NCBI GenBank assembly: GCA_003241895.1
Contig: QBLY01000002.1
Location: forward strand, 124,001-188,000
Source: Lysobacteraceae bacterium
GTDB lineage: Bacteria > Pseudomonadota > Gammaproteobacteria > Xanthomonadales > Xanthomonadaceae
Reading direction: 5' to 3'
DNA length: 64,000 nucleotides
Shown here: piece after piece, positions 1-64,000 of the stretch
How the letters are laid out: every line of letters begins with the position of its first letter
Numbering within the stretch: the first letter of the stretch is position 1
Program-made: the position numbers and the translations under genes
Notes under the pieces: model-generated
Told to the model about the DNA's origin: nothing
Database searches by the model: none
Seen by the model: only the letters and a program-made list of their open reading frames with translations

Positions 1-42
1 ATTGGGGGCAAGGCCCCGGCACCACCAACCTTGGGGACTGCC

Positions 43-2916
43 ATGAACACCTTCCGAATTTCCCGCCTGAGCATGGCGGTACGCGGCGCACTGCTGTTCG
101 CCGCGCTGCCGCTGTCCGTGATGGCGCAGGACGCTACTTCCGAAGACGTGAAGACCCTCGACCGGGTCGAGGTCACGGGCTCGCGCATCAAGACCGCGCA
201 GGCCGAGGGCCTGGTGCCGGTGCAGCGCATCACGCGCGCCGACATCGACCGCAGCGGCCTGACTTCGGTCGGCGACGTCATCCAGGCGCTTACCGGATCG
301 GGCTCGGCGCTCAATACCAAGTTCAACTCCAGCGGCAACTTCGGCTTCCCGCCCGACGGCAGCGGCGTGGGCGCCGGCTCGGCGCAGGCCGACCTGCGCC
401 ACCTGGGCGCCAAGCGCGTGCTGGTGCTGGTGGACGGCATCCGCTGGGTGAACGAAGCCTCCGCTTCGGGCGTGGGTGCGTCCACCGACCTCAACACCAT
501 CCCGCTGGCGATCATCGAGCGCATCGAAGTGCTGGAAGACGGCGCCTCGTCGCTGTACGGCTCGGACGCCATTGCCGGCGTCATCAACATCATCACCCGC
601 AGGGACTTCGACGGCGTTTCCGTCAGCGCGCAGTACGGCGGCTACGGTGAAGGCGACGGCGAAACCGGCAGCATCGACCTGGCCTGGGGCAAGAACACCG
701 ACCGCGCCAACTTCTTCGCCGGCATCAGCTACACCGACCAGCAGGACATCCTCGCGCGCGACCGCGAGCAGTCCAGCTTCCCGGTGCCGGGCACGGGCGT
801 TCGCTTCGGCAGCTCGGCCACGCCCACCGGCCGCTTCATCTTCACCGACCCCAATACCGGCGTTACCTACGACCTCACGCCCAACACCGGCAACAGCAAC
901 CCGGTGTTCAACCCGGCCCAGACCGGCTGCGTGCGCACCGACGGATACCACTGCTGGAGCAACGCCGACCGCTTCAACTTCTCGCAGTTCAACCTGCTGC
1001 TGACGCCGTCCGAACGCCTGGGTGTGTTCGGCCAGGCCCGCTTCCAGTTCAGCGACAGCACCAGCGGCTATGCCAAGGTGCTCTACAACCGCCGCGATTC
1101 CACCAACCAGGCCGCGCCCGAGCCGCTGTTCTTGGGCCCGGAAGCCGGCACCGGCAATCCGCTGGCCGACAACATCTTCATCTCCCGGCTCAACCCGTTC
1201 AATCCGTTCGGCTTCGACCTGGACTCGTCCGACAACCTGATCCTGATCGGTCGTCGCCCGGTGGAAGGCGGCGCGCGCGTCTTCGAACAGCAGGTCGACA
1301 CCTGGTACGTCGGCGCCGGTCTGGAGGGCGTGTTCGACGCCGGCCAGCGCACCCTGTACTGGGACGTCAACGTCGCGCTGAGCGACAACAAGGCCGAACA
1401 GACCAACTTCGGCAGCTACGACATCCGCAACATCGCGCTGGCGCTGGGCAACCCGGCGGCCTGCGCCGCGGTGGCTGGCTGCACGCCGCTCAACATCTTC
1501 GGTGGCCCGGGCACCATCACCCAGGCCATGCTCGATTTCATCCAGCCGGTGGTGCGCGACCGCAGCAAGAACCAACTGGCGCTTTTCACCGCCAACCTCT
1601 CGGGCAGCCTGTTCGATCTTCCCGCCGGTTCGATTGATTTCGCCACCGGCTTCGAGCATCGCCGCCTGAAGGGTTCGTACCGTCCCGACCAGTTGACCAT
1701 CGACGGTTTCTACAACGGCGTGCCCTCGCTGCCGACCTCGGGTGACTACGACGTCAGCGAGCTTTACTTCGAAGTGAACCTGCCGATCTTCGCCGATTCG
1801 CCGATGGGCAAGAAGCTCGACTTCACCGTCGCCGGCCGCTACTCCGACTACAGCACGGGCATCTCGGAGTTCACGCCCAAGTACGGCCTGCGCTGGCAGC
1901 TGGCGGACGAGTTCGTGATGCGCGCGAGTTTCGCCCAGGGCTTCCGGGCGCCGTCCATCGGCGAGCTGTTCGGTTCGGCCAGCCGCTTCGACGCCCAGCT
2001 TGACGACCCCTGCACCACGCCCCTGCTCAACCCGGGCCTGGCCGGCAACTGCGCCGCGCTGGGCGTGCCCGCCAACTACCAGCAGCCCAACCCGCAGATC
2101 TCCGTCACCACCGGCGGCAACGACCAGCTCGATCCCGAGTTCGCCGACAGCTTCAGCGCCGGCTTCATCTGGAGCCCGTCGTTCCTGGAGGACTCGAGCA
2201 TCTCGCAGCGCGTGGACCTGGAAGTCACCTACTACCGCCACGAAGTGGAGGGCGCCATCCAGGCCATCGACGCCCAGACCCAGCTCGACCTGTGCGTGCA
2301 GACGCTGGACCCGCTGTACTGCGGCGGCATCACCCGCGCGGCCACGGGCGGCATCAACGGCTTCAACAACCGCCTGACCAACCTGGGCTCGATCACCACC
2401 AACGGCTTCGACGTCGATCTGTTCTGGACCTTCCCGGAGACCGACTTCGGCCAGTTCAAGTTTGGCTGGCGCAACACCTTCGTCGGCGAGTACGAGGCCT
2501 TCGGCGCCGCGGGCCAGCGCCAGCCGCAGGGCCCGGGCATCGAAGTGGTGGACAGCGCCATCCCGGAGTGGACGTCCAACACCACGCTGGACTGGGCGCT
2601 GGGCCAGTGGACCGCGGCCTGGACGATGCGCCACATCAGCGAGCTGCGCGAGAACTGCGGCCGCGCCGTGACGTTCGCGGTCTGCAGCAACCCGGCCACC
2701 AGCACCAATATCCTGGAAGCCACCACATTCAACGACATGCAGGTGGGCTACCGCTTCGACGCGATGAACGACCTGCGCCTCACCTTCGGCGTGAACAACG
2801 TGTTCGACAAGGATCCGCCGATCTGCCTGTCGTGCTCGCTCAACGGCTACGACGCGTCCACCTATGACATCCCGGGCGGCCGCTTCTTCTACCTGCGGGC
2901 CGAGATGAAATTCTGA
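43..2916 (+). CDS. TonB-dependent outer-membrane receptor
   Basis: 957-aa outer-membrane receptor that would import a ligand using TonB energy. A signal peptide (hydrophobic [13 protein letters not shown], cleavage before Q) is followed by the plug domain. The plug has the expected VEVTGSRI start, the LVLVDGIR strand and [20 protein letters not shown], ending in GVINIITRR. The beta-barrel ends in a C-terminal Phe (AEMKF), as outer-membrane assembly needs. The frame opens at a TTG at 31, but ATG 43 gives the proper signal peptide. The family (GSRI-type plug, short loop insertions with paired Cys) is common in xanthomonads, where ligands range from oligosaccharides to peptides. The substrate cannot be told from sequence. 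No partner gene is adjacent: a strong terminator follows and the next gene is on the other strand. Confidence 0.93.
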
Positions 2917-2940
2917 CCCGCGCCCCTGCGCGAGTCAGCG

Positions 2941-2969
2941 GGGCCGGCGGGAAACCGCCGGCCCTTTTT
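2941..2969 (+). terminator. Rho-independent terminator of the TonB receptor
   Basis: A perfect 10-bp stem (GGGCCGGCGG / CCGCCGGCCC) with a GAAA tetraloop, followed directly by five T, 24 bp after the receptor stop codon. This is a textbook intrinsic terminator on the plus strand. It sits between convergent genes, but only the plus-strand side has the T-tract. Confidence 0.93.
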
Positions 2970-2986
2970 CATTGCGGCACCGGGGT

Positions 2987-3751
2987 TCAGCGGGGCAGGG
3001 CGAGGTCGACGGCGACGGCCATGTGGTCGGAGCCAGCGGCGGGCACGGCCTGGTAGTTCAGTACGTCCATGCCACCCACCAGCACGTGGTCCAGGCAGCG
3101 CTGCGGTGACCAGCTCGGGAACGTGCAGATGCGTTCGCCCGGCGGTGCCAGGACCGTTTCCCGGTAGAGCGCGCGCATCTCGGGCGCGTCGAAATCGCAG
3201 TTGAAGTCGCCCATCAGCACCAGCCGCGGCGAGTCCGACAGCAACTCGGCCAGGAAGCCCAGCTGCAGCATGCGTGATTTCGCCCCCAGCGACAGGTGGG
3301 TGATCGCAAGGTCCCAGGCTTGTGCGCCCTTGCCGAAGCGCGCCATCAGCACCCCGCGCCCGGCGATGCGGCCGGGCAGCGCGTAGTCGAGCATTTCGGT
3401 GGGCTGCAGGCGGCTGAGCAGCGCGTTGCCGCTGCCGGCGATGCGCGAGATGCGGCGGTTGGGCTGGTGGCTCCAGAACGGGAAGCTGCCGCGTTCGGCG
3501 AGGTAGTCGGCCTGGTTGGTAAAGCCCGAGCGCAAGCTGCCGGGATCACTTTCCTGCAGGCCAACCACGTCGTAGGGTTCAGCCAGTGCCGCCAGGCTGT
3601 CGAGGTTCAGGCGCTTGCCGTTGGGCAACACGTGCGACCAGCTGCGCGTGACGTATTCGCGATAGGCGCGCGTGCTGGAGCCCGCCTGGATATTGGCGCT
3701 GAGCAGTCGCAGCGGCTTGGCCGGTGCGGAGGGCGGTTTTTTCGAAGGCAT
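2987..3751 (-). CDS. Endonuclease/exonuclease/phosphatase (EEP) family protein
   Basis: 254 aa. A Mg-dependent phosphodiesterase fold shared by DNase I, exonuclease III and sphingomyelinases. Visible motifs in order: LLSANIQAG (Asn metal site), VVGLQESDP (catalytic Glu), MGDFNCDF (Asp/Asn pair) and GSDHMAV (catalytic His). The frame extends upstream, but ATG 3751 is preferred because residues 1-25 of the longer version resemble no family N-terminus. There is no signal peptide, so it is probably cytosolic. The actual substrate (nucleic acid, lipid or other phosphodiester) is unknown. The gene lies downstream of dsbA and cytochrome c4 on the same strand, an order I recall from xanthomonads, but a hairpin separates it from dsbA. 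Confidence 0.85.
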   Translation of the reverse strand: MPSKKPPSAPAKPLRLLSANIQAGSSTRAYREYVTRSWSHVLPNGKRLNLDSLAALAEPYDVVGLQESDPGSLRSGFTNQADYLAERGSFPFWSHQPNRRISRIAGSGNALLSRLQPTEMLDYALPGRIAGRGVLMARFGKGAQAWDLAITHLSLGAKSRMLQLGFLAELLSDSPRLVLMGDFNCDFDAPEMRALYRETVLAPPGERICTFPSWSPQRCLDHVLVGGMDVLNYQAVPAAGSDHMAVAVDLALPR

Positions 3752-3800
3752 GCCGCCATGTTGCGGCCGCGGCTGGCAATCAACAAGGCTGAAACTGAAC

Positions 3801-3820
3801 GGGGCCACCGAAGTGGCCCC
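3801..3820 (-). terminator. Probable terminator downstream of the DsbA-like gene
   Basis: Perfect 8-bp stem GGGGCCAC / GTGGCCCC with a 4-nt loop, 29 bp past the stop codon of the minus-strand DsbA-like gene. On the minus strand it is followed by GTTCAGTTTC, which is T-rich but not a clean T-run, so termination may be partial. Confidence 0.6.
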
Positions 3821-3849
3821 GCGCATTCGTCAGCCGGTGTTGCCGGGCT

Positions 3850-4692
3850 TCAGGGCTTGCCGCCCGCACGCTCCACCGCCACCAGGTATTCGATGGTTGC
3901 CAGCAGGCCTTCGGGGCCGCGGTCGTTGGTGGTGACGGCGCTGTACTTGCCGTTGATGATCATCGTCGGCGTTGCTTCCACCTTCGTGCGCAGCGCGAAC
4001 TGGCGGGCGCGGTTGAGCTTGGCGGTGACGGCGAAGCTGTTCATCGTCGAAAGGAAGGCCTCGCGGTCCGCGCCCTGGCTGGCGTAGTGGTCGGCGATTT
4101 CATCCAGCGACGCGGTCTGGAACTTGCGCTCGACGAAGAAAGCCTTGAATACGCCGTCGTGGGTCTTGTCGAGCAGGCCCATGATTTCGGCGGCGAAGAA
4201 GCCGCGCGCGAAGTTGTCGCCCGGGCCGCCGAACGCGCCGGGCACGTAGCGGAAGCTCACGTCGGACGGCAGCGTCTGCTTCCAGGCGTTGATGGTCGGC
4301 TGCAGGTTGGCGCAGTGGATGCAGGTGTAGGAGAACACTTCGGCCACTTCGATGCCGCCGGTGCCGAAGGTTGGCTGAGGCTCGGGCAGCACGGTGTAGT
4401 CGACGCCGGCGCGCGGGGCGTTGGCGGGGTCGGGCATGGCCGGCGGCGGCAGCGGCGTCGGGGCATCGGGAACGGCCGGCGCGGGCGTGCCGGCGGCGAC
4501 TTCGTCGGCCGGGGCCGGCTGGGCAGCGGCCTGGTCGACAGCCTGCGGGGTGGCCGCTTGCGTCGGGGCCGGGGTCACTTCGGCTGCCGGGGCGGCTGCG
4601 GTCGCGGCAGGCGTGGCGCCCGACTCGTCGGTGGCCGCTTGGCTGCATGCGGCCAGGCCAAAGACAAGCATCAGGGGAAGAAGTCGCTTCAT
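3850..4692 (-). CDS. dsbA: DsbA-family thiol:disulfide interchange lipoprotein
   Basis: 280 aa. Oxidises cysteine pairs in exported proteins. The N-terminus is a lipoprotein signal (LVFGLAAC, Cys16), so the protein should be tethered to a membrane. Residues 17-95 form a Pro/Ala/Glu-rich linker. The thioredoxin-fold DsbA domain follows, with the redox motif CIHC at 124-127 (usual DsbA: CPHC) and a cis-Pro loop (EATPTMIING). ATG 4692 places the lipobox correctly; upstream codons are not signal-like. It lies 96 bp after the cytochrome c4 gene on the same strand. I recall such pairs, often with two tandem dsbA genes, in Xanthomonas; here there is only one. The unusual features are the long linker and the lipid anchor. 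Confidence 0.9.
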   Translation of the reverse strand: MKRLLPLMLVFGLAACSQAATDESGATPAATAAAPAAEVTPAPTQAATPQAVDQAAAQPAPADEVAAGTPAPAVPDAPTPLPPPAMPDPANAPRAGVDYTVLPEPQPTFGTGGIEVAEVFSYTCIHCANLQPTINAWKQTLPSDVSFRYVPGAFGGPGDNFARGFFAAEIMGLLDKTHDGVFKAFFVERKFQTASLDEIADHYASQGADREAFLSTMNSFAVTAKLNRARQFALRTKVEATPTMIINGKYSAVTTNDRGPEGLLATIEYLVAVERAGGKP

Positions 4693-4788
4693 CGCAGTCG
4701 TGCTCCTGGTTCGAGGTGACCCGCTAGACCACGGCCGGCGGGCCAAAGTTCAACCCGGCGGCGACCTGCGCCCCCGGGGTCGGTGTGT

Positions 4789-5658
4789 TCAGCCCTGCGG
4801 CGCGGCTTCCGGCGTGGCCTGGTCGGCCGGGGCGATTTCGGCCGGGGCGGCCTCTACCGGAGCGGCTTCCGCCGGGGCGGGAGCCGCCGCGGCAGCGGCG
4901 GCCAGTGCTTCGGCGGACGGCGCGTCGGCCACGTTGTGCAGGCCTTCGAGGTAGGTGGCCAGGCCCTGGATGTCTTCGTCGCTGAGGTTGGCGGCCACGC
5001 CCGCCATCACGGCATTGGCGTTCTTGTCCTTGCCCCAGACGGCGCCGGCGCGGAACGCGGTCAGCTGCAGGGCGGTGTAATCCGCGTGCTGGCCGCCGAT
5101 GGCCGGGTACGGGCCCGGGACGCCGGTGCCGGTCGGGCCATGGCAGGCCTGGCAGGCGGGGATGCCCAGGGCGGGCTGGCCGGCGCGGAACAGCTTCTCG
5201 CCCACTTGGTAGAACTTGCGGCCCTGGTTCGGACCCGAGGCAACCAGGCTGTCGTCGGCGGTGCCGGGCACCACCTTCTGGGTGGCGAAGTAGGCGCCGA
5301 TGTCGCGCATGTCCTGCGCGCTCAAGGCGCTGGCGAAGCCGAGCATGATCGCGTTGTCCCGGCCACCGCTCTTGTACAGCGACAGCTGGCGGGCGATGTA
5401 GCTCTCGTGCTGGCCGGCCAGCTTGGGGTACATCGGCGTGGCCGCATTGCCGTCCACGCCGTGGCAGGCGGCGCAGGCGGCGGCCTTGGTGGCGCCCGCG
5501 GCGGCGTCGCCGAAGGTGGCCGGGGTGTTGTCGGCTTCCAGCGTGGCGACCGGGGCGGGCTGGATTTCGGGCGCCGGCGTCACGGTGGCGGCTTCCTGTG
5601 CCATGACCGAGGCGGCGGCCAAGGCGGCGGCAACACCGAGGATGCGCGTGAACTTCAT
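4789..5658 (-). CDS. Dihaem cytochrome c4-like protein
   Basis: 289 aa, periplasmic electron carrier of the c4 family, which passes electrons from the bc1 complex to terminal oxidases. A Sec signal (ILGVAAALAAASVMA-Q) is followed by two repeated cytochrome domains. Their haem sites are CAACH at 62-66 and CQACH at 169-173. Candidate distal Met ligands are in NAIMLGFAS and NAVMAGVAA. Both domains share the AGQHxxYxxxQL pattern typical of c4. Two stretches are added: an Ala/Pro-rich segment before the first haem and a C-terminal tail of about 45 residues rich in Ala, Pro and Glu, probably disordered. It is divergent from yihA and upstream of dsbA. Confidence 0.92.
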   Translation of the reverse strand: MKFTRILGVAAALAAASVMAQEAATVTPAPEIQPAPVATLEADNTPATFGDAAAGATKAAACAACHGVDGNAATPMYPKLAGQHESYIARQLSLYKSGGRDNAIMLGFASALSAQDMRDIGAYFATQKVVPGTADDSLVASGPNQGRKFYQVGEKLFRAGQPALGIPACQACHGPTGTGVPGPYPAIGGQHADYTALQLTAFRAGAVWGKDKNANAVMAGVAANLSDEDIQGLATYLEGLHNVADAPSAEALAAAAAAAPAPAEAAPVEAAPAEIAPADQATPEAAPQG

Positions 5659-5838
5659 GGGCTGCTCCGGAACGCTGGTATCGGGAAAGGGGGCTGCGCG
5701 TTGAACGCGCGGGAAGGCGCGGATTATCCCAGCCAGCGCCCGGAACGGTCAATTGAAGTCGGTGGCGTGAAGGCCCGGCGCTGGTCAGGCAGGCCCGGGC
5801 AGGCCAAGCTAGTGGCCTTTCCCGCACCGGCCGACCCG

Positions 5839-6426
5839 ATGGCAAACCACTTGGCCCGCGCCAAATACACCTTTTCCGCGCACGCCCTCAAGCAGTTGCC
5901 GCCCGACGACTGCAGGGAAGTGGCCTTCGCCGGCCGCTCCAACGCGGGCAAATCCAGCTCGCTCAACGCCCTCACCAACCAGCACGGGCTGGCCCGGGTG
6001 TCCAAGACCCCGGGCCGCACCCAGGCCCTGAATTACTTCGAAGTGGCGCCCAACAAGCACCTGGTGGACCTTCCCGGCTACGGCTACGCCAAGGTTCCCG
6101 AGGAAATGCGCGAGCGCTGGAAGGAGTTCATCAACGTCTATTTCCACACCCGCCAGTCGCTGGCCGGCCTGGTGGTGGTGATGGACATCCGCCACCCGCT
6201 GCGCGAATACGACCTGCAGATGCTCGACTACGCCTTCGAACGCGAGTTGCCCGCGCACTGCCTGCTGACCAAGGCCGACAAGCTGGGCCGCGGCGAGCAG
6301 GGCAACACGCTGCTCAAGGTGCGCAAGGAGCTGGGCGAGCGCGCTTCGGTGCAGGTGTTTTCCGGCGAATCGAGGCTGGGCGTGGACGAGGCCCGGTCCG
6401 TGGTCTCGCGCTGGCTGGAACTTTGA
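5839..6426 (+). CDS. yihA: Ribosome biogenesis GTPase YihA/YsxC (EngB)
   Basis: 195 aa. GTPase needed for assembly of the 50S ribosomal subunit, essential in many bacteria. G1 is GRSNAGKSSSLN, G2 lies around KTPGRTQALNYF, G3 is DLPGYGYAKV and G4 is TKADKLGRG. The length is typical. The reading frame is open for about 1 kb upstream, but that part is a GC-driven shadow of the cytochrome gene. ATG 5839 gives the canonical start (residues through FAGRSNAGKS). It is divergent from cytochrome c4. Its 3' side is an inverted-repeat element (6433-6582), beyond which lies a convergent permease gene. Confidence 0.95.
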   Translation: MANHLARAKYTFSAHALKQLPPDDCREVAFAGRSNAGKSSSLNALTNQHGLARVSKTPGRTQALNYFEVAPNKHLVDLPGYGYAKVPEEMRERWKEFINVYFHTRQSLAGLVVVMDIRHPLREYDLQMLDYAFERELPAHCLLTKADKLGRGEQGNTLLKVRKELGERASVQVFSGESRLGVDEARSVVSRWLEL

Positions 6427-6432
6427 GGGCGG

Positions 6433-6582
6433 TTTTGGCCACGGATCAAAGCTGAAAAGAGCGGATAAGGGCCGAAACAAGAATCCTTCAGTTGATTCCT
6501 GCGGCCGGTTTCCCCGCCGCGAATAGCAAACCCTCGCCTTGCTTTCCAATCCGCTCTGATCCGCGTCAATCCGTGGCCAAAA
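6433..6582. repeat. Imperfect 150-bp inverted-repeat element
   Basis: The ends are perfect 14-bp inverted copies: TTTTGGCCACGGAT at 6433-6446 and its complement at 6569-6582. Further in, GAGCGGAT and ATCCGCTC pair again, so the ends fold back for about 35 bp with mismatches. There is no ORF inside. It fills the whole gap between convergent yihA and the permease gene. It could be a miniature mobile element or repeat family, and its RNA may act as a two-way terminator. I cannot count copies elsewhere in the genome. Confidence 0.7.
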
Positions 6583-6587
6583 GCCCT

Positions 6588-7526
6588 TCACGCCTCCGCA
6601 TCGCGAAGTCGCGGGTCCAGGCGGCTGCGCCAAGCGTCGACCAGGGCATTGATCAGCACGATGGCGGCGCCGACCACCAGCACCACGCCCAGCACCAGGG
6701 TGTAGTCGCGGTTCAAGGCGCCCTGGACGAAATAGCGGCCAATGCCCGGGATGCCGAACACCTGTTCGACCACCGCCGAGCCGCTGACCACGTTGATCAG
6801 TGCCGGGCTCAGCCAGGCCACCACCGGCAGCAGGCCCGGGCGCAGCGCATGCGAGAACAGCAGGCGCGCCTCGGACAGGCCCCGGCCGCGCGCTGCGCGC
6901 AGGTAGTCGGCGCCCAGCACTTCCAGCAGTGAGGCGCGGGTCAGCCGCGCGCAATAGGCCAGGTTGGGCAGGGCCAGCGCGATGATCGGCAGCACGGCGC
7001 TGCGCCAGCCGCCGTCCCAGCCGCCGGCCGGCAGCCACTGCAGGCCGACCGCGAACACCAGGATCAGCAGCGGCGCCGCCACGAACTTGGGCACCGCCAG
7101 CCCCAGCCCGGCCCCGAACATCAGCAGGCGGTCGGTCCAGCGACCGGCGCGCAGCGCGGCCCAGACCCCCAGGGGGATGCCGATGCCCAGCGCCAGGACC
7201 AGGGCCAGGCCGCCATTCACCAGCGAGATCGGCAGCCCGGCGGCCAGCAGCTGGTTCACCGTGTAATCGGGGTACTGGAACGACGGGCCCAGGTCGCCGC
7301 GCAGCACGTCGGCCAGCCAGTGGCCGTACTGCGACAGCAGCGGCTGGTCCAGGCGGTACTGGGCGGCCAGCGCCGCCTCGACCTCGGGCGGCGCGGTCTT
7401 CTCGGTGTCGAAGGGGCCGCCCGGTGCCGATCGCAGCAGCACGAAGCACAGCGTCGCCAGCAGCCACAGCGTCAGCAGCGCCTCGGCGGTGCGGGACAGG
7501 ACCCGGCGGAAAGGGGAGGCGGACAT
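6588..7526 (-). CDS. Peptide/nickel-type ABC transporter permease (DppB/OppB family)
   Basis: 312 aa inner-membrane permease. It has an N-terminal membrane segment (TLWLLATLCFVLLRSAPG) and the family signature RLDQPLLSQYGHWL before the first periplasmic loop. The BPD_transp_1 domain has the EAA loop ADYLRAARGRGLSEARLLFSHALR, with the conserved Gly that docks the ATPase. The C-terminus (GIGRYFVQGALNRDYTLVLG) is typical of DppB. No DppC, DppD or DppF lies next to it, so it is a lone subunit here. A peptide-binding protein lies 7 kb away on the same strand, on the far side of the cyanophycin genes. ATG 7526 is the first start before the membrane segment. It is divergent from the dipeptidase gene with a 78-bp shared promoter region. 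Confidence 0.9.
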   Translation of the reverse strand: MSASPFRRVLSRTAEALLTLWLLATLCFVLLRSAPGGPFDTEKTAPPEVEAALAAQYRLDQPLLSQYGHWLADVLRGDLGPSFQYPDYTVNQLLAAGLPISLVNGGLALVLALGIGIPLGVWAALRAGRWTDRLLMFGAGLGLAVPKFVAAPLLILVFAVGLQWLPAGGWDGGWRSAVLPIIALALPNLAYCARLTRASLLEVLGADYLRAARGRGLSEARLLFSHALRPGLLPVVAWLSPALINVVSGSAVVEQVFGIPGIGRYFVQGALNRDYTLVLGVVLVVGAAIVLINALVDAWRSRLDPRLRDAEA

Positions 7527-7604
7527 GGCGGGGACTTTGCCGCACGCACCCCGGGCTGTCACCCTGTGCGGCCGGCCCCGGAACCAACTGGTACATTCCC
7601 GACG

Positions 7605-8822
7605 ATGCCCCACTCCCTTGCCGCACCGCTGGTCCTGATCCGCAACGCCGACGTCTATGCCCCCGAGCCGCTGGGTCGGCGCCAGCTGCTGACCGGCGGC
7701 GGACGCATCCTCTGGATGGGCGGCATGGACGAAGCCGCGCCGGCCGGCCTGCCGATGGCCGTGGTGGACCTGCAGGGCCAGCGCCTGGTCCCGGGCCTGA
7801 TCGATGGCCACGTGCACATCACCGGCGGCGGCGGCGAAAGCGGCTTCGCATCGCGCGTGCCGGCGCTGCCGCTGTCGCGCTACACGTCCGGTGGCGTCAC
7901 CACCGTCATCGGCGTGCTGGGTACCGACGACATCACCCGCAGCACCCGCGAATTGGTGGCCGGCGTGATGGGCCTGCGCGAAGAAGGGCTGAGCGCCTGG
8001 GCGCACTGCGGCGGCTACCACCTGCCGCCGGCCACCGTCACCGGCAGCGCCAGCGGCGACATCGCCTTCATCGAATGCCTCATCGGCGTCGGCGAAGTGG
8101 CGATCAGCGACCATCGTTCCAGCCAGCCCACGCTGGACGAACTGCTCAAGATCGCGGCGCAGGCGCACGTGGCCGGCCTGATGACCGGCAAGGCGGGCAT
8201 CGTGCACCTGCACCTGGGCGACGGCCCGCGCGGGCTGGCGCTGGTGCGCCGCGCGCTGGACGAAAGCGAACTGCCGGCGCGGGTCTTCAACCCCACCCAC
8301 GTCAACCGCCGCCGCGCGCTGTTTGAAGAAGCCCTGGCGCTGGCCGAGCGCGGCTGCACCATCGACATCACCGCCTTCCCGGTGGCCGAGGGCGAAGACG
8401 CCTGGAGCGCCGCCGAAGCGCTGCAGCGCTACCTCGAAAGCGGCGCACCGCCCGAACGGGTCACCGTGAGCTCGGACGCCGGCGGCTGCCTGGCCTGCTT
8501 CGACCACGAAGGCCACGTGTGCGGCATGGACATCGGCGCGCCGGCGGCGCTCAGCGCCACCATCGCCGAACTGCTGCAGCGCGACGTGCCGCTCGAACGC
8601 GTGCTGCCGGCCTTCACCTCGAACGTGGCGCGGCTGCTGCGCTTGCCGCGCAAGGGCCACGTAGCGGTCGGGGCCGACGCCGACCTGGTGGTGCTTGACG
8701 CGCGCGGCCACGTCCGCGACGTCATGGCGCGCGGCGCCTGGCATGTCCGCGACGGGGCGCAGCTGCGCACGGGCAAGTTCGAGGGTGACGGCCCTTCATT
8801 CCACTCCAAGCAAGGACGCTAG
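7605..8822 (+). CDS. iadA: Isoaspartyl (beta-aspartyl) dipeptidase, IadA family
   Basis: 405-aa amidohydrolase (peptidase family M38) that hydrolyses beta-linked aspartyl dipeptides. First gene of the cyanophycin operon, so its likely substrate is beta-Asp-Arg released by cyanophycinase. Metal ligands: HVH (His69, His71), HLHLGD (His201/203), NPTHVN (His232) and SSD (Asp291), matching the spacing of E. coli IadA as I remember it (H68, H70, H201, H230, D285). The bridging carboxylated Lys of the E. coli enzyme (K162) falls at Glu164 here (GVGEVAISDHRS), so this belongs to a Glu-bridged variant subfamily. Its stop is 4 bp before cphB. The frame is open upstream, but ATG 7605 begins the homologous region. 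Confidence 0.9.
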   Translation: MPHSLAAPLVLIRNADVYAPEPLGRRQLLTGGGRILWMGGMDEAAPAGLPMAVVDLQGQRLVPGLIDGHVHITGGGGESGFASRVPALPLSRYTSGGVTTVIGVLGTDDITRSTRELVAGVMGLREEGLSAWAHCGGYHLPPATVTGSASGDIAFIECLIGVGEVAISDHRSSQPTLDELLKIAAQAHVAGLMTGKAGIVHLHLGDGPRGLALVRRALDESELPARVFNPTHVNRRRALFEEALALAERGCTIDITAFPVAEGEDAWSAAEALQRYLESGAPPERVTVSSDAGGCLACFDHEGHVCGMDIGAPAALSATIAELLQRDVPLERVLPAFTSNVARLLRLPRKGHVAVGADADLVVLDARGHVRDVMARGAWHVRDGAQLRTGKFEGDGPSFHSKQGR

Positions 8823-8826
8823 AAAC

Positions 8827-9666
8827 ATGCCCAGCAAGATCCCCGACGGAGGCCAGCGCGGCTGGATCATCCCCATCGGTGGCGCCGAGGAAAAAGAAGA
8901 CCGGCCCGACATCCTGAGCCGCTTCGTTGCGCTTTGCGGCGGCAGCGAAGCCAACATCGTCGTCATCCCCAGCGCCAGCAAGCTGCGCGACACCGGCCCG
9001 CGCTACGTTTCGCTGTTCAAGGGCCTGGGCGCGGGCGAGGTGGAGTCGCTGGACTTCGACACCCGCCGCGACGCCGAAGAGCCCCGGCGGCTGGCGCGGC
9101 TTGAGCAGGCCAACGGCATCTTCATCACCGGCGGCAACCAGCTGCGCATCACCACGCTGCTGGGCGGCACGCCGGTGTCGCGCCTGATCCGCAGCCTCAA
9201 TGCCGGCGGCGTGCACGTGGCCGGCACCAGCGCCGGCGCGGCGGTGCTGAGCGAACACATGATCGCGTTCGGCGAAGAGGGCGGCTCGCCGCGTGCCGGC
9301 AGCGTGCGCCTGGCGCCCGGCCTGGGCCTGACCAACCGTTTCATCATTGACCAGCATTTCCGCCAGCGCGACCGCCTGGGCCGCCTGACCACGGCGCTGG
9401 CGTTCAACCCGTTCGCCATCGGCATCGGCCTGGACGAGGACACTGCGGCCTTCATCGGCCCGGACAACGAAGTGGAAGTGCTGGGCAGCGGCGGCGTCAC
9501 CGTGGTGGACGCGCACGGCCTGCAGTTCTCGTCCATGGACCAGGTGGCCGAAGGCGAGCCGGTCTGCGTGCTGGGCCTCGCGGTGCACGTGCTCACCGCC
9601 GGCGCCACTTTCAACCTGCATACGCGCCGCGCTTCGGCGGGCGCGCTTTCCGTCAGCAAGGAATAG
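8827..9666 (+). CDS. cphB: Cyanophycinase
   Basis: 279 aa. Serine peptidase of family S51 that degrades cyanophycin (multi-L-arginyl-poly-L-aspartate) to beta-Asp-Arg dipeptides. The nucleophile elbow is GTSAGA, with Ser135. Other family landmarks are IPIGGAEEKE near the N-terminus, GIFITGGNQLR, IIDQHFRQRDRLGRL and GIGLDEDTA. The length matches known CphB (about 270-280). It has no signal peptide, so it is cytosolic and would mobilise an internal reserve. The start ATG 8827 follows the dipeptidase stop by 4 bp, and the stop is 9 bp before cphA, so synthesis and degradation appear co-transcribed. Confidence 0.95.
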   Translation: MPSKIPDGGQRGWIIPIGGAEEKEDRPDILSRFVALCGGSEANIVVIPSASKLRDTGPRYVSLFKGLGAGEVESLDFDTRRDAEEPRRLARLEQANGIFITGGNQLRITTLLGGTPVSRLIRSLNAGGVHVAGTSAGAAVLSEHMIAFGEEGGSPRAGSVRLAPGLGLTNRFIIDQHFRQRDRLGRLTTALAFNPFAIGIGLDEDTAAFIGPDNEVEVLGSGGVTVVDAHGLQFSSMDQVAEGEPVCVLGLAVHVLTAGATFNLHTRRASAGALSVSKE

Positions 9667-9675
9667 GAAGCAACC

Positions 9676-12465
9676 ATGCGCATCCTCGACCGTTCTATCT
9701 ACGTGGGCCCGTCGCTGTATGCACATTTCCCGGTCATCCGGCTCGAGCTGGACCTGGCCGAACTGGAGGACTGGCCAACCGCGAAGCTGGGGCCGGCCTT
9801 CATCGACGGCCTGGTGGCGGCGCTGCCGGGGCTGGCCGGGCACGGCTGCTCCTACCGCGAGCCGGGCGGCTTCATCCGCCGCATGACCGAAGGCGAGGGC
9901 ACCTGGCTGGGCCATGTGCTCGAACACGTCGCCATCGAACTGCAGAACGTCGCCGGCGAAGATGTCACGTTCGGCAAGACCCGCAGCACCGACAAACCCG
10001 GCGTGTATTCGGTGGTTTACGAATACGTGCAGAAGGAAGAGGGCGTCGCCGCCGGCGAGCTGGCGATGCGCCTGCTGTCGTCGCTGCTGCCGCCCGAACT
10101 GCGCACCGCCGGCAGCGTGCCCGACGACTGGCAGTGGGACGCGGCGCGCGATGAGTTCATCCGCTACGCGCAGCGTCGCGCGCTGGGGCCGTCGACCATG
10201 TCGCTGGTGCGAGCGGCCGAAGAGCGCGGCATTCCCTGGCTTCGCCTGAACGGGCAGTCGCTGGTGCAGCTGGGCCACGGCAAGTTCCAGCAGCGCATCC
10301 AGGCCACCGTGACCGGCCGCACGCCGCACATCGCGGTGGAGCTGGCCAGCGACAAGGAAGAAACCAACAAGATCCTCGGGACGCTGGGCCTGCCGGTGCC
10401 ACGCCAGGAGCTGGTGCAGAGCGAATCGGCCGCCATCCGCGCCGCGCGCAAGATCGGCTTCCCGGTGGTCACCAAGCCCTACAACGGCAACCACGGCCGC
10501 GGCATCTCGATCTGCCTGCGCACCGACGACGAAGTGGTGGAAGGCTACAACAAGGCCAAGGAAATATCGCGCTCGGTGATCGTCGAGACCTTCCTGGAGG
10601 GCGACGACCATCGCCTGCTGGTGGTGAACGGCGAGCTCGTGGCCGCCACGCGGCGCACGCCCGGCCACGTGGTCGGTGACGGCGCCCACACCATCGCCCA
10701 ACTGGTGGAAATCGTGAACCAGGACCCGCGCCGCGGCGTTGGCCACGAGAAGGTGCTGACCCGCATCGAGATCGACGCCCAGGCCCAGATGATGATGGCC
10801 CGTGAAGGCGTGGACGCCGGCACCGTGCTTGACGCTGGTCGCGTCGTCTACCTGCGCTCCACCGCCAACCTGTCCACCGGCGGCACCGCCACCGACGTCA
10901 CCGACATCATCCACCCCGACAACCGCGACATGGCCGTGCGCGCCATCCGTGCCATCGGCCTGGACGTGGGCGGAGTGGACTTCCTCACCACCAACATCGC
11001 CGAAAGCTACAAGGCCATTGGCGGCGGCATCTGTGAATGCAACGCCGCGCCCGGCTTCCGCATGCACGTGGCACCCAGCGAAGGTACGCCGCGCGACGTC
11101 GCCGGCCCGGTGATCGACATGCTGTTCCCGCCGGGCGCGCCGTCGCGCGTGCCGATCGCCGCGGTCACCGGCACCAACGGCAAGACCACCACCGCGCGCA
11201 TGCTGGCCCACATCACCAAGATGGCCGGCTACACCCCGGGCATGACCACCACCGACGGCGTCTACATCGACGGCCAGCGCACGGTGGAGGGCGACATGAC
11301 CGGGCCGGTGTCGGCGCGCATGGTGCTGGCCGACCCGCAGATCGACCTGGCGGTGCTGGAAACCGCGCGCGGCGGCCTGCTGCGCGCCGGCATGGGCGTG
11401 CGCCACGTCAACGTGGGCGCGGTGCTGAACGTGCAGTCCGACCACCTGGGCATCAAGGGCATCGACACGCTTGAGCAGTTGGCCGAGGTGAAGTGCATCG
11501 TGGTCGAAGTGGCCACCGATTGCGCGGTGCTCAACGCCGACGACCCCCAGGTGCTGAAGATGTCCGGGTACACCGATGCCAAGGTGATCTGCTACGTCAC
11601 CATGAACCCGCAGCACGGGCTGGTGCGCGAACACATCCGCGCCGGAGGCCGGGCCTGCGCGCTGGAGGCCGGGATCAACGGCCAGATGATTACGCTGTAC
11701 GACAAGGGCAGCCACATCCCGCTGCTGTGGACCCACCTGATCCCCGCCACCATGGAAGGCCGCGCGCTGCACAACGTTCAGAACGCGATGGTGGCGGCGT
11801 CCATGGCGTTCTCGCTGGGCATCAAGCTCGACGCCATCCGCCAGGGCCTGCGCACCTTCGACACCACGTTCTTCCAGGCGCCCGGGCGCATGAACGTGTA
11901 CAACGAGCATCCTTTCAAGGTGCTGTTCGACTACGGCCACAACGCGCATGCGGTGGGCGCGATGGCCGACCTCGCCCAGCGCCTGGACGTCACCGGCCGC
12001 CGCATCGTGGTCATGGCAGGCCCGGGTGACCGGCGCGACGAGGACCTGGTGGCGATTGCCGACGCGGTGGCGGGCCGCTTCGACCACTATATCTGCCGCC
12101 GCGACGACGGCCTGCGCGGCCGCGACGGCGACGAAGTGCCGCGCATCCAGGCCAAGGCGTTGATGGCAAAGGGCGTGCCGGCGGACGCCATCTCGATCAT
12201 CCCCGATGAACAGGAGGCCATCGACGCCGCGCTGCGCATGGGCCAACCGGGCGACCTGCTGCTGGTGTTCGCCGATGCACTGGTGCGGTCTTGGAAGCAG
12301 GTCACCAAGTTCCGTCCCGAAGGCGGCGCCGCGGCTTCGCCGGCACCGTTGGCGGCGCACTTTGCGATGCCCGAGGCCGTGCGCGAAGAGCCCGCGCTGA
12401 GCGATTTCGAAGGCGTGGTGCGGGACGAGCGCGGCGTGCACCTGCCGCGCGAGGAAAACGACTGA
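9676..12465 (+). CDS. cphA: Cyanophycin synthetase
   Basis: 929 aa. Polymerises aspartate and arginine into cyanophycin, using two ATP per Asp-Arg unit. Three parts are visible: an N-terminal domain (about 1-215); an ATP-grasp domain (about 220-490; ELASDKEETNKILG, FPVVTKPYNGNHGRGI) that adds Asp to the backbone; and a Mur-ligase-like domain with P-loop GTNGKTTT (499-506) and TDGVYIDG, ETARGGLLR, NVQSDHLG motifs that adds Arg. The length is close to typical CphA (about 870-900). RBS AGGAAG lies 6 nt before ATG 9676. It overlaps the next gene's upstream region and is almost certainly co-translated with it. Confidence 0.96.
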   Translation: MRILDRSIYVGPSLYAHFPVIRLELDLAELEDWPTAKLGPAFIDGLVAALPGLAGHGCSYREPGGFIRRMTEGEGTWLGHVLEHVAIELQNVAGEDVTFGKTRSTDKPGVYSVVYEYVQKEEGVAAGELAMRLLSSLLPPELRTAGSVPDDWQWDAARDEFIRYAQRRALGPSTMSLVRAAEERGIPWLRLNGQSLVQLGHGKFQQRIQATVTGRTPHIAVELASDKEETNKILGTLGLPVPRQELVQSESAAIRAARKIGFPVVTKPYNGNHGRGISICLRTDDEVVEGYNKAKEISRSVIVETFLEGDDHRLLVVNGELVAATRRTPGHVVGDGAHTIAQLVEIVNQDPRRGVGHEKVLTRIEIDAQAQMMMAREGVDAGTVLDAGRVVYLRSTANLSTGGTATDVTDIIHPDNRDMAVRAIRAIGLDVGGVDFLTTNIAESYKAIGGGICECNAAPGFRMHVAPSEGTPRDVAGPVIDMLFPPGAPSRVPIAAVTGTNGKTTTARMLAHITKMAGYTPGMTTTDGVYIDGQRTVEGDMTGPVSARMVLADPQIDLAVLETARGGLLRAGMGVRHVNVGAVLNVQSDHLGIKGIDTLEQLAEVKCIVVEVATDCAVLNADDPQVLKMSGYTDAKVICYVTMNPQHGLVREHIRAGGRACALEAGINGQMITLYDKGSHIPLLWTHLIPATMEGRALHNVQNAMVAASMAFSLGIKLDAIRQGLRTFDTTFFQAPGRMNVYNEHPFKVLFDYGHNAHAVGAMADLAQRLDVTGRRIVVMAGPGDRRDEDLVAIADAVAGRFDHYICRRDDGLRGRDGDEVPRIQAKALMAKGVPADAISIIPDEQEAIDAALRMGQPGDLLLVFADALVRSWKQVTKFRPEGGAAASPAPLAAHFAMPEAVREEPALSDFEGVVRDERGVHLPREEND

Positions 12466-12470
12466 ACACC

Positions 12471-14222
12471 TTGAACCCCCTGCCGTTCGACGATTCGCGC
12501 CGGCTTACCGGGCCCAACCTGTACTTCGCCGGCACCGGTGCGGTGCTGGAAACGGTGGGCGAAGGTGCGGACGATCCGGCCGCTTGGGCCGGGTGGCGCG
12601 AGCGCGTGCTGCGCATGGGCGGCGCGTTCGGCTGGCCGGTCGAAACGGTGATGGTGCGTCCGCATCCCGGCGGCGCGGCGCTGGCTTTCACGGCGCCGTC
12701 GGACGGGCTGTACGCCGCCACCGAGGTCAATGAATGGGCGTGGCTTTCGCAGCTGCGCGCCTTCGTGCTGCATGCGCCGGGACATCCGGCGGCGTGGGAC
12801 GAGGCGTCCGCGCAGCACACGCTGGCGGCGATGGTGGCCGATGAAAATCATGCGCGGTTGCGCGCACTGCAAGCGCAGGCGCAGGCACGCGGGGTGCCGG
12901 TGCTGGCCGATGACGAGGCCCTGACCCTGGGCCTGGGCGAGGGCGGCCAGACCTGGCCCATCAACGCGCTGCCCGAAGTTGCCGACGTGCACTGGGCGGC
13001 GCTGCACGCCATTCCCACCGCGATGGTCACCGGCACCAACGGCAAGACCACCACCACGCGGCTGCTGGCCGCGATGCTGCGCGCGCACGGGCTGCGCAGT
13101 GGCCACAGCTGCACCGACGGCGTGTTCGTGGCCGGCGAGCAGATCGCCAGCGGCGACTTCTCGGGTCCCGGCGGCGCGCGGGCAGTGCTGCGCGACCCGC
13201 GCGTGCAGGCGGCGGCGCTGGAAACCGCGCGCGGCGGCATGCTGCGCCGCGGCCTGGTGCTGCCGCGCGTGGACGCGGCGGCCGTGACCAACGTCAGCGA
13301 CGACCACTTCGGCGAATACGGCATCTTCGATCTCGACGCCCTGGTCGAAGCCAAGCTCACCGTCGCGCGCGCGCTGGACGCCGGCGGCGTGCTGGTGCTC
13401 AACGCCGACGACGCGCGGCTGGCGGCGCGGGGTGAATCGCTGCACTGCCGCTTCGCCTGGTTCGCGCGTGACCACGACCATCCGCGCCTGCGTGCGCACC
13501 GCGCCATAGGCGGCGCCACCTGCGGCGTTCGCGACGGCCAGCTGCATCTCGCCAGCGGCGAGGCCGGCGTGGACATCGCCGACATCAGCACCATGCCGCT
13601 CACCGAGGGTGGCCTGGCCGAATACAACATCGGCAACGCCGCCGCGGCCAGCCTGCTGGCGCAGGCGCTGGGCGTGCCTGCGGCCACCATCGCCGGCGTG
13701 CTGTCGCGCTTCGGCAGCGAGCCCGGCGACAACCCGGGCCGCCTGCAGCGCTGGAACTTCGGCGGCCTGCGCCTGCTGCTCGACTACGCCCACAACCCCG
13801 AGGGCCTGCGCGGCCTGCTGCGCGTTGCCCGCGCCGGCGGCCCCAAGCGCCTGGGCCTGGTGCTGGGCCAGGCCGGCAACCGCGGCAATGACGACATCCG
13901 CGCCCTGGCCGGCGTGGCCGCCGATGCCAAGCCCGACCTGGTCGTGTTGAAGGACATCGATGGCTTCATCCGGGGCCGCGAAACCGGCGAAGTGGCCCAG
14001 GTGCTCGGCGCCGAACTGCGCCAGCGCGGCCTGCGCGACGACCAGCTGCGCGTCTGCCTGCCCGAGCTGGGCGCCGTTCGCGAACTGCTGTCGTGGTCCC
14101 AACCCGGCGACGTGCTGGTGCTCCCCATCCACGCCCTTGAAGCCAAGGCTGAGGTCCAGACGCTACTCGACGCCTTGGCCGCCTCCGGCTGGAAAGCCGG
14201 TGACCCCTTGCCGGAGCAGTGA
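12471..14222 (+). CDS. CphA-like Mur ligase without ATP-grasp domain
   Basis: 583 aa. Paralogue of the C-terminal half of CphA, in the last position of the cyanophycin operon. Residues 1-180 start with DSRRLTGPNLYF and show no ATP-grasp motif. A full Mur-ligase domain follows: P-loop GTNGKTTTT (about 188-196), CTDGVFVAG, ETARGGMLRRGL and VSDDHFGEYG. The C-terminal domain has LLDYAHNPEG. Shortened CphA-type proteins (CphA') are known beside cphA in beta- and gammaproteobacteria; their role is less clear than that of CphA. The start is uncertain: TTG 12471 is given, but CTG 12462, overlapping the cphA stop and 7 nt from GAGG, has better spacing. A perfect hairpin follows the stop. Confidence 0.85.
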   Translation: MNPLPFDDSRRLTGPNLYFAGTGAVLETVGEGADDPAAWAGWRERVLRMGGAFGWPVETVMVRPHPGGAALAFTAPSDGLYAATEVNEWAWLSQLRAFVLHAPGHPAAWDEASAQHTLAAMVADENHARLRALQAQAQARGVPVLADDEALTLGLGEGGQTWPINALPEVADVHWAALHAIPTAMVTGTNGKTTTTRLLAAMLRAHGLRSGHSCTDGVFVAGEQIASGDFSGPGGARAVLRDPRVQAAALETARGGMLRRGLVLPRVDAAAVTNVSDDHFGEYGIFDLDALVEAKLTVARALDAGGVLVLNADDARLAARGESLHCRFAWFARDHDHPRLRAHRAIGGATCGVRDGQLHLASGEAGVDIADISTMPLTEGGLAEYNIGNAAAASLLAQALGVPAATIAGVLSRFGSEPGDNPGRLQRWNFGGLRLLLDYAHNPEGLRGLLRVARAGGPKRLGLVLGQAGNRGNDDIRALAGVAADAKPDLVVLKDIDGFIRGRETGEVAQVLGAELRQRGLRDDQLRVCLPELGAVRELLSWSQPGDVLVLPIHALEAKAEVQTLLDALAASGWKAGDPLPEQ

Positions 14223-14255
14223 ACACGTACCAGCGACATGCTCGCGTGGGAAACA

Positions 14256-14316
14256 AAAAAATAGGGTCAGAGAATATATTTGCTTAAAGCAAATATATTC
14301 TCTGACCCTATTTTTT
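14256..14316. repeat. Perfect 61-bp GGGTCAG palindrome, probable two-way terminator
   Basis: Two exact 30-nt arms around a single central A (14286). The left arm reads A-tract, then TAGGGTCAGAGAATAT, and the right arm is its full complement ending in six T. Each strand therefore has a stem followed by a T-tract. It lies between the convergent Mur-ligase gene and the peptide-binding-protein gene, and its last base is the first base of the latter's stop codon. It shares the GGGTCAG core with the hairpin at 52661-52701. Such cores mark REP-like repeats associated with RAYT transposases in this bacterial group. Confidence 0.9.
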
Positions 14317-15869
14317 CAGCGGAGGCGGAGGAAGCGGGTGGGGTGGCGGTCCAGCGGGTTGGCTTCGAAGCCTTGGACCTCGGGGCGCACCAGGTGTTTG
14401 GACGTGTAGAAGTAGATCGGCACGATGGCGTGCGCCGACAGCAGCCGCGATTCGGCTTGGCGCAGGCGCGCGGAGCGTTCGTCCAATGTGGGCGCCACGT
14501 CCGCCGCGTCCAGAAGGGCGGTGAACTGGGCGTCGTCGTAACCGGTCCAGTTCGCGGGGCTTTCGGCGCGGAAGCCGTCCAGGAAATTGCGGGCATCGTC
14601 CACGTCGGCGATCCAGCCGCCGCGGAACACTTGGGTAATCACCTTCTGCCGGCGGTTGCCCACGAACACCTTCCACTCTTCGTTGCGCAGCCGCACCTTT
14701 GCGCCCAGCACGTCGCGCCACATCGCGGCCACGGCCAGCGACAGGCGACGGTGCGGCGTCGAAGTGTTGTAGCGCAGCTCCACTTCCAGCGGCTTGTCCG
14801 GCCCGTAGCCGGCCTGCGCATAGCGCTGCCGCGCCAGCGCCTCGCGCTGCTTCTGCGTGGAGCGGCCCCAGCCCAGCATGGCCGGCGTGTAGTCGGCCAC
14901 GCCCGGCGGCACCAGCCCGTAGGCCGGCGTTTCGCCCAGCCCCGTGACGTGGCGGGTGAGGATGTCGCGGTTGATCGCCAGCGACAGCGCCTCGCGCAGC
15001 GCCGGGTTGTCCTTGAACGGCGGCTGTTCGAGGTTGAAGCCCAGCCAGAACGCGCCCAGGTAAGGGCTGATGCGCAGCTGGTCGCCGAAGCGCTGGCGCA
15101 GCTGCGGCAGCGGCTGCGGCGGCACGGTTTCGGTGATGTGCAGGCCGCCGGCCTCGAAGCGCTTGAGTTCGCTGCTGGCGTCTTCGGTGACGTGGAAGCG
15201 CACGCGCTCGATGGATGCGGGTTCACGGAAGCGCGGGTTGCGTTCCAGCGTGATCATGGCCTGCGGAAGCCAGTCGGCCAGTTGGTAAGCGCCGTTCACC
15301 ACCAGCTTGCCCGGGCGCGTGTGCTGCGCGCCGTGCTCGGCGATCGCCGGCAGGTAAACCGGGTAGGCCGTGGGCAGGGTCAGCAGCCGCGGCAGGTCGG
15401 CGCTGCGGCTCAGGGTGAACACCACGGTGGCCGGGTTCGGCGCGGCCACGCCCAGCCGTGCCGGCGGCAATTCGCCGCGCTGCACCCGGGCCGCATTCTC
15501 TATGGCGTCGAAATGCCCCGCGAAAGGCGCCGCGGTCCGCGGCGCGAAGGCGCGGCGGAAGCTGGCCACCACCTGGGGCGCGTCCAGCGCCTCCCCGTTG
15601 GACCAGCGCAGGTCCGGCCGCAGATGGAAAGTCCAGGCGCGGCCATCGCCGGAAACCTCCCAGCGCTGCGCCATGCCCGGGATCAGCCGACCGGCGCCGT
15701 CCTCGGCCACCAGGCCTTCGTACAAGTCCCGCAGTACGTTGGCACAGGCCACCTCGGGGCACCGATGTGCGTCGAGGGTGGAGGGTTCCGGTCCGTTGCC
15801 TCGATCGAGCACCTGGCCCCAGGCCGGGCCGCAACACAGCAGCAGCAGGGACAGGACGGTCGCTTTCAC
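14316..15869 (-). CDS. Peptide-type ABC transporter substrate-binding protein (OppA/SBP family 5)
   Basis: 517 aa periplasmic binding protein. It has a signal peptide ([18 protein letters not shown]) followed by the family-5 fold: [44 protein letters not shown] and later [12 protein letters not shown]. This is the group that binds oligopeptides, nickel or murein peptides. GTG 15869 is chosen because it starts directly at the signal peptide; an in-frame ATG at 15920 would add 17 residues including acidic ones. It stands alone, without permease or ATPase beside it. The nearest partner is the lone DppB-like permease 7 kb away across the cph operon. It is divergent from gshA by 81 bp, and its stop touches the palindrome. 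Confidence 0.88.
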
Positions 15870-15950
15870 GGGGCGCGGGATAAGATCAGCATCCTTGCGA
15901 TTGTAGGCCAGCGCCCGCATTTCGCTTCCAACCCCTGCAAGGCGCCTCCC

Positions 15951-17315
15951 GTGTCCGGACCCAGCAACGCCAAGGAAAGCCCCATCACCGACCACCGCCA
16001 ACTGGTCGAGTACCTCTCGTCCGGTTCGCGGCCCGAGTCGGAATGGACCATCGGCACCGAGCACGAGAAGTTCGGCTTCCGGCTCGACGACCTTCGCCCG
16101 CCCACCTGGGCTGGCCCACAGGGCATCGAAGCCATGCTGCGCGGCCTGACCCGATTCGGCTGGGAGCCATTCGAAGAGAAGGGCAAGCTGATCGCCCTTT
16201 ACAAGGACGGCGCGTCGGTGACGCTGGAACCTGCCGGCCAGCTTGAGCTGTCGGGCGCGATGCTGCGCGACATCCATGAAACCTGCCGCGAAACCAACCA
16301 GCACCTGCGCGAGGTCAAGACCGTCAGCCAGGAGCTGGGCCTGGGCTTCCTGGGCATGGGCTTCCAGCCCAAGTGGCGCCGCGACGAAATGCCGTGGATG
16401 CCCAAGGGCCGCTACCAGATCATGCGCGACTACATGCCCAAGCGCGGCAACCTGGGCCTGGACATGATGACGCGCACCTGCACGGTGCAGGTGAACCTGG
16501 ATTTCTCCAGCGAAGCCGACATGGTGAAGAAGTTCCGCGTTTCGCTGGCGCTGCAGCCCATCGCCACCGCGCTGTTCGCCGATTCGCCGTTCATCGAGGG
16601 CAAGCCCAACGGCTACCTCAGCTACCGCTCGCACATCTGGACCGACACCGACCCTGACCGAACCGGCATGCTCGACTTCGTGTTCGAAGATGGGTTTTCG
16701 TTCGAACGCTACGTGGACTACCTGCTCGACGTGCCGATGTACTTCAGCTACCGAAACGGCGAATACATCGACCTCAGCGGCCAGAGCTTCCGCAAGTTCC
16801 TGCGCGGCGAGCTCGACGCACTGCCGGGAAAGCTGCCCACCCTGACCGACTGGGCCGACCACATGACCACTGCCTTCCCCGAAGTGCGGCTGAAGAAATA
16901 CCTGGAAATGCGCGGCGCCGACGGCGGCCCCTGGAACCGCCTGTGCGCGCTGCCGGCGTTCTGGGTCGGCCTGCTGTACGACAGCGAGGCGCTGGACGCG
17001 GCCTGGGACCTGGTGAAGGACTTCACGATGGAGGAACGCCATGCCCTGCGCGACGGCGTGCCCCGGCACGCGCTCAAGCTGCCGTTCCGCGGCGCCACCG
17101 TGCGCGAGCTTGCGCTCGAGGCGCTGAAGATCGCCGGCCAGGGCCTCAAGCGCCGCAACCGCCTCAATGAGAGCGGCACCAGCGAAGCGGTTTTCCTGGA
17201 GCCGCTGGTGGAACTGGCGCTGGCCAATGAAACGCCGGCCGAGCGCAAGCTGGCGCTGTACCACGGTGAGTGGGGCGGCAGCGTCGACCCGGTGTTCAAG
17301 GAATTCGCTTACTGA
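15951..17315 (+). CDS. gshA: Glutamate-cysteine ligase, plant type
   Basis: 454 aa cytosolic enzyme for the first, rate-limiting step of glutathione synthesis (L-Glu + L-Cys + ATP). Family marks: [11 protein letters not shown] near the N-terminus, [36 protein letters not shown] and a C-terminal block around [15 protein letters not shown]. This plant-type GCL (about 455 aa) is the form found in xanthomonads and alphaproteobacteria, not the enterobacterial type. GTG 15951 gives the expected N-terminus ([20 protein letters not shown]); upstream codons are a GC-driven open frame. It is followed after 1 bp by a UPF0149 gene, forming an operon. Confidence 0.94.
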
Positions 17316-17316
17316 C

Positions 17317-18039
17317 ATGGGCACGATCAAAGCCGACTGGTTCCGCGCCAACGACGAGCGCATCGAAGCCCTCGACCACCTGCTCGAGCAGCGCGCGGTG
17401 CCGCACGGCGGCTACGGGCTCGAACAACTCGACGGTTTCCTGAGCGCCGTGGTGGTGAGCCCGGGCGAGACGATTGTGCCGAGCGAATGGCTGGCGAAGG
17501 TCTGGGGCAAGACGCCGCCGCGCTGGGAAGGCCCGGCCGACGAAGCCGCCGTGATGGAGCTGCTGATGCTGGCTTGGCAAACCGCCGCCCGCCGCGTGCG
17601 CTTCAACGGCGACGAGGTGACGGTGGACGGCGCGCTGTTCTGGTGGCTGCCCGATGATCCCAACGCCGAACACGGCGACGACCTGGACGTTGGCGCTGCC
17701 TGGGGCGCGGGTTTCCTGGACGGCATGGAGCTGCGCAGCGACGCCTGGGACGAGTGGATCGCCAAGGACGACTGGATCGGCGAGGTCGAGGCCTATGTCG
17801 AAGCGTTGGCCGTGGGCAGCTATCCGCCCGAGGAAGAGGGCGGCGCGCCGACAACGCTGACCTACACCGAACGCCTGGAAATCCACGCCGGCCTGAGCGA
17901 CATGCTGCACGACCTGCACTGCCACCGCATCGAGTCGCTGACCCCGCGCGAACCGATACGCCGCGCCGCCGCCCCCGAGCGCAACGACCCCTGCCCCTGC
18001 GGCTCGGGCAAGAAGTTCAAGAAGTGCTGCGGCGGCTGA
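17317..18039 (+). CDS. UPF0149 (YecA-like) protein with C-terminal SEC-C zinc motif
   Basis: 240 aa. The N-terminal and middle region ([24 protein letters not shown], then WGAGFLDGM) matches the UPF0149/YecA fold. The C-terminus ends in the SEC-C motif [13 protein letters not shown], which binds zinc in SecA and many other proteins. The family is widespread, with no firmly assigned reaction. YecA of E. coli has been linked to SecA and the ribosome, so a role in protein quality control or export is possible here, by analogy only. It starts 1 bp after the gshA stop and its TGA overlaps the ATG of the next gene. Confidence 0.85.
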
Positions 18040-18896
18040 TGAAGGCTGCTTCTGGTCATTTCCATCGCGGGCGAACCGCCGCCCTGCTCACGCAGCACGG
18101 GAAGGAGCGAGTCATCGCGCCGGTGTTCCGCGAAATGCTCGGCTGCCGGGTGGAGCTCGTCTCGGGCTATGACACGGACCTGCTGGGCACCTTCACCCGC
18201 GAAATCCCGCGGGCAGGAAGCCAGCTGGAAGCGGCGCGTTGCAAGGCGCGCCAAGGGATGGCACTGGCAGGCCTGCCGCTGGGCATCGCCAGCGAAGGTG
18301 CGTTCGGGCCCGATCCCGTGCTGGGGATGTGCCCTTGGAACGTCGAGATGCTGGTGTGGGTCGACGCTGTGCACGGACTGGAGGTGGTTGGACGCGCGCA
18401 GGGCAAAGCGACCTTCGCCCATGCCCAGGTGGGAGACTGGGCGGCTGCAGAGCGCTTTGCGCGCCAGTGGTTGTTTCCGGGGCACCTGCTGGTGGTTCGG
18501 CCGGACGGTGCGGAGGATCCGCGCATCCGCAAGGGAATAGGCTCGTGGAGCGAACTGGAGGCTGCTTTCGCGCACGCCTTGGAAAGCTCTTCAACCGGCC
18601 TGGTGTCCCTTGAAACCGATGTGCGCGCCCACGCCAACCCTACTCGTCAAGAGATCATCCGGCTCGCCGCCGAAGACCTGGCCAGCAGGCTTCTCAGCCC
18701 TTGCCCCGCGTGCGAGGCCCCCGGTTTTTCCATCGTCGAGCACGTACCGGGTTTGCCTTGCGGACACTGCGGCGCACCGACGGAGGAAACCAGGGCCGAT
18801 GTGCTTGGCTGCGTGCGGTGCACGAATCGTCTGGTCCGGGAACGCACCGGGCGACCCGCGGCTGATCCGGCGCACTGCGGCTACTGCAATCCCTGA
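18039..18896 (+). CDS. DUF6671-family protein with zinc-ribbon tail
   Basis: 285 aa, function unknown. The N-terminal part (GRTAALLTQHGKERVIAPVF, DTDLLGTFTREIPRAGS, LEAARCKARQGM, LGIASEGAFGPDP) matches the DUF6671 pattern as I know it. The last 75 residues carry four CxxC pairs (CPAC, CGHC, CVRC, CGYC), enough for two zinc ribbons. The TGATG overlap with the UPF0149 gene shows translational coupling, so three consecutive genes (gshA, SEC-C protein, this one) form one operon and two of them have zinc-type Cys clusters. No signal peptide or membrane segment. Codon use is less biased to C/G at third positions than in gshA, which may reflect low expression or transfer. Confidence 0.75.
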   Translation: MKAASGHFHRGRTAALLTQHGKERVIAPVFREMLGCRVELVSGYDTDLLGTFTREIPRAGSQLEAARCKARQGMALAGLPLGIASEGAFGPDPVLGMCPWNVEMLVWVDAVHGLEVVGRAQGKATFAHAQVGDWAAAERFARQWLFPGHLLVVRPDGAEDPRIRKGIGSWSELEAAFAHALESSSTGLVSLETDVRAHANPTRQEIIRLAAEDLASRLLSPCPACEAPGFSIVEHVPGLPCGHCGAPTEETRADVLGCVRCTNRLVRERTGRPAADPAHCGYCNP

Positions 18897-18922
18897 CGAG
18901 ACTTTGGCGCTTGGCGGTGCAG

Positions 18923-21052
18923 TCAGAAGTCCAGGTGGACGCCAAGGTAGATGCCGCGCGGGGAGCCGGGCATCAGGTTGTTGTCATTGTGCGCGGAGGC
19001 GAAGTATTCCCTGTCGAAGAGGTTTTCGATATTGACCTGCAGCTGCAGGTTCGGGCTGACTGCGTAGTAAACCGCCGCGTCCACGCGGGTGAACGCGTCC
19101 AGCGTCACGTCGTTGCTGAGGGTGCTGAAAACATCGTCCCGGTAGACGACGCCCAGCCCGAGCCCCCACTGCGGGGTGAAGTCGTAGCGGTTCCACAGCG
19201 CTGCGCTGTGCCGCGGCAGCTGGGCCAGTCGGGTGCCGGCCGGCGTGACGGACGTTGCCGACGTGCGCAGGTCCGACAGGATCTCGCCCTTTTGGTAGGC
19301 GTAGGAGGCGATGATTTTCCAGGCGTCGGTGATTTCGCCGGCCAGGCTCAGCTCCAGCCCCGTGCTGCGCTGGCCATCGACCAGGAAGGCGTTGCGGTTG
19401 TCCAGCGGATCGACGGTGAACACGTTGCTGCGGTCGAGGCGATAGATCGCCGCCGTCAGCGCCAGGCCGGGTGCCACGTCCCACTTCGCGCCGATTTCAT
19501 AATTCTGGAACTCCTCCGGGTCGAGCGTTGCGCTGACGCCGGACAGCGACGAAAGCTGCTCGCCCGCTCGCGGCAGTGCCGCCGTGCTGTAGCTGGCGTA
19601 AAGCGACAGCGGCGCGACCGGCGTCCAGATCACGCCCAGGCGCGGTGACCACAGGCCGTCGCTGGAGGACCGTACGAGGCCGGTGCGCGCGTCGCGCACG
19701 TCGACTTCGAAGCGGTCGTAGCGCAGCCCCAGCACCGCTTGCCACTTCGGCGAGAATACTATCTGGTCCTGCACATACAGCCCCGCGACATCCGCGACGC
19801 TGCGGTTGTTGGCGTCCGATGGGCGGTTGGCGAACGTGACCTCACCAGCATAGCGGGGGTTTTCCAGCGGAACGCGGTTGGACTGCGCGAACGTGCCGGT
19901 CTGGCGGAGATTGTCGGTCTGCTGCCGGCCGAACTCGGCGCCAACCAGTACCGTGTGGCGCATCTCGCCGCCATCGAAGTCGAAGACCATGTCGGTCTGG
20001 TTGAACAGGTTCTCGCGCTTCATCGAACTGTTGTAGGCGGCGATGACCGCACTGAGCCCGCCGCCGGGGTTGGCTGCGACGCCGTCCGGATAGACGTTCT
20101 GATAGAAACGGTCGTAGTCGGCGTAGCGCGTGCGGTTGCGCAGGGACACGCCGTTGCCCAACTCGTGCTCGACCAGTGCGTTGAACGCGGAGACCGACGC
20201 ACGGATCGGGCTGAGCTCGGGTGATCCAAAGAACGTGTCCGGCGCGACGTCGACCGGTCGACCGATGCCGATGCCCAGCAGCGACGGCACGCCGCGATCG
20301 GCCACGCGATGGTCGCGGAAATATTCGTAGCCAAGCGTGACCCGTGTGGCGTCGCCCGCGGCGAAGTTGACGGTTGGGTTGATGCCGGAGCGTTCGAGCT
20401 CAAAGGCGTTACGGAAGCTTTCGGAATCCTCGTACAGGCCGGTCACGCGGAAGCTGGCCTCGGCACCCAGTGGCTCGCCGATGTCGAACGCGGCCCGGCT
20501 GCGGTTCCAGCTGCCGGCCTGGAGTGACAGTTCGCGATGGGCGTCGCCGTCGGCTACCTTGCTGACGCGGTTGATGATGCCGCCAACCCCGCCGCGACCG
20601 AAAATCATCGCGTTCGGACCCTTCAGTACTTCGACGCGCTCGACGTTGTACAGGTCGCGGATGTACTGGACGTCGTCACGGATTCCGTCGACGAACATAT
20701 CCGACGTCGAAGTGTTTCCGCGGAAGATCGGCGCATCGCGATGCCCTTCGCCCTGGGCGACGCCCACGCCCGGCACCAGCCGCAGTACGTCGGTCAAGGA
20801 ATGCAGGGCCTGGTCCCGTATGGCTTCCCGGGTTACGACCGTGATGGCCTGCGGCACATCGCGCAGCCCGGTGTCGGTCTTGGTCGCCGTCACCGTGGAT
20901 TCGGCCCTGTAGCCTTCGGGCTGGCCGTACACGTTCACGGCGTCCAGCTCGGCCGTGTAGGGGGCCGGTGCGGCGAAGGCGGGAAGGCTCAGGGCGATGG
21001 CAAGCGCACCGGCAAGCGGTGTTCGGCAGGGGGTGCAGGGCATGGCATTCAT
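18923..21052 (-). CDS. TonB-dependent siderophore receptor
   Basis: 709 aa. Outer-membrane receptor of the catecholate/hydroxamate siderophore type. Signal peptide (LAGALAIALSLPAFA), then a plug domain with TDTGLRDVPQAITVV, DVLRLVPGV, FRGNTSTSDMFVDGIRDDVQYIRDLYNVERVEVLKGPNAMIFGRG and GGIINRVSK. These are hallmarks of the FhuE/FpvA/Fiu class. The barrel ends in GVHLDF with C-terminal Phe. No obvious N-terminal signalling domain, so it is probably not a trans-envelope sigma-factor regulator. ATG 21052 is used; ATG 21043 is an alternative. A Fur-like site lies 36-57 bp upstream, fitting iron control. No siderophore synthesis genes are nearby, so it may take up siderophores made by other organisms. 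Confidence 0.93.
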   Translation of the reverse strand: MNAMPCTPCRTPLAGALAIALSLPAFAAPAPYTAELDAVNVYGQPEGYRAESTVTATKTDTGLRDVPQAITVVTREAIRDQALHSLTDVLRLVPGVGVAQGEGHRDAPIFRGNTSTSDMFVDGIRDDVQYIRDLYNVERVEVLKGPNAMIFGRGGVGGIINRVSKVADGDAHRELSLQAGSWNRSRAAFDIGEPLGAEASFRVTGLYEDSESFRNAFELERSGINPTVNFAAGDATRVTLGYEYFRDHRVADRGVPSLLGIGIGRPVDVAPDTFFGSPELSPIRASVSAFNALVEHELGNGVSLRNRTRYADYDRFYQNVYPDGVAANPGGGLSAVIAAYNSSMKRENLFNQTDMVFDFDGGEMRHTVLVGAEFGRQQTDNLRQTGTFAQSNRVPLENPRYAGEVTFANRPSDANNRSVADVAGLYVQDQIVFSPKWQAVLGLRYDRFEVDVRDARTGLVRSSSDGLWSPRLGVIWTPVAPLSLYASYSTAALPRAGEQLSSLSGVSATLDPEEFQNYEIGAKWDVAPGLALTAAIYRLDRSNVFTVDPLDNRNAFLVDGQRSTGLELSLAGEITDAWKIIASYAYQKGEILSDLRTSATSVTPAGTRLAQLPRHSAALWNRYDFTPQWGLGLGVVYRDDVFSTLSNDVTLDAFTRVDAAVYYAVSPNLQLQVNIENLFDREYFASAHNDNNLMPGSPRGIYLGVHLDF

Positions 21053-21062
21053 CCAGGTGGCT

Positions 21063-21078
21063 GCGACCCGTGGGTCGC
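21063..21078. other. Small hairpin in the siderophore receptor leader
   Basis: GCGACCC and GGGTCGC form a perfect 7-bp stem around GT, 10 bp upstream of the receptor start codon on the minus strand. It covers the region where a ribosome would load, and no clear Shine-Dalgarno is visible downstream of it. Confidence 0.45.
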
Positions 21079-21087
21079 GATGGATGT

Positions 21088-21109
21088 AATGCTAGTGAGA
21101 ACGATTCGC
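21088..21109 (-). promoter_or_regulatory. Candidate Fur box of the siderophore receptor
   Basis: AATGCTAGTGAGAACGATTC resembles the Fur site family (NAT-rich triplets and the GAGAAC-GATTC core seen upstream of many xanthomonad TonB receptors). It lies 36-57 bp before the receptor start. The match to the 19-bp consensus is partial, so the call leans on context. Confidence 0.6.
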
Positions 21110-21253
21110 GTTTGCAAGCATGGAGGCGGCGGGACCGCCCGTTTCGTGTAGGGCAAGTCGTGCGCAAACTGCGGCTGGGCGAGGCTACGGGGCGGGAATG
21201 AAAACGTGTGCAGGTGGATGCATCGTGCCCCGGGGAGGCGCTAGGCTGGCGAC

Positions 21254-23995
21254 ATGAGCCAGCCCCCCCGCGAAAACGCCTCGGTAGAGTCCCTGCGTGA
21301 CATCGACCTTCCGCCTACCGACGTCCTGCTGCGCGAGGACGTCAAGCGCCTGGGCGCCCTGGTGGGCGAGATCCTCGCCGAACAGGTGTCGCCCGGCTTC
21401 CTGGACGAAGTGGAGGCCCTGCGGGTGGCCGCCATCCGCCGCCGCGAGGCCGACGCCCCCATCGAGGACCTGTCCGACCGCCTGCACAACCTGCCGCTGG
21501 ACCGGGCCGAGCTGCTGGTGCGCGCGTTCGCGTCCTACTTCCAGGCCGTCAACCTGGCCGAGCGCGTGCACCGCATCCGCCGCCGCCGCGACTACCAGCG
21601 GCTGGGCGAAGCGCCGCAGCCGGGCGGGCTGGAGGATTCGCTGCGCCAGCTCCAGGCGGCCGGCGTGGACGCCGCCACCGTGTCGGCCCTGGTGGCCCGC
21701 CTGCGCATCGAACCCGTGTTCACCGCCCACCCGACCGAAGCCGTGCGCCGCGCCCTGCTGGAGAAGGAAAGCGAAGTCGTGCGCTGCCTGATCGAGGACA
21801 TCGACCGCACCCTTACCCCGCAGGAGCGCCGCGCCGACATCGAGCGCATGCGCCTGGCCCTGACCGCCAGCTGGCAGACCGACGAGACCCCGCCCGAGAA
21901 GCCCAGCGTCGCCGACGAGTTCGAACACGTTGCGTTCTACCTCTCCGACGTGCTTTACCGCGTGCTGCCGGTGTTCCATGAAGTGTTCGAGCAGGCGCTG
22001 CAGCGCGTGTACGGTGACCAAGCACGGGAGCTGCCGCCGGTGCTCGGCTTCGGGTCGTGGGTGGGCGGCGACATGGACGGCAACCCCAACGTCGGCGCCG
22101 CCACCATCGACGCAACGCTGTCGAGCCAGCGCGCGATGGTGCTGGCCAACTACCGGCGCGACCTGGCGCGGCTGGGCGAAGTGCTCAGCCAGTCGTCGGG
22201 CCGCGTCGACGTAGCGCCCGAGCTCGTGCAGCGCAGCGACGAATACGCACGACGCTTCCCCAAGGCCGCCGACAAGATCAAGGCCCGCCACGCCGACATG
22301 CCCTACCGCCGCTTCTGCGCGCTGGTCTCGGCGCGCCTGGGCGCCACCGCGCAGGACAAGCGCGAGGGCTATCCCGACGTCGATGAACTGCTGGCCGACC
22401 TCAATCTGCTCGAAGCCAGCCTGCAGGACCATCGCGGCGAACACGCGGGCGTGTTCGCGGTGCGCCGCCTGCGCCGGCGCGCCCAGGCCTTCGGCTTCCA
22501 CCTCGCCACGCTCGACCTGCGCCAGGAGTCCACCCAGCACGACCTCGCGCTGGCCGCCGTCCTGGGCGACGAAGCCTGGCCGTCGCGGCCCTGGCCAGAA
22601 CGCGCTGAACGTTTGCGCGATCTCATCGCCGGCACCGTGACGCCCGCCGAGCCGGCGGCTGCCGACGCCGTGTCGGTGTTGGACGTCTTCCGCACCGTCG
22701 CCGATGCCCTGCCGCGGTACGGGGAGCGCGCCTTCGGCCCCTACATCATCAGCATGAGCCGCAGCGCCGCCGACGCGCTGGCGGTGATCGCGCTGGCGCG
22801 CATCGCCGGCTGCATCAACGCCAAGGGCGCCGTGCCGCTGGACGTGGCACCCCTGTTCGAAACCGTGGACGACCTGCAGGCGGCGGCCGACACGCTGCGC
22901 TCGCTGTTCGCCGACCCGGTCTACCGTGAACACCTGCGCCAGCGCGGCGACCGCCAGGTGGTGATGCTGGGCTATTCCGACAGCGCCAAGGACGGCGGCC
23001 TGGTGGCCTCGCGCTGGGCGCTGCAGCAGACCCAGGTGCAGCTGACCGCGCTGGCGGCCGAAGCCGGCGTGCGCATCGCCTTCTTCCACGGTCGCGGCGG
23101 CTCGCTGTCGCGCGGCGGCGGCAAGACAGAACGCGCCGTCATCGCCGCGCCGCGCGGTTCGGTGGACGGCAGCCTGCGCCTGACCGAGCAAGGCGAGGTG
23201 ATCCACCGCAAGTACGGCATCCGCGCCATCGCCCTGCGCAACCTGGAACAGATGACCGGCGCGGTGCTGCGCGCCAGCCTGCGCCCGCGGCCACAGGAGC
23301 CGCGCGAAGCGGCGTGGCGCGCCATGGCCGCCGATATCGCCGACGTGGCCCGATCGCACTACCGCGGGCTGGTGTACGACACGCCGGGCTTCGTGGACTA
23401 CTTCCGCGCTGCCACCCCGATCGACGTGATCGAGCGCCTGCGCATCGGCTCACGGCCCAGCAAGCGCGGCAACGCCGGCGGCGTGTCGTCGCTGCGCGCC
23501 ATCCCGTGGGTGTTCGCCTGGTCGCAGAACCGCTGCGGGCTGACCGCGTGGCTCGGCGTGGGCACGGGCCTGGCGCATGGCATCGAAAAGTATGGCCACC
23601 AAGCCGTCGCCGAGATGGCGCGCGACTGGCCGTTCTTCGCCACGCTGGTGGACGACGTGGAGATGGTGCTGGCCAAATCGGACCTGGGCATCTTCGAGCG
23701 CTACTCGCGCCTGGCCGGCGAGGCGCATCCTGCGTTCTACCCCGGCATCGCCGGGGAATTCGCGCGCGCACAGGACGCCATCCTTTCACTCAAGGGCCAA
23801 GAAGCCCTGCTGGACGGCGACTTCCGCCTGCGCCAGTCCATCCGCCTGCGCAATCCCTACGTGGACCCGATCAGCCTGCTGCAGGTGGACCTGCTGGCGC
23901 GCTGGCGCGCGGCGGGTCGGCCGGAAGACGCGCTGTTCCATGCGCTGGTGACCACGGTGAACGGCATCGCCGCCGGCGTGCAGAACACCGGCTGA
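21254..23995 (+). CDS. ppc: Phosphoenolpyruvate carboxylase
   Basis: 913 aa. Fixes bicarbonate onto PEP to make oxaloacetate, the main anaplerotic entry to the TCA cycle. Catalytic motifs: FTAHPTEA with His159, GYSDSAKDGG, FHGRGGSLSRGGG near residue 610, and the C-terminal NTG end. The length is typical (about 880-930). ATG 21254 is the first start of the frame. Oxaloacetate also supplies aspartate, which cyanophycin synthesis needs, though the genes are not in one operon. Its stop abuts the stop of the convergent TPR gene without any gap. Confidence 0.96.
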   Translation: MSQPPRENASVESLRDIDLPPTDVLLREDVKRLGALVGEILAEQVSPGFLDEVEALRVAAIRRREADAPIEDLSDRLHNLPLDRAELLVRAFASYFQAVNLAERVHRIRRRRDYQRLGEAPQPGGLEDSLRQLQAAGVDAATVSALVARLRIEPVFTAHPTEAVRRALLEKESEVVRCLIEDIDRTLTPQERRADIERMRLALTASWQTDETPPEKPSVADEFEHVAFYLSDVLYRVLPVFHEVFEQALQRVYGDQARELPPVLGFGSWVGGDMDGNPNVGAATIDATLSSQRAMVLANYRRDLARLGEVLSQSSGRVDVAPELVQRSDEYARRFPKAADKIKARHADMPYRRFCALVSARLGATAQDKREGYPDVDELLADLNLLEASLQDHRGEHAGVFAVRRLRRRAQAFGFHLATLDLRQESTQHDLALAAVLGDEAWPSRPWPERAERLRDLIAGTVTPAEPAAADAVSVLDVFRTVADALPRYGERAFGPYIISMSRSAADALAVIALARIAGCINAKGAVPLDVAPLFETVDDLQAAADTLRSLFADPVYREHLRQRGDRQVVMLGYSDSAKDGGLVASRWALQQTQVQLTALAAEAGVRIAFFHGRGGSLSRGGGKTERAVIAAPRGSVDGSLRLTEQGEVIHRKYGIRAIALRNLEQMTGAVLRASLRPRPQEPREAAWRAMAADIADVARSHYRGLVYDTPGFVDYFRAATPIDVIERLRIGSRPSKRGNAGGVSSLRAIPWVFAWSQNRCGLTAWLGVGTGLAHGIEKYGHQAVAEMARDWPFFATLVDDVEMVLAKSDLGIFERYSRLAGEAHPAFYPGIAGEFARAQDAILSLKGQEALLDGDFRLRQSIRLRNPYVDPISLLQVDLLARWRAAGRPEDALFHALVTTVNGIAAGVQNTG

Positions 23996-24742
23996 TCAGC
24001 TGACGCGGTCGGCCTTGCGCAGCAGGGCGATCCACTCGCTCTCGCTCTCGCGCGTGTGGGCGGGCAGGCGGTTGGCGGCGCGCAGCGCGTCGGCGGCCAG
24101 AGTCCTGGCTTTTTCGGTATCGCCCCATTCGTGCAGCAGGTTGGCATAGCGGGCGCGGGCTTCAAAGCCGGGGTAGTAGTCCACCAGCACGCCGAATTCC
24201 TCGTGCGCCTTTTCGCGATCGCCCAGCGCGGCCAGGGCGCGCGCGTAGGTGAGATGGGCGGTGGGCGACTTGAAGTCGGGGTTGGCGGCGATCAGGCGGT
24301 CCAGCAGGTCGCGCGCCTCGCCGGCGCGGCCCGTTTCCAGCAGGGCCTTGGCCAGGCGCACCTGGATGTCGGCGTCGCCGGCGTATTGGCCCTGCAGCGC
24401 GCGCTGGTAGTGCGGCACCGCTTCATCGGCGCGGTCGGCCGCCAGCAGGGCATCGGCAAGGCGCAGCTGGTTACCCACCGTGGGCGCCAGCTCGACGGCG
24501 TGGGTGGCATTGCGCAGTTCACGCGTGGGGTCGAACAGCTGGCGCACCTTGCTGCCCACCTTGCGCACGCCGCGGTGCTGGCGCACTTCGGGCAGCCAGA
24601 TGGCGATGCCGTAAACCAGGCTGCCCAGCAGCGGGAACAGGAACAGGATCAGCAGCCAGTAAAGCTCCTGCCGCGTCCGCACCGCATGGATGGCGAAGAA
24701 GACCGCCGCGATGATGTGGAGCCCGATACCGAGAAATTGCAT
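23996..24742 (-). CDS. Membrane-anchored TPR protein
   Basis: 248 aa, function unknown. Residues 1-55 have two membrane segments (GIGLHIIAAVFFAIHAV and LYWLLILFLFPLLGSLVYGIA) in an arrangement like the N-terminal PLDc_N segment of cardiolipin synthases. The rest is a cytosolic tetratricopeptide-repeat domain of about four to five repeats (NQLRLADALLAADRADEAVPHYQRAL, IQVRLAKALLETGRAGEARDLL and others). TPR domains are protein-binding scaffolds. The gene follows a small unknown gene (24796-25140) on the same strand by 53 bp. No catalytic motif is visible. Confidence 0.8.
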   Translation of the reverse strand: MQFLGIGLHIIAAVFFAIHAVRTRQELYWLLILFLFPLLGSLVYGIAIWLPEVRQHRGVRKVGSKVRQLFDPTRELRNATHAVELAPTVGNQLRLADALLAADRADEAVPHYQRALQGQYAGDADIQVRLAKALLETGRAGEARDLLDRLIAANPDFKSPTAHLTYARALAALGDREKAHEEFGVLVDYYPGFEARARYANLLHEWGDTEKARTLAADALRAANRLPAHTRESESEWIALLRKADRVS

Positions 24743-24795
24743 GGCGCCTCCGGAGACTGGCTCCGATTATCGGCCAATCGCTGCAGCTTCGGGAA

Positions 24796-25140
24796 TCAGG
24801 CCGAGGTGACGTCCCGCAGTTCCCAGTGGCTGCCCGCCAGCAGCCGCAGGCGGTGCTTGAACACCTCGCCCGGCAGCGTCGTGGTCGCCTGGAGGCGCAC
24901 GGACAGGTCGTCCTGTTCGCCGGTCACCACCGCCTCGGGGTCGGAAACGCCCAGCGTCGACTCCACCGCGTCCGGGTCATCCTGCAGCGCGCGCCAGCGT
25001 TCGAACAGCCCCGGCGAGCGCAGCGCCGCCTGCAGTTCCTCGGCGAAGCCTTCGGCGCTGGCCGAGTGGAACGCCAGGGTGGCGATGGGGCCACGCGCGA
25101 GCGCAGGGTCCGGCAGGCGCAGGTGGTAGCGGGTGGCCAT
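24796..25140 (-). CDS. Conserved small protein of unknown function
   Basis: 114 aa, not recognised. Soluble and acidic, without signal peptide, Cys or repeats. It begins MATRYHLRLPDP and contains SAEGFAEELQAALRSPGLFERWRAL, a probable helical hairpin, and a beta-rich C-terminal half ending HWELRDVTSA. ATG 25140 is preferred over a start 18 codons upstream because those codons look non-coding. Coding bias (strong G/C third positions) supports a real gene. It may share a transcript with the TPR gene downstream. Confidence 0.65.
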   Translation of the reverse strand: MATRYHLRLPDPALARGPIATLAFHSASAEGFAEELQAALRSPGLFERWRALQDDPDAVESTLGVSDPEAVVTGEQDDLSVRLQATTTLPGEVFKHRLRLLAGSHWELRDVTSA

Positions 25141-25165
25141 GGTTATTCCTCGCTGCGGTAGAGGA

Positions 25166-25624
25166 CTACAGCATAGGTTCCAGCACATGAACAACAGCGC
25201 TGCCCGACGTCATCCGGCGCAGGAGGGCGAGATTGGAAAGGTGCGCCGCCACCAGCAGCAGGCCGCCCGTGAGAACGATCACGCTGCCCCACAGCGGCCA
25301 CCAGTGCAGGTCGGTGAAGATGCCGGCGCCCATCAGGGCCAGCCCTGGCACCGCCAGCAGGATCGGCCAGGGCCTGCGGTGGAGTACATAGCCATGGCGC
25401 AGGGCCACGAGTGCCAGCCCCAGCGCCATCGCCGCCAACGTCCACTCCAGGTACAGCAGCCAGGCCAGATCAACCGGCCACTGCTGCCGGCGCAGCCACA
25501 GGCCCGGAAACAGAATCAGAACCAGGCCCAGACCGGCGCAATGAACGGCACACAGCGCCGACACCAGCGCACCGGCGCGATCCAGCCAGGGCGAAGGGCC
25601 GCGGATTCTGACTTTCTCGGGCAT
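25166..25624 (-). CDS. MerC-family membrane protein, Zur-controlled
   Basis: 152 aa. Four predicted membrane helices with the metal-binding motif CAVHC (Cys25, Cys29) in the first, as in the MerC family of metal-transport proteins named from mercury resistance. There is no mer operon here. Instead the gene is divergent from a zinc-uptake operon and a Zur-type operator starts 5 bp upstream of its ATG. A role in moving zinc, or another metal under zinc shortage, is the better inference. ATG 25624 is chosen over an upstream in-frame start that would fall inside the operator. Confidence 0.82.
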   Translation of the reverse strand: MPEKVRIRGPSPWLDRAGALVSALCAVHCAGLGLVLILFPGLWLRRQQWPVDLAWLLYLEWTLAAMALGLALVALRHGYVLHRRPWPILLAVPGLALMGAGIFTDLHWWPLWGSVIVLTGGLLLVAAHLSNLALLRRMTSGSAVVHVLEPML

Positions 25625-25629
25625 CGGAG

Positions 25630-25648
25630 TGTTATAACATAACATTAC
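25630..25648. promoter_or_regulatory. Zur-type operator 1 (bidirectional)
   Basis: TGTTATAACATAACATTAC closely matches the gammaproteobacterial Zur box (TGTTATA-N-TATAACATTTC). It is symmetric about 25637. It lies between the divergent MerC-like gene (5 bp away) and the ZrgA operon (24 bp away), so one repressor dimer pair could shut both. Its first 16 bases recur exactly at 30088-30103. Confidence 0.88.
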
Positions 25649-25672
25649 TGTCCGACCCTGAGGAACCCAGCC

Positions 25673-26248
25673 ATGACGTCATCCGCTGGCCTTGCACCGG
25701 TACTTTGGATCGCAGTGGCCCTGTTCTCGCCGGCCTGCCTGGCGCACGGTGCCCATGTGCATGGCGTGGCCAACGTCGAGCTGGTCCGCGAACGCGACTC
25801 CGTGCAGATCCAGCTCACGGCAGACGGCGAAGGCATCGTCGGTTTCGAGCGGGCGCCGCGCGACGCCGCCGAACAGGCGAAGGTGGACGCGGCGCGCAGC
25901 CGCCTTCGCCAAGGTCCTGCCCTGTTCGCGCTGCCCGCCGCGGCAGGCTGTCGCCAAGTCTCGAGCGTGGCCGAGGTTCCCCACGCCGGCGCTGCCGAAG
26001 CGGCCGGGGAATCCGACGACCGCGACCACCACCACGACGACGCCAAGGCCGATGGCCACGCGGACTGGAAAGTGAGCTACGTATTCCGCTGCGTCAGGGG
26101 CGCGGCAGTCGATGGCGTGGATCTCGCCGGACTCTTCGGCGCGTTTCCGGACATCACCCGGGCCGAACTGCAGTGGATCACCGATGACGCGCAGTCAGGC
26201 GCGGAATTGGCGCCAGGCCGCAGCCGGACTGCGCTGGTAGTTCAGTGA
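25673..26248 (+). CDS. ZrgA/DUF2796-type periplasmic zinc-binding protein
   Basis: 191 aa. Signal peptide (LWIAVALFSPACLA), then a mature start HGAHVHG and a His/Asp-rich loop at 116-130 (DDRDHHHDDAKADGH), typical of DUF2796/ZrgA proteins that bind zinc in the periplasm. Followed by an ABC ATPase, an FtsX-type permease and a DUF3299 protein, the same order as the zinc-responsive PA4063-PA4066 operon of Pseudomonas aeruginosa (from memory). The Zur-type operator just upstream supports induction in zinc shortage. ATG 25673 has AGGAA 7 nt upstream. The stop overlaps the GTG of the ATPase gene. Confidence 0.88.
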   Translation: MTSSAGLAPVLWIAVALFSPACLAHGAHVHGVANVELVRERDSVQIQLTADGEGIVGFERAPRDAAEQAKVDAARSRLRQGPALFALPAAAGCRQVSSVAEVPHAGAAEAAGESDDRDHHHDDAKADGHADWKVSYVFRCVRGAAVDGVDLAGLFGAFPDITRAELQWITDDAQSGAELAPGRSRTALVVQ

Positions 26249-26943
26249 GCGCAACGCCCGTCCTCGACATCCAGGACCTGCGTTTCCAGCGCAAGGCACG
26301 CGACTGGCAGCTGGCCCTGGACGCGCTGAGGCTCGCACCGGGTGAATCGGTGTTCCTGCACGGCCCCAGCGGCTCGGGCAAGAGCACCCTGCTCAATCTG
26401 GTCGGAGGCACCTTGGCGCCGCAGCAGGGCCGGCTGATGGTCTGTGGCGCGGACTTCAGCGCCCTGTCGGGAGCCGCGAGGGATCGCCTGCGCGCCGACC
26501 GTCTGGGCATCATCTTCCAACAGTTCAACCTGATGCCGTTCCTTGGAATGGTGGACAACGTGTTGCTGCCTTGCCGGTTTTCCAGGCGCCGCGCGCAGGC
26601 GGCGACATCGCGCTTCGGTTCGCCGGTAAAGGCTGCCCAGGCGCTGCTGGATCGGCTGGGGCTGCGCGAGCAAACCTTTCACGCCGCCCCGGTGGCCGAA
26701 CTTTCCGTTGGCCAGCAGCAGCGGGTTGCCGTGGCCCGCGCGTTGATCGGTGCGCCGGACCTGGTGTTGGCCGATGAGCCCACCTCGGCCCTGGATGCCG
26801 ACACCCGGGAAGATTTCCTACGGCTGCTGTTCGCCGAGTGTAAATCCGCATCGTCGGCGCTTCTGTTCGTCAGCCATGACTTGTCGCTGGCGTCGCGATT
26901 CTCCAGCCAGGCCAGCCTTTCCGGACTGAAGGCGCCGGCATGA
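26245..26943 (+). CDS. ABC transporter ATP-binding protein (LolD/MacB class)
   Basis: 232 aa. Walker A GPSGSGKST, Q-loop FQQFNLMPFLGMVDN, signature LSVGQQQRVAVARAL (Val for the usual Gly in LSGGQ), Walker B LVLADEPTSALD and H-loop FVSHD are all present, so it should be an active ATPase. The class pairs with FtsX-like permeases that do mechanical work across the envelope instead of importing through a classic channel. GTG 26245 overlaps the ZrgA stop (GTGA), and its own stop overlaps the permease start (ATGA), so the three are translationally coupled. Confidence 0.92.
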   Translation: MSATPVLDIQDLRFQRKARDWQLALDALRLAPGESVFLHGPSGSGKSTLLNLVGGTLAPQQGRLMVCGADFSALSGAARDRLRADRLGIIFQQFNLMPFLGMVDNVLLPCRFSRRRAQAATSRFGSPVKAAQALLDRLGLREQTFHAAPVAELSVGQQQRVAVARALIGAPDLVLADEPTSALDADTREDFLRLLFAECKSASSALLFVSHDLSLASRFSSQASLSGLKAPA

Positions 26944-28214
26944 TCGCGCTGCCGCACATCGCGCTGCGCAGCCTGCGCAACCGCGCTTTCACGGCCGTGC
27001 TGACCGTGCTGTCGGTGGCGTTGAGCGTGATGCTGCTGGTGGGGGTGGAGCGCGTGCGCGTGGATACGCGCGAATCCTTCCTGCGCAGCCTCTCGGGGAC
27101 CGACCTGATCGTCGGCGCACGCTCGCATCCGGTTCAACTGCTCCTGTACTCGGTGTTCCGCCTGGGCGAGCCCACCAACAACCTCGATTGGGGCGCCGTC
27201 CAGCGCCTGCAGTCCGATCCGCGCGTTGCCTGGGTGGTGCCCCTGTCGCTGGGCGATTCGCATCGAGGTTTCCGCGTGGTCGGCACCGCACCGGACTACT
27301 TCACCCGCATCGGCTATGCCGGCGGGCGAAATCTCGAGTTCGCGTCGGGGCGCACTTTCCCAGGAGGCACCGGCGATGGCTTATTCGAGACGGTACTGGG
27401 CGCGGACGTGGCGCAGACCCTGCGCTACCGGCTGGGCGACCAGATCGTGCTGGCCCACGGCACCGCCCGCGTGGCCGTGCAAAAGCACGATGACCGGCCG
27501 TTCACCGTGATCGGCGTGCTGGCCCGCAGCGGCACCCCGGCCGACCAGGGCGTGTTCGTTTCGCTGCCCGCCATCGAGGCCATCCACCTGGATTGGCGCG
27601 GTGGTACCCGCATCGCCACTCATGGCGGCGAGGCCGCCATTGATCCGGCTCGGCTCCAGCCCACCAGTGTGTCGGCGCTCTTCGTGGGCCTGAAGGCAAG
27701 GCGCGACACGTTCACGATCCAGCGCGAGGTCAACACGGCCCCGGAAGAGCCGCTGACGGCGATTCTGCCAGGGGTTGCGCTGCAGCAGCTATGGGGCCTT
27801 CTGGGCGGCGTCGAGCGCGCGCTCAAGCTCGCCGCCGCCGCCGTGGTTGCGGCAGCGCTGATGGTGCTGCTGACCACCACCCTGGCCACCTTGAACGAAC
27901 GTCGTCGCGAGATGGCGATACTTCGCTCGGTTGGCGCCGGTCCCCGGCATGTCTTCGGCCTGCTGCTGCTCGAAGCCGGCGGGCTGGCCTTGGCAGGCGG
28001 CCTGGTGGGACTGGTGCTGCTCGAACTGGGGCTTCGCATCGCTGCGCCAGTGCTGCAGGCGAACTACGGCCTCTTCCTGCCGCCGCGTTGGCCCGCGCCG
28101 GACGAACTGCGCCTGGTCGCCGGCGTGCTTGCCGCCGGCGTAGGCGTGGGCCTGCTGCCGGCGATCGTGGCATGGCGGCGATCTGTGCAGGACGGCATGA
28201 CGGTGCGGCAGTGA
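26940..28214 (+). CDS. FtsX-like ABC permease
   Basis: 424 aa with the MacB/LolE layout: one N-terminal helix (FTAVLTVLSVALSVMLLVGV), a periplasmic domain of about 240 residues, then three C-terminal helices (AAAAVVAAALMVLLTTTLATLNERRREMAILRSVGA, LLLLEAGGLALAGGLVGLVLLELG, and a last one). The NERRREMAILRSVGA block is the conserved coupling region. In this operon it presumably acts on the ZrgA-like protein or another periplasmic zinc carrier. The direction and substrate are unproven. Start overlaps the ATPase stop. Confidence 0.9.
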   Translation: MIALPHIALRSLRNRAFTAVLTVLSVALSVMLLVGVERVRVDTRESFLRSLSGTDLIVGARSHPVQLLLYSVFRLGEPTNNLDWGAVQRLQSDPRVAWVVPLSLGDSHRGFRVVGTAPDYFTRIGYAGGRNLEFASGRTFPGGTGDGLFETVLGADVAQTLRYRLGDQIVLAHGTARVAVQKHDDRPFTVIGVLARSGTPADQGVFVSLPAIEAIHLDWRGGTRIATHGGEAAIDPARLQPTSVSALFVGLKARRDTFTIQREVNTAPEEPLTAILPGVALQQLWGLLGGVERALKLAAAAVVAAALMVLLTTTLATLNERRREMAILRSVGAGPRHVFGLLLLEAGGLALAGGLVGLVLLELGLRIAAPVLQANYGLFLPPRWPAPDELRLVAGVLAAGVGVGLLPAIVAWRRSVQDGMTVRQ

Positions 28215-28231
28215 GATTCCCTGGAGCAATG

Positions 28232-28720
28232 ATGAAAATTCTGATGAACGCCTGCCTTGCGGCTTTTTTCGCCGCTGCCTCCGTCGCGCAGGCACAGACG
28301 CCACGCGAGATCGACTGGCTGGAGCTGATGCCGCCGGAGGATCTCAAGGCGCTCGAGGCCATGGGCGAGATCGACCATGGCGGCGTGATGCAGAACGAAG
28401 CGCTGACCAGCACCAAGACGGTGGCGAAAATGAACGGCGCCAAGGGAAAGATTCCGGGCTACATCGTCCCGGTGACCTTCGACGACCGCGGCCACATCAC
28501 CGAACTGTTCCTGGTGCCCTATTTCGGAGCCTGCATCCACTTGCCGCCACCGCCCCCCAATCAAATCATCTACATCAAGCCCAGGAAGGCCCTGCCGCCC
28601 AGCCAGATATGGGACGCCTATTGGGCCATCGGCACCGTTCGGATCGCCAAGACCGAGAACGAGATGGCGCTGTCGTCCTACTCCATGGACTTGGAACGCA
28701 TCGAGATCATCGACGAATAG
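28232..28720 (+). CDS. DUF3299 periplasmic protein
   Basis: 162 aa. Signal peptide (ILMNACLAAFFAAASVAQAQ), then the DUF3299 domain: IDWLELMPPEDL, IPGYIVPVTFDDRG, TELFLVPYFGACIHLPPPPPNQIIY with the conserved Cys-Ile-His. DUF3299 proteins are regular partners of ZrgA-type zinc operons; no reaction is assigned. The CIH site could bind metal. Two ATG codons are adjacent; 28232 has the better distance (5 nt) to GGAG. Last gene of the operon. Confidence 0.85.
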   Translation: MKILMNACLAAFFAAASVAQAQTPREIDWLELMPPEDLKALEAMGEIDHGGVMQNEALTSTKTVAKMNGAKGKIPGYIVPVTFDDRGHITELFLVPYFGACIHLPPPPPNQIIYIKPRKALPPSQIWDAYWAIGTVRIAKTENEMALSSYSMDLERIEIIDE

Positions 28721-28807
28721 AGCGCCGAGTAGCCACTAGGGGCGAGCCCATGGGGACACGCTTCACCCAGAAACGGCCTTGGTTGATCTGCGTACGCCAG
28801 TGTTTCG

Positions 28808-30067
28808 TCATCGGGCCCACCTCGGGAACGGATCGGCAAGGCGCTGCCAGGCCGAGGCGCCGCTCGCCATTTCTGCGTCGGTCAAGAGGCAGATATCCAA
28901 CTGCGCGCGCAATGCCGGCTCGTCGATGCCAATGCCGATCAGGGCCAGCTCCTGCCTTCGGTCTCCCCAGATCGGGTCCCACAGCTTCTGCATCGCAGCG
29001 AACTCGCGTGGATCATCAACATCGCTGGCATCGGGCAGCGGCGCGGTCAGCGGGTCACCGCCGAGGATCGCGGCGTTCTCCAAACCCTCGTCCACGCGGT
29101 CGCGGCTGGCGAACCAGAAGCCGGCGGCCTGGTGCTGCACGGCGCCGCCCACGGTGGAAAGTTCACCCACCCAATCCATCCTGGACGCCAGCCAGAAGAA
29201 GCCCTTGCTGCGCAGTGCGCCGCCCATGCCGCCTTCAACGAACCCAAGCAGGCGGGCCGGATGGAACGGGCGCCTGGCCCGATACACGAAACTGGTGATG
29301 CCGTAAGCCTCGGTTTCCGGCGTGTGTTCGCCGCGCAGCTCCTTCATCCAGCCCGGTGCCAGCTGGGCCTTGATGTAGTCGAACTTGCCCGTGCCCATCA
29401 GCGTGGCCAAGGGCAGCTTGCCGAAACGGGCTTCGTGCAGGGTCGCATCGCGGTTCAGGGCGCGCAGCACCTGCTTGGTCTGGGCGGTCTTCGCAGCGCC
29501 GGCCCGGTCGGTTTTGTTGATCACGATTACATCGGCGAACTCCACCTGATCCGCGAGCAGGTTGACCAGGCCGCGTTCGTCTTCTTCGCCGGCAACCTGA
29601 CCGCGCTCATGCAGCCGCTCGGGCGAGCAGAAGTCGGAGATGAAGGTATCCGCGTCCACCACCGTCACCATGGTGTCGATGACGGCGACGTCCGACAACG
29701 AGAACCCGTCCTCGTCGCGCACCGAGAACGCCGCCGCGACCGGCATCGGCTCGGAGATGCCGGTCGATTCGATCAGCAGATAGTCGAAGCGGCGCTCGTC
29801 GGCGAGGCGCCTGACCTCCTTGCGCAGGTCTTCGCGCAGCGTGCAGCAGATGCAGCCATTGGAAAACTCGATCAACTGTTCCTGGGTGCGGGAAAGCTCT
29901 GCCCCGCCGTCGCGCACCAGCGCGGCGTCGATGTTGATCTCACTCATGTCATTGACGATCACCGCAACCCGCAGGCCCTCGCGGTTGTGCAGGATGTGGT
30001 TGAGCAGGGTGGTCTTGCCGGCGCCCAGGAAGCCGGAAAGCACGGTGACAGGGAGGCGGGAGTTCAT
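28808..30067 (-). CDS. zigA: CobW/COG0523 zinc-chaperone GTPase (ZigA-like)
   Basis: 419 aa. GTPase of the COG0523 family that delivers zinc or related metals to target enzymes during zinc shortage. P-loop GFLGAGKTT at 12-20, metal motif CICC at 71-74, Walker-B-like [11 protein letters not shown] and base-recognition NKTD. A C-terminal CobW_C domain follows ([18 protein letters not shown]). The N-terminal extension in the open frame crosses the operator, so ATG 30067 is used. A second Zur-type operator lies 20 bp upstream. Convergent with the ZrgA operon, 87 bp apart. Confidence 0.92.
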
Positions 30068-30086
30068 CGGGTGCACTCGTCTTGGA

Positions 30087-30103
30087 ATGTTATAACATAA
30101 CAT
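30087..30103. promoter_or_regulatory. Zur-type operator 2 (bidirectional)
   Basis: ATGTTATAACATAACAT, a near-perfect palindrome whose last 16 bases are identical to operator 1 at 25630-25645. It sits 20 bp before the CobW GTPase gene on the minus strand and 27 bp before the GTG of the 82-aa gene on the plus strand. Confidence 0.88.
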
Positions 30104-30129
30104 CCTAATCGCCCCTGAGGAGCCTTGCC

Positions 30130-30378
30130 GTGACCGCACCCCCCGCGCCCCGCGGCGCCATCGTTGTCCCCGATTCCTGGGAGCAATGGCGACACTGCAT
30201 CGAAGTGGACTGCCGGCTGGCGCTCACACCGGCGTTCGTCGCCGAAAGGCGGGCTGAGCTGGCCGACGCCAGCCATTTCCGCACGCGCCAGTTCATCGCG
30301 CTTTACGGCGATGCGCACCGCCTCAACGTGCTGGCGTGGTTCCAACGCGCGGCAGCCCAAGGCGGTGCCGGGACATGA
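30130..30378 (+). CDS. 82-aa protein of unknown function, Zur-controlled
   Basis: 82 aa, not recognised. Starts at GTG 30130 with a strong GAGGAG 7 nt upstream, so expression is well supported. Soluble, Trp- and Arg-rich ([16 protein letters not shown], then [25 protein letters not shown]). Two Cys and two nearby His could bind metal, but no known motif is formed. Its stop overlaps the start of the DUF1826 gene (ATGA), and the Zur-type operator lies just upstream, so it very likely acts in the same zinc response. Confidence 0.72.
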
Positions 30379-31025
30379 CGTCGATGCACGAGGCCACGGC
30401 GCAGGCGGCCGAAACGGACGACGTCGCAAGCCTGGAGCATCTGGCCGAGGTCAGGGCACCCGGCGCCGCGCTGCGCGTGCGGCGGCGACGTCTGGACCCG
30501 GCGATCATCGCTTTCGTCTCGGCGCAGCAGGTGCTGATGCCGCGCCAGCGGCTCTTCACGCTGGGGCATGGCGAGGCGTTGGAGCCGGCGTTGGACGCCC
30601 GGCTGGACCAGTTCCTGGATCGCCGCTGGTTCGGCTATGCCGCCTGGCGCGCGGACCTGTTGGGATTGGTCGCCCTGGCAAGACGGCTGGCCAGCGGGCC
30701 TTCCCTGCGCGTGCGCATCGAAACCGTCGCCAGCAACAGCTGCCGGCTGTTCCACTCCGACCAAGTGGCGCTGCGCATGATCACAACCTACCGCGGACCC
30801 GGCACCGAGTGGTTGCCGGCGTGCGCGGTGGACCCGCAGGCACCTTCACGCCACGACAACCAGCATGTACGCGACATGTCGCGACTGCAGCGGCTGGCGC
30901 CGGGTGACGTGGCGCTGATGAAGGGCGATCGCTACCCCGGGAGCGACAACCCCGGGCTGATGCACCGTTCTCCTCTTGCAGGCCCGGAGCAGCCGCGCAT
31001 CGTGCTGGCCATCGACCTGGACTGA
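30375..31025 (+). CDS. DUF1826 family protein
   Basis: 216 aa. Matches DUF1826: SNSCRLFHSDQVALRMITTYRGPGTEWLP, then a C-terminal stretch DVALMKGDRYPG and MHRSPLAGPEQPRIVLAIDLD. The pattern of H, D and R residues (FHSDQ, MHRSP) suggests a cupin-like or oxygenase-type metal site, but no function is known. DUF1826 genes often neighbour CobW GTPases in Zur regulons. ATG 30375 overlaps the preceding stop. Convergent with the propeller-amidohydrolase, 2 bp apart. Confidence 0.8.
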   Translation: MTSMHEATAQAAETDDVASLEHLAEVRAPGAALRVRRRRLDPAIIAFVSAQQVLMPRQRLFTLGHGEALEPALDARLDQFLDRRWFGYAAWRADLLGLVALARRLASGPSLRVRIETVASNSCRLFHSDQVALRMITTYRGPGTEWLPACAVDPQAPSRHDNQHVRDMSRLQRLAPGDVALMKGDRYPGSDNPGLMHRSPLAGPEQPRIVLAIDLD

Positions 31026-31027
31026 CC

Positions 31028-34000
31028 TCAATGCGCGTGCGCTGCGTTCGATTTCGGGCAGTGGCAGGGCGCCGTGGGGCCGTACTCGATGCCCATCTGC
31101 ACGCCGTTGCCGCTGCGCTGCCAGAAGAACACCGGCGCCGGCCGCTGCTTGCCGCCGATCTCGGCCATGGTGGTGGCGTCGAACAGGCGGCCGTTCACCA
31201 TCACCATCGCGGTGTCGGCGCTGTGCTGGATCTTCTCCAGCGGGTTGCCGTCCACCACCGCCAGGTCGGCGCGCTTGCCTACTTCGATCGAGCCCACTTC
31301 CCTGGCCAGGCCCAGGTAGCCGGCGCCGTCGATGGTGGCGGCGCGCAGCGCTTCCCAGGGCGTGAAGCCGCCCTGGGTGAGCGACCAGATTTCCCAATGC
31401 GGCGCCAGGCCCTGCAGCTGGCCGTGGCCGCCCACCAGGATCGGCGTGCCGTTGTCGCGCAGCTTCTTGGCGGCCTTGGCCACTTCGACGTGGTAGTAGT
31501 CCCAGTCGGGCGCGGTTTCGCGGCGCACGGTCTGGCCGTACAGCGAGTTCTTGGGGAAGAAGCGCAGCAGGCGCTCGTTCTCCCAGACGTTGTCGCGCGC
31601 GTACCAGTAGCGCTCGGCGTTGAGGCCGCCGTAGCTCACCACCAGGGTGGGCGTGTTGCCCACGTCGGTGTTGCGCCACAGTTCGGTCACGTCGCGGTAC
31701 AGCGGCGCCACCGGGATGTTGTGCTCCACGCCGGTAACGCCGTCCACGATCATGGTCATGTTGTGCTGGAAGGTGCTGCCGCCTTCCTCCACCACCAGCA
31801 TGCCCAGCTCGCGCGCGGCCTGGTTGATCTGCTGGCGCTGGTCGCGCCGCGGCTGGTTGTAGCTTTTCACCGAGAAGGCACCGTTCGCCTTCATGCGCCG
31901 CAGGTGGCCGCGCGCATCCTCGATCGAGTTCACCACCGCCTTGAAGTCGCCGTCGGCGCCGTAAAGGATGGTGCCGGTGGAGTAAACGCGTGGGCCCACC
32001 ATGAGGCCGGCCTTCACCAGTTCACTTTGCGAGAACACGAACTCGGTGGTGGCCGACGGGTCGTGCATGGTGGTGATGCCGAAGGCGAGGTTGGCGCTGT
32101 AGGCCCAGTTGGCCTGCGGGATGACGCCTTGGCCGAAGTGCGCCGCATGGGCATGCACGTCCACGATGCCCGGGAAGACGGTCTTGCCGGTGATGTCCAC
32201 TTCGCGCGCGCCGGCCGGGATGGCCACGCTGCCGCGCTTGCCGACCGCGACGATGCGCTCGCCGCTCACCACCACCACGCCGTCCTCGATCACTTCCTGC
32301 GCGCTGTTGGCGTCGCGCATGGTCACCACGCGGCCGCCCACCAGGGCGAAGGTGTCGGTGGGTCGGTCGGTGGGCAGCCGCAGGCCCACTTCAACGCCGG
32401 CATCGGCCTTGCCGCCGGCAAGCGCGCGGCTGTGGTAGCGGTTGCCCACCATCCAGTGCAGCGATTTCGAGTCCGCGCCCCAGTGCAGGTAACTGCCCAT
32501 GTCGGTGCCCAGCGCGGTCACCGGCACGGCCTTGGTGTCCTTGCTGAGCTCGATGCTGCCGCCGGTCATCGGCAGCGGCGCCACGTAGCCGTTGAACAGT
32601 TCGGTGAAGGCCACCGAGCGGCCGTCCGGGCTGATGGCCACGTGGTCCACGTACTTGAGGCTGAAGACTTCGCGCGGCTGCTCGCCGTTGAGGCCGACGC
32701 TCTGCAGCTTCTTTTCCAGGCCACCGCCGGTGAGGAAGTACACGCGCTTGCCGTCGGCCGAGAACTGCGGGTCGGCGCCGTTGCGCGCCACCTGCACGGC
32801 GTCGCCGCCGGCCGCGGGCATCACGAACACGCCGCGCACGCCGCTCCACAGGCTGCCGGTCAGGCCGCCGCCGCCCTGGCGTGAATACACGATGCGGCTG
32901 CCGTCTTGCGAGAAGCGCGGGCCGTAGTAGAAACCGGGCTGCGTGGTAAGCGCGCGCGACTGCCCCGTGGCGAGGTCCATCTCGCGCACGGCGCCCATCT
33001 TCTCGTCCGACCACGTGGTGTAGAGCAGCCTGCGCCCGTCGGCGCTGAAAGCCGGCTGGTACTCGAAGCCCGCCGCGTCCGCGGTCAGGCGCCTGGGTTC
33101 ACCGCCCGGCAGCGTCCTGGTCCACAGCTGGCCCACCGCGTGGAAGACCATCGTCTTGCCGTCGGGGCTGGTGGCCACGTCGCGGATCATCTTCGGGCTG
33201 AACGCGTCGCCGTCGAATGCCTGGTCGAAGCGCAGCGCCGGCATCACCGTCTGCGACACCTCGGCGGTGAAGGGCACCTGGGTGGGCTTGCCGCTGGCCA
33301 TGTCCACGTTCCACAGCTTGCCCTGGGCCCAGATCACCACCGCTTTGGAATCGGACGTCCAGTCGAAGTTGGGGTAGGGGCCGAAGATCGCCCACGCTTC
33401 CTGCTGGTCGTGCGACAGGCCGTCCCACACGGGACGCGATTCACCCGACGCCAGGTCCAGCACGTGCAGCACGGTCTTGTCGCGCACGCGCTTCACGAAC
33501 GCCAGCGACTTGCCGTCGGGCGACGGCTGCGGCCGCACCGCGCCGCCGGCGCTGGACACCACGCTTTCGATCTCGCCGGTTTCGCGGTCGAGGCGGCGGA
33601 TGGCGTAGATCATGTCGTGTACGTTGCGGTTGTATTCGAAGCCGCCGCCCGGGCTCATGTCCTCGGAGAAATAAATGTAGCGGCCGTCGGGCGACAGGGC
33701 CGGCTCGCCCTGGTCCTGCTGGTCGTTCTTGCGCTTGGTCAGCTGCAGGCCGGTGCCGCCGTCGCGGTGGTAGAGCCACAGCTCACCCGCGCCCAGCGAG
33801 CGCTGCGACGTGAAGTGCTTGCGGCCCACCAGGTACTGGCCGTCGGGCGTCCAGGCGGGGTTGTTGAGCAGGCGGAAGTCTTCCTTGGACACGGCGGTGG
33901 CGCCGCTGCCGTCGGCCTTCATGCGCCACAGGTTGTTGCCGCCGCCGCGGTCGGAGGTGAACGCGATTTCCTTGCCGTCGGGCGAGAAGCGCGGCTGGAT

Positions 34001-34270
34001 GTCCCACGACGCGCCGCTGCTAAGGCGCTTGGCGCTGCCGCCTGCCGCCGGCAGCACGTACAGGTCGCCCAGCATCGAGAACACGATCTGGCGGCCGTCG
34101 GGGCTCAGGTCGAGGTCAAGCCAGGTGCCTTCGTCGGTGCTGAAGCGCACCGTCTTGCCCTTGGCGTGCGCGGCATTGACGTCCCATTTGGGCTCCGGGG
34201 CCCCCGCGGCGTTCGCGCCGATGCAAAGCGTGAGGCAAACAGCGAGCGCAAGCGGACGACGGGACGACAT
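31028..34270 (-). CDS. Exported TolB-type propeller/amidohydrolase fusion
   Basis: 1080 aa. Signal peptide (LALAVCLTLCIGANA), then residues about 40-640 made of TolB/WD40-like repeats (LSPDGRQIVFS, FSPDGKEIAFTSDR, LSPDGRYIYFSED, FSADGRRLLYTT and more), then a C-terminal amidohydrolase domain. That domain has PGIVDVHAHAAHFG (HxH) near residue 710 and ILVGGHGQLQG as a later His site. Proteins of this architecture are described only as periplasmic amidohydrolases; the substrate is unknown, perhaps peptides or amides. The C-terminus ends PCHCPKSNAAHAH, a short Cys/His tail. ATG 34270 has GGAG 6 nt upstream. Confidence 0.88.
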   Translation of the reverse strand: MSSRRPLALAVCLTLCIGANAAGAPEPKWDVNAAHAKGKTVRFSTDEGTWLDLDLSPDGRQIVFSMLGDLYVLPAAGGSAKRLSSGASWDIQPRFSPDGKEIAFTSDRGGGNNLWRMKADGSGATAVSKEDFRLLNNPAWTPDGQYLVGRKHFTSQRSLGAGELWLYHRDGGTGLQLTKRKNDQQDQGEPALSPDGRYIYFSEDMSPGGGFEYNRNVHDMIYAIRRLDRETGEIESVVSSAGGAVRPQPSPDGKSLAFVKRVRDKTVLHVLDLASGESRPVWDGLSHDQQEAWAIFGPYPNFDWTSDSKAVVIWAQGKLWNVDMASGKPTQVPFTAEVSQTVMPALRFDQAFDGDAFSPKMIRDVATSPDGKTMVFHAVGQLWTRTLPGGEPRRLTADAAGFEYQPAFSADGRRLLYTTWSDEKMGAVREMDLATGQSRALTTQPGFYYGPRFSQDGSRIVYSRQGGGGLTGSLWSGVRGVFVMPAAGGDAVQVARNGADPQFSADGKRVYFLTGGGLEKKLQSVGLNGEQPREVFSLKYVDHVAISPDGRSVAFTELFNGYVAPLPMTGGSIELSKDTKAVPVTALGTDMGSYLHWGADSKSLHWMVGNRYHSRALAGGKADAGVEVGLRLPTDRPTDTFALVGGRVVTMRDANSAQEVIEDGVVVVSGERIVAVGKRGSVAIPAGAREVDITGKTVFPGIVDVHAHAAHFGQGVIPQANWAYSANLAFGITTMHDPSATTEFVFSQSELVKAGLMVGPRVYSTGTILYGADGDFKAVVNSIEDARGHLRRMKANGAFSVKSYNQPRRDQRQQINQAARELGMLVVEEGGSTFQHNMTMIVDGVTGVEHNIPVAPLYRDVTELWRNTDVGNTPTLVVSYGGLNAERYWYARDNVWENERLLRFFPKNSLYGQTVRRETAPDWDYYHVEVAKAAKKLRDNGTPILVGGHGQLQGLAPHWEIWSLTQGGFTPWEALRAATIDGAGYLGLAREVGSIEVGKRADLAVVDGNPLEKIQHSADTAMVMVNGRLFDATTMAEIGGKQRPAPVFFWQRSGNGVQMGIEYGPTAPCHCPKSNAAHAH

Positions 34271-34431
34271 GGGCAACTCCATTCCAGGGATCCACGGATG
34301 CTAGGCGAAGCGCACTCCCGGCGACCAGGCCGAAGGTCATGGGCGGGCAAAAGCGTGAGCCGGTTGGCGTTATTCAATATCCAATGGGAACAAATGCTTG
34401 CGCCTGCCCCGGACCTGCACGACAGTGGGTG

Positions 34432-35352
34432 ATGGTTCCCCCCCGCGCCATGCCCCTGATGTTTTCGCGCGCCGCCGCGTTCGCTGCGGCCACGGCGTGT
34501 GCGCCGGCGTGGGCGGCTTCATCGCCCTTCACGCTGGCCGCGTGGTTTTCGATGGGTGCGACCCTGGCCCTGGCGGCGGCCCTGCTGATCTGCTGGATCG
34601 TGCTGCACGAGCGCGTGGCGCCGCGTTCGGCCTGGCAGCCGTTCGCCATCACGGCGGCGATGGTCACGCCCGTGGTGGGCTTCATGGCGGGACGCTGGCC
34701 ACTGGTGGCGCTGGCCTTGTCCCTGGCGGCCCTGGCCTGGGGACTGCTGATGGTGCACCGGCTGTCGTCGCGCATGCGGCACCTGCTGGAGGAGCGCGAC
34801 CGCGCGCGCGCCGCCGCGAGCAAGGCCAAGCAGGATTCCGAGCGGGATGCGCTCACCGGCGCGCTCAATCGCGCCGCGTGGCGCCTTCGCCTGGAGCAGC
34901 TGGCCAGCGACGGCGGCGCCATGCAGCCGCCGCGCGCGCTGTCGGTGCTGTTCTTCGACATCGACCTGTTCAAGCTGATCAACGACAGCCTGGGCCACGG
35001 CGTGGGCGACGACTGCCTGCGCGCCGTGTCGGCCACCGTTGCCGCCGAGCTGCGCGGTGGCGACGTGCTGGGGCGCATGGGCGGCGAAGAGTTCGCGGTG
35101 GCGCTGCCGGGTGCCAAGCGCATCCACGCCATCGCCGTGGCCGAGCGTATCCGCGTGGCGGTGCAGGGCCACTGCCGCACCGTGGGCGAAGAAGTGGTCG
35201 AGCTGACGGTGAGCATAGGCGCCGCTGAATACCTAGGCACCGACGAATCCCTGGACGCGGTGGTCGACCGATCCGATCGCGCCATGTACCGGGCCAAGGA
35301 TTCGGGGCGGAACATGGTGGTGGCCGACACCGCCGTCCCCGCCGGCTCCTGA
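34432..35352 (+). CDS. Membrane diguanylate cyclase (GGDEF)
   Basis: About 306 aa. Makes the second messenger c-di-GMP. Three or four N-terminal membrane helices (FSMGATLALAAALLICWIVL, ITAAMVTPVVGFMAG, LVALALSLAALAWGLLMV), a short coiled segment (LEERDRARAAASKAKQDSERD), then a GGDEF domain: DALTGALNRAAW, FFDIDLFKLINDSLGH and active-site GGEEF. An RxxD inhibitory site (RGGD) lies five residues before GGEEF, so product feedback is expected. No sensor domain is recognised in the membrane part. The start is uncertain (ATG 34339, 34384, 34432 or 34450); none has a clear RBS. Confidence 0.9.
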   Translation: MVPPRAMPLMFSRAAAFAAATACAPAWAASSPFTLAAWFSMGATLALAAALLICWIVLHERVAPRSAWQPFAITAAMVTPVVGFMAGRWPLVALALSLAALAWGLLMVHRLSSRMRHLLEERDRARAAASKAKQDSERDALTGALNRAAWRLRLEQLASDGGAMQPPRALSVLFFDIDLFKLINDSLGHGVGDDCLRAVSATVAAELRGGDVLGRMGGEEFAVALPGAKRIHAIAVAERIRVAVQGHCRTVGEEVVELTVSIGAAEYLGTDESLDAVVDRSDRAMYRAKDSGRNMVVADTAVPAGS

Positions 35353-35467
35353 ATCGCGTTTCGTAGCGCTGCCCGCCCATCCCGACTGTCCGGCCCCCGG
35401 GGCTGGACGGGTTACCGCCGGCTGGGCGTAGACTGGACCAAAGGGGCGCGGGACGACAGGGGCGGTC

Positions 35468-37876
35468 ATGCGCGGTTCGATCCAGATCGGGGAAACCATC
35501 GGGCCATTCGTCATCGTCGCCAAGCTGGGACGTGGCGGCATGTCCACGGTGTACAACGCGTACGAAACCGGTCTGGACCGCGAGGTGGCGCTGAAGGTCC
35601 TGCCCATCGACCTGCTGGAGGAGCCGGGTTTCACCGAGCGCTTCGAACGCGAGGCGCGCCTGATCGCCAAGCTCGAGCATCCGCACATCGTGCCGCTTTA
35701 CAGCTACGGCATCGACGACGGCGTGCCGTGGATGGCGCTGCGGCTGGTGCGTGGCGGCCACATGGGCGATCGCATGGAGCGCGAGCCGCTGGGCCGTGAT
35801 TCCGGCCTGGCCTATTTCACGATGATCGCCGACGCCCTCGACCACGCGCACAGCCTGGGCGTGGTGCATCGCGACCTCAAGCCACAGAACGTGCTGCTGG
35901 GCGAACGCGGCGAACTGTACCTGGCCGACTTCGGCATCTCGCGCCTGCTGCAGGGCCGCACCACCATCACCAGCACCGGCGCCGTGCTCGGCACGCCCCA
36001 GTACATGTCGCCCGAACAGGCGCAGGGCGACCAGATCGGTCCCGCCACCGACGTGTATTCGGTTGGCATCATGGTTTACCAGTGGCTGACCGGGACGCTG
36101 CCCTTCGACGCGGACACGCCTTACGCGGTGATGTACAAGCACGTCAACGCGCCGCTGGCGCTCGAACGCCTGTCGGACCTTCCCGAGCGCGCGGTGCAGG
36201 TGATCGCACGCGCCCTGTCCAAGAAACCCGAAGAGCGCTGGGTCAGCGCTGGACAGTTCGTTGAAAAGCTGGTGTCGGCGCTGGACGGCGACGCAGCCGA
36301 AGGCGGTCGGAAGGGGCCGCGGTTTGCTTCGCCGGTGGCGGCCGCCATCTCGGCGCGCAGGCTGCAGAAGGTGCCGACGCCACCCACCAGCCTGCATCCG
36401 CCGGCGAAGCTGGACGGCAGCGAAGCGGCCCCGGCCCAGGGCGATCCGAAGGCACCGGTACCGCCGACATCGATCCGCCTGCGCGCGCTCGCCGCCAATG
36501 CCGCTTTCAACGCCGCCCAGGCCGCGGCCGCCGCCAATCCTGCAGCCGAGCCGGTGAGCCCGGTGCCGCCGCGTGCCACCACGCCCCCGCGCGGGTCGGG
36601 TCCGGTGGCGGAACCGCCGGTGGACGCCACCGCGCAGACCCGCATCGGCCAGGCGCTGGAGTTCCGTCCGCGCGGCGCCGTCGCCCCGCCGCCCAAGCGC
36701 AGCCCGATGATCTTCGTCGCCGCCGCCGCGCTGTTGGGCGCAGTGGTGCTGGTCGGGTTCGTGCTCAGCCGATCGCCCCGGGCGCCGGTGGCCGAAGCCG
36801 GGCCCGTGGCCGCCGCTCCCGTGGCGGCGCCCGTGGCACCGGTGCCGCCGCTGCCGCTGCCGGTGGGCGATGCCCGCCTGCTGCTTGAAACCGACGCCGA
36901 CTGCAGCCTGGCGCTGGACGGCATCCATCGCGGCTTGCTCAAGCTGCAGGCCACGCAGCGCTTCGAGCTGGCGGCCGGAAGTTACACCGTCAGCTGCACC
37001 AGCCTTGCGCATCCGGATGTGACGGTGTCCCAGGACGTGGCCGTCGCGCTGGACGAACCGTCGGTGGTGCTGTTCGAACTCAAGGCCAAGATCGATACGA
37101 TCGACCGGCTGCGCACGGCCGAACAGGCGCGCCTGGCCGAAGAGGCGCGGCAGAAAGCCGACACCGTCCGCATTGCGGAGGAGCGCGAAGCCGCCGAAGC
37201 CCAGCGCCGTATCGGAGATGCGCGCCAGGCCGAGGCCGACCGCGTCGCCAGGGCGAGGCAGATCGAAGCCGGCCGCCGGGCTGCGGAAACCAGCAAGCTG
37301 GAGCAGGCGCGTGCCGTGGCCCAGGCCCGCCGCGAACTGGAAACCCGCAAGCTGGAGGAGGCGCGCGCCGCCGCCGCCGCTCGTGCGGCCGGCATCGCCG
37401 CGCCGGCCCGGCCCGCCGCGGCGCCCACGGCGCCGGGTCCCGTTGACGCCGAGGCCGCGCGCGTGGCCGAACAGCGCCGCCGCGCCGCGCAGGAAGCGGC
37501 CCGCAAGCAGCGCGAAGCGCGCTTGGCCGAAAGTAAGGTGGCAGAGGCGGCCGAGGCCGCGCGCATCGTCAACGCACAGGCCGCCGCGCAGGCGGCGGCA
37601 GCCGCCGTCGCCGCCGCCGTGCCGAAGCGGCTGACGCCGATCGCCGTCAGCACGCCGCAGCCGGACTATCCGCCCGTTGCCCTGCGCAGCGGCATCACCG
37701 GCTCGGTGGAGGTGCAGATCACCGTACGCCGCGACGGCAGCGTCGCCAACGTGCGGATCCTGTCGGCCAAGCCGCGCGGCACCTTCGAGCGCTCGGTGCT
37801 GGCGTCGCTGCGCAAATGGCGTTTCCAGCCGCTCGACGAAGAAGTGAAGATCATCCGCACGATCAACTTCCGCTGA
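35468..37876 (+). CDS. Ser/Thr protein kinase fused to a TonB C-terminal domain
   Basis: 802 aa. Residues 10-275 are a Hanks-type kinase: GRGGMSTVY, catalytic Lys43 (VALKVLP), HRDLKPQN (134-141, Asp136), DFG and APE-like MSPEQ. A Pro/Ala linker leads to one membrane helix (about 414-434). Outside it lie a PEGA-like beta domain (about 467-545), a long Ala/Arg/Glu coiled coil (545-725) and a TonB C-terminal domain (TPQPDYPPVALRSGITGSVEVQITV ... FERSVLASLRKWRFQP). So the kinase is cytosolic and the TonB part periplasmic. TonB domains normally contact outer-membrane receptors. No ExbB/ExbD genes are near. Confidence 0.9.
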   Translation: MRGSIQIGETIGPFVIVAKLGRGGMSTVYNAYETGLDREVALKVLPIDLLEEPGFTERFEREARLIAKLEHPHIVPLYSYGIDDGVPWMALRLVRGGHMGDRMEREPLGRDSGLAYFTMIADALDHAHSLGVVHRDLKPQNVLLGERGELYLADFGISRLLQGRTTITSTGAVLGTPQYMSPEQAQGDQIGPATDVYSVGIMVYQWLTGTLPFDADTPYAVMYKHVNAPLALERLSDLPERAVQVIARALSKKPEERWVSAGQFVEKLVSALDGDAAEGGRKGPRFASPVAAAISARRLQKVPTPPTSLHPPAKLDGSEAAPAQGDPKAPVPPTSIRLRALAANAAFNAAQAAAAANPAAEPVSPVPPRATTPPRGSGPVAEPPVDATAQTRIGQALEFRPRGAVAPPPKRSPMIFVAAAALLGAVVLVGFVLSRSPRAPVAEAGPVAAAPVAAPVAPVPPLPLPVGDARLLLETDADCSLALDGIHRGLLKLQATQRFELAAGSYTVSCTSLAHPDVTVSQDVAVALDEPSVVLFELKAKIDTIDRLRTAEQARLAEEARQKADTVRIAEEREAAEAQRRIGDARQAEADRVARARQIEAGRRAAETSKLEQARAVAQARRELETRKLEEARAAAAARAAGIAAPARPAAAPTAPGPVDAEAARVAEQRRRAAQEAARKQREARLAESKVAEAAEAARIVNAQAAAQAAAAAVAAAVPKRLTPIAVSTPQPDYPPVALRSGITGSVEVQITVRRDGSVANVRILSAKPRGTFERSVLASLRKWRFQPLDEEVKIIRTINFR

Positions 37877-37895
37877 TCGCGCGGCCGATCAGCGG
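37870..37895. terminator. Hairpin spanning both stop codons of convergent genes
   Basis: Perfect 10-bp inverted repeat CCGCTGATCG / CGATCAGCGG with a 6-nt loop. The kinase stop TGA is in the left arm and the amidohydrolase stop (TCA on this strand) is in the right arm. No T-tract follows on either side, so it is at best a weak terminator. Confidence 0.5.
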
Positions 37896-39160
37896 CCGGA
37901 ATAGGCCCGCGGCAGGGCGGCTTCCGGCGCCAGGTAGCGGTCGCGCAGCTCAGTCTGGCGCGAACGCATGCTGGCGGGCTTGCCGGCGAACCACACTTGT
38001 TCGGCCAGCGTGTTCACTTCCAGCGGGTCGCCGCTCCACAGCACCAGGTCGGCCACCTGGCCCACTTCGATGCGGCCGCGCTGCGCCGACAGCCCGAACA
38101 CCTGGGCCGGCACCGAAGTCAGGCCCGCGAGCCCGGCTTCCCACGGCAGGCCATACGCCACGGCCGTGCCGGCCAGCTGGCGGATCTTGCGCGCGTTGTG
38201 GGTGGCGTCGCCGCCCTGGGTGAAGCCCACCACCACGCCGGCCCGATGCAGGCGCGCGGCGTTTTCGAGCGTGGAGCCCAGGGCGTCGAAGCTCGAAGGC
38301 AGGTTGGCAAGCGCGTCCACGAACACCGGCGCGTTCGCGGCTTTCAGTTCGGCCGCCACCATCCAGGCCTCGCTGCCGCCGACGATCACCGGCTTCATGC
38401 CCTGCCTGCGCGCGAACGCCAGCACCTGCCGGATGTCCGCCGCGCGGTCCACGTGGAAGACCACGCGGCCACCGGCCAGGTAGCGCGCCAGCGCGGTGCG
38501 GCCGGCGCGCGTCAGCAGGCCGTCGCCACTGCCGGCGCGGGCCTCGGACACGGCCTGTTCAAGCAGCATCCACTGGCCCGCGCGGCTGCCGCCCGAAAGC
38601 GGCGAAGCGCCGGCACCCAGGTTCACGAACAGGCTGCGGCTGCCGGCCAACGCGGCGTCGAAGCGACCGTCGAGCAGCATCGCGCTGCCCTGTCCGGCGA
38701 CGAAGCTGCCGCCCGGCAGGCTGCCCGGCGACAGCACGGTGAAGGTGATGCCCTCCACCCGCGTCACCGCGATCGCGGCCGAGCGCGGGTTGTAGGCCAC
38801 GTCCACGTCGAACTCCGGGCGCCACGAGCTGCCCTCGTGCGCCGGCATCATCGCGCCCAGCGCGAGGTTGGCGTCCACGGTGGCGGCCTCGCCCGACACT
38901 TCCTCGATGCCCAGGCCCGTGAGGCCGGCAAACAGGCCCGGCGTCAGCGGCCGGCCCCTGGCGTCCACCACGGTGACGCCCGCGGGCGCGGCGAGGTTGG
39001 CTCCCACGGCGCGCACCACGCCGCCCTGCACCAGCACGTCGCGGCCCTTGAGCGTGCCCTGGGCGCCGGCGGTGTGCACGGTGGCGTTGCGCACCAGCAG
39101 GTCCTGCGCGGCGACGGGCAGGGCGAGGGCAAGCGTGAAAGCAATCAGCAGGCGCTTCAT
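37889..39160 (-). CDS. Amidohydrolase-fold protein lacking the HxH metal site
   Basis: 423 aa. Signal peptide (LLIAFTLALALPVAA-Q), then an amidohydrolase fold: LLVRNATVHT, TPGLFAGLTGLG and the C-terminal GRIEVGQVADLVLWSGDPL. In active family members the PGxxDxHxH strand carries two His; here the aligned residues are Leu80 and Gly82, so the usual metal pair is missing. It overlaps the preceding gene (39157-40545), which has the motif, by an ATGA junction. The two are co-translated and could form a heteromer with one catalytic and one supporting subunit. Substrate unknown. Confidence 0.85.
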   Translation of the reverse strand: MKRLLIAFTLALALPVAAQDLLVRNATVHTAGAQGTLKGRDVLVQGGVVRAVGANLAAPAGVTVVDARGRPLTPGLFAGLTGLGIEEVSGEAATVDANLALGAMMPAHEGSSWRPEFDVDVAYNPRSAAIAVTRVEGITFTVLSPGSLPGGSFVAGQGSAMLLDGRFDAALAGSRSLFVNLGAGASPLSGGSRAGQWMLLEQAVSEARAGSGDGLLTRAGRTALARYLAGGRVVFHVDRAADIRQVLAFARRQGMKPVIVGGSEAWMVAAELKAANAPVFVDALANLPSSFDALGSTLENAARLHRAGVVVGFTQGGDATHNARKIRQLAGTAVAYGLPWEAGLAGLTSVPAQVFGLSAQRGRIEVGQVADLVLWSGDPLEVNTLAEQVWFAGKPASMRSRQTELRDRYLAPEAALPRAYSGR

Positions 39161-40545
39161 GGCGCCACCTCCTGGCCGAGCATGAAGTCGGTGACGGGCT
39201 GCCTCGACGGATCGTTGATGTCGTACAGCAGGGCGCCGTCCACGTAGACGTTTTCGGCCTTGGCGTAGACGCTGAAGGGATTACCGCTCCACACCACCAC
39301 GTCGGCCATCTTGCCCGCGGACAGTTCGCCGGTCTGGTCGGCGATGCCGATGGCGCGCGCGGCGTTGGTGGTGAGCCAGCGGATGGCGCGTTCGGGCGGC
39401 AGCTCAAGGCCCACGCGCTCGCCGCGCACCATCACCTTCGCCGCTTCCTGGTTCAGGCGCTGGATGCCTTCGGCGGAATCCGAATGCACGATCGCGCAGC
39501 CCTTGTCCGGGCGGTCCACCAGGGCGATGTTTTCCTGGATGCCGTCGTAGGCCTCCATCTTGAAGCCCCACCAGTCGGCCCACAGCGCGCCGCATACGCC
39601 TTCCCCGGCCAGCCGGTCGGCGATCTTGTAGGCCTCCACGGCGTGGTGGAAGGCGGCGATCTTGAAGTCGAATTCCTTGGCCAGGTCCAGCATCAGCGCC
39701 ATCTCGTCGGCGCGATAGCAGTGGATCTGCACGGTGATCTCGCCGCGCAGCACGCCGGCCAGCGTGTCCAGCCTCAAATCGCGCGTGGGCGGCTCGGCCG
39801 CGTCGGCGTCCTTGCCCTTCTTGCGGCCGGTGTGGGCCGGCTCCGCTTCGTACTTTTCCCAAGCGCGGCGGTAGGCCTGCGCTTCGATGAACGCGGCGCG
39901 GTAGCCGGCCAGATTGCCCATGCGCGTCATCGGCGACTGGCCCTGGCTGCCGTAAACGCGCTTGGGGTTTTCGCCGCAGGCCATCTTCAGGCCGTGCGGG
40001 GCCCCGGGGAACTTCATGTCCTGCACGGTGAGGGCGGCGACGTTCTTGAGCACGGTGCCGCGGCCGCCGATCAGGTTGGCCGAGCCGGGCAGCACCATCA
40101 GCGAGGTCACGCCGCCGGCCAGCGCCGTGGCGAAGCCCGGGTCCTGCGGCCACACGCCGTGTTCGGCCCAGACCTGGGCGGTCACGGGCGCGGTCATTTC
40201 GTTGCCGTCCTCGTGCGCGGTGACGCCCGGGCTGGGATACACGCCCAAGTGCGAGTGCACATCGATGATGCCCGGGGTCACCCACTTGCCCGTGCCGTCG
40301 ACCACCGTTGCGCCGGTGTCGGCCAAGCCCTTGCCGACCTTGGCGATGCGGCCGTCGCGCATCAGCACGTCGGCGCCCTCAAGCCGCTCGCCGTTGCCCA
40401 CCAGCACGGTGGCGTTGCGGATCAGCACCGGGCCCGAGGCGATCGGGCGGTAGGTGCTGGCGAACGGTTCCTGCGCTGCCGGCGCCAGCGCCGGCAGCGC
40501 AAGCGTGATGGCGGCCAGCAGCGTGGCCTTCAAACACATGGACAT
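39157..40545 (-). CDS. Exported amidohydrolase
   Basis: 462 aa. Signal peptide (LKATLLAAITLALPALAPAA-Q), then an imidazolonepropionase-type amidohydrolase: VLIRNATVLVGNGE, TPGIIDVHSHLG with His97 and His99, and later VQIHCYRADEM and FHHAVEAYKIAD as candidate His ligands. The C-terminal block is AGKMADVVVWSGNPF. ATG 40545 has GGGGAG about 7 nt upstream. It is the first gene of a pair with the HxH-less homologue. Exported tandem amidohydrolases of this kind occur in xanthomonads and other heterotrophs and are usually annotated only generally. A role in peptide or amide breakdown outside the cytosol is an inference. Confidence 0.88.
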   Translation of the reverse strand: MSMCLKATLLAAITLALPALAPAAQEPFASTYRPIASGPVLIRNATVLVGNGERLEGADVLMRDGRIAKVGKGLADTGATVVDGTGKWVTPGIIDVHSHLGVYPSPGVTAHEDGNEMTAPVTAQVWAEHGVWPQDPGFATALAGGVTSLMVLPGSANLIGGRGTVLKNVAALTVQDMKFPGAPHGLKMACGENPKRVYGSQGQSPMTRMGNLAGYRAAFIEAQAYRRAWEKYEAEPAHTGRKKGKDADAAEPPTRDLRLDTLAGVLRGEITVQIHCYRADEMALMLDLAKEFDFKIAAFHHAVEAYKIADRLAGEGVCGALWADWWGFKMEAYDGIQENIALVDRPDKGCAIVHSDSAEGIQRLNQEAAKVMVRGERVGLELPPERAIRWLTTNAARAIGIADQTGELSAGKMADVVVWSGNPFSVYAKAENVYVDGALLYDINDPSRQPVTDFMLGQEVAP

Positions 40546-40680
40546 GGATGGACTCCCCTTTGAAGCGCCCACCCTAGCCGGGCCAGGCGGGCATTGCCAA
40601 GGGGTGCCGGGCCTTCACGCGGCGGCCACGTTAGAATGAACGGGCAAGGCATAGAAGAAAAACAACAGGGAGAAAACACA

Positions 40681-41457
40681 GTGAAAGACAAACAGGAAAT
40701 CGTCAGCAACTGGCTGCCCCGCTACACGGGCGTGCCGCTGGGCGAATTCGGCGAACATATCCTGCTGACCAATTTCGGCGGTTACCTTAATACGTTCGCG
40801 CGCCTCACCGGCGCACCGATCGTCGGCGCCGACCGGCCGATGCCCAGCGCCACCGCCGACGGCATCACCATGATCAACTTCGGCATGGGCAGCGCCAATG
40901 CCGCCACGGTGATGGACCTGCTGTCGGCCATCGACCCCAAGGCGGTGCTGTTCCTGGGCAAGTGCGGCGGGCTCAAGCGCAAGAACCAGCTGGGCGACCT
41001 GATCCTGCCCATCGCGGCCATCCGCGGCGAGGGCACCAGCAACGATTACCTGTTGCCCGAAGTGCCGGCGCTACCGGCCTTCGCGCTGCAGCGCGCCGTG
41101 TCCACCATGATCCGCGACCTCGAGCACGACTACTGGACCGGCACGGTGTTCACCACCAACCGCCGCGTCTGGGAGCACGACGAGCCGTTCAAGGAATACC
41201 TGCGCAAGCTGCGCTGCATGGCCATCGACATGGAGACGGCGACGATCTTCTCGGCCGGCTTCGCCAATTCGATCCCGGCCGGCGCGCTGCTGCTGGTGTC
41301 GGACCAGCCGATGATCCCGGAAGGCATCAAGACCGAAGCGTCCGACCGCGTGGTGACCGAGTACTTCGTCGAGCGCCACATCCAGATCGGCATCGAAGCG
41401 CTGCGGCTGATCCGACGCCACGGCAAATCGGTCAAGCACCTGCGCTTCGACGAGTAA
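40681..41457 (+). CDS. AMP nucleosidase (short, PNP-fold type)
   Basis: 258 aa. Splits AMP (or a related nucleotide) into adenine and ribose 5-phosphate, adjusting adenylate pools. The nucleoside-phosphorylase fold shows INFGMGSANAATVMDLL, LFLGKCGGLKRK, EGTSNDYL, FTTNRRVWEHD, AIDMETATIFSAG and LLLVSDQPMIPEGIKTE, in line with the shorter AMN-like subfamily (about 260 aa) that lacks the regulatory N-terminal domain of E. coli Amn. GTG 40681 has GGGAG 8 nt upstream; ATG 40636 would add 15 residues without an RBS. Convergent with a small lipoprotein gene, 3 bp apart. Confidence 0.88.
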   Translation: MKDKQEIVSNWLPRYTGVPLGEFGEHILLTNFGGYLNTFARLTGAPIVGADRPMPSATADGITMINFGMGSANAATVMDLLSAIDPKAVLFLGKCGGLKRKNQLGDLILPIAAIRGEGTSNDYLLPEVPALPAFALQRAVSTMIRDLEHDYWTGTVFTTNRRVWEHDEPFKEYLRKLRCMAIDMETATIFSAGFANSIPAGALLLVSDQPMIPEGIKTEASDRVVTEYFVERHIQIGIEALRLIRRHGKSVKHLRFDE

Positions 41458-41460
41458 GCG

Positions 41461-41790
41461 CTACCAGTTGAAGCGGAAGCCCACCACGTCCGGCGCCGGC
41501 TTGGCGTCGCTGAAGCGCACCGTGCATTCCACGATCTGCTTCACTTCCGACGTCAGGCCGGGCTCAATGACGATCGGGGCGGTGAGGTATTTTTCACCGT
41601 TGGGCGCGTCCGCCATGCTGGCGGCCAGCGCCGCCATGTCGAGCTCGTAGAGCTTGCCGTCGAGGCGCGAGGTGGACGCTTCCTCGCAGGCCTTGGCAGC
41701 CAGCTCGTTCGGCGTGCCGGCGGCTGGTTCGCCACCACCGCCGCAGGCGGCCAGCGCCGCGGCCATCGATATCACCACCCAAGTTCGCAT
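41461..41790 (-). CDS. Small lipoprotein of unknown function
   Basis: 109 aa. Lipoprotein signal ending MAAALAAC-GGGG, then a soluble domain with two further Cys (AAKACEEAST and IVECTVRF) that could form one disulfide in the periplasm. Nothing in it points to a function. ATG 41790 is the start that gives a proper lipobox. It lies 3 bp from the stop of AMP nucleosidase on the other strand. The 133 bp upstream, up to the glutaredoxin gene, hold no feature I can name. Confidence 0.75.
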   Translation of the reverse strand: MRTWVVISMAAALAACGGGGEPAAGTPNELAAKACEEASTSRLDGKLYELDMAALAASMADAPNGEKYLTAPIVIEPGLTSEVKQIVECTVRFSDAKPAPDVVGFRFNW

Positions 41791-41923
41791 CCCACCCTCC
41801 TGGTCCAAGCCATTGCCCGAGTGCCAGGGAACTCCGGCCGGGCGGGCCTGCAGACGCCCTCAAATTAGCGCAAATGCTCTATGTGCGCCAATAGCGCTCA
41901 CCTGGGGGGGCTGGACCGGACAC

Positions 41924-42853
41924 TTAGTAGCGGGGCACCGACGGGTCGATATCGCTCGACCAGGCGTCTATGCCGCCCTCGACGTTGTACAGGTCGTGGA
42001 AGCCCAGGTTGCGGAAATGCTCGGCGGCCTGGCGGCTGGAGTTGCCGTGATGGCACAGGAAGGCGATCGGCAGGTCCTTGGGCAGTTCGGCCAGGCGGCC
42101 GGCGCTGTCCTCGTCCAGGACCTCGTGCGGGTGCGGGAAGGGCGCCAGGGCGCGGGCGTGGGCCGGGCGCACGTCCACCACGTCGATGGTGCCGGCGATG
42201 ATCTGGTCGTGCAGCTGCTGCACCGTCATGGACTTCACGGCGGGCGGTGCGTTGGGGTTGTGGATGGCCAGGCCGGCGCCGCGGACGTCTTCCACCCAGT
42301 CGATGCGGATGCCGCGGGCTCGGGGCGCGCTGGCGAGGTCCAGGTGCAGGCGGATGCCGGCGGCCTCGCTGACGATCTCCTGGCCGGTGGCCGGCTTGAG
42401 CTCGAAGCGGGCGTTGAAGCGCGGGTCCACCGACAGGTGCAGCACGGCGCCGTCGTCGTTGCCGGCGATGGCGCGGCCGATGGCCTCGGCGGCGGCGGGC
42501 GTGATCTCGATCGGCGGCGGGGTACGGTCGGGCGCGGCCAGGCCCAGCGCCTCGTGCAGCTCGCCGCTGTTGAGCATCTGCTCGATGATGTCGCTGCCGC
42601 CCAGCAGTTCGCCGCCGACGTAGAGCTGGGGAATGGTCGGCCACTGGCCGTAGACCTTGATGCCTTCGCGGATTTCGGCGTCGGCCAGCACGTCCACGTG
42701 GCCGAAACCGGGCACCAGCCCGCCCAGGATGCCCACCGCCTTGGCCGAGAAGCCGCACTGCGGCCCCTGCGGGTTGCCCTTCATGAACAGTACGACGTGG
42801 TGCGCGCCCAGGATGGATTCGATGCGTGCGCGCGTTTCGGGTGACAGGGACAT
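41924..42853 (-). CDS. Monothiol glutaredoxin / A-type-like / rhodanese fusion
   Basis: 309 aa, three domains. Residues 1-105: Grx4-type monothiol glutaredoxin with CGFS (Cys33) and the WPTIPQLYVGGELLGGSDI glutathione/Fe-S groove. Residues 115-207: a domain that follows the IscA/ErpA A-type pattern (EITPAAAEAI ... HNPNAPPAVKSM) but lacks all three cluster-binding Cys (the GCSG and CGCG sites). Residues 208-309: rhodanese with active loop CHHGNSS (Cys267). Grx4 proteins carry [2Fe-2S] clusters and rhodanese moves sulfane sulfur, so a role in Fe-S supply or repair is likely. ATG 42853 matches the family start. A 59-bp gap separates it from the upstream SGNH gene. Confidence 0.9.
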   Translation of the reverse strand: MSLSPETRARIESILGAHHVVLFMKGNPQGPQCGFSAKAVGILGGLVPGFGHVDVLADAEIREGIKVYGQWPTIPQLYVGGELLGGSDIIEQMLNSGELHEALGLAAPDRTPPPIEITPAAAEAIGRAIAGNDDGAVLHLSVDPRFNARFELKPATGQEIVSEAAGIRLHLDLASAPRARGIRIDWVEDVRGAGLAIHNPNAPPAVKSMTVQQLHDQIIAGTIDVVDVRPAHARALAPFPHPHEVLDEDSAGRLAELPKDLPIAFLCHHGNSSRQAAEHFRNLGFHDLYNVEGGIDAWSSDIDPSVPRY

Positions 42854-42912
42854 GGCCGGCTCCAGTGGGGGATACGGCATTTTACCCCCATGCGCTGAAC
42901 ACCAACGCCCCT

Positions 42913-43539
42913 CTAGCGCGGGGAGGGGTTGAGCAGGGTGAGGCCGGCCGGCAGCGCCAGCCGGGTCCAGGCGGCGTACATCGCCACCGAGGGGTGCAGG
43001 CCGTCGGCCGCGACGCCGTCCGGATGCGCGCCGAACTGGCGGCTGATGGGCGCGACGTCCACGAAGGCGACCCCGCGGGCCGCGCACAGGCCCGACGCGG
43101 CGGCGTTGTAGGCGTCCAGCTCACCGGCAACCAGGGCCGTGTCGCGGCCGGAGGCCTGGCCGAAGGGCGTTACGCCCCAATCGGGTATCGACAGCACCAG
43201 CACGCGGTCGGCGCGCCCGCCGGCCAGAGCGACGGCGCGCTCGAGCAGGGCCGCGAACTCCCGCGCGTAGTCGGCCGCGTCGCGGCCGCGGTACTGGTTG
43301 TTCACGCCGATCAGCAGGCTCACCAGGTCCCAGGCGCCCAGCGGCCCGGCCGCGTCCATGGCGGCCGACAGTTCGTCGGTGGACCAGCCGGTGGTGGCGA
43401 TGATGCGCGGGTCGGCGACGGTGACGCCGCGTTCGCGCAGCGCCGCGGCCAGCTGCATCGGCCAGCGCCCGGACTCGGGCACCGATTCGCCGATGGTGTA
43501 CGAGTCGCCCAGCGCCAGGTAGTTCAGCGGCTGCGCCAC
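42913..43539 (-). CDS. SGNH/GDSL hydrolase
   Basis: 208 aa. Esterase or acyl-hydrolase of the SGNH fold: block I LALGDSYT (Ser nucleophile at residue 12), a Gly in block II (ATTGWST), block III GVNNQY and block V DGLHPS with the catalytic Asp and His. No signal peptide, so cytosolic, like the lysophospholipase L1/arylesterase branch. The substrate is unknown. The start is uncertain: GTG 43539, after the preceding stop, is used; GTG 43572 would overlap the aminotransferase by 20 nt. Translation is probably coupled to the aminotransferase gene. Confidence 0.85.
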   Translation of the reverse strand: MAQPLNYLALGDSYTIGESVPESGRWPMQLAAALRERGVTVADPRIIATTGWSTDELSAAMDAAGPLGAWDLVSLLIGVNNQYRGRDAADYAREFAALLERAVALAGGRADRVLVLSIPDWGVTPFGQASGRDTALVAGELDAYNAAASGLCAARGVAFVDVAPISRQFGAHPDGVAADGLHPSVAMYAAWTRLALPAGLTLLNPSPR

Positions 43540-43552
43540 CGGTTTGCCAGCC

Positions 43553-44797
43553 TCAGGCCACTTGCCGCGCACGGGCGCGGGCGGCGTGCTTGGCCAACGC
43601 GCGGTCGATGCGGACGAACACTTCGCGTATCACGGCGGCATCGGGCAGCAGCGTGATGCGGAAGTGCCGCGAGCCGGGCACGTTGAAGCCGCTGCCGGGC
43701 ACCACCAGTACGTCTTCGTCCTCCAGCAGTTCCAGCGCGAAGGCCTGGTCGTCGAAATCCACCGCGGCGTCGCCGATGACTTCCGGGAACGCGTACAGCG
43801 CGCCCGCGGGTGCCACCAGCGACAGGTGTTCGCTGGCCTGGCAGCATTCCATCGCCGCGCGCCGCGATTCGTGCAGGCGGCCGCCCACGCCGGTCAATTC
43901 CAAAATGGTTTCCGGGCCGGTCAGCGCCGCGGGCACGGCGAACTGCGCCGGCACGTTCGCGCACAGGCGCAGCGCGCTGAGCAGGTCCATCGCATGGTGG
44001 TAGTCGCCGATCTTCAGCGGGTCGCCCGACAGCACCGCCCAGCCCACGCGCCAGCCGCAGGCGCGCCACACTTTCGACAGACCGCCGAAGCTCAGGCAGG
44101 GCACGTCGCCGGCCAGCGGCGCCAGCGGTGTGAATTCGGCCTGGTCGTAGAGGATGCCGTCGTAGATCTCGTCGGCCATCAGCAGCAGCCTGTGCCGCGC
44201 CGCGATGTCCACCAGCCGCTGCAGGATCTCGCGCGGATAGTTCGCACCGGTGGGGTTGTTCGGGTTGATCACCACCAGGGCGCGGGTGCGCGGGGTGATG
44301 AGCTTCTCGATCTCGTCCGGGTCGGGCAGGAAACCATTCTCCGGGCGGCAGGCGTAGTACACCGGCCGGCCCTGGTTGAGGATGGTGGCCGCGCTCCACA
44401 GCGGGTAGTCGGGGCTGGGCAGCAGCACTTCCTCGCCCGGGTTGAGCAGGGCGCGCAGGGAAATGTCGATCAGCTCGCTGACGCCGTTGCCGATGAACAC
44501 GCGGTCGGCGTGGGCATGGGGCGTGCCGCGCCGGCGGTGGAACAGCGCCAGCGCCTCGCGCGCCAGCGGCAGGCCCTGCTGGTGCGTATACGGGTCGCTG
44601 TCGGCCACGTTGCCGGCCAGCGCGTCCTGCAGGTGCGCCGGGGTGCGGAAACCGAACGCGCCGGGGTTGCCGATGTTCAGGCGGATCAGCTGCCGGCCCT
44701 GGCCCTCGAGTTCGCGGGCGCGGCGGGACAGTTCACCGCGGATGTCGTAACGGACCTCGCGAAGGCTCAGGCGGGTCGGCAGGGGCGAATGGGGCAT
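43553..44797 (-). CDS. Class I/II aminotransferase (AlaA/AlaT type)
   Basis: 414 aa PLP enzyme, probably glutamate-pyruvate (alanine) transaminase. Marks: RLNIGNPGAFGFRTP, YTHQQGLPLAREA, NGVSELIDISLRALL, NPNNPTGANY, ADEIYDGILYD, and the PLP lysine in SFGGLSKVWRACGWRVGW. C-terminal Arg in HFRITLLPD binds the substrate carboxylate. The N-terminal REVRYDIRGELSRRARELE is typical of the AlaA/AlaT group (E. coli AlaA is about 405 aa). ATG 44797 is the first start. It is followed by the SGNH hydrolase gene with at most a 13-bp gap. Confidence 0.9.
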   Translation of the reverse strand: MPHSPLPTRLSLREVRYDIRGELSRRARELEGQGRQLIRLNIGNPGAFGFRTPAHLQDALAGNVADSDPYTHQQGLPLAREALALFHRRRGTPHAHADRVFIGNGVSELIDISLRALLNPGEEVLLPSPDYPLWSAATILNQGRPVYYACRPENGFLPDPDEIEKLITPRTRALVVINPNNPTGANYPREILQRLVDIAARHRLLLMADEIYDGILYDQAEFTPLAPLAGDVPCLSFGGLSKVWRACGWRVGWAVLSGDPLKIGDYHHAMDLLSALRLCANVPAQFAVPAALTGPETILELTGVGGRLHESRRAAMECCQASEHLSLVAPAGALYAFPEVIGDAAVDFDDQAFALELLEDEDVLVVPGSGFNVPGSRHFRITLLPDAAVIREVFVRIDRALAKHAARARARQVA

Positions 44798-44878
44798 GGT
44801 GACAGCGGACTCGGAGCAGGGATCGTGCGCCGAGATTAACGGAATCTTGACGCGCTTTCAGCCCAATCCTGCCGCCTG

Positions 44879-45259
44879 TCAGGCCTTGCTGCCCCGCAGG
44901 GCGACGATCGCCGCCAGCGTGAAGCCGATCTCCCAGACCAGGGCGCCGATGAAGAAGCCGGTGAACTCCCCGGTCAGGCCGATGCCCAGCAGTCGCGCCG
45001 CGCCGATGCCGCCGTTGATGAGGGCCACCGACCACAGGCCCGGCAGGCGCCAAGCCGGCTTGGCGGCACAGGCGAGCAGGAACGCGCCCAGGCCCAGCTC
45101 CAGCCCGCCGTAAAATGACCGCAGTTCAATCATGCCGGCGGTGGTTCCCGAGATACCAACCGCTCCCAGCACGGCCTCTGGAGCCGCCACGATGGCCAGG
45201 CCGAAGCCCAGGAAACCCAGGCCGGCCAGGGAGAGCACTACGATTCGGAATCGTTCCAT
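44879..45259 (-). CDS. DUF4345-like four-helix membrane protein
   Basis: 126 aa with four predicted membrane helices. The pattern (APEAVLGAVGISGTTAGMIELRSFYGGLELGLGAFLL ... ALINGGIGAARLLGIGLTGEF) agrees with DUF4345 proteins, which have no assigned function. ATG 45259 is used; the frame runs further upstream but crosses the rsgA promoter region. Divergent from rsgA by 61 bp. Confidence 0.78.
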   Translation of the reverse strand: MERFRIVVLSLAGLGFLGFGLAIVAAPEAVLGAVGISGTTAGMIELRSFYGGLELGLGAFLLACAAKPAWRLPGLWSVALINGGIGAARLLGIGLTGEFTGFFIGALVWEIGFTLAAIVALRGSKA

Positions 45260-45320
45260 AAAGATATCCTCGTTGCCGGGCGGTGAGTGGAGCGTGCAGG
45301 CAGGGGTATCATCCCGGGTA

Positions 45321-46397
45321 ATGCAGCCTACCCCAGAAGCCCTAGACCGCCTGCGCGCCATTGGCTGGCCCGACGACGACACCAGCCGCGCCGCGCTCGC
45401 CGCCGCCCAGGGCAGCCGCCTGGCCCGGGTGGTCGGCCAGCACCGCAGCGCCTACGACGTGGCCACCCAGGCCGACGAAATCATCAAGGTGCAGCCGCCG
45501 CTGCCCTGGACCCGCCCGCGCTGCCCGCCCGAGAACCGCGCCGCGGTGGGCGACTGGGTGACGCTGGATGAAGCGGGCAAGAACATCCTGGCGTTCCTGC
45601 CGCGACGGTCCATCCTCAAGCGCGGCGCCGCCGGCGAACATCACCGCCAGCAGTTGATCGCTGCGAACGTCGACCACGTGCTGGTGGTGGTCGGGCTGGA
45701 CCAGGACTTCAACCCGCGCCGCATCGAACGCTACCTGGTGGTGATCCGCGCCAGCGGCGCCGACCCGGTGCTGGTGCTGACCAAGGCCGACGAGTGCGAG
45801 ATCGTCGAGGACTGCATCGACCTGCTGATCGAAGTGGAAGAGTCGGGCGTGCCCATCCACGCCGTGAACGCCAGGGACGCGGCCAGCACCGCGGTGCTGC
45901 ATCCCTACCTGGCCGCGGGCCACACGGTGGTGCTGGTGGGCAGTTCCGGCGCCGGCAAGTCCACGCTCACCAACACGCTGCTGGGCCGCGAAAAGATGAA
46001 AACCAACACCGTGCGCGGCAACGACTCGCGCGGCCGGCACACCACCACCTCGCGCGTGCTGACGCCGCTGCCGCAGGGCGGCTGCCTGATCGACACGCCC
46101 GGCATGCGCGAAGTGAAGTTCAGCGGCGACGAGGACATCGTTGACGCGTTCGAGGACATCGAGGCGCTGGCGAGCGGCTGCCGGTTCCGCGACTGCGTGC
46201 ACGGCAACGAGCCCGGATGCGCCGTGCGCGCCGCCATCGAGGACGACACGCTGGACGAGGCGCGCTTCCTGCACTTCCTCAAGCTGCGCGGCGAAGTGGA
46301 GGCGGCGGTGGTCACCCAGGCCGCGCGCCGCGCCGAGGAAGCGCTGGCCAAGACGGCCGCGCACAAGCGCAACAAGGACAAGCTCGGGCGCCGCTGA
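45321..46397 (+). CDS. rsgA: Ribosome small-subunit maturation GTPase RsgA
   Basis: 358 aa. Circularly permuted GTPase that checks late 30S assembly. N-terminal OB-fold (about 45-110), then the permuted G domain: G4 LTKAD comes first, then G1 GSSGAGKSTL (from residue 207), G2 GRHTTT and G3 DTPGMRE. The C-terminal zinc knuckle is CRFRDCVHGNEPGC. The length is typical. ATG 45321 lacks a strong RBS but starts the family N-terminus. Its TGA overlaps the ATG of the next gene by one base. Confidence 0.95.
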   Translation: MQPTPEALDRLRAIGWPDDDTSRAALAAAQGSRLARVVGQHRSAYDVATQADEIIKVQPPLPWTRPRCPPENRAAVGDWVTLDEAGKNILAFLPRRSILKRGAAGEHHRQQLIAANVDHVLVVVGLDQDFNPRRIERYLVVIRASGADPVLVLTKADECEIVEDCIDLLIEVEESGVPIHAVNARDAASTAVLHPYLAAGHTVVLVGSSGAGKSTLTNTLLGREKMKTNTVRGNDSRGRHTTTSRVLTPLPQGGCLIDTPGMREVKFSGDEDIVDAFEDIEALASGCRFRDCVHGNEPGCAVRAAIEDDTLDEARFLHFLKLRGEVEAAVVTQAARRAEEALAKTAAHKRNKDKLGRR

Positions 46398-47659
46398 TGA
46401 GCGACGCCGAGCGATCGCTGGCCCACCACGCCGCGCTCGACGCGCGCCTGGTGGCGGCGGTGCGCGGCATCCGGCTGTTGGAGTCGGTGAGCTGGCCGGC
46501 GCAGGCGCAGGATCAATTCCTGGCCGCATGGAAGATCGGCCGCATCCACCTTCCCAAGATCGACTACCCGCGCGGCGACTACCACGCCATCCGGGCCGAG
46601 CTGGAGGCCGTGGACCAGGCCGCCGACCCCGACGACCCGCTGGGCCGCTACCTGCTGTTGACCTCGGAAAGTTGGCGCATCGCCACCCGCCTGCTGGACG
46701 CGGTGGGCACCCATCGCGTCACCGCCTATTCGGCGCGCCTGTTCGGCCGTCCCACCGAAACGCTGCCCGGTGACGGCCCCACGCACCTGGACGCCGCGCA
46801 GCACTTCATCGGCCTGGCCAACGAGATGGACCAGGAGCTGCGCGAAGTCGAGCCCGACTACGTGCTGCCCGCCGAAACCGTGCAGCTGGAGCTGCAAACC
46901 GCCATTGATGCCTTCTTCACCGGGCACAAGGTGCGGGTTGAACTGGACCCGAACCTGATATCGAAGGCCGCGGCCAGCCCGACCCGCATCCGCCTGCGCA
47001 CGAATACCGGATTTTCCGAATACGACCGCAACCAGCTGCTCGTGCACGAGGCGTTCGTGCATTCGCTCACCGGGCTCAACGGCCGCGAGCAGCCGCACTT
47101 CAAGTCGATGGCGCGCGGCTCGCCCCGCACCACGGCCACGCAGGAAGGCCTGGCCACGTTCGCCGAACTGATCTCGGGTTCGATGGACATCGAGCGAATG
47201 AAGCGCATCAGCCTGCGCATCGTCGCCATCGACAAGGCCATCCATGGCGCCGATTTCGTCGACGTGTTCCGCTTCTTCATTGCCTCGGGCCAAAGCCCGG
47301 TGGACAGCTTCACGTCCAGCCAGCGCGTGTTCCGGGGGGTGCCGCTGGGCGGCGGGGCGGCCTTCACCAAGGACACCGTCTACCTGCGCGGCCTGCTGTC
47401 GGTGCACACCTATTTCCGCTGGTGCCTGCGCCATCACAAGCTGGGCCAGGCCAGGCAGCTGTTCGCGGGCAAGCTGGCGCTGGAAGACGTGTTCGCGCTG
47501 GAGGGCGCGTTCGACACCGGCGCCATCGCCGCGCCGCTTTACCTGCCGCCGTGGATGCAGCGGGCGAACGGGCTGGCCGGCATGCTGGCGTTCTCGCTGT
47601 TCGCCAACAAGATCCGGCTCGACCGGGTGGACGCCGACGACCTGGTGCTGGGGCTCTAG
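46397..47659 (+). CDS. DUF1704 (QEGLA-motif) putative metallopeptidase
   Basis: 420 aa. Annotated in databases as 'flavohemoglobin expression-modulating QEGLA motif protein' (DUF1704). It holds HEAFVH (His217, Glu218, His222), an HExxxH metal site, and the name-giving QEGLA with Glu250, 28 residues on, as the likely third ligand. The same arrangement is the zinc site of the eukaryotic DUF1704 proteins MATCAP1/2, which remove C-terminal tyrosine from tubulin. A peptidase activity here is therefore likely by homology, but no bacterial substrate is known to me. It is translationally coupled to rsgA (TGATG) and convergent with the PhnC-PhnE gene (8 bp). Confidence 0.88.
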   Translation: MSDAERSLAHHAALDARLVAAVRGIRLLESVSWPAQAQDQFLAAWKIGRIHLPKIDYPRGDYHAIRAELEAVDQAADPDDPLGRYLLLTSESWRIATRLLDAVGTHRVTAYSARLFGRPTETLPGDGPTHLDAAQHFIGLANEMDQELREVEPDYVLPAETVQLELQTAIDAFFTGHKVRVELDPNLISKAAASPTRIRLRTNTGFSEYDRNQLLVHEAFVHSLTGLNGREQPHFKSMARGSPRTTATQEGLATFAELISGSMDIERMKRISLRIVAIDKAIHGADFVDVFRFFIASGQSPVDSFTSSQRVFRGVPLGGGAAFTKDTVYLRGLLSVHTYFRWCLRHHKLGQARQLFAGKLALEDVFALEGAFDTGAIAAPLYLPPWMQRANGLAGMLAFSLFANKIRLDRVDADDLVLGL

Positions 47660-47667
47660 CGCGCGGC

Positions 47668-49221
47668 TTAGACGAACGCGCGCCGCAGCCGCGAAGCCGC
47701 CATATCGAACGCGATCACGGCGGCCACAAGGATGACCAGGATCACGCCCACCACGTGCCAGTTGCCCCAGTCCACGGCCATCTTGAGTTCGTAGCCGATG
47801 CCGCCGGCGCCGACGATGCCCAGGACCGTGGCGGTGCGGAAGTTGTACTCGAGCATGAACACGCTGGCCGACATCAGCGCCAGTCGGCTGGCGGGCGCAA
47901 CCGCCGCGAAGAACCGCTGCGCACGCGACAGCCCGAGGGCACGCAGCGCCTGCGGCACGCGCTCGTCGACGCTTTCCAGGGCTTCGTAATAGAACTTGGT
48001 GAGATAGCCCAGCGAATAGACGGCCAGCGCCAGCACGCCAGGCAGTGCGCCCAGGCCGAACGCTCCCACCGCCAGCAGCGCCCACAGCAGCGACGGCACG
48101 GCGCGAATGGCGTTGAGCAGCGCGCGGGTGGGCCGCCGCAGCCAGGCCGGCCCGACATTGCGCGCAGCGCACGCCGCCAGCGGCAGCGCCAGCGCGATCG
48201 CAACCAGGGTGCCCAGCCACGCCATCAGCAGCGTATCGAGCAGGGCCACGCCCAGTGCGGTGAAATCCAGCGCCATGAACTGTTCGGCGCTGGGCACCAG
48301 CGCCGATGCGAAACGCGCGGCGTTCTGCCCGGCGCCCGCCTGCGGCAGCTGCAGCTCGAGCGCGCTGACGGCAAACGCGCTGATGGCGGCCACGGCGCCA
48401 AGGGCCAGGCCGCCGCCCAGCCAGCGACGCCACGCCGGACGCTGCGCGCCGGCGGTCGCGCGCGCGAAGGCCGCGGCCGGCGAGCCCGGGTCCTCGGAAC
48501 CGGGCCGCGGCAGGGCAGGCGCGGCCGGGACGGTCGGTGGCGCCGGCACGGGCGCTGGTGTGGGCGCCGGCAGGTTCTCGCCCGGGCATTCGACCGGCAG
48601 GCGCACTACGCGGTCGGCGAACTCATCGGCCAGCTGCGCGTCGTGCAGCACGCTGATCAGCGTCAGGCCCTGCTTGCGCCGCAGCTCATCGAGAAGCTGC
48701 ATCAGCGCGCGCGCCGACGCCGGGTCAAGCGACGCGGCGGGTTCGTCGGCGAGCAGGATCGTGGGGTGCGACATCAGCGCGCGGGCGATCGCCACGCGCT
48801 GCTGTTCGCCGCCGCTCAGCTGGTCCACGCGCACCCGCGCCCGGGCCAGCAGGCCGAACTTTTCCAACCAGCCCAGGGCCCGCGCGCGCCGCTGCGCGCC
48901 GTAGCCGGTCAGCGAACGCAGCAGTCCCGCTTCGGCCGCCGCGCCATGCAGGACGTTGGTCAGCGCCGAGCTTGATCCGACCAGTCGGTAATCCTGGTGG
49001 ATGCTGGCGACCCGGCCCTGCACGGCCACCTCGCCCTCCTGCGGCGTGCAGTCGCCGGCCAGCACCCGCATCAGCGTGGTCTTGCCGCTGCCCGACGGGC
49101 CGACGATGGCCACGTGCGATCCGGACGCGAAGTCCAGCGACAGGCGGTCGAGCACGCGAACGCCGTCGCCCACCACCACCGTGACCTGCGTCAGGCGGGC
49201 GATCGGCGCTGGGGCAAGCAT
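47668..49221 (-). CDS. Fused ABC ATPase-permease (PhnC-PhnE type)
   Basis: 517 aa. Residues 1-220 are a PhnC-like ATPase: Walker A GPSGSGKTT, signature LSGGEQQRVAIARAL, Walker B ILLADEPAASLDP and H-loop SVLHD. A Pro/Ala linker (about 222-265) joins a PhnE-like permease: one helix near 272-290, then ALLDTLLMAWLGTLVAIALALPLAACAARNVGP and the coupling loop VPQALRALGLSRAQRF, ending in helices. In most phosphonate/phosphite systems the two are separate genes. The start lies 2 bp after the PhnD-like stop. The substrate is uncertain; phosphonate, phosphite or phosphate is usual for the family, but the operator suggests a link to iron. Confidence 0.9.
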   Translation of the reverse strand: MLAPAPIARLTQVTVVVGDGVRVLDRLSLDFASGSHVAIVGPSGSGKTTLMRVLAGDCTPQEGEVAVQGRVASIHQDYRLVGSSSALTNVLHGAAAEAGLLRSLTGYGAQRRARALGWLEKFGLLARARVRVDQLSGGEQQRVAIARALMSHPTILLADEPAASLDPASARALMQLLDELRRKQGLTLISVLHDAQLADEFADRVVRLPVECPGENLPAPTPAPVPAPPTVPAAPALPRPGSEDPGSPAAAFARATAGAQRPAWRRWLGGGLALGAVAAISAFAVSALELQLPQAGAGQNAARFASALVPSAEQFMALDFTALGVALLDTLLMAWLGTLVAIALALPLAACAARNVGPAWLRRPTRALLNAIRAVPSLLWALLAVGAFGLGALPGVLALAVYSLGYLTKFYYEALESVDERVPQALRALGLSRAQRFFAAVAPASRLALMSASVFMLEYNFRTATVLGIVGAGGIGYELKMAVDWGNWHVVGVILVILVAAVIAFDMAASRLRRAFV

Positions 49222-49223
49222 GT

Positions 49224-50153
49224 TCAGCGGGAAAGCCCTTCGATCGGGATGCCGGTGCCTTCGATGGCGTCCACGGCGGCGGCGACGTGCGCGTCTTCGT
49301 CGACCTCGACGAAGCGCGAGGCGCCATAGACGTCGGCCAGCAGCTGCGGCTGGGTGCGGCTGATCGCCAGCAGCGCCCGGCGGATGCCGTCGCGCGTGGG
49401 CTGGTCCAGGCCTTTGCGCACGGCCACCAGGTGCGTGGGTACGCCCGGGGTGCGGCCCAGTATCCGCAGTCCGGCGCGCTGGTCCGCCGGCAGGTAGATG
49501 TCGGCGCTGGGGCCCTCCATCGTGTAGTCGCTGACGGCGGCGATGTCGGCGCGGCCATCAGCGACTTCGCGCAGGGCCTGGGTGTAGGAGCCGCCGAAGG
49601 ACACCTGTCGGAATGCCTTGCGCGGGTCCTGCTTGCGCGCCAGCAGGCCCATTTCGATCAGCCGCCGGTACGCGAAGACGTAGCCGCTGGTGCTGGTGGG
49701 GCTGGTGAACACCATATGCAGGCCCGAGGCCTGGGACTTGAGGTCGGACAACTGGCGCAGCGGGCTGTCGGCGCGCACGACAAAAATCGAGTCGTAGTCG
49801 GTGCGTGCAATGCCGCGCGTGTCCACGCGCTGTTCGGCCAGCAGCAGTTCGGCGCCGCCGTCGCGTCGCGCCAGCAGGAACGGCAGCGAGCTGAGGTAGG
49901 CGGCGTCGGCCTGGCCGCTGGCCAACGCCTGCACCGACGCCGAATAGTCCAAAGGCACGATCACCCGGACCGGGCGGTCCAACTGCTGCTCCAGGGCGGC
50001 GCTGAGCTGCTGGGCCGCTTCGCGCAGGGCGGCGGGCTCTTTCTGTTTCTGGAACACGAACACCAGCTCGTCGCGCGCCTGGGCGGCGGGCATGGCGAGG
50101 GCGAGGGCGAACATCCAGGCAACAAGGGTGGCGAGCACGCGCGCAGCAGACAT
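49224..50153 (-). CDS. PhnD-like ABC substrate-binding protein
   Basis: 309 aa. Signal peptide (LATLVAWMFALALAMPAAQA), then the PhnD fold: FVFQKQKEPAALREAAQQL, VIVPLDYSASVQALASGQADAAYLSSLPFLLA, SIFVVRADSPLRQLSDL and VFTSPTSTSGYVFAYRRL. The STSTSGY loop is where PhnD proteins hold the oxyanion. It forms an operon with the fused ATPase-permease, so the transporter is complete in two genes. AGGTGG lies upstream of ATG 50153. A Fur-like palindrome is 52-68 bp upstream. Confidence 0.9.
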   Translation of the reverse strand: MSAARVLATLVAWMFALALAMPAAQARDELVFVFQKQKEPAALREAAQQLSAALEQQLDRPVRVIVPLDYSASVQALASGQADAAYLSSLPFLLARRDGGAELLLAEQRVDTRGIARTDYDSIFVVRADSPLRQLSDLKSQASGLHMVFTSPTSTSGYVFAYRRLIEMGLLARKQDPRKAFRQVSFGGSYTQALREVADGRADIAAVSDYTMEGPSADIYLPADQRAGLRILGRTPGVPTHLVAVRKGLDQPTRDGIRRALLAISRTQPQLLADVYGASRFVEVDEDAHVAAAVDAIEGTGIPIEGLSR

Positions 50154-50204
50154 CCGGATCCACCTTGGTTTGGCTTTGTCAATGGGAATGCGAATCTATA
50201 TCAT

Positions 50205-50221
50205 TTGAGAATCAATCTCAA
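50205..50221 (-). promoter_or_regulatory. Fur-like palindrome of the PhnD operon
   Basis: TTGAGAATCAATCTCAA: perfect 6-bp arms TTGAGA / TCTCAA around ATCAA, inside an AT-rich island (TATATCATTTGAGAATC) unlike the surrounding GC-rich DNA. GAGAAT-N-ATTCTC-type cores are typical of Fur sites in this group. It is 52 bp from the phnD-like start and 137 bp from maeB. Confidence 0.6.
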
Positions 50222-50358
50222 TTGGTGCGCCGCGGCGGTGGACCGTGGGGCCCCGCCAGGCGCCATACGGGCCCGTCCGCATCGGTCGCATCTGGCCGCT
50301 ACAATCGAACTCCCTTCCAAGGCGGCGCCCCGCGCCCAGCCCGAGACTGCCCCGACCC

Positions 50359-52653
50359 ATGTCCGAACACGACGATTTCAAGCAAGCCGCCCTCGACTAC
50401 CACCGTCTGGCGCCCGCCGGAAAAATCCGGGTCACGCCCACCAAGGCGATGGTCACCCAGCGCGACCTGGCGCTGGCGTATTCGCCCGGCGTGGCCGCGG
50501 CCTGCGAGGCCATCGTGGCCGACCCCAGCCAGGTCAGCTCGCTGACGGCGCGCGGCAACCTGGTGGGCGTCATCACCAATGGCACCGCCGTGCTGGGCCT
50601 GGGCAACATCGGGCCACTCGCGGGCAAGCCGGTGATGGAGGGCAAGGGCGTGCTGTTCCAGAAGTTCGCCGGCATCGACGTGTTCGACCTGGAGATCAAC
50701 GAGAACGACCCCGACAAGCTGGTGGACATCATCGCCAGCCTCGAGCCCACGTTCGGCGGCATCAACCTCGAGGACATCAAGGCGCCCGAGTGCTTCGTGG
50801 TGGAAAAGAAGCTGCGCGAGCGACTGAAGATCCCCGTGTTCCACGACGACCAACACGGCACCGCGATCATCGTCGGTGCAGCGGTACTGAACGCGCTGCA
50901 CGTGGTGGGCAAGGACATCGCCGACGTGAAGCTGGCGGTGAGCGGCGCCGGCGCGGCCGGCATCGCCTGCCTGGACATGCTGGTGGCGCTGGGCATGAAG
51001 CCCGGAAACATCCTGGTCAGCGACCGCGACGGCGTGCTGCACGCCGGCCGCGCCGACCTGGAACCTGGCGGCTTCAACGCCGGCATCGTGCGCTATGCGC
51101 GCGACACCACGGCGCGCTGCCTGGCCGAGATCGTGTGCGGAGCCGACGTGTTCGTGGGCGTGTCGGCGGGCGGCATCCTCAAGCCCGAGATGCTGGCCAC
51201 CATGGCCGCGCGGCCGATCATCTTCGCGCTGGCCAACCCCACGCCCGAGATCGACCCGGCGCTGGCCAAGCTGGCGCGCCCGGACGCCATCATCGCCACC
51301 GGCCGCAGCGACTATCCCAACCAGGTGAACAACGCGCTGTGCTTCCCCTACATTTTCCGCGGCGCGCTGGACGTGGGCGCCACCAGCATCAATGAACCGA
51401 TGAAGCTGGCCTGCGTGCGCGCGATCGCCGATTTGGCGCGCCGGGAAGCCACCGACCTGGGTGCGGCCTATGCCGGCGAAACGCCTTCGTTCGGTCCCGA
51501 ATACCTGATCCCGCGCCCGTTCGACCCGCGCCTGCTGGTGTCACTCGCACCTGCCGTGGCGCAGGCGGCGATGGATTCGGGCGTCGCCACCCGACCCATC
51601 GAGGACATGCCCGCCTACCGCGACCGCCTCAGCAGCTGGGTGTTCCGCACCGGCCTGCTGATGAAGCCGGTGTTCGACCGCGCCCGCGCCGACCGCAAGC
51701 GCGTGGTGTACGCCGAGGGCGAGGAAGAAACCGTGCTGCGCGCCGTGCAGACCGTGGTGGACGAAGGTCTGGCGCGGCCGATCCTGGTCGGCCGGCCGGC
51801 CATCATCGAGCGCCGCATTGCGCGGCTGGGGCTGCGGCTGCGCATCGGCGTGGACGTGGACGTGACCAACATCGACGACGACCCGCGCTTCAACGATTAC
51901 TGGCAGCTCTACCACGAGATCATGCAGCGCAAGGGCATCACGCCGTCCGCGGCCAAGGCGCTGGTGCGCTCGCGCGACGTGGTGATTGCGTCGCTGATGG
52001 TGCGCCGTGGCGAGGCCGACGCGCTGCTGTGCGGGGTGGTGGGCCGCTACGTGCGCAAGCTGCGTTACGTGCGCGAGATACTGGGCGTGGAAAGCGAAAC
52101 CCGCGGCCTGTCCGCGCTCAGCGCGGTGCTCAACGACCGGGGCGTGCTGTTCTTCACCGACACGCACGTGAATGTGGACCCGACCGCGGCCGAGATTGCC
52201 GAATCGGTGATCCAGGCGGCGTTCCGCCTCAAGCTGTTCGGCATCGTGCCCAAGGCGGCGCTGGTGAGCCATTCCAACTTCGGCTCCAGCGAATCGCACA
52301 GCTCGCAGAAGATGCGCGACGCGCTGCAGATCCTGCGCCAGCGCGCGCCCAAGCTCGAGGTCGAAGGCGAAATGCACGCCGACATCGCCCTCAACGCCGA
52401 GGCCCGCGAGCGCATCTTCCCGAACTCGCGCCTCACCGACCGCGCCAACCTGCTGGTGTTCGCCAACCTCGACGCCGCCAACGCCGGCTACAACCTGGTG
52501 CGCAGCGTCACCGACGGCGTCGGCATCGGCCCGATCCTGATGGGCCTGGCCAGCACCGCTCACGTCCTCACCCCGTCGGCCACCGTCCGCCGAATCGTCA
52601 ACATGACCGCCATAGCCGCCGTAGACGCCCAGATCCGCTCCGCCCGCACGTAA
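50359..52653 (+). CDS. maeB: NADP-type malic enzyme with phosphotransacetylase domain
   Basis: 764 aa. Oxidative decarboxylation of malate to pyruvate, giving NADPH. N-terminal malic domain (about 1-430): [50 protein letters not shown], nucleotide site [10 protein letters not shown] and [12 protein letters not shown]. The C-terminal third is a phosphotransacetylase-like domain ([14 protein letters not shown] ... VSHSNFGSS ... [15 protein letters not shown]), which in MaeB regulates but does not catalyse. The length is standard for MaeB (about 760). ATG 50359 begins the homologous region. A GGGTCAG hairpin with T-tract follows the stop. Confidence 0.96.
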
Positions 52654-52660
52654 ACCCAAG

Positions 52661-52701
52661 AACGGGGTCAGGTTCACTTGATAAGTGAACCTGACCCCGT
52701 T
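52661..52701. repeat. Perfect GGGTCAG hairpin after maeB, probable terminator
   Basis: Two exact 19-nt arms (AACGGGGTCAGGTTCACTT and its complement) around GAT, followed by five T on the plus strand, 7 bp after maeB. It shares GGGTCAG with the palindrome at 14256-14316 and, like it, lies between convergent genes. Confidence 0.9.
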
Positions 52702-52755
52702 TTTGCGCTTCCACGTACCTGCTGCGCCAGTGACGCAGTGATTGGCGACGAGCGT

Positions 52756-53142
52756 TCAGTCGTCGTCGGGGTCGGTGTTGAGCACCTTGCGCTGCATGGC
52801 GTCCAGGTAGGCGTCGGCTTCTTCCATGGTGGGGAAGATTTCTTCGAGGGGGACGGCCTTCACCACGTCGAAGACTTTCTGGATTTGCGGCTGGGGGTTC
52901 ACCACCACCACTTTGCCGCCGTGCGCGGCCAGCGCCTTGCGCGCCTTGAAGATCGATCGCACGCCGGCCGAACTGATGTACTCCAGGCCGGCCAGGTCCA
53001 GCACCAGCGACTGGATGCCCGACGCCAGCATCGGCGCCAGCTGCGTGTCGAGTTCGGAATAAGTGTGGGTGTCCAGCCGGCCGGCCAGGGCCAGGCGCTG
53101 GTTGCCGTTGGCAAGCGGGGCGATTTCGATGGTGAGGCTCAT
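52756..53142 (-). CDS. STAS-domain anti-sigma-factor antagonist
   Basis: 128 aa. SpoIIAA/RsbV-type switch protein. Beta-alpha fold with LALAGRLDTHTYSEL and the phosphorylation loop LEYISSAGVRSIF, where Ser58 (before Ala-Gly) is the expected phosphosite. The acidic C-terminal tail ends NTDPDDD. Its ATG overlaps the stop of the phosphatase/kinase-domain gene upstream (ATGA), so the two form a self-contained module. When unphosphorylated it would bind the HATPase domain or another partner. The output is not in the window. Confidence 0.92.
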   Translation of the reverse strand: MSLTIEIAPLANGNQRLALAGRLDTHTYSELDTQLAPMLASGIQSLVLDLAGLEYISSAGVRSIFKARKALAAHGGKVVVVNPQPQIQKVFDVVKAVPLEEIFPTMEEADAYLDAMQRKVLNTDPDDD

Positions 53143-55589
53143 GCGTTGGGTTCCCGGTGGGTGATGTGCAGCACCACGCGCAGCACATTGTGATGGTGTT
53201 CTCGACTGTAAGCGACTTCTTCGGCCAGTTGGCGCACCAGGTGCACGCCCAGGCCACCGATGGGCCGCTCGCCGATGTCCGCGTCCAGGTCGGGCGCCGG
53301 CTGGCTGAGCGGGTCGAACGCCAGCCCGTCGTCGCGGAATTCCAGGCAAAGCCGGCTGCCATCCACCGCCACCAGCAGCTCCAGCGCCGGGTCGCGACCG
53401 CGCACCTTGCCGTGGCTCAGCACGTTGCAGGTCACTTCTTCCAGCACCAGGTGCACGTCGTGCATCAGCGTGGCGGGCAGCCCGTGGCCGGCCAGCCCCG
53501 CGTCCACCTCGTTTATCAGCTGCCCCACCGCATCGGGCGGCAGCGGTGCGCGCAGGTAGGCCTGCACGCTGAATCGCTCCTGCGCACGGGCGTCGCGGTT
53601 GAAGCGCAGCGCGAACACCGTGATGTCGTCGGACTGTGGCGCGTCGCCTGCGAAGCTGTTCACCGCGTCCACCACGCGCTTGCACTGCGCCTTCGCCCCC
53701 AGCGCGGGGTCGAGTGCATCGAGCAGCCGCTGGGTGCCGAACGGCTCCTGCCCGCGGTCGAAGGCCTCGGTAATGCCGTCGGTGTAGGTGAACAGGGTGT
53801 CGCCCGGCTGCATCCGTCCGCGCCACACCGGGTAGCTGTCGGCCACCGACACGCCCAGGGGTTCTTCCGAGGGCACCGGCAGGAACTCGCGCCGCCCGTC
53901 CGCACGCAGCAGCACCGGCGCCTCGTGGCCGGCACTGGCCAGCGAAAGCGCGCCGGTGCGCAGCTCAAGCACCCCGCACAGCACCGTGGCGAACATGCAG
54001 GTGTCGTTGTTCGCCACCAGGTGCTTGGCCGCCTCGTGCAGCGCCCGCCCAGGCGACCCGCCCAGCTGCGCCGCCACTTCCAGCACCGTCATGGTGCGCG
54101 CCATGAACAGCGCCGCCGGCACGCCCTTGTCCGACACGTCGCCGATCACGAACCACACCGCGTCGCCGTCGCGCTCGAACAGGTTGTAGAAATCTCCACC
54201 CACCGCCTTCGCCGGCTGCAGCATGCCGTGCACTTCCACCTTGGCGTCGCCCACGTCGAACTCGGTTCCCACGGGCAGCATGGCCAGCTGGATATCGCGC
54301 GCGATGTTGAACTCGCGCTCGATCTTCATCCGGGCCACGCCCATGTCGGCGATCTCCTCCATCTGCTGCTTGATGGACGAACGCGCGCTGTCGAACGCCC
54401 GCGCCATCACGCCCACCTCGTCCACCCGGTTCACGTGCCGCAGCGGGAAGTCGAACTCACCCAGCGCCAGGTGCTGCGCCGATTCGGTGAGGTCCTCGAT
54501 GGGCTGCGAGATCAGCCGCGACGCGCGCCGCACCAGCGCCATGCCAGCCAGCGCCATCACCAGTCCCGCCAGCACGCCCCATGCCGTGATCTGGCGCAAC
54601 TGCGACAGCACGTAGCGGTTGGACGCCGTAAGCGTGAACGCGAAGCCCGTGTCGGCCACCGGGTAGGCCAGCGTGAAGCGCTTCTCGCCCCGCGCCGCCG
54701 CGCGGCTGGCGCGCGTGGTGACGTGTTCGAACTCTATCGCCTGGCCCGCCTGCAGCGCCTGCAAAAGCGGCGCCAGGTCGCTGCGGCCGCCCTGCGTCAC
54801 CAGCGCGGGCAGGGTGCCCTGGTCGCGCATCACCGGATCGGGATGCAGCACGAAGCCCAGCTCGGGCGACAGCAGCACCGACTGCAGCGTGTTGTCCGCC
54901 GGCACCTCGCCCAGCAGCGCGCTGAGCCTGGACACCGGCACGTCCACCCTCACCATGCCGATGGCCATCCCCGGCAGCCCGTCCTGCGCCGGCCGCCGCA
55001 GCGGCAGGTTGTAGGTGATGTAGGTGGCCCCGCCCGTGGCGGCGTTGGCATAGGGTTCCGACCACCACGGTTTGTCGGCGGTGGTGGTGCGGAGGTACCA
55101 GGGCATCACCCGGTAGTCGTAGCCCAGGTCGGGCACCGACGATTCCGCCGTGCCGTCGCCCGAACGGCGCACATACCAGCTGTAGCCCGGGTCGTCGGGC
55201 GAAAGCCGCCCCGGCTCGATGATCAGCATTGCGCCCACGATGGCCGGATCCGAGACCAGGGTGGACATCAGCAGCACGCGCAGCCCCATCGGCTCGCGGC
55301 CGATGCCGGCGGCGTTGGCGGCCAGGTTCTGCGCGCTGACCTGCACCGAGCCCAGCGTGGCTTCCAGGCCGCGCGTGGTCTGTTGCGCCAGGCTGCGCAT
55401 GTCGCTGCGGGCGGTGTCCACCAGCAGCCCGCGCATGGCCACGTAGAACACCAGCGCCAGCGCCGCCATCAGCAGCACGCTGCTGATGCTCGACAGCAGC
55501 ACCAGCCGGGTGCGCAGGCTGTGCCGCCAGTCCACCCTGCGGGGCGCGCGACGACGAAGGACGGCGGCTTTCCTGGGCTGGCTGACCAT
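53139..55589 (-). CDS. Sensor SpoIIE-type phosphatase with HAMP and HATPase domains
   Basis: 816 aa. Two membrane helices (LVLLSSISSVLLMAALALVFYVAM and AWGVLAGLVMALAGMALV) enclose a periplasmic dCache-type sensor (PWYLRTTTADKPWWSEPY is typical). Then HAMP (about 365-420), a PP2C/SpoIIE phosphatase (IARDIQLAMLP, AVGGDFYN, VIGDVSDKGVPAALFMA, TYTDGITEAFD, SDDITV) and a C-terminal HATPase of the RsbW type (VHLVLEEVTCNVLSHG, FRDDGLAFDPL, GGLGVHLVRQLA). It could both phosphorylate and dephosphorylate the STAS protein encoded next to it. The signal sensed is unknown. Divergent from aceE. Confidence 0.92.
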   Translation of the reverse strand: MVSQPRKAAVLRRRAPRRVDWRHSLRTRLVLLSSISSVLLMAALALVFYVAMRGLLVDTARSDMRSLAQQTTRGLEATLGSVQVSAQNLAANAAGIGREPMGLRVLLMSTLVSDPAIVGAMLIIEPGRLSPDDPGYSWYVRRSGDGTAESSVPDLGYDYRVMPWYLRTTTADKPWWSEPYANAATGGATYITYNLPLRRPAQDGLPGMAIGMVRVDVPVSRLSALLGEVPADNTLQSVLLSPELGFVLHPDPVMRDQGTLPALVTQGGRSDLAPLLQALQAGQAIEFEHVTTRASRAAARGEKRFTLAYPVADTGFAFTLTASNRYVLSQLRQITAWGVLAGLVMALAGMALVRRASRLISQPIEDLTESAQHLALGEFDFPLRHVNRVDEVGVMARAFDSARSSIKQQMEEIADMGVARMKIEREFNIARDIQLAMLPVGTEFDVGDAKVEVHGMLQPAKAVGGDFYNLFERDGDAVWFVIGDVSDKGVPAALFMARTMTVLEVAAQLGGSPGRALHEAAKHLVANNDTCMFATVLCGVLELRTGALSLASAGHEAPVLLRADGRREFLPVPSEEPLGVSVADSYPVWRGRMQPGDTLFTYTDGITEAFDRGQEPFGTQRLLDALDPALGAKAQCKRVVDAVNSFAGDAPQSDDITVFALRFNRDARAQERFSVQAYLRAPLPPDAVGQLINEVDAGLAGHGLPATLMHDVHLVLEEVTCNVLSHGKVRGRDPALELLVAVDGSRLCLEFRDDGLAFDPLSQPAPDLDADIGERPIGGLGVHLVRQLAEEVAYSREHHHNVLRVVLHITHREPNA

Positions 55590-55744
55590 CTGTCCCCCGG
55601 GGACACGACCTGCCCCAGCATAGCCTCTGGCGGCCGCGATGCATTCCCCCGCGTATGGGGGCGGCGGGTCCCCGGCCTGCGCTAAACTCCGGGCAATACC
55701 AAAACAACAAGGCCGAGCCAGGCGCCGGCCACTAGGGAAGGGAC

Positions 55745-58429
<2,685 letters not shown>

Positions 58430-58495
58430 CGGGGCGACCGCGGAGTAAGCGTCAGAGTCTGCGCGCCTGCGCGCCCACGCGCGGGCGGCCAGTTT

Positions 58496-58831
58496 TCAGA
58501 GCATCGCCCCCAGCCCCTTTCGATCCAGCAGGTCTAGCAGCTTCAGTGACGGCCCGCTCGGCTGCTTGTCGCCCTGCTCCCACTTGCGCACGGTCGACAC
58601 GCTGGTATTCATCACGCTGGCCATCACCGCCTGGCTCAGCTGAAGGCGCCGGCGCAGGGCGACGATGCGCGTGCGGGTGTACTTGGGGATCGGCGGCAGG
58701 CACATGGCGTCGAACTCGGCCATTCGTCGCTTGTCGATGAAGCCCAGCCGGTACAGGTCCGTCGCGCCCTCGTGAACGGCATCGAGTACGGCGCTCCTAG
58801 TGCGGGGTTGACGGATGGTGGTCGATTTCAT
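58496..58831 (-). CDS. HigA-type XRE antitoxin
   Basis: 111 aa. C-terminal helix-turn-helix of the XRE family (LRRRLQLSQAVMASVMNTSVSTVRKWEQGDKQPSGPSLKLL), preceded by a helical N-terminal region (AVHEGATDLYRLGFIDKRRMAEFD). Such proteins bind their toxin and repress the shared promoter. The toxin gene lies upstream and overlaps it by 35 nt, the order seen in higBA pairs. ATG 58831 is the start that fits family length. Confidence 0.9.
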   Translation of the reverse strand: MKSTTIRQPRTRSAVLDAVHEGATDLYRLGFIDKRRMAEFDAMCLPPIPKYTRTRIVALRRRLQLSQAVMASVMNTSVSTVRKWEQGDKQPSGPSLKLLDLLDRKGLGAML

Positions 58832-59210
58832 GAAGTCTTCCTTCGTATCTCGCGGAGTCCAGCTGCTGCTCATTCAAGGCGAGCAATTCGGCGGCCCAGC
58901 TTTTCAGCGACGCCAATTCGGATTGGCGAAGGTTGGCCTTTTGGTTCTTCAGAAAGCCGATCAGGAAGAACCATCGGTCAACGCGTTGGGTTGCGACGAT
59001 TACCCGGGCGCCACCCCGCTTGCCACCTCCGGGGATCGTAATTCGCTTCTTCAACAAGCCATTGCCCAGGTCGGCATCGATCAAGCCGGCGCGCATTTCG
59101 GCGACGGCAATGGCGAGCGCCTGGTCAGCGATTCCCGCTTTGCGTTGCCATCGCCTGAAGGCTCGTGGAACGAAGATTCGAGGCAGGGGAAGTGTGCCAC
59201 CAGGTGGCAT
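58797..59210 (-). CDS. RelE/HigB-type toxin
   Basis: 137 aa. The RelE/ParE toxin fold: FVPRAFRRWQRKAGI, LIDADLGNGLLKKRITIPGGGKRGGARVIVATQRVDRWFFLIGFLKNQKANL, then a C-terminal helix. This is the HigB-like group with the conserved KKR(I)xxxGxGKxGGxR core; members are ribosome-dependent mRNA interferases. First gene of the pair, overlapping the antitoxin. The second TA pair at 62226-62836 encodes a toxin with a related core. Confidence 0.88.
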   Translation of the reverse strand: MPPGGTLPLPRIFVPRAFRRWQRKAGIADQALAIAVAEMRAGLIDADLGNGLLKKRITIPGGGKRGGARVIVATQRVDRWFFLIGFLKNQKANLRQSELASLKSWAAELLALNEQQLDSARYEGRLHEIDHHPSTPH

Positions 59211-59284
59211 AGATGGGAAGTCCGGGAGGGGTCTCCTCCACGGTGTCTTCCCGGCTGGAGCGATGTGAGGCGAAGGCGGCGTCT

Positions 59285-59294
59285 TTACGCGTAA
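59285..59294. promoter_or_regulatory. Possible operator between toxin and UvrA-like gene
   Basis: TTACGCGTAA, a perfect 10-bp palindrome 75 bp upstream of the toxin start. TA antitoxins usually bind palindromes of this size near their promoter. No second copy was seen close by, so the call is tentative. Confidence 0.35.
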
Positions 59295-59488
59295 GCCTAT
59301 GCCGTTGCACGTTTCTGAAGCTTGGCCGCGATCACTGATTCGCTACCCGGCCTTACCACTGGCTACAGATGCTCGAGCTCGCGGCCCGGCGCACCCGCCC
59401 CTATCCGGGTCGAAGCAGCCAGGGCCGTGACGTCCCCCGCGCCGCCACCGTTCAGCCGGCAGTGGCACCACCCCCGCACAATGCCCTC

Positions 59489-62032
59489 ATGGCCCGTGCC
59501 CGCAAATCCGTTCCGTCATCCGCCGCTCTTTCCAGCGAACCCGGTTTCGTGCACGTCCGCGGCGCCCGCCACAACAACCTCAAGGACATCGATCTCGACA
59601 TCCCCCGGGACGCCTTGGTGGTGTTCACCGGGGTCTCGGGCTCCGGCAAGTCCTCGCTGGCTTTCGGCACCCTGTACGCGGAAGCCCAGCGGCGCTACCT
59701 GGATTCGGTGGCCCCCTACGCCCGGCGCCTGATCGACCAGCAGGCCCCACCCGAAGTGGACGCCATCGACGGCCTGCCGCCGGCCGTGGCGCTGCAGCAG
59801 CAGCGGGGCACGGCCACCACGCGCTCGTCGGTGGGCAGCGTCACCACGGTGTCGAACTCGCTGCGCATGCTGTATTCGCGCGCCGGCGACTATCCGCGCG
59901 GGCAGGGCATCATCCACGCCGACGGGTTTTCGCCGAACACGCCTGCCGGCGCCTGCCCGACCTGCCACGGCTTGGGCCGGGTGCTGGAGGTCAGCGAGGC
60001 CTCGCTGGTGCCCGACCCGTCGCTGACCATCCGCGAGCGCGCCATCGCCGCGTGGCCGCCGGCCTGGCACGGCCAGAACCTGCGCGACATCCTGGTCACG
60101 CTGGGCTACGACGTGGACGTGCCCTGGAAGAAGCTGCCCAGGAAGCAGCGCGACTGGATCCTGTTCACCGACGAACAGCCGGTGGTGCCGGTGTATCCCG
60201 GTTTCACGCCTGCCGAGACGCGCACCGCGCTGCGGCGCAAGACCGAGCCTGCCTACATGGGCACCTACACCGGCGCCCGCCGCTACGTGCTGCACACCTA
60301 CGCCACCACCGGCAGCGCGATGATGAAGAAGCGCGTGTCGCGTTACCTGCTGGGCGGTGCCTGCCCGGACTGCGGGGGCAAACGGCTGCGGCGCGAGGCG
60401 CTGTCGGTGACCTTCGCGGGCCTGGACATCGCCGCGCTGTCGGCGCTGCCCCTGCACGACGTGGCCGACCGCCTGCGCGGCGCGCTCGACGACGCGGCGG
60501 CCCGCAAGCGTCGCAAGGCCCATCCCGAGCAGGCGCTGGCCGCCGAACGCCTGGCCGGCGACGCGCTGGACCGCATCGCCGCCGTCGCCGGCCTCGGGCT
60601 GGGCTATCTGTCGCTGGACCGCAGCACGCCCACGCTGTCGCCGGGCGAACTGCAGCGGCTGCGGCTGGCCACGCAGCTGCGGTCGAAACTCTTCGGCGTG
60701 GTGTACGTGCTGGACGAACCCTCGGCCGGCCTGCACCCGGCCGACACCGAGGCGTTGCTGGACGCGCTGGTACAGCTGCGCGTGGCCGGCAACTCGGTGT
60801 TCGTGGTCGAACACGAGATGGACGTCATCCGCCGGGCCGACTGGATCGTGGACGTGGGCCCGGACGCGGGCGAGCACGGTGGCCGCATCGTCTACAGCGG
60901 GCCGCTGGCAGGCCTCCACGACGTGGCCGCTTCGCGAACGCGCGCTTTCCTCGAGGCGCCGTGCGCCGCTCCGCGTGCGCCGCGCAAGCCCACCGGCTGG
61001 CTGAAGCTCGCCAACGTGCACCGCAACAACCTGCACGGCGTGGACGTCGATTTCCCGCTGGGCGTGATGGTGGCGGTGACCGGCGTCTCGGGTTCGGGCA
61101 AGTCCACGCTGGTGACCCAGGTGCTGGTGGACCTGCTGGCCGCGCACCTGGGCCACGAACCGCCGGCGCCGGAAGAGCCCGACGAACTGCTGTACGACGA
61201 CGCGTCGGGCAGCGTCACGGCCGGCCATGTGGTGTCCGGCCTCGACGCGGTCACGCGCCTGGTGCAGGTGGACCAGAAGCCGATCGGTCGCACGCCGCGC
61301 TCCAACCTCGCCACCTACACCGGGCTGTTCGACCCGGTGCGCAAGCTGTTCGCGGCGACGCCGCTGGCGAAGTCGCGCCGCTACGACGCCGGCCGGTTTT
61401 CATTCAACGTCGTAAAGGGACGCTGCGCCACGTGTGCCGGCGAAGGCGTGGTGTCGGTCGAACTCCTGTTCATGCCCAGCGCCTACGCACCGTGCCCGGA
61501 CTGCGGCGGCGCCCGCTACAACGACGCCACGCTGGCGGTGCGCTGGCAGGGCCGCAACATCGCCGAGGTGCTGCGGATGACGGTGGATGAAGCCGCGGAC
61601 TTCTTCGCCGATGAGCCGGCGGTGCGCCATCCGCTCGATGTGCTGCGCGAAGTCGGCCTGGGCTATCTGCGCCTCGGCCAGCCCGCCACCGAAATCTCCG
61701 GTGGCGAAGCGCAGCGCATCAAGCTGGCCACCGAACTGCAGCGCGTGCAGCGCAGCGGCACCGTCTACGTGCTCGACGAGCCCACCACCGGCCTGCACCC
61801 CGCCGATGTCGAACGCCTGCTGGCCCAGCTGCAGCGGCTGGTGGATGCCGGCAACACGGTGATCCTGGTGGAACACGACCTGTCGCTGGTCGCCGCCAGC
61901 GACTGGGTGATCGACCTGGGGCCGGGGGCGGGCGCCGCGGGCGGTCGGCTTGTCGCTTGCGGCACGCCCAAGCAGGTGGCGGCGGCAAAGGGCAGCGTCA
62001 CGGCGCCTTATCTGCAGCGTGTGCTGGCGTAG
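59489..62032 (+). CDS. UvrA-like excinuclease ABC ATPase (short, class II)
   Basis: 847 aa, shorter than UvrA (about 940). Two ABC ATPase halves: GVSGSGKSS and [10 protein letters not shown]-loops, signatures [15 protein letters not shown] and [15 protein letters not shown], Walker [12 protein letters not shown] and [11 protein letters not shown]. Four CxxC pairs (CPTC/CPDC, CATC/CPDC) form the zinc modules. The region between the first P-loop and first zinc module is short, as expected for class II UvrA proteins that lack the UvrB-binding domain. These are linked to drug or DNA-damage tolerance and are not the main repair enzyme. ATG 59489 gives the family start. TA pairs stand on both sides. 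Confidence 0.92.
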
Positions 62033-62139
62033 GAAGCTGGCGTTCATCCACAGCACCGCGGCGTGGCGACGGCAGGAATTTCTTGGCCTTGGGTGGGCGG
62101 ATATCCGATACGCGGTCGTTGGATTCTGATTGACGATCT

Positions 62140-62158
62140 TCCTTCGCCGAGCGAAGGA
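62140..62158. other. Small inverted repeat upstream of the second TA pair
   Basis: TCCTTCG and CGAAGGA form a perfect 7-bp inverted repeat around CCGAG, 67 bp before the toxin GTG. It could be an antitoxin operator or a weak hairpin. The rest of the 193-bp gap holds only a weak promoter-like pair (TTGCAG at 62189, CATAGT at 62212). Confidence 0.35.
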
Positions 62159-62225
62159 CCCACGCCATGGCTTGCCCGCGCGCTGCAGTTGCAGGCTGTA
62201 CGCCAATGGCGCATAGTCGCTTTCC

Positions 62226-62534
62226 GTGCTGACGGTCATCGAGTCCGCGCTGTTCACCCGGCTTTGGCCGGATTACTGGACGCCCGAGGAGTACGGCGAT
62301 TTCCTGCATCACCTTGCCGCGCGCCCCGAAGCGGGCGATGTCGTCCCGGGCTCCGGAGGCTGCCGCAAGATTCGCTGGTTCAGGGCCGGTATGGGCAAGC
62401 GTGGCGGCGTCAGGGTGATCTACAGCCTGGGCCTGTTGCCCGGAACCTTGGTGCTGTTGACGATCTATTCCAAGTCGGCACGCGAATCCCTGTCGGCCGA
62501 CGTGCTGCGGAAATTGTTGGAGGCGATGCAATGA
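62226..62534 (+). CDS. RelE/HigB-type toxin (second pair)
   Basis: 102 aa. HigB-like core: SGGCRKIRWFRAGMGKRGGVRVIYSLGLLPGTLVLLTIYSKSARESL, with the basic residues and the LTIYSK strand typical of this mRNA interferase group. Starts at GTG 62226. Its stop overlaps the antitoxin ATG (ATGA). The toxin comes first in the operon, as in the first pair. Confidence 0.9.
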   Translation: MLTVIESALFTRLWPDYWTPEEYGDFLHHLAARPEAGDVVPGSGGCRKIRWFRAGMGKRGGVRVIYSLGLLPGTLVLLTIYSKSARESLSADVLRKLLEAMQ

Positions 62535-62836
62535 AGACCACAAAAAATGCCCTCGCGGTTCGCGATTCTGGCCGCGACATCGGTGCCGAACTTCTGCAGG
62601 CGGTTCGGGAAGTGAAGTCCGGCATCGTCGGCGGCCGCCGCCAAGTGCCGGTCAATGAAGTGGTGAAAGCGCGCCTGGGCACCGGACTTTCGCAAGCCGA
62701 GTTCGCGGCAGCGCTGCAGATTTCTGCGCGCACGCTGCAGCAGTGGGAGCAGGGACGGCGGCTTCCTTCGGGAGCTGCCGAAACCCTGTTGCGCATCGTA
62801 AGCCGCCATCCTGAAGTGTTGCGGGGAATACGGTAG
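62531..62836 (+). CDS. XRE-family antitoxin (second pair)
   Basis: 101 aa. Helix-turn-helix SQAEFAAALQISARTLQQWEQGRRLPSGAAETLLRI, preceded by REVKSGIVGGRRQVPVNEVVKARL, the arrangement of HigA/YgiT-type antitoxins that face a HigB-like toxin. It should bind the toxin and autoregulate. ATG 62531 overlaps the toxin stop, ensuring coupled translation. Confidence 0.92.
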   Translation: MKTTKNALAVRDSGRDIGAELLQAVREVKSGIVGGRRQVPVNEVVKARLGTGLSQAEFAAALQISARTLQQWEQGRRLPSGAAETLLRIVSRHPEVLRGIR

Positions 62837-62894
62837 TCGTAAAGGAAAGCTGCCCGCGCACGCTTTGAGACGGTGAACCGGCGATTGCCAGCCG

Positions 62895-64000
62895 TCAGAG
62901 ATGCTTGCCGAAGAACTTGGCCAGCTCCAGGGTCGACCGGACCCGATTGACCTGCTTGCGCCAGCCATGTCCTTCGTCGGGGAACAACACGTACTCAACA
63001 TCAATGCCACGCTCCTTCAGCGTCGACACCACTTGCTCGGCCTCCACCACCGGCACATTGGTGTCATTCGCGCCATGCATCACCAGCAGCGGCGTCACCA
63101 CGCGGTCCAGCTTGTGGATGGGTGACAGGTCCCGCAGCAGCTGCAGCTGCGTCTTGGGATCCCCGTACTCGCCGGTCGAAATCGCGCCCATCCACGGCGT
63201 GCTCTGGGCGAAGAAGGTTTCGAAGTTCACCATGCCGAACAGGTTGGCGCCGGCGGCGAAGGTGTCGGGGTAATCGGTCACGGCCACCATCACCGCGTAG
63301 CCGCCGTAGCTGCCGCCCATCACGCCCAGGCGGCCCTTGGCGCCGATGCCGGCGTTTACCAGGAAGTCGGCGGTGGCCTTGATGTCCTTGTTCGCATCAA
63401 AGCGGCCTTCGTGGTTGTCCAGGCTCATGAAGGCCTTGCCGAAGCCGGAGCTGCCGCGGATGTTGGGCGCGAACACGGCGATGCCGCTGGCCAGCAGGGC
63501 CTGGTAGTCGGAGCGGAAGTTGGGGCGGTCTTGCCCTTCGGGGCCGCCGTGGAAGCTCAGCACCACGGGGCCGGGCGCCTTGAAGCCCTTGGGCAGGTAC
63601 AGCCAGCCCGACAGCTCCAGGCCGTCGTGCGCCTTGAAGGTGCGCAGCTCGGGCTTCACCAGCGTGGCCAGGTCCACGCCTGGGGTGGGGCTGAAGGTGA
63701 GACGGGTGTATTGCTCGGTCGCCAGGTCCAGCTGCCACAGGTCGGTGGGGGCGGACGAGCCGCTCAGGGCCAGCACCACGCGGCGGCCGTCGGGCGAGTA
63801 GTCGGCGCCGGTCACGATTTCGGCGGGGGCGGCGGGCAGGGGCTGGCGCTGGCCGGTGGCCAGGTCGATCAGTTCAAGCTCGTTCCTGCCGGCCACGTTC
63901 CAGGACAGCAGGGCCTGCGTCTTGGCGTCGTTGAGGATGAAGTCGTCCAGCTCGGCGTCGTCGCGCTCGGCCAGTTCGGTGCGCTTGAAGCTGCGCCCGT
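62895..64000 (-). CDS. S9-family serine peptidase, 5' part outside the window
   Basis: Partial; the frame stays open to the right edge, so the start lies beyond base 64000. The visible 368 codons cover the end of a beta-propeller region (YSPDGRRVVLALSG) and the full alpha/beta-hydrolase domain. Catalytic residues: Ser in GGSYGGY, Asp in HGANDTNVP, His in PDEGHGW; oxyanion strand SFHGGPEGQ. This is the prolyl-oligopeptidase/acylaminoacyl-peptidase group, which cleaves short peptides. Whether it has a signal peptide cannot be seen. It ends 58 bp from the antitoxin gene, convergent. Confidence 0.93.
   Translation of the reverse strand, partial: GRSFKRTELAERDDAELDDFILNDAKTQALLSWNVAGRNELELIDLATGQRQPLPAAPAEIVTGADYSPDGRRVVLALSGSSAPTDLWQLDLATEQYTRLTFSPTPGVDLATLVKPELRTFKAHDGLELSGWLYLPKGFKAPGPVVLSFHGGPEGQDRPNFRSDYQALLASGIAVFAPNIRGSSGFGKAFMSLDNHEGRFDANKDIKATADFLVNAGIGAKGRLGVMGGSYGGYAVMVAVTDYPDTFAAGANLFGMVNFETFFAQSTPWMGAISTGEYGDPKTQLQLLRDLSPIHKLDRVVTPLLVMHGANDTNVPVVEAEQVVSTLKERGIDVEYVLFPDEGHGWRKQVNRVRSTLELAKFFGKHL

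Follow-up and report, generated by a model that had tools for sequence, protein, structure and literature searches.

Introduction

The usual account of how Gram-negative bacteria acquire zinc centres on ZnuABC and its helpers. The genome containing the window (the whole stretch of 64,000 bases that was analysed) comprises 3,101,527 bases in 53 contigs and is 99.65% complete; the check for znuABC advised by the first-pass annotation yielded no match to ZnuA or ZnuB, and ZIP had no match either. The locus at positions 25166 to 31025 combines an FtsX-type ABC system of the Zrg kind with a relative of the mercury transporter MerC. Here we present the features of this locus, together with a survey of MerC-type genes and zinc importers in related genomes and a proposal for the role of the parts.

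Zur-type operators and the zur gene

The exact 16-mer TGTTATAACATAACAT is present twice in the window (25630-25645 and 30088-30103), each time between divergent genes, as had been claimed. Four window matches were found when up to three mismatches were allowed, whereas 100 shuffles gave 0.01 on average, and the exact 15-base core occurs genome-wide at only two places, which are the two 16-mer sites. The claimed match to a Zur box was confirmed at both sites, with zero mismatches to RTGTTATANNATAACAY, which we take to be the gammaproteobacterial Zur consensus; scanning the 3.1 Mb genome for the 16-mer and for RTGTTATANNATAACAY without mismatches revealed no further exact site and no other perfect Zur-type box. 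Box 1 (GTGTTATAACATAACAT, 25629..25645, unstranded) is located in the intergenic region of the merC-like gene and zrgA, and box 2 (ATGTTATAACATAACAT, 30087..30103, unstranded) between the COG0523 gene and the pair encoding the 82-aa and DUF1826 proteins. Each is a predicted Zur operator, i.e., a palindrome of the TGTTATA-N-TATAACA type at a promoter, without mismatches. The V. parahaemolyticus zrg site as quoted in PMC9817125 agrees with this consensus. A chance origin of the boxes is ruled out by the shuffles, the genome-wide scarcity and the dinucleotide shuffles of upstream stretches described below. A zur gene, also sought at the suggestion of the first-pass annotation, is present on contig C2; the solved structures closest to its product (162 aa) are 7dh7 (2e-68), followed by 4mtd, named zinc uptake regulation protein. 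At the level of sequence, the earlier interpretation as a putative zinc-starvation locus with Zur-type operators is supported.

Genes of the locus

The gene families listed earlier were recovered by Pfam (MerC, ZrgA, ABC_tran, MacB_PCD with FtsX, DUF3299, cobW with CobW_C, and DUF1826), the 82-aa protein being without a family. The ZrgA-family protein, a predicted periplasmic zinc-binding protein of 191 aa (25673..26248, + strand), scores 153 bits (9e-45) against Pfam ZrgA (PF10986, cut-off 27.4) and 102.5 bits against the NCBI equivalog NF047873, below the cut-off of 185; by these scores it is inside the Pfam family and outside NCBI's narrower group. Its matches in the PDB are 7ahw, PA4063 (5e-21), and 8ezw, V. 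cholerae ZrgA (4e-10). Within an alignment of 29 sequences, H28, H30 and E59 are invariant and H129 is near-invariant. The first three align with HxHG and GFE in 8ezw, read as His35, His37 and Glu66, and as judged from this alignment zinc site 1 of V. cholerae ZrgA is kept in the window ZrgA with these ligands. H129 plausibly corresponds to the predicted His184, a residue missing from the solved construct.

Next to zrgA on the + strand are the genes for an ABC ATPase, a permease and a DUF3299 protein, the gene content of a Zrg system. The ATPase (26245..26943, 232 aa, Pfam ABC_tran 6.5e-28) is LolD/FtsE/MacB-like; its nearest NCBIfam models are DevA, LolD and FtsE, with none of the 25 matches listed scoring above its cut-off. 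The FtsX/MacB-type permease (26940..28214, 424 aa) contains Pfam MacB_PCD and FtsX and has a large periplasmic domain; an AlphaFold model of the lone sequence (pLDDT 43) was set aside. Regarding its conserved residues, H173, H183, D202 and H216 are the same in 38/38 permeases of zrg loci and also in 5/5 distant ones; the three histidines are thus not specific to Zrg and were dropped as its zinc mark. The DUF3299 protein (28229..28720, 163 aa, 1.5e-39) is of the ZrgE/PA4066 type and matches 4hsp (7e-28), which is presumably PA4066; a stretch G-A-C-I-H-x-P-P-P-P-x-N is invariant or nearly so among 33 sequences. The gene order that had been likened to PA4063-4066 is borne out by these domain and PDB matches. 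ZrgD (DUF2607) had no match in the nine ORFs scanned, which is not decisive because V. fischeri and P. profundum are also listed without ZrgD in PMC9817125.

The second pair of divergent transcripts consists of a CobW/ZigA-like COG0523 GTPase (28808..30067, - strand, 419 aa; Pfam cobW 4e-55, CobW_C), which at 567.2 bits is under the cut-off (600) of the NCBIfam ZigA equivalog, and, on the + strand, the 82-aa protein (30130..30378, GTG start) and a DUF1826 protein (30375..31025, 216 aa, Pfam 1e-41). The 82-aa protein has no Pfam or NCBIfam match; relatives were located by tblastn beside zrgA in three other loci (L084, L085 and L091). DUF1826 appears in a figure legend of PMC2770081 on gene clusters of Zur-regulated COG0523 members.

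The MerC-like gene

Divergent from zrgA lies the gene of a MerC-like (PF03203) membrane protein of the CxxHC type (25166..25624, - strand, 152 aa; 62.3 bits, 7e-17). The reading frame is open from 25645, inside box 1; the start is likely the ATG at 25624, which would place the box just upstream of the gene. The structure model (pLDDT 78.7) is helical with four long helices, and a fold search with it returned no matches at E up to 0.001 and 44 at E up to 10, none of them convincing.

The identity as a mercury-resistance gene was ruled out by the box, the neighbours examined, the lack of an NCBI MerC match and the tree. NCBIfam MerC models gave no match for the window protein, and a second MerC-like protein of the genome, whose gene faces a TonB receptor gene near zur, scored below both cut-offs (22.3 vs 140 and 18.6 vs 170); the MerC of a mer operon (L349), with MerR-, MerT- and MerP-like genes in its neighbourhood as read by eye, passes both (233 vs 170 and 200.6 vs 140). 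The window protein has CAVHC and not the CAxC cysteine pair of the first helix, with CAxCF being found in 8 mer-type sequences. Its TonB-linked relatives carry a PHA histidine and a tail rich in His and Cys, both missing from the window protein, which counts against the zinc role proposed for it below. On one side its gene is adjoined by zrgA, on the other by a TPR-domain gene (23996-24742) and a 132-aa ORF that belongs to no Pfam family, and none of merR, merT, merP and merA is among the neighbours examined. In a quick tree (SH-aLRT support only, a sample of the TonB-linked rows, groups labelled by hand, L181 counted as ABC3-linked although its ABC-3 gene is 3.5 kb away) the window protein clusters with zrgA-linked MerC-like proteins with a support of 89, on a separate side from mer-type MerC.

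MerC-type genes and zinc importers in related genomes

A MerC-type gene was found in 119/119 sampled genomes of the Lysobacteraceae/Xanthomonadaceae. The loci studied were 130 taken from the genome matches, a part of all matches, plus the window's own; L228 and L230 (no MerC-like match) and L116 (too short) are outside the 129 genes scanned for boxes, which include three weak matches (L147, L214 and the second of L222) counted as misses. A Zur-like box with up to four mismatches lies upstream of 118 of these 129, against 11 of 1,913 control windows, which could fall at any place in the loci and also within coding parts, and 45 of 2,580 dinucleotide shuffles, which preserve the composition of the upstream stretches. 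As the family genomes are related and not independent samples, the counts rather than p-values carry the argument. None of the eight mer-type MerC genes has a box better than five mismatches. A TonB receptor gene is divergent from 93/115 MerC genes of the CAxHC type. Regarding the 40 zrgA loci (the window's and 39 from the 41 other zrgA-positive genomes, without G085 and G134 but including the weak calls L104, L112 and L113), a divergent MerC-like gene was observed in 24 and an upstream box with up to three mismatches in 28. Judged by these predicted boxes, a MerC-like gene behind a Zur-like box recurs across the Lysobacteraceae/Xanthomonadaceae, a new point that the first-pass annotation did not make.

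Among importers, the search covered ZnuA, ZnuB/ABC-3 and ZIP. ZnuA was matched in 0/25 family genomes of the order sample. ABC-3 had no match in 105/119 family genomes; it was matched in 14, one judged spurious, and in 10 of the 13 others its gene is directly beside the MerC-like gene on the same strand. ZIP scored above its cut-off in 43/119, the remaining 76 having none above it. Xanthomonas campestris is a member of this family. Its entry with znuABC in a table of the review PMC6103462 does not fit the picture of MerC-like proteins as a stand-in.

The class-level sample added 28 MerC loci, three of which (L353, L354 and L360) have no match to the MerC HMM used. Outside the order, a box clearly better than the local control was seen in only 3/16 CxxHC genes of the class loci, plus a Pseudoalteromonas MerC-domain gene that has a perfect box and adjoins a TonB receptor gene. 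Within the class as a whole, the presence of MerC did not go with a lack of ZnuB, ABC-3 being matched in 29/48 genomes MerC-positive above cut-off vs 185/274 overall (Fisher p 0.31, 2x2).

Proposed role of the locus

We lean, with some reserve, towards a Zur-controlled zinc-starvation and uptake locus in which the MerC-like protein would be the likeliest inner-membrane zinc conduit and ZrgA the periplasmic carrier. Repression, zinc as cargo, the direction of transport and the roles of the parts are read from sequence. The class-level co-occurrence of MerC and ABC-3, the scarcity of boxes outside the order and the znuABC entry for X. campestris count against this reading. The boxes and the zur gene point to two divergons with one operator each, at which zinc-loaded Zur would probably act as the repressor. 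When zinc falls, Zur would leave the operators; divergon 1 would then supply the ZrgA zinc binder, the MerC-like membrane protein and an FtsX-type ABC motor together with the DUF3299 protein as its partner, and divergon 2 the COG0523 metallochaperone-type GTPase, the 82-aa protein and DUF1826. ZrgA would collect periplasmic zinc, and zinc would most likely cross the inner membrane via the conserved Cys/His residues of the MerC-like protein. The ATP-driven FtsX permease is more likely to transfer zinc between periplasmic partners than to be the pore itself, and the second MerC-like gene, facing the TonB receptor gene, is probably the basal zinc route.

A broader and more tentative proposal, which we hold slightly below an even chance, is that the Lysobacteraceae (Xanthomonadaceae) rely mainly on the CxxHC MerC clade, under the control of Zur, to bring zinc across the inner membrane in place of ZnuABC. 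Together with a TonB receptor this clade would form a short zinc route, and in combination with the ferredoxin-like zinc binder ZrgA it would mirror the MerP-to-MerT/MerC mercury relay.

The best-surviving alternative, possible though rather doubtful, assigns the MerC-like protein an accessory part under Zur regulation (a sensor, a partner of the TonB receptor or an importer of another metal, e.g., cobalt), with zinc entering by carriers outside our search, for which NRAMP, PitA and ZntB are candidates. It accords with the free co-occurrence of MerC and ABC-3 in the class-level sample and with the 10 genomes in which the position directly beside an ABC-3 permease gene could make the MerC-like protein accessory. 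The occurrence of MerC-type genes throughout the family genomes, of which 105 are without ABC-3 and 76 without ZIP above cut-off, argues against it, as does the description of mer-operon MerC, in PMC12193353, as involved in Hg(II) entry into the cytoplasm.

It is unlikely that the FtsX-type ABC system is purely periplasmic, metallating or stripping periplasmic metalloproteins with no transmembrane transport. In its favour, four related FtsX ABC pairs adjoin alkaline phosphatase genes, and one of these pairs also lies next to the gene of a PCu(A)C copper chaperone, but these are four loci picked from one listing; the permease residues kept in both zrg and distant permeases are consistent with such a role. 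Against it, the Vibrio system aids growth under zinc chelation alongside ZnuABC, according to PMC9817125 and PMC9820375, which suggests a net supply of zinc.

More improbable still is the reading that the ABC pair works like MacB and exports a small molecule loaded with metal, as has been put forward for PA4063-4066 and pyochelin-cobalt, with the locus managing cobalt instead of importing zinc. The MacB_PCD and FtsX domains, P. aeruginosa genetics and metal contents (PMC11481552) and an HlyD-type adaptor gene adjoining the ABC pair in a Ruegeria DUF3299 system speak for it, but an adaptor gene is absent among the window operon genes, and loss of zrgA in Vibrio hampers growth in zinc starvation (PMC9817125 and PMC9820375). 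NRPS condensation domains were sought in 40 of the 42 zrgA-positive genomes (without G085 and G097): the window genome has a single match, which is below cut-off, and it is one of 24 genomes with none above it, so that pyochelin is not the general cargo and its export is unlikely as a general role.

Under the favoured reading of a zinc uptake locus, a small relative of mercury transporters may replace the usual zinc importer in a family mostly without an ABC-3 permease match, yet with a MerC-type gene in every sampled genome, mostly under a Zur-like box. If MerC-like proteins import zinc, a protein family that owes its name to mercury resistance also has a branch for nutrient metals; a host without ZnuABC would, if this is true, be a place to test what the FtsX-type Zrg system does with zinc.

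Comparison with known systems

The zrgA-ATPase-FtsX-DUF3299 operon is of an already known kind, represented by ZrgABCDE and PA4063-4066. As in ZrgABCDE of V. cholerae and V. parahaemolyticus, described in PMC9817125 and PMC9820375, ZrgA, an ATPase, a permease with a MacB-like periplasmic domain and DUF3299 are encoded in one operon with a Zur box, whereas in the window locus no ZrgD (DUF2607) gene was seen and the operon shares its box with a divergent MerC-like gene; V. cholerae also has ZnuABC, unlike the window genome with its lack of ZnuA or ZnuB matches. PA4063-PA4066 of Pseudomonas aeruginosa has the same kinds of genes, with the window ZrgA matching PA4063; it is reported in PMC11481552 as a pyochelin-cobalt exporter, whereas no NRPS condensation domain passes the cut-off in the window genome. 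The COG0523 and DUF1826 pairing is that of the Zur regulons in the figure legend of PMC2770081, but in the window the family-less 82-aa protein leads the DUF1826 transcript. Mer-operon MerC shares the Pfam family PF03203 with the window MerC-like protein; the mer type carries CAxCF, whereas the window protein carries CxxHC and has a Zur-type box upstream.

Operators and the Zur regulator

The first-pass annotation described two identical 16-base sites between divergent genes at 25166-31025, both of which proved exact; its gene list was confirmed by Pfam, and it was right on the locus as a whole. Box 1 separates a merC-like gene from the zrgA-ATPase-FtsX-DUF3299 genes, and box 2 separates a COG0523 gene from the genes for an 82-aa protein and a DUF1826 protein. 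The locus is bordered by a reverse-strand gene (31028-34282) whose 1084-aa product combines PD40 repeats with an amidohydrolase domain. The 15-base core occurs exactly nowhere else in the genome (3,101,527 bases, 53 contigs, 99.65% complete), and the two boxes are the sole perfect genome-wide matches to the general Zur pattern RTGTTATANNATAACAY. As box 1 overlaps the opening codons of the longest MerC-like frame, the start of this gene is likely the ATG at 25624. Box 1 lies immediately upstream of this codon and 27 bases ahead of zrgA; box 2 lies 19 bases ahead of the COG0523 gene and 26 bases ahead of the 82-aa gene. A repressor at either box would probably block the promoters on both sides.

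Two FUR-family matches were found in the genome. The FUR-family protein encoded on contig C2 (162 aa) has 7dh7 as its nearest PDB entry (2e-68), followed by 4mtd (1e-32), which carries the name zinc uptake regulation protein. About 3.4 kb from this zur gene, a third site of Zur type, ATGTTATATTGTTTCAT, has 3 mismatches. It separates a reverse-strand gene for a TonB receptor whose loop is rich in His and Glu (L074:5745-7844) from a second, forward-strand MerC-like gene facing it (L074:7859-8332). Further matches at 3 mismatches exist in the genome, one of them on contig C11. A site much like ATGTTATATTGTTTCAT is present at the MerC-like gene of the congener G116, which has no zrgA match.

The Zrg operon

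The Zrg operon is an already known kind of system: its ZrgA matches PA4063 of P. aeruginosa (7ahw) and ZrgA of V. cholerae (8ezw), and its DUF3299 protein matches PDB entry 4hsp. The narrower NCBI ZrgA model leaves the window protein short of the cut-off (102.5 vs 185 bits). The fold of ZrgA is described as ferredoxin-like (PMC9820375). Among 29 ZrgA sequences, only H28, H30, G31, E59, C93 and H129 are invariant or nearly so (95%). Aligned with 8ezw, H28, H30 and E59 fall in the stretches holding His35, His37 and Glu66 of site 1, which is said to be the sole zinc site widely retained across ZrgA proteins, and H129 may be the counterpart of the predicted His184 (PMC9820375).

The Vibrio system was interpreted as a zinc importer (PMC9817125, PMC9820375) and that of P. 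aeruginosa as a MacB-type exporter of pyochelin-cobalt (PMC11481552). Pyochelin is unlikely to be the general Zrg cargo, because 24 of the 40 zrgA-positive genomes searched have no NRPS condensation domain above the cut-off; the window genome has one match, under the cut-off. Residues H173, H183, D202 and H216 of the permease are identical in 38/38 zrg-locus permeases; since they are kept also in 5/5 distant permeases, four of these beside alkaline phosphatase genes, the histidines were withdrawn as a mark of zinc.

The zrg gene order was found again on the three Rhodobacterales plasmids examined (L361, L362, L363). The operon of L361 adjoins a Fur-family gene, and plasmid p111 of Pseudooceanicola algae (L362:1-8254) carries, in a single run, znuA, two genes for GTP-binding proteins, DUF1826, DUF6525 and a complete zrg operon that includes DUF3299 twice. 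DUF3299 occurs as a tandem gene pair 3' of the permease in L084, L085, L089, L093-L096, L098, L362 and L363. On a plasmid of Ruegeria conchae (L365:1170-5070), DUF3299 is accompanied by an HlyD-type adaptor, an ATPase and a permease but by no annotated ZrgA, possibly a tripartite variant of the system. FtsX-type ABC pairs akin to the zrg permease adjoin alkaline phosphatase genes in L366, L367, L368 and L369; in L368 and L369 a small neighbouring protein without a Pfam hit resembles DUF3299 by eye, with CPFC replacing CIH, and L369 also has a gene for a PCu(A)C copper chaperone nearby.

MerC-like genes and their boxes

Loci with zrgA were compared in 39 of the 41 other zrgA-positive genomes of the order and in the window (n=40). 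A MerC-like gene lies upstream of and divergent from zrgA in 24 of them, a box (≤3 mismatches, within 350 bp upstream) is present in 28, and both occur together in 19; such a box was reached in 12 of 1,534 control windows. Five more loci (L080, L093, L094, L096, L098) show a 3-mismatch box at the margin of the scanned stretch. The cluster may have arrived in the window genome as a unit, because the three sampled congeners (G075, G116, G121) gave no ZrgA match and the window MerC-like protein clusters with zrgA-linked ones of another family in the order (SH-aLRT 89).

The Pfam MerC domain (PF03203) is present in 119/119 sampled genomes of the family, representing 54 genera, and the linkage of these genes to Zur-like boxes is strong. 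When each gene was scanned from the CxxHC codons to 300 bases upstream (129 scannable genes from 131 loci), a box was found in 118 genes at ≤4 mismatches, in 80 at ≤3 and in 48 at ≤2, mostly about 85-130 bases ahead of the CxxHC motif. At ≤4 mismatches, control windows of the same loci yielded 11/1,913 and dinucleotide shuffles of the same upstream stretches 45/2,580. The 11 genes without a box include three weak hits (L147, L214, the second of L222) and five that adjoin an ABC-3 (ZnuB-type) permease gene (L146, L159, L163, L184, L185); three of these five retain the palindrome GTTACAATGTAAC at the usual place. Of the CAxHC-type genes, 93/115 have, in divergent orientation and no more than 1 kb away, a gene for a TonB receptor akin to that of C2; of the CLxHC genes (L130, L132, L143, L148, L149, L232-L234, L236-L239), 0/12 do. 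The CLxHC group forms one side of a branch (SH-aLRT 95), and 10 of its 12 genes have a ≤3-mismatch box.

The window protein was rejected as a mercury MerC on boxes, tree and NCBI models. No box better than 5 mismatches was found at the eight mer-type (CAxCF) MerC genes among the loci of the class, of which L349 adjoins merR-, merT- and merP-like genes, the motif being the sole basis for typing the remaining seven. A quick tree separated these eight from 102 CxxHC rows by a branch with SH-aLRT 100. The NCBI MerC models accepted L349 (233 bits vs a cut-off of 170), rejected the second MerC-like protein (22 vs 140 bits) and gave no hit for the window protein. Invariant in 24 MerC-like proteins, including that of the window, are D11, R12, G14, C21, A22, H24, C25, P36, H71, G83, H97, G111 and H118 (numbering of L172). 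The predicted model of the window protein (pLDDT 78.7) places CxxHC in the first of its four long helices; no similar solved structure was found at E up to 0.001.

Outside the order the association of MerC with Zur boxes is weaker. A MerC-domain gene of Pseudoalteromonas has a perfect box and adjoins a TonB receptor gene with its own 2-mismatch box, and among the class loci the box was clearly better than the local control in 3/16 CxxHC genes (L336, L337, L339). At class level, MerC presence was not associated with ABC-3 absence (ABC-3 in 29/48 vs 185/274 overall; p 0.31).

Matches to known zinc importers in the family

ABC-3 matches occur in 14/119 genomes of the family, none of them strong (best 1e-17), and that of G013 was judged spurious. 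In ten of the remaining 13 (G152, G160, G169, G180, G181, G209, G223, G230, G234, G240) the MerC-like gene has a permease gene of divergent sequence as its immediate neighbour in the same orientation, an arrangement which suggests an operon with a ZnuB-type unit; in G183 the two are 3.5 kb apart. No ZnuA was found in any of the 25 family genomes in the order sample. ZIP exceeds the cut-off in 43/119 family genomes, the window genome not among them; the latter has kept Zur, while searches of it for ZnuA, ZnuB and ZIP gave no match. For X. campestris, a review table has entries for a COG0523 gene, two TonB receptors and znuABC (PMC6103462); the znuABC entry is at odds with how rarely the family sample gave ZnuB-type matches.

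Proposed role and comparison with known systems

Zinc-loaded Zur would close both operators, and once zinc runs short the cell would make the metallochaperone set together with the MerC-like protein, ZrgA and the FtsX ABC unit. MerP is a mercury carrier, and ZrgA would be its counterpart for zinc. Three points make the MerC-like protein the likeliest candidate for the membrane conduit for zinc: every sampled genome of the family has such a gene, while few have a ZnuB-type permease; MerC of mer operons is described as taking part in the entry of Hg(II) into the cell interior (PMC12193353); and a description as mechanotransmitters exists for MacB/FtsX-type proteins (PMC11481552). In the literature searched, no title or abstract among the matches listed joined a MerC-like gene to Zur. 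The locus by itself is one more case of a known system; the added result is that its MerC-like gene, the part that had drawn the least attention, falls in a group that is universal in the sampled family, mostly under Zur-like boxes, and that is at present the best candidate for the family's inner-membrane zinc importer.
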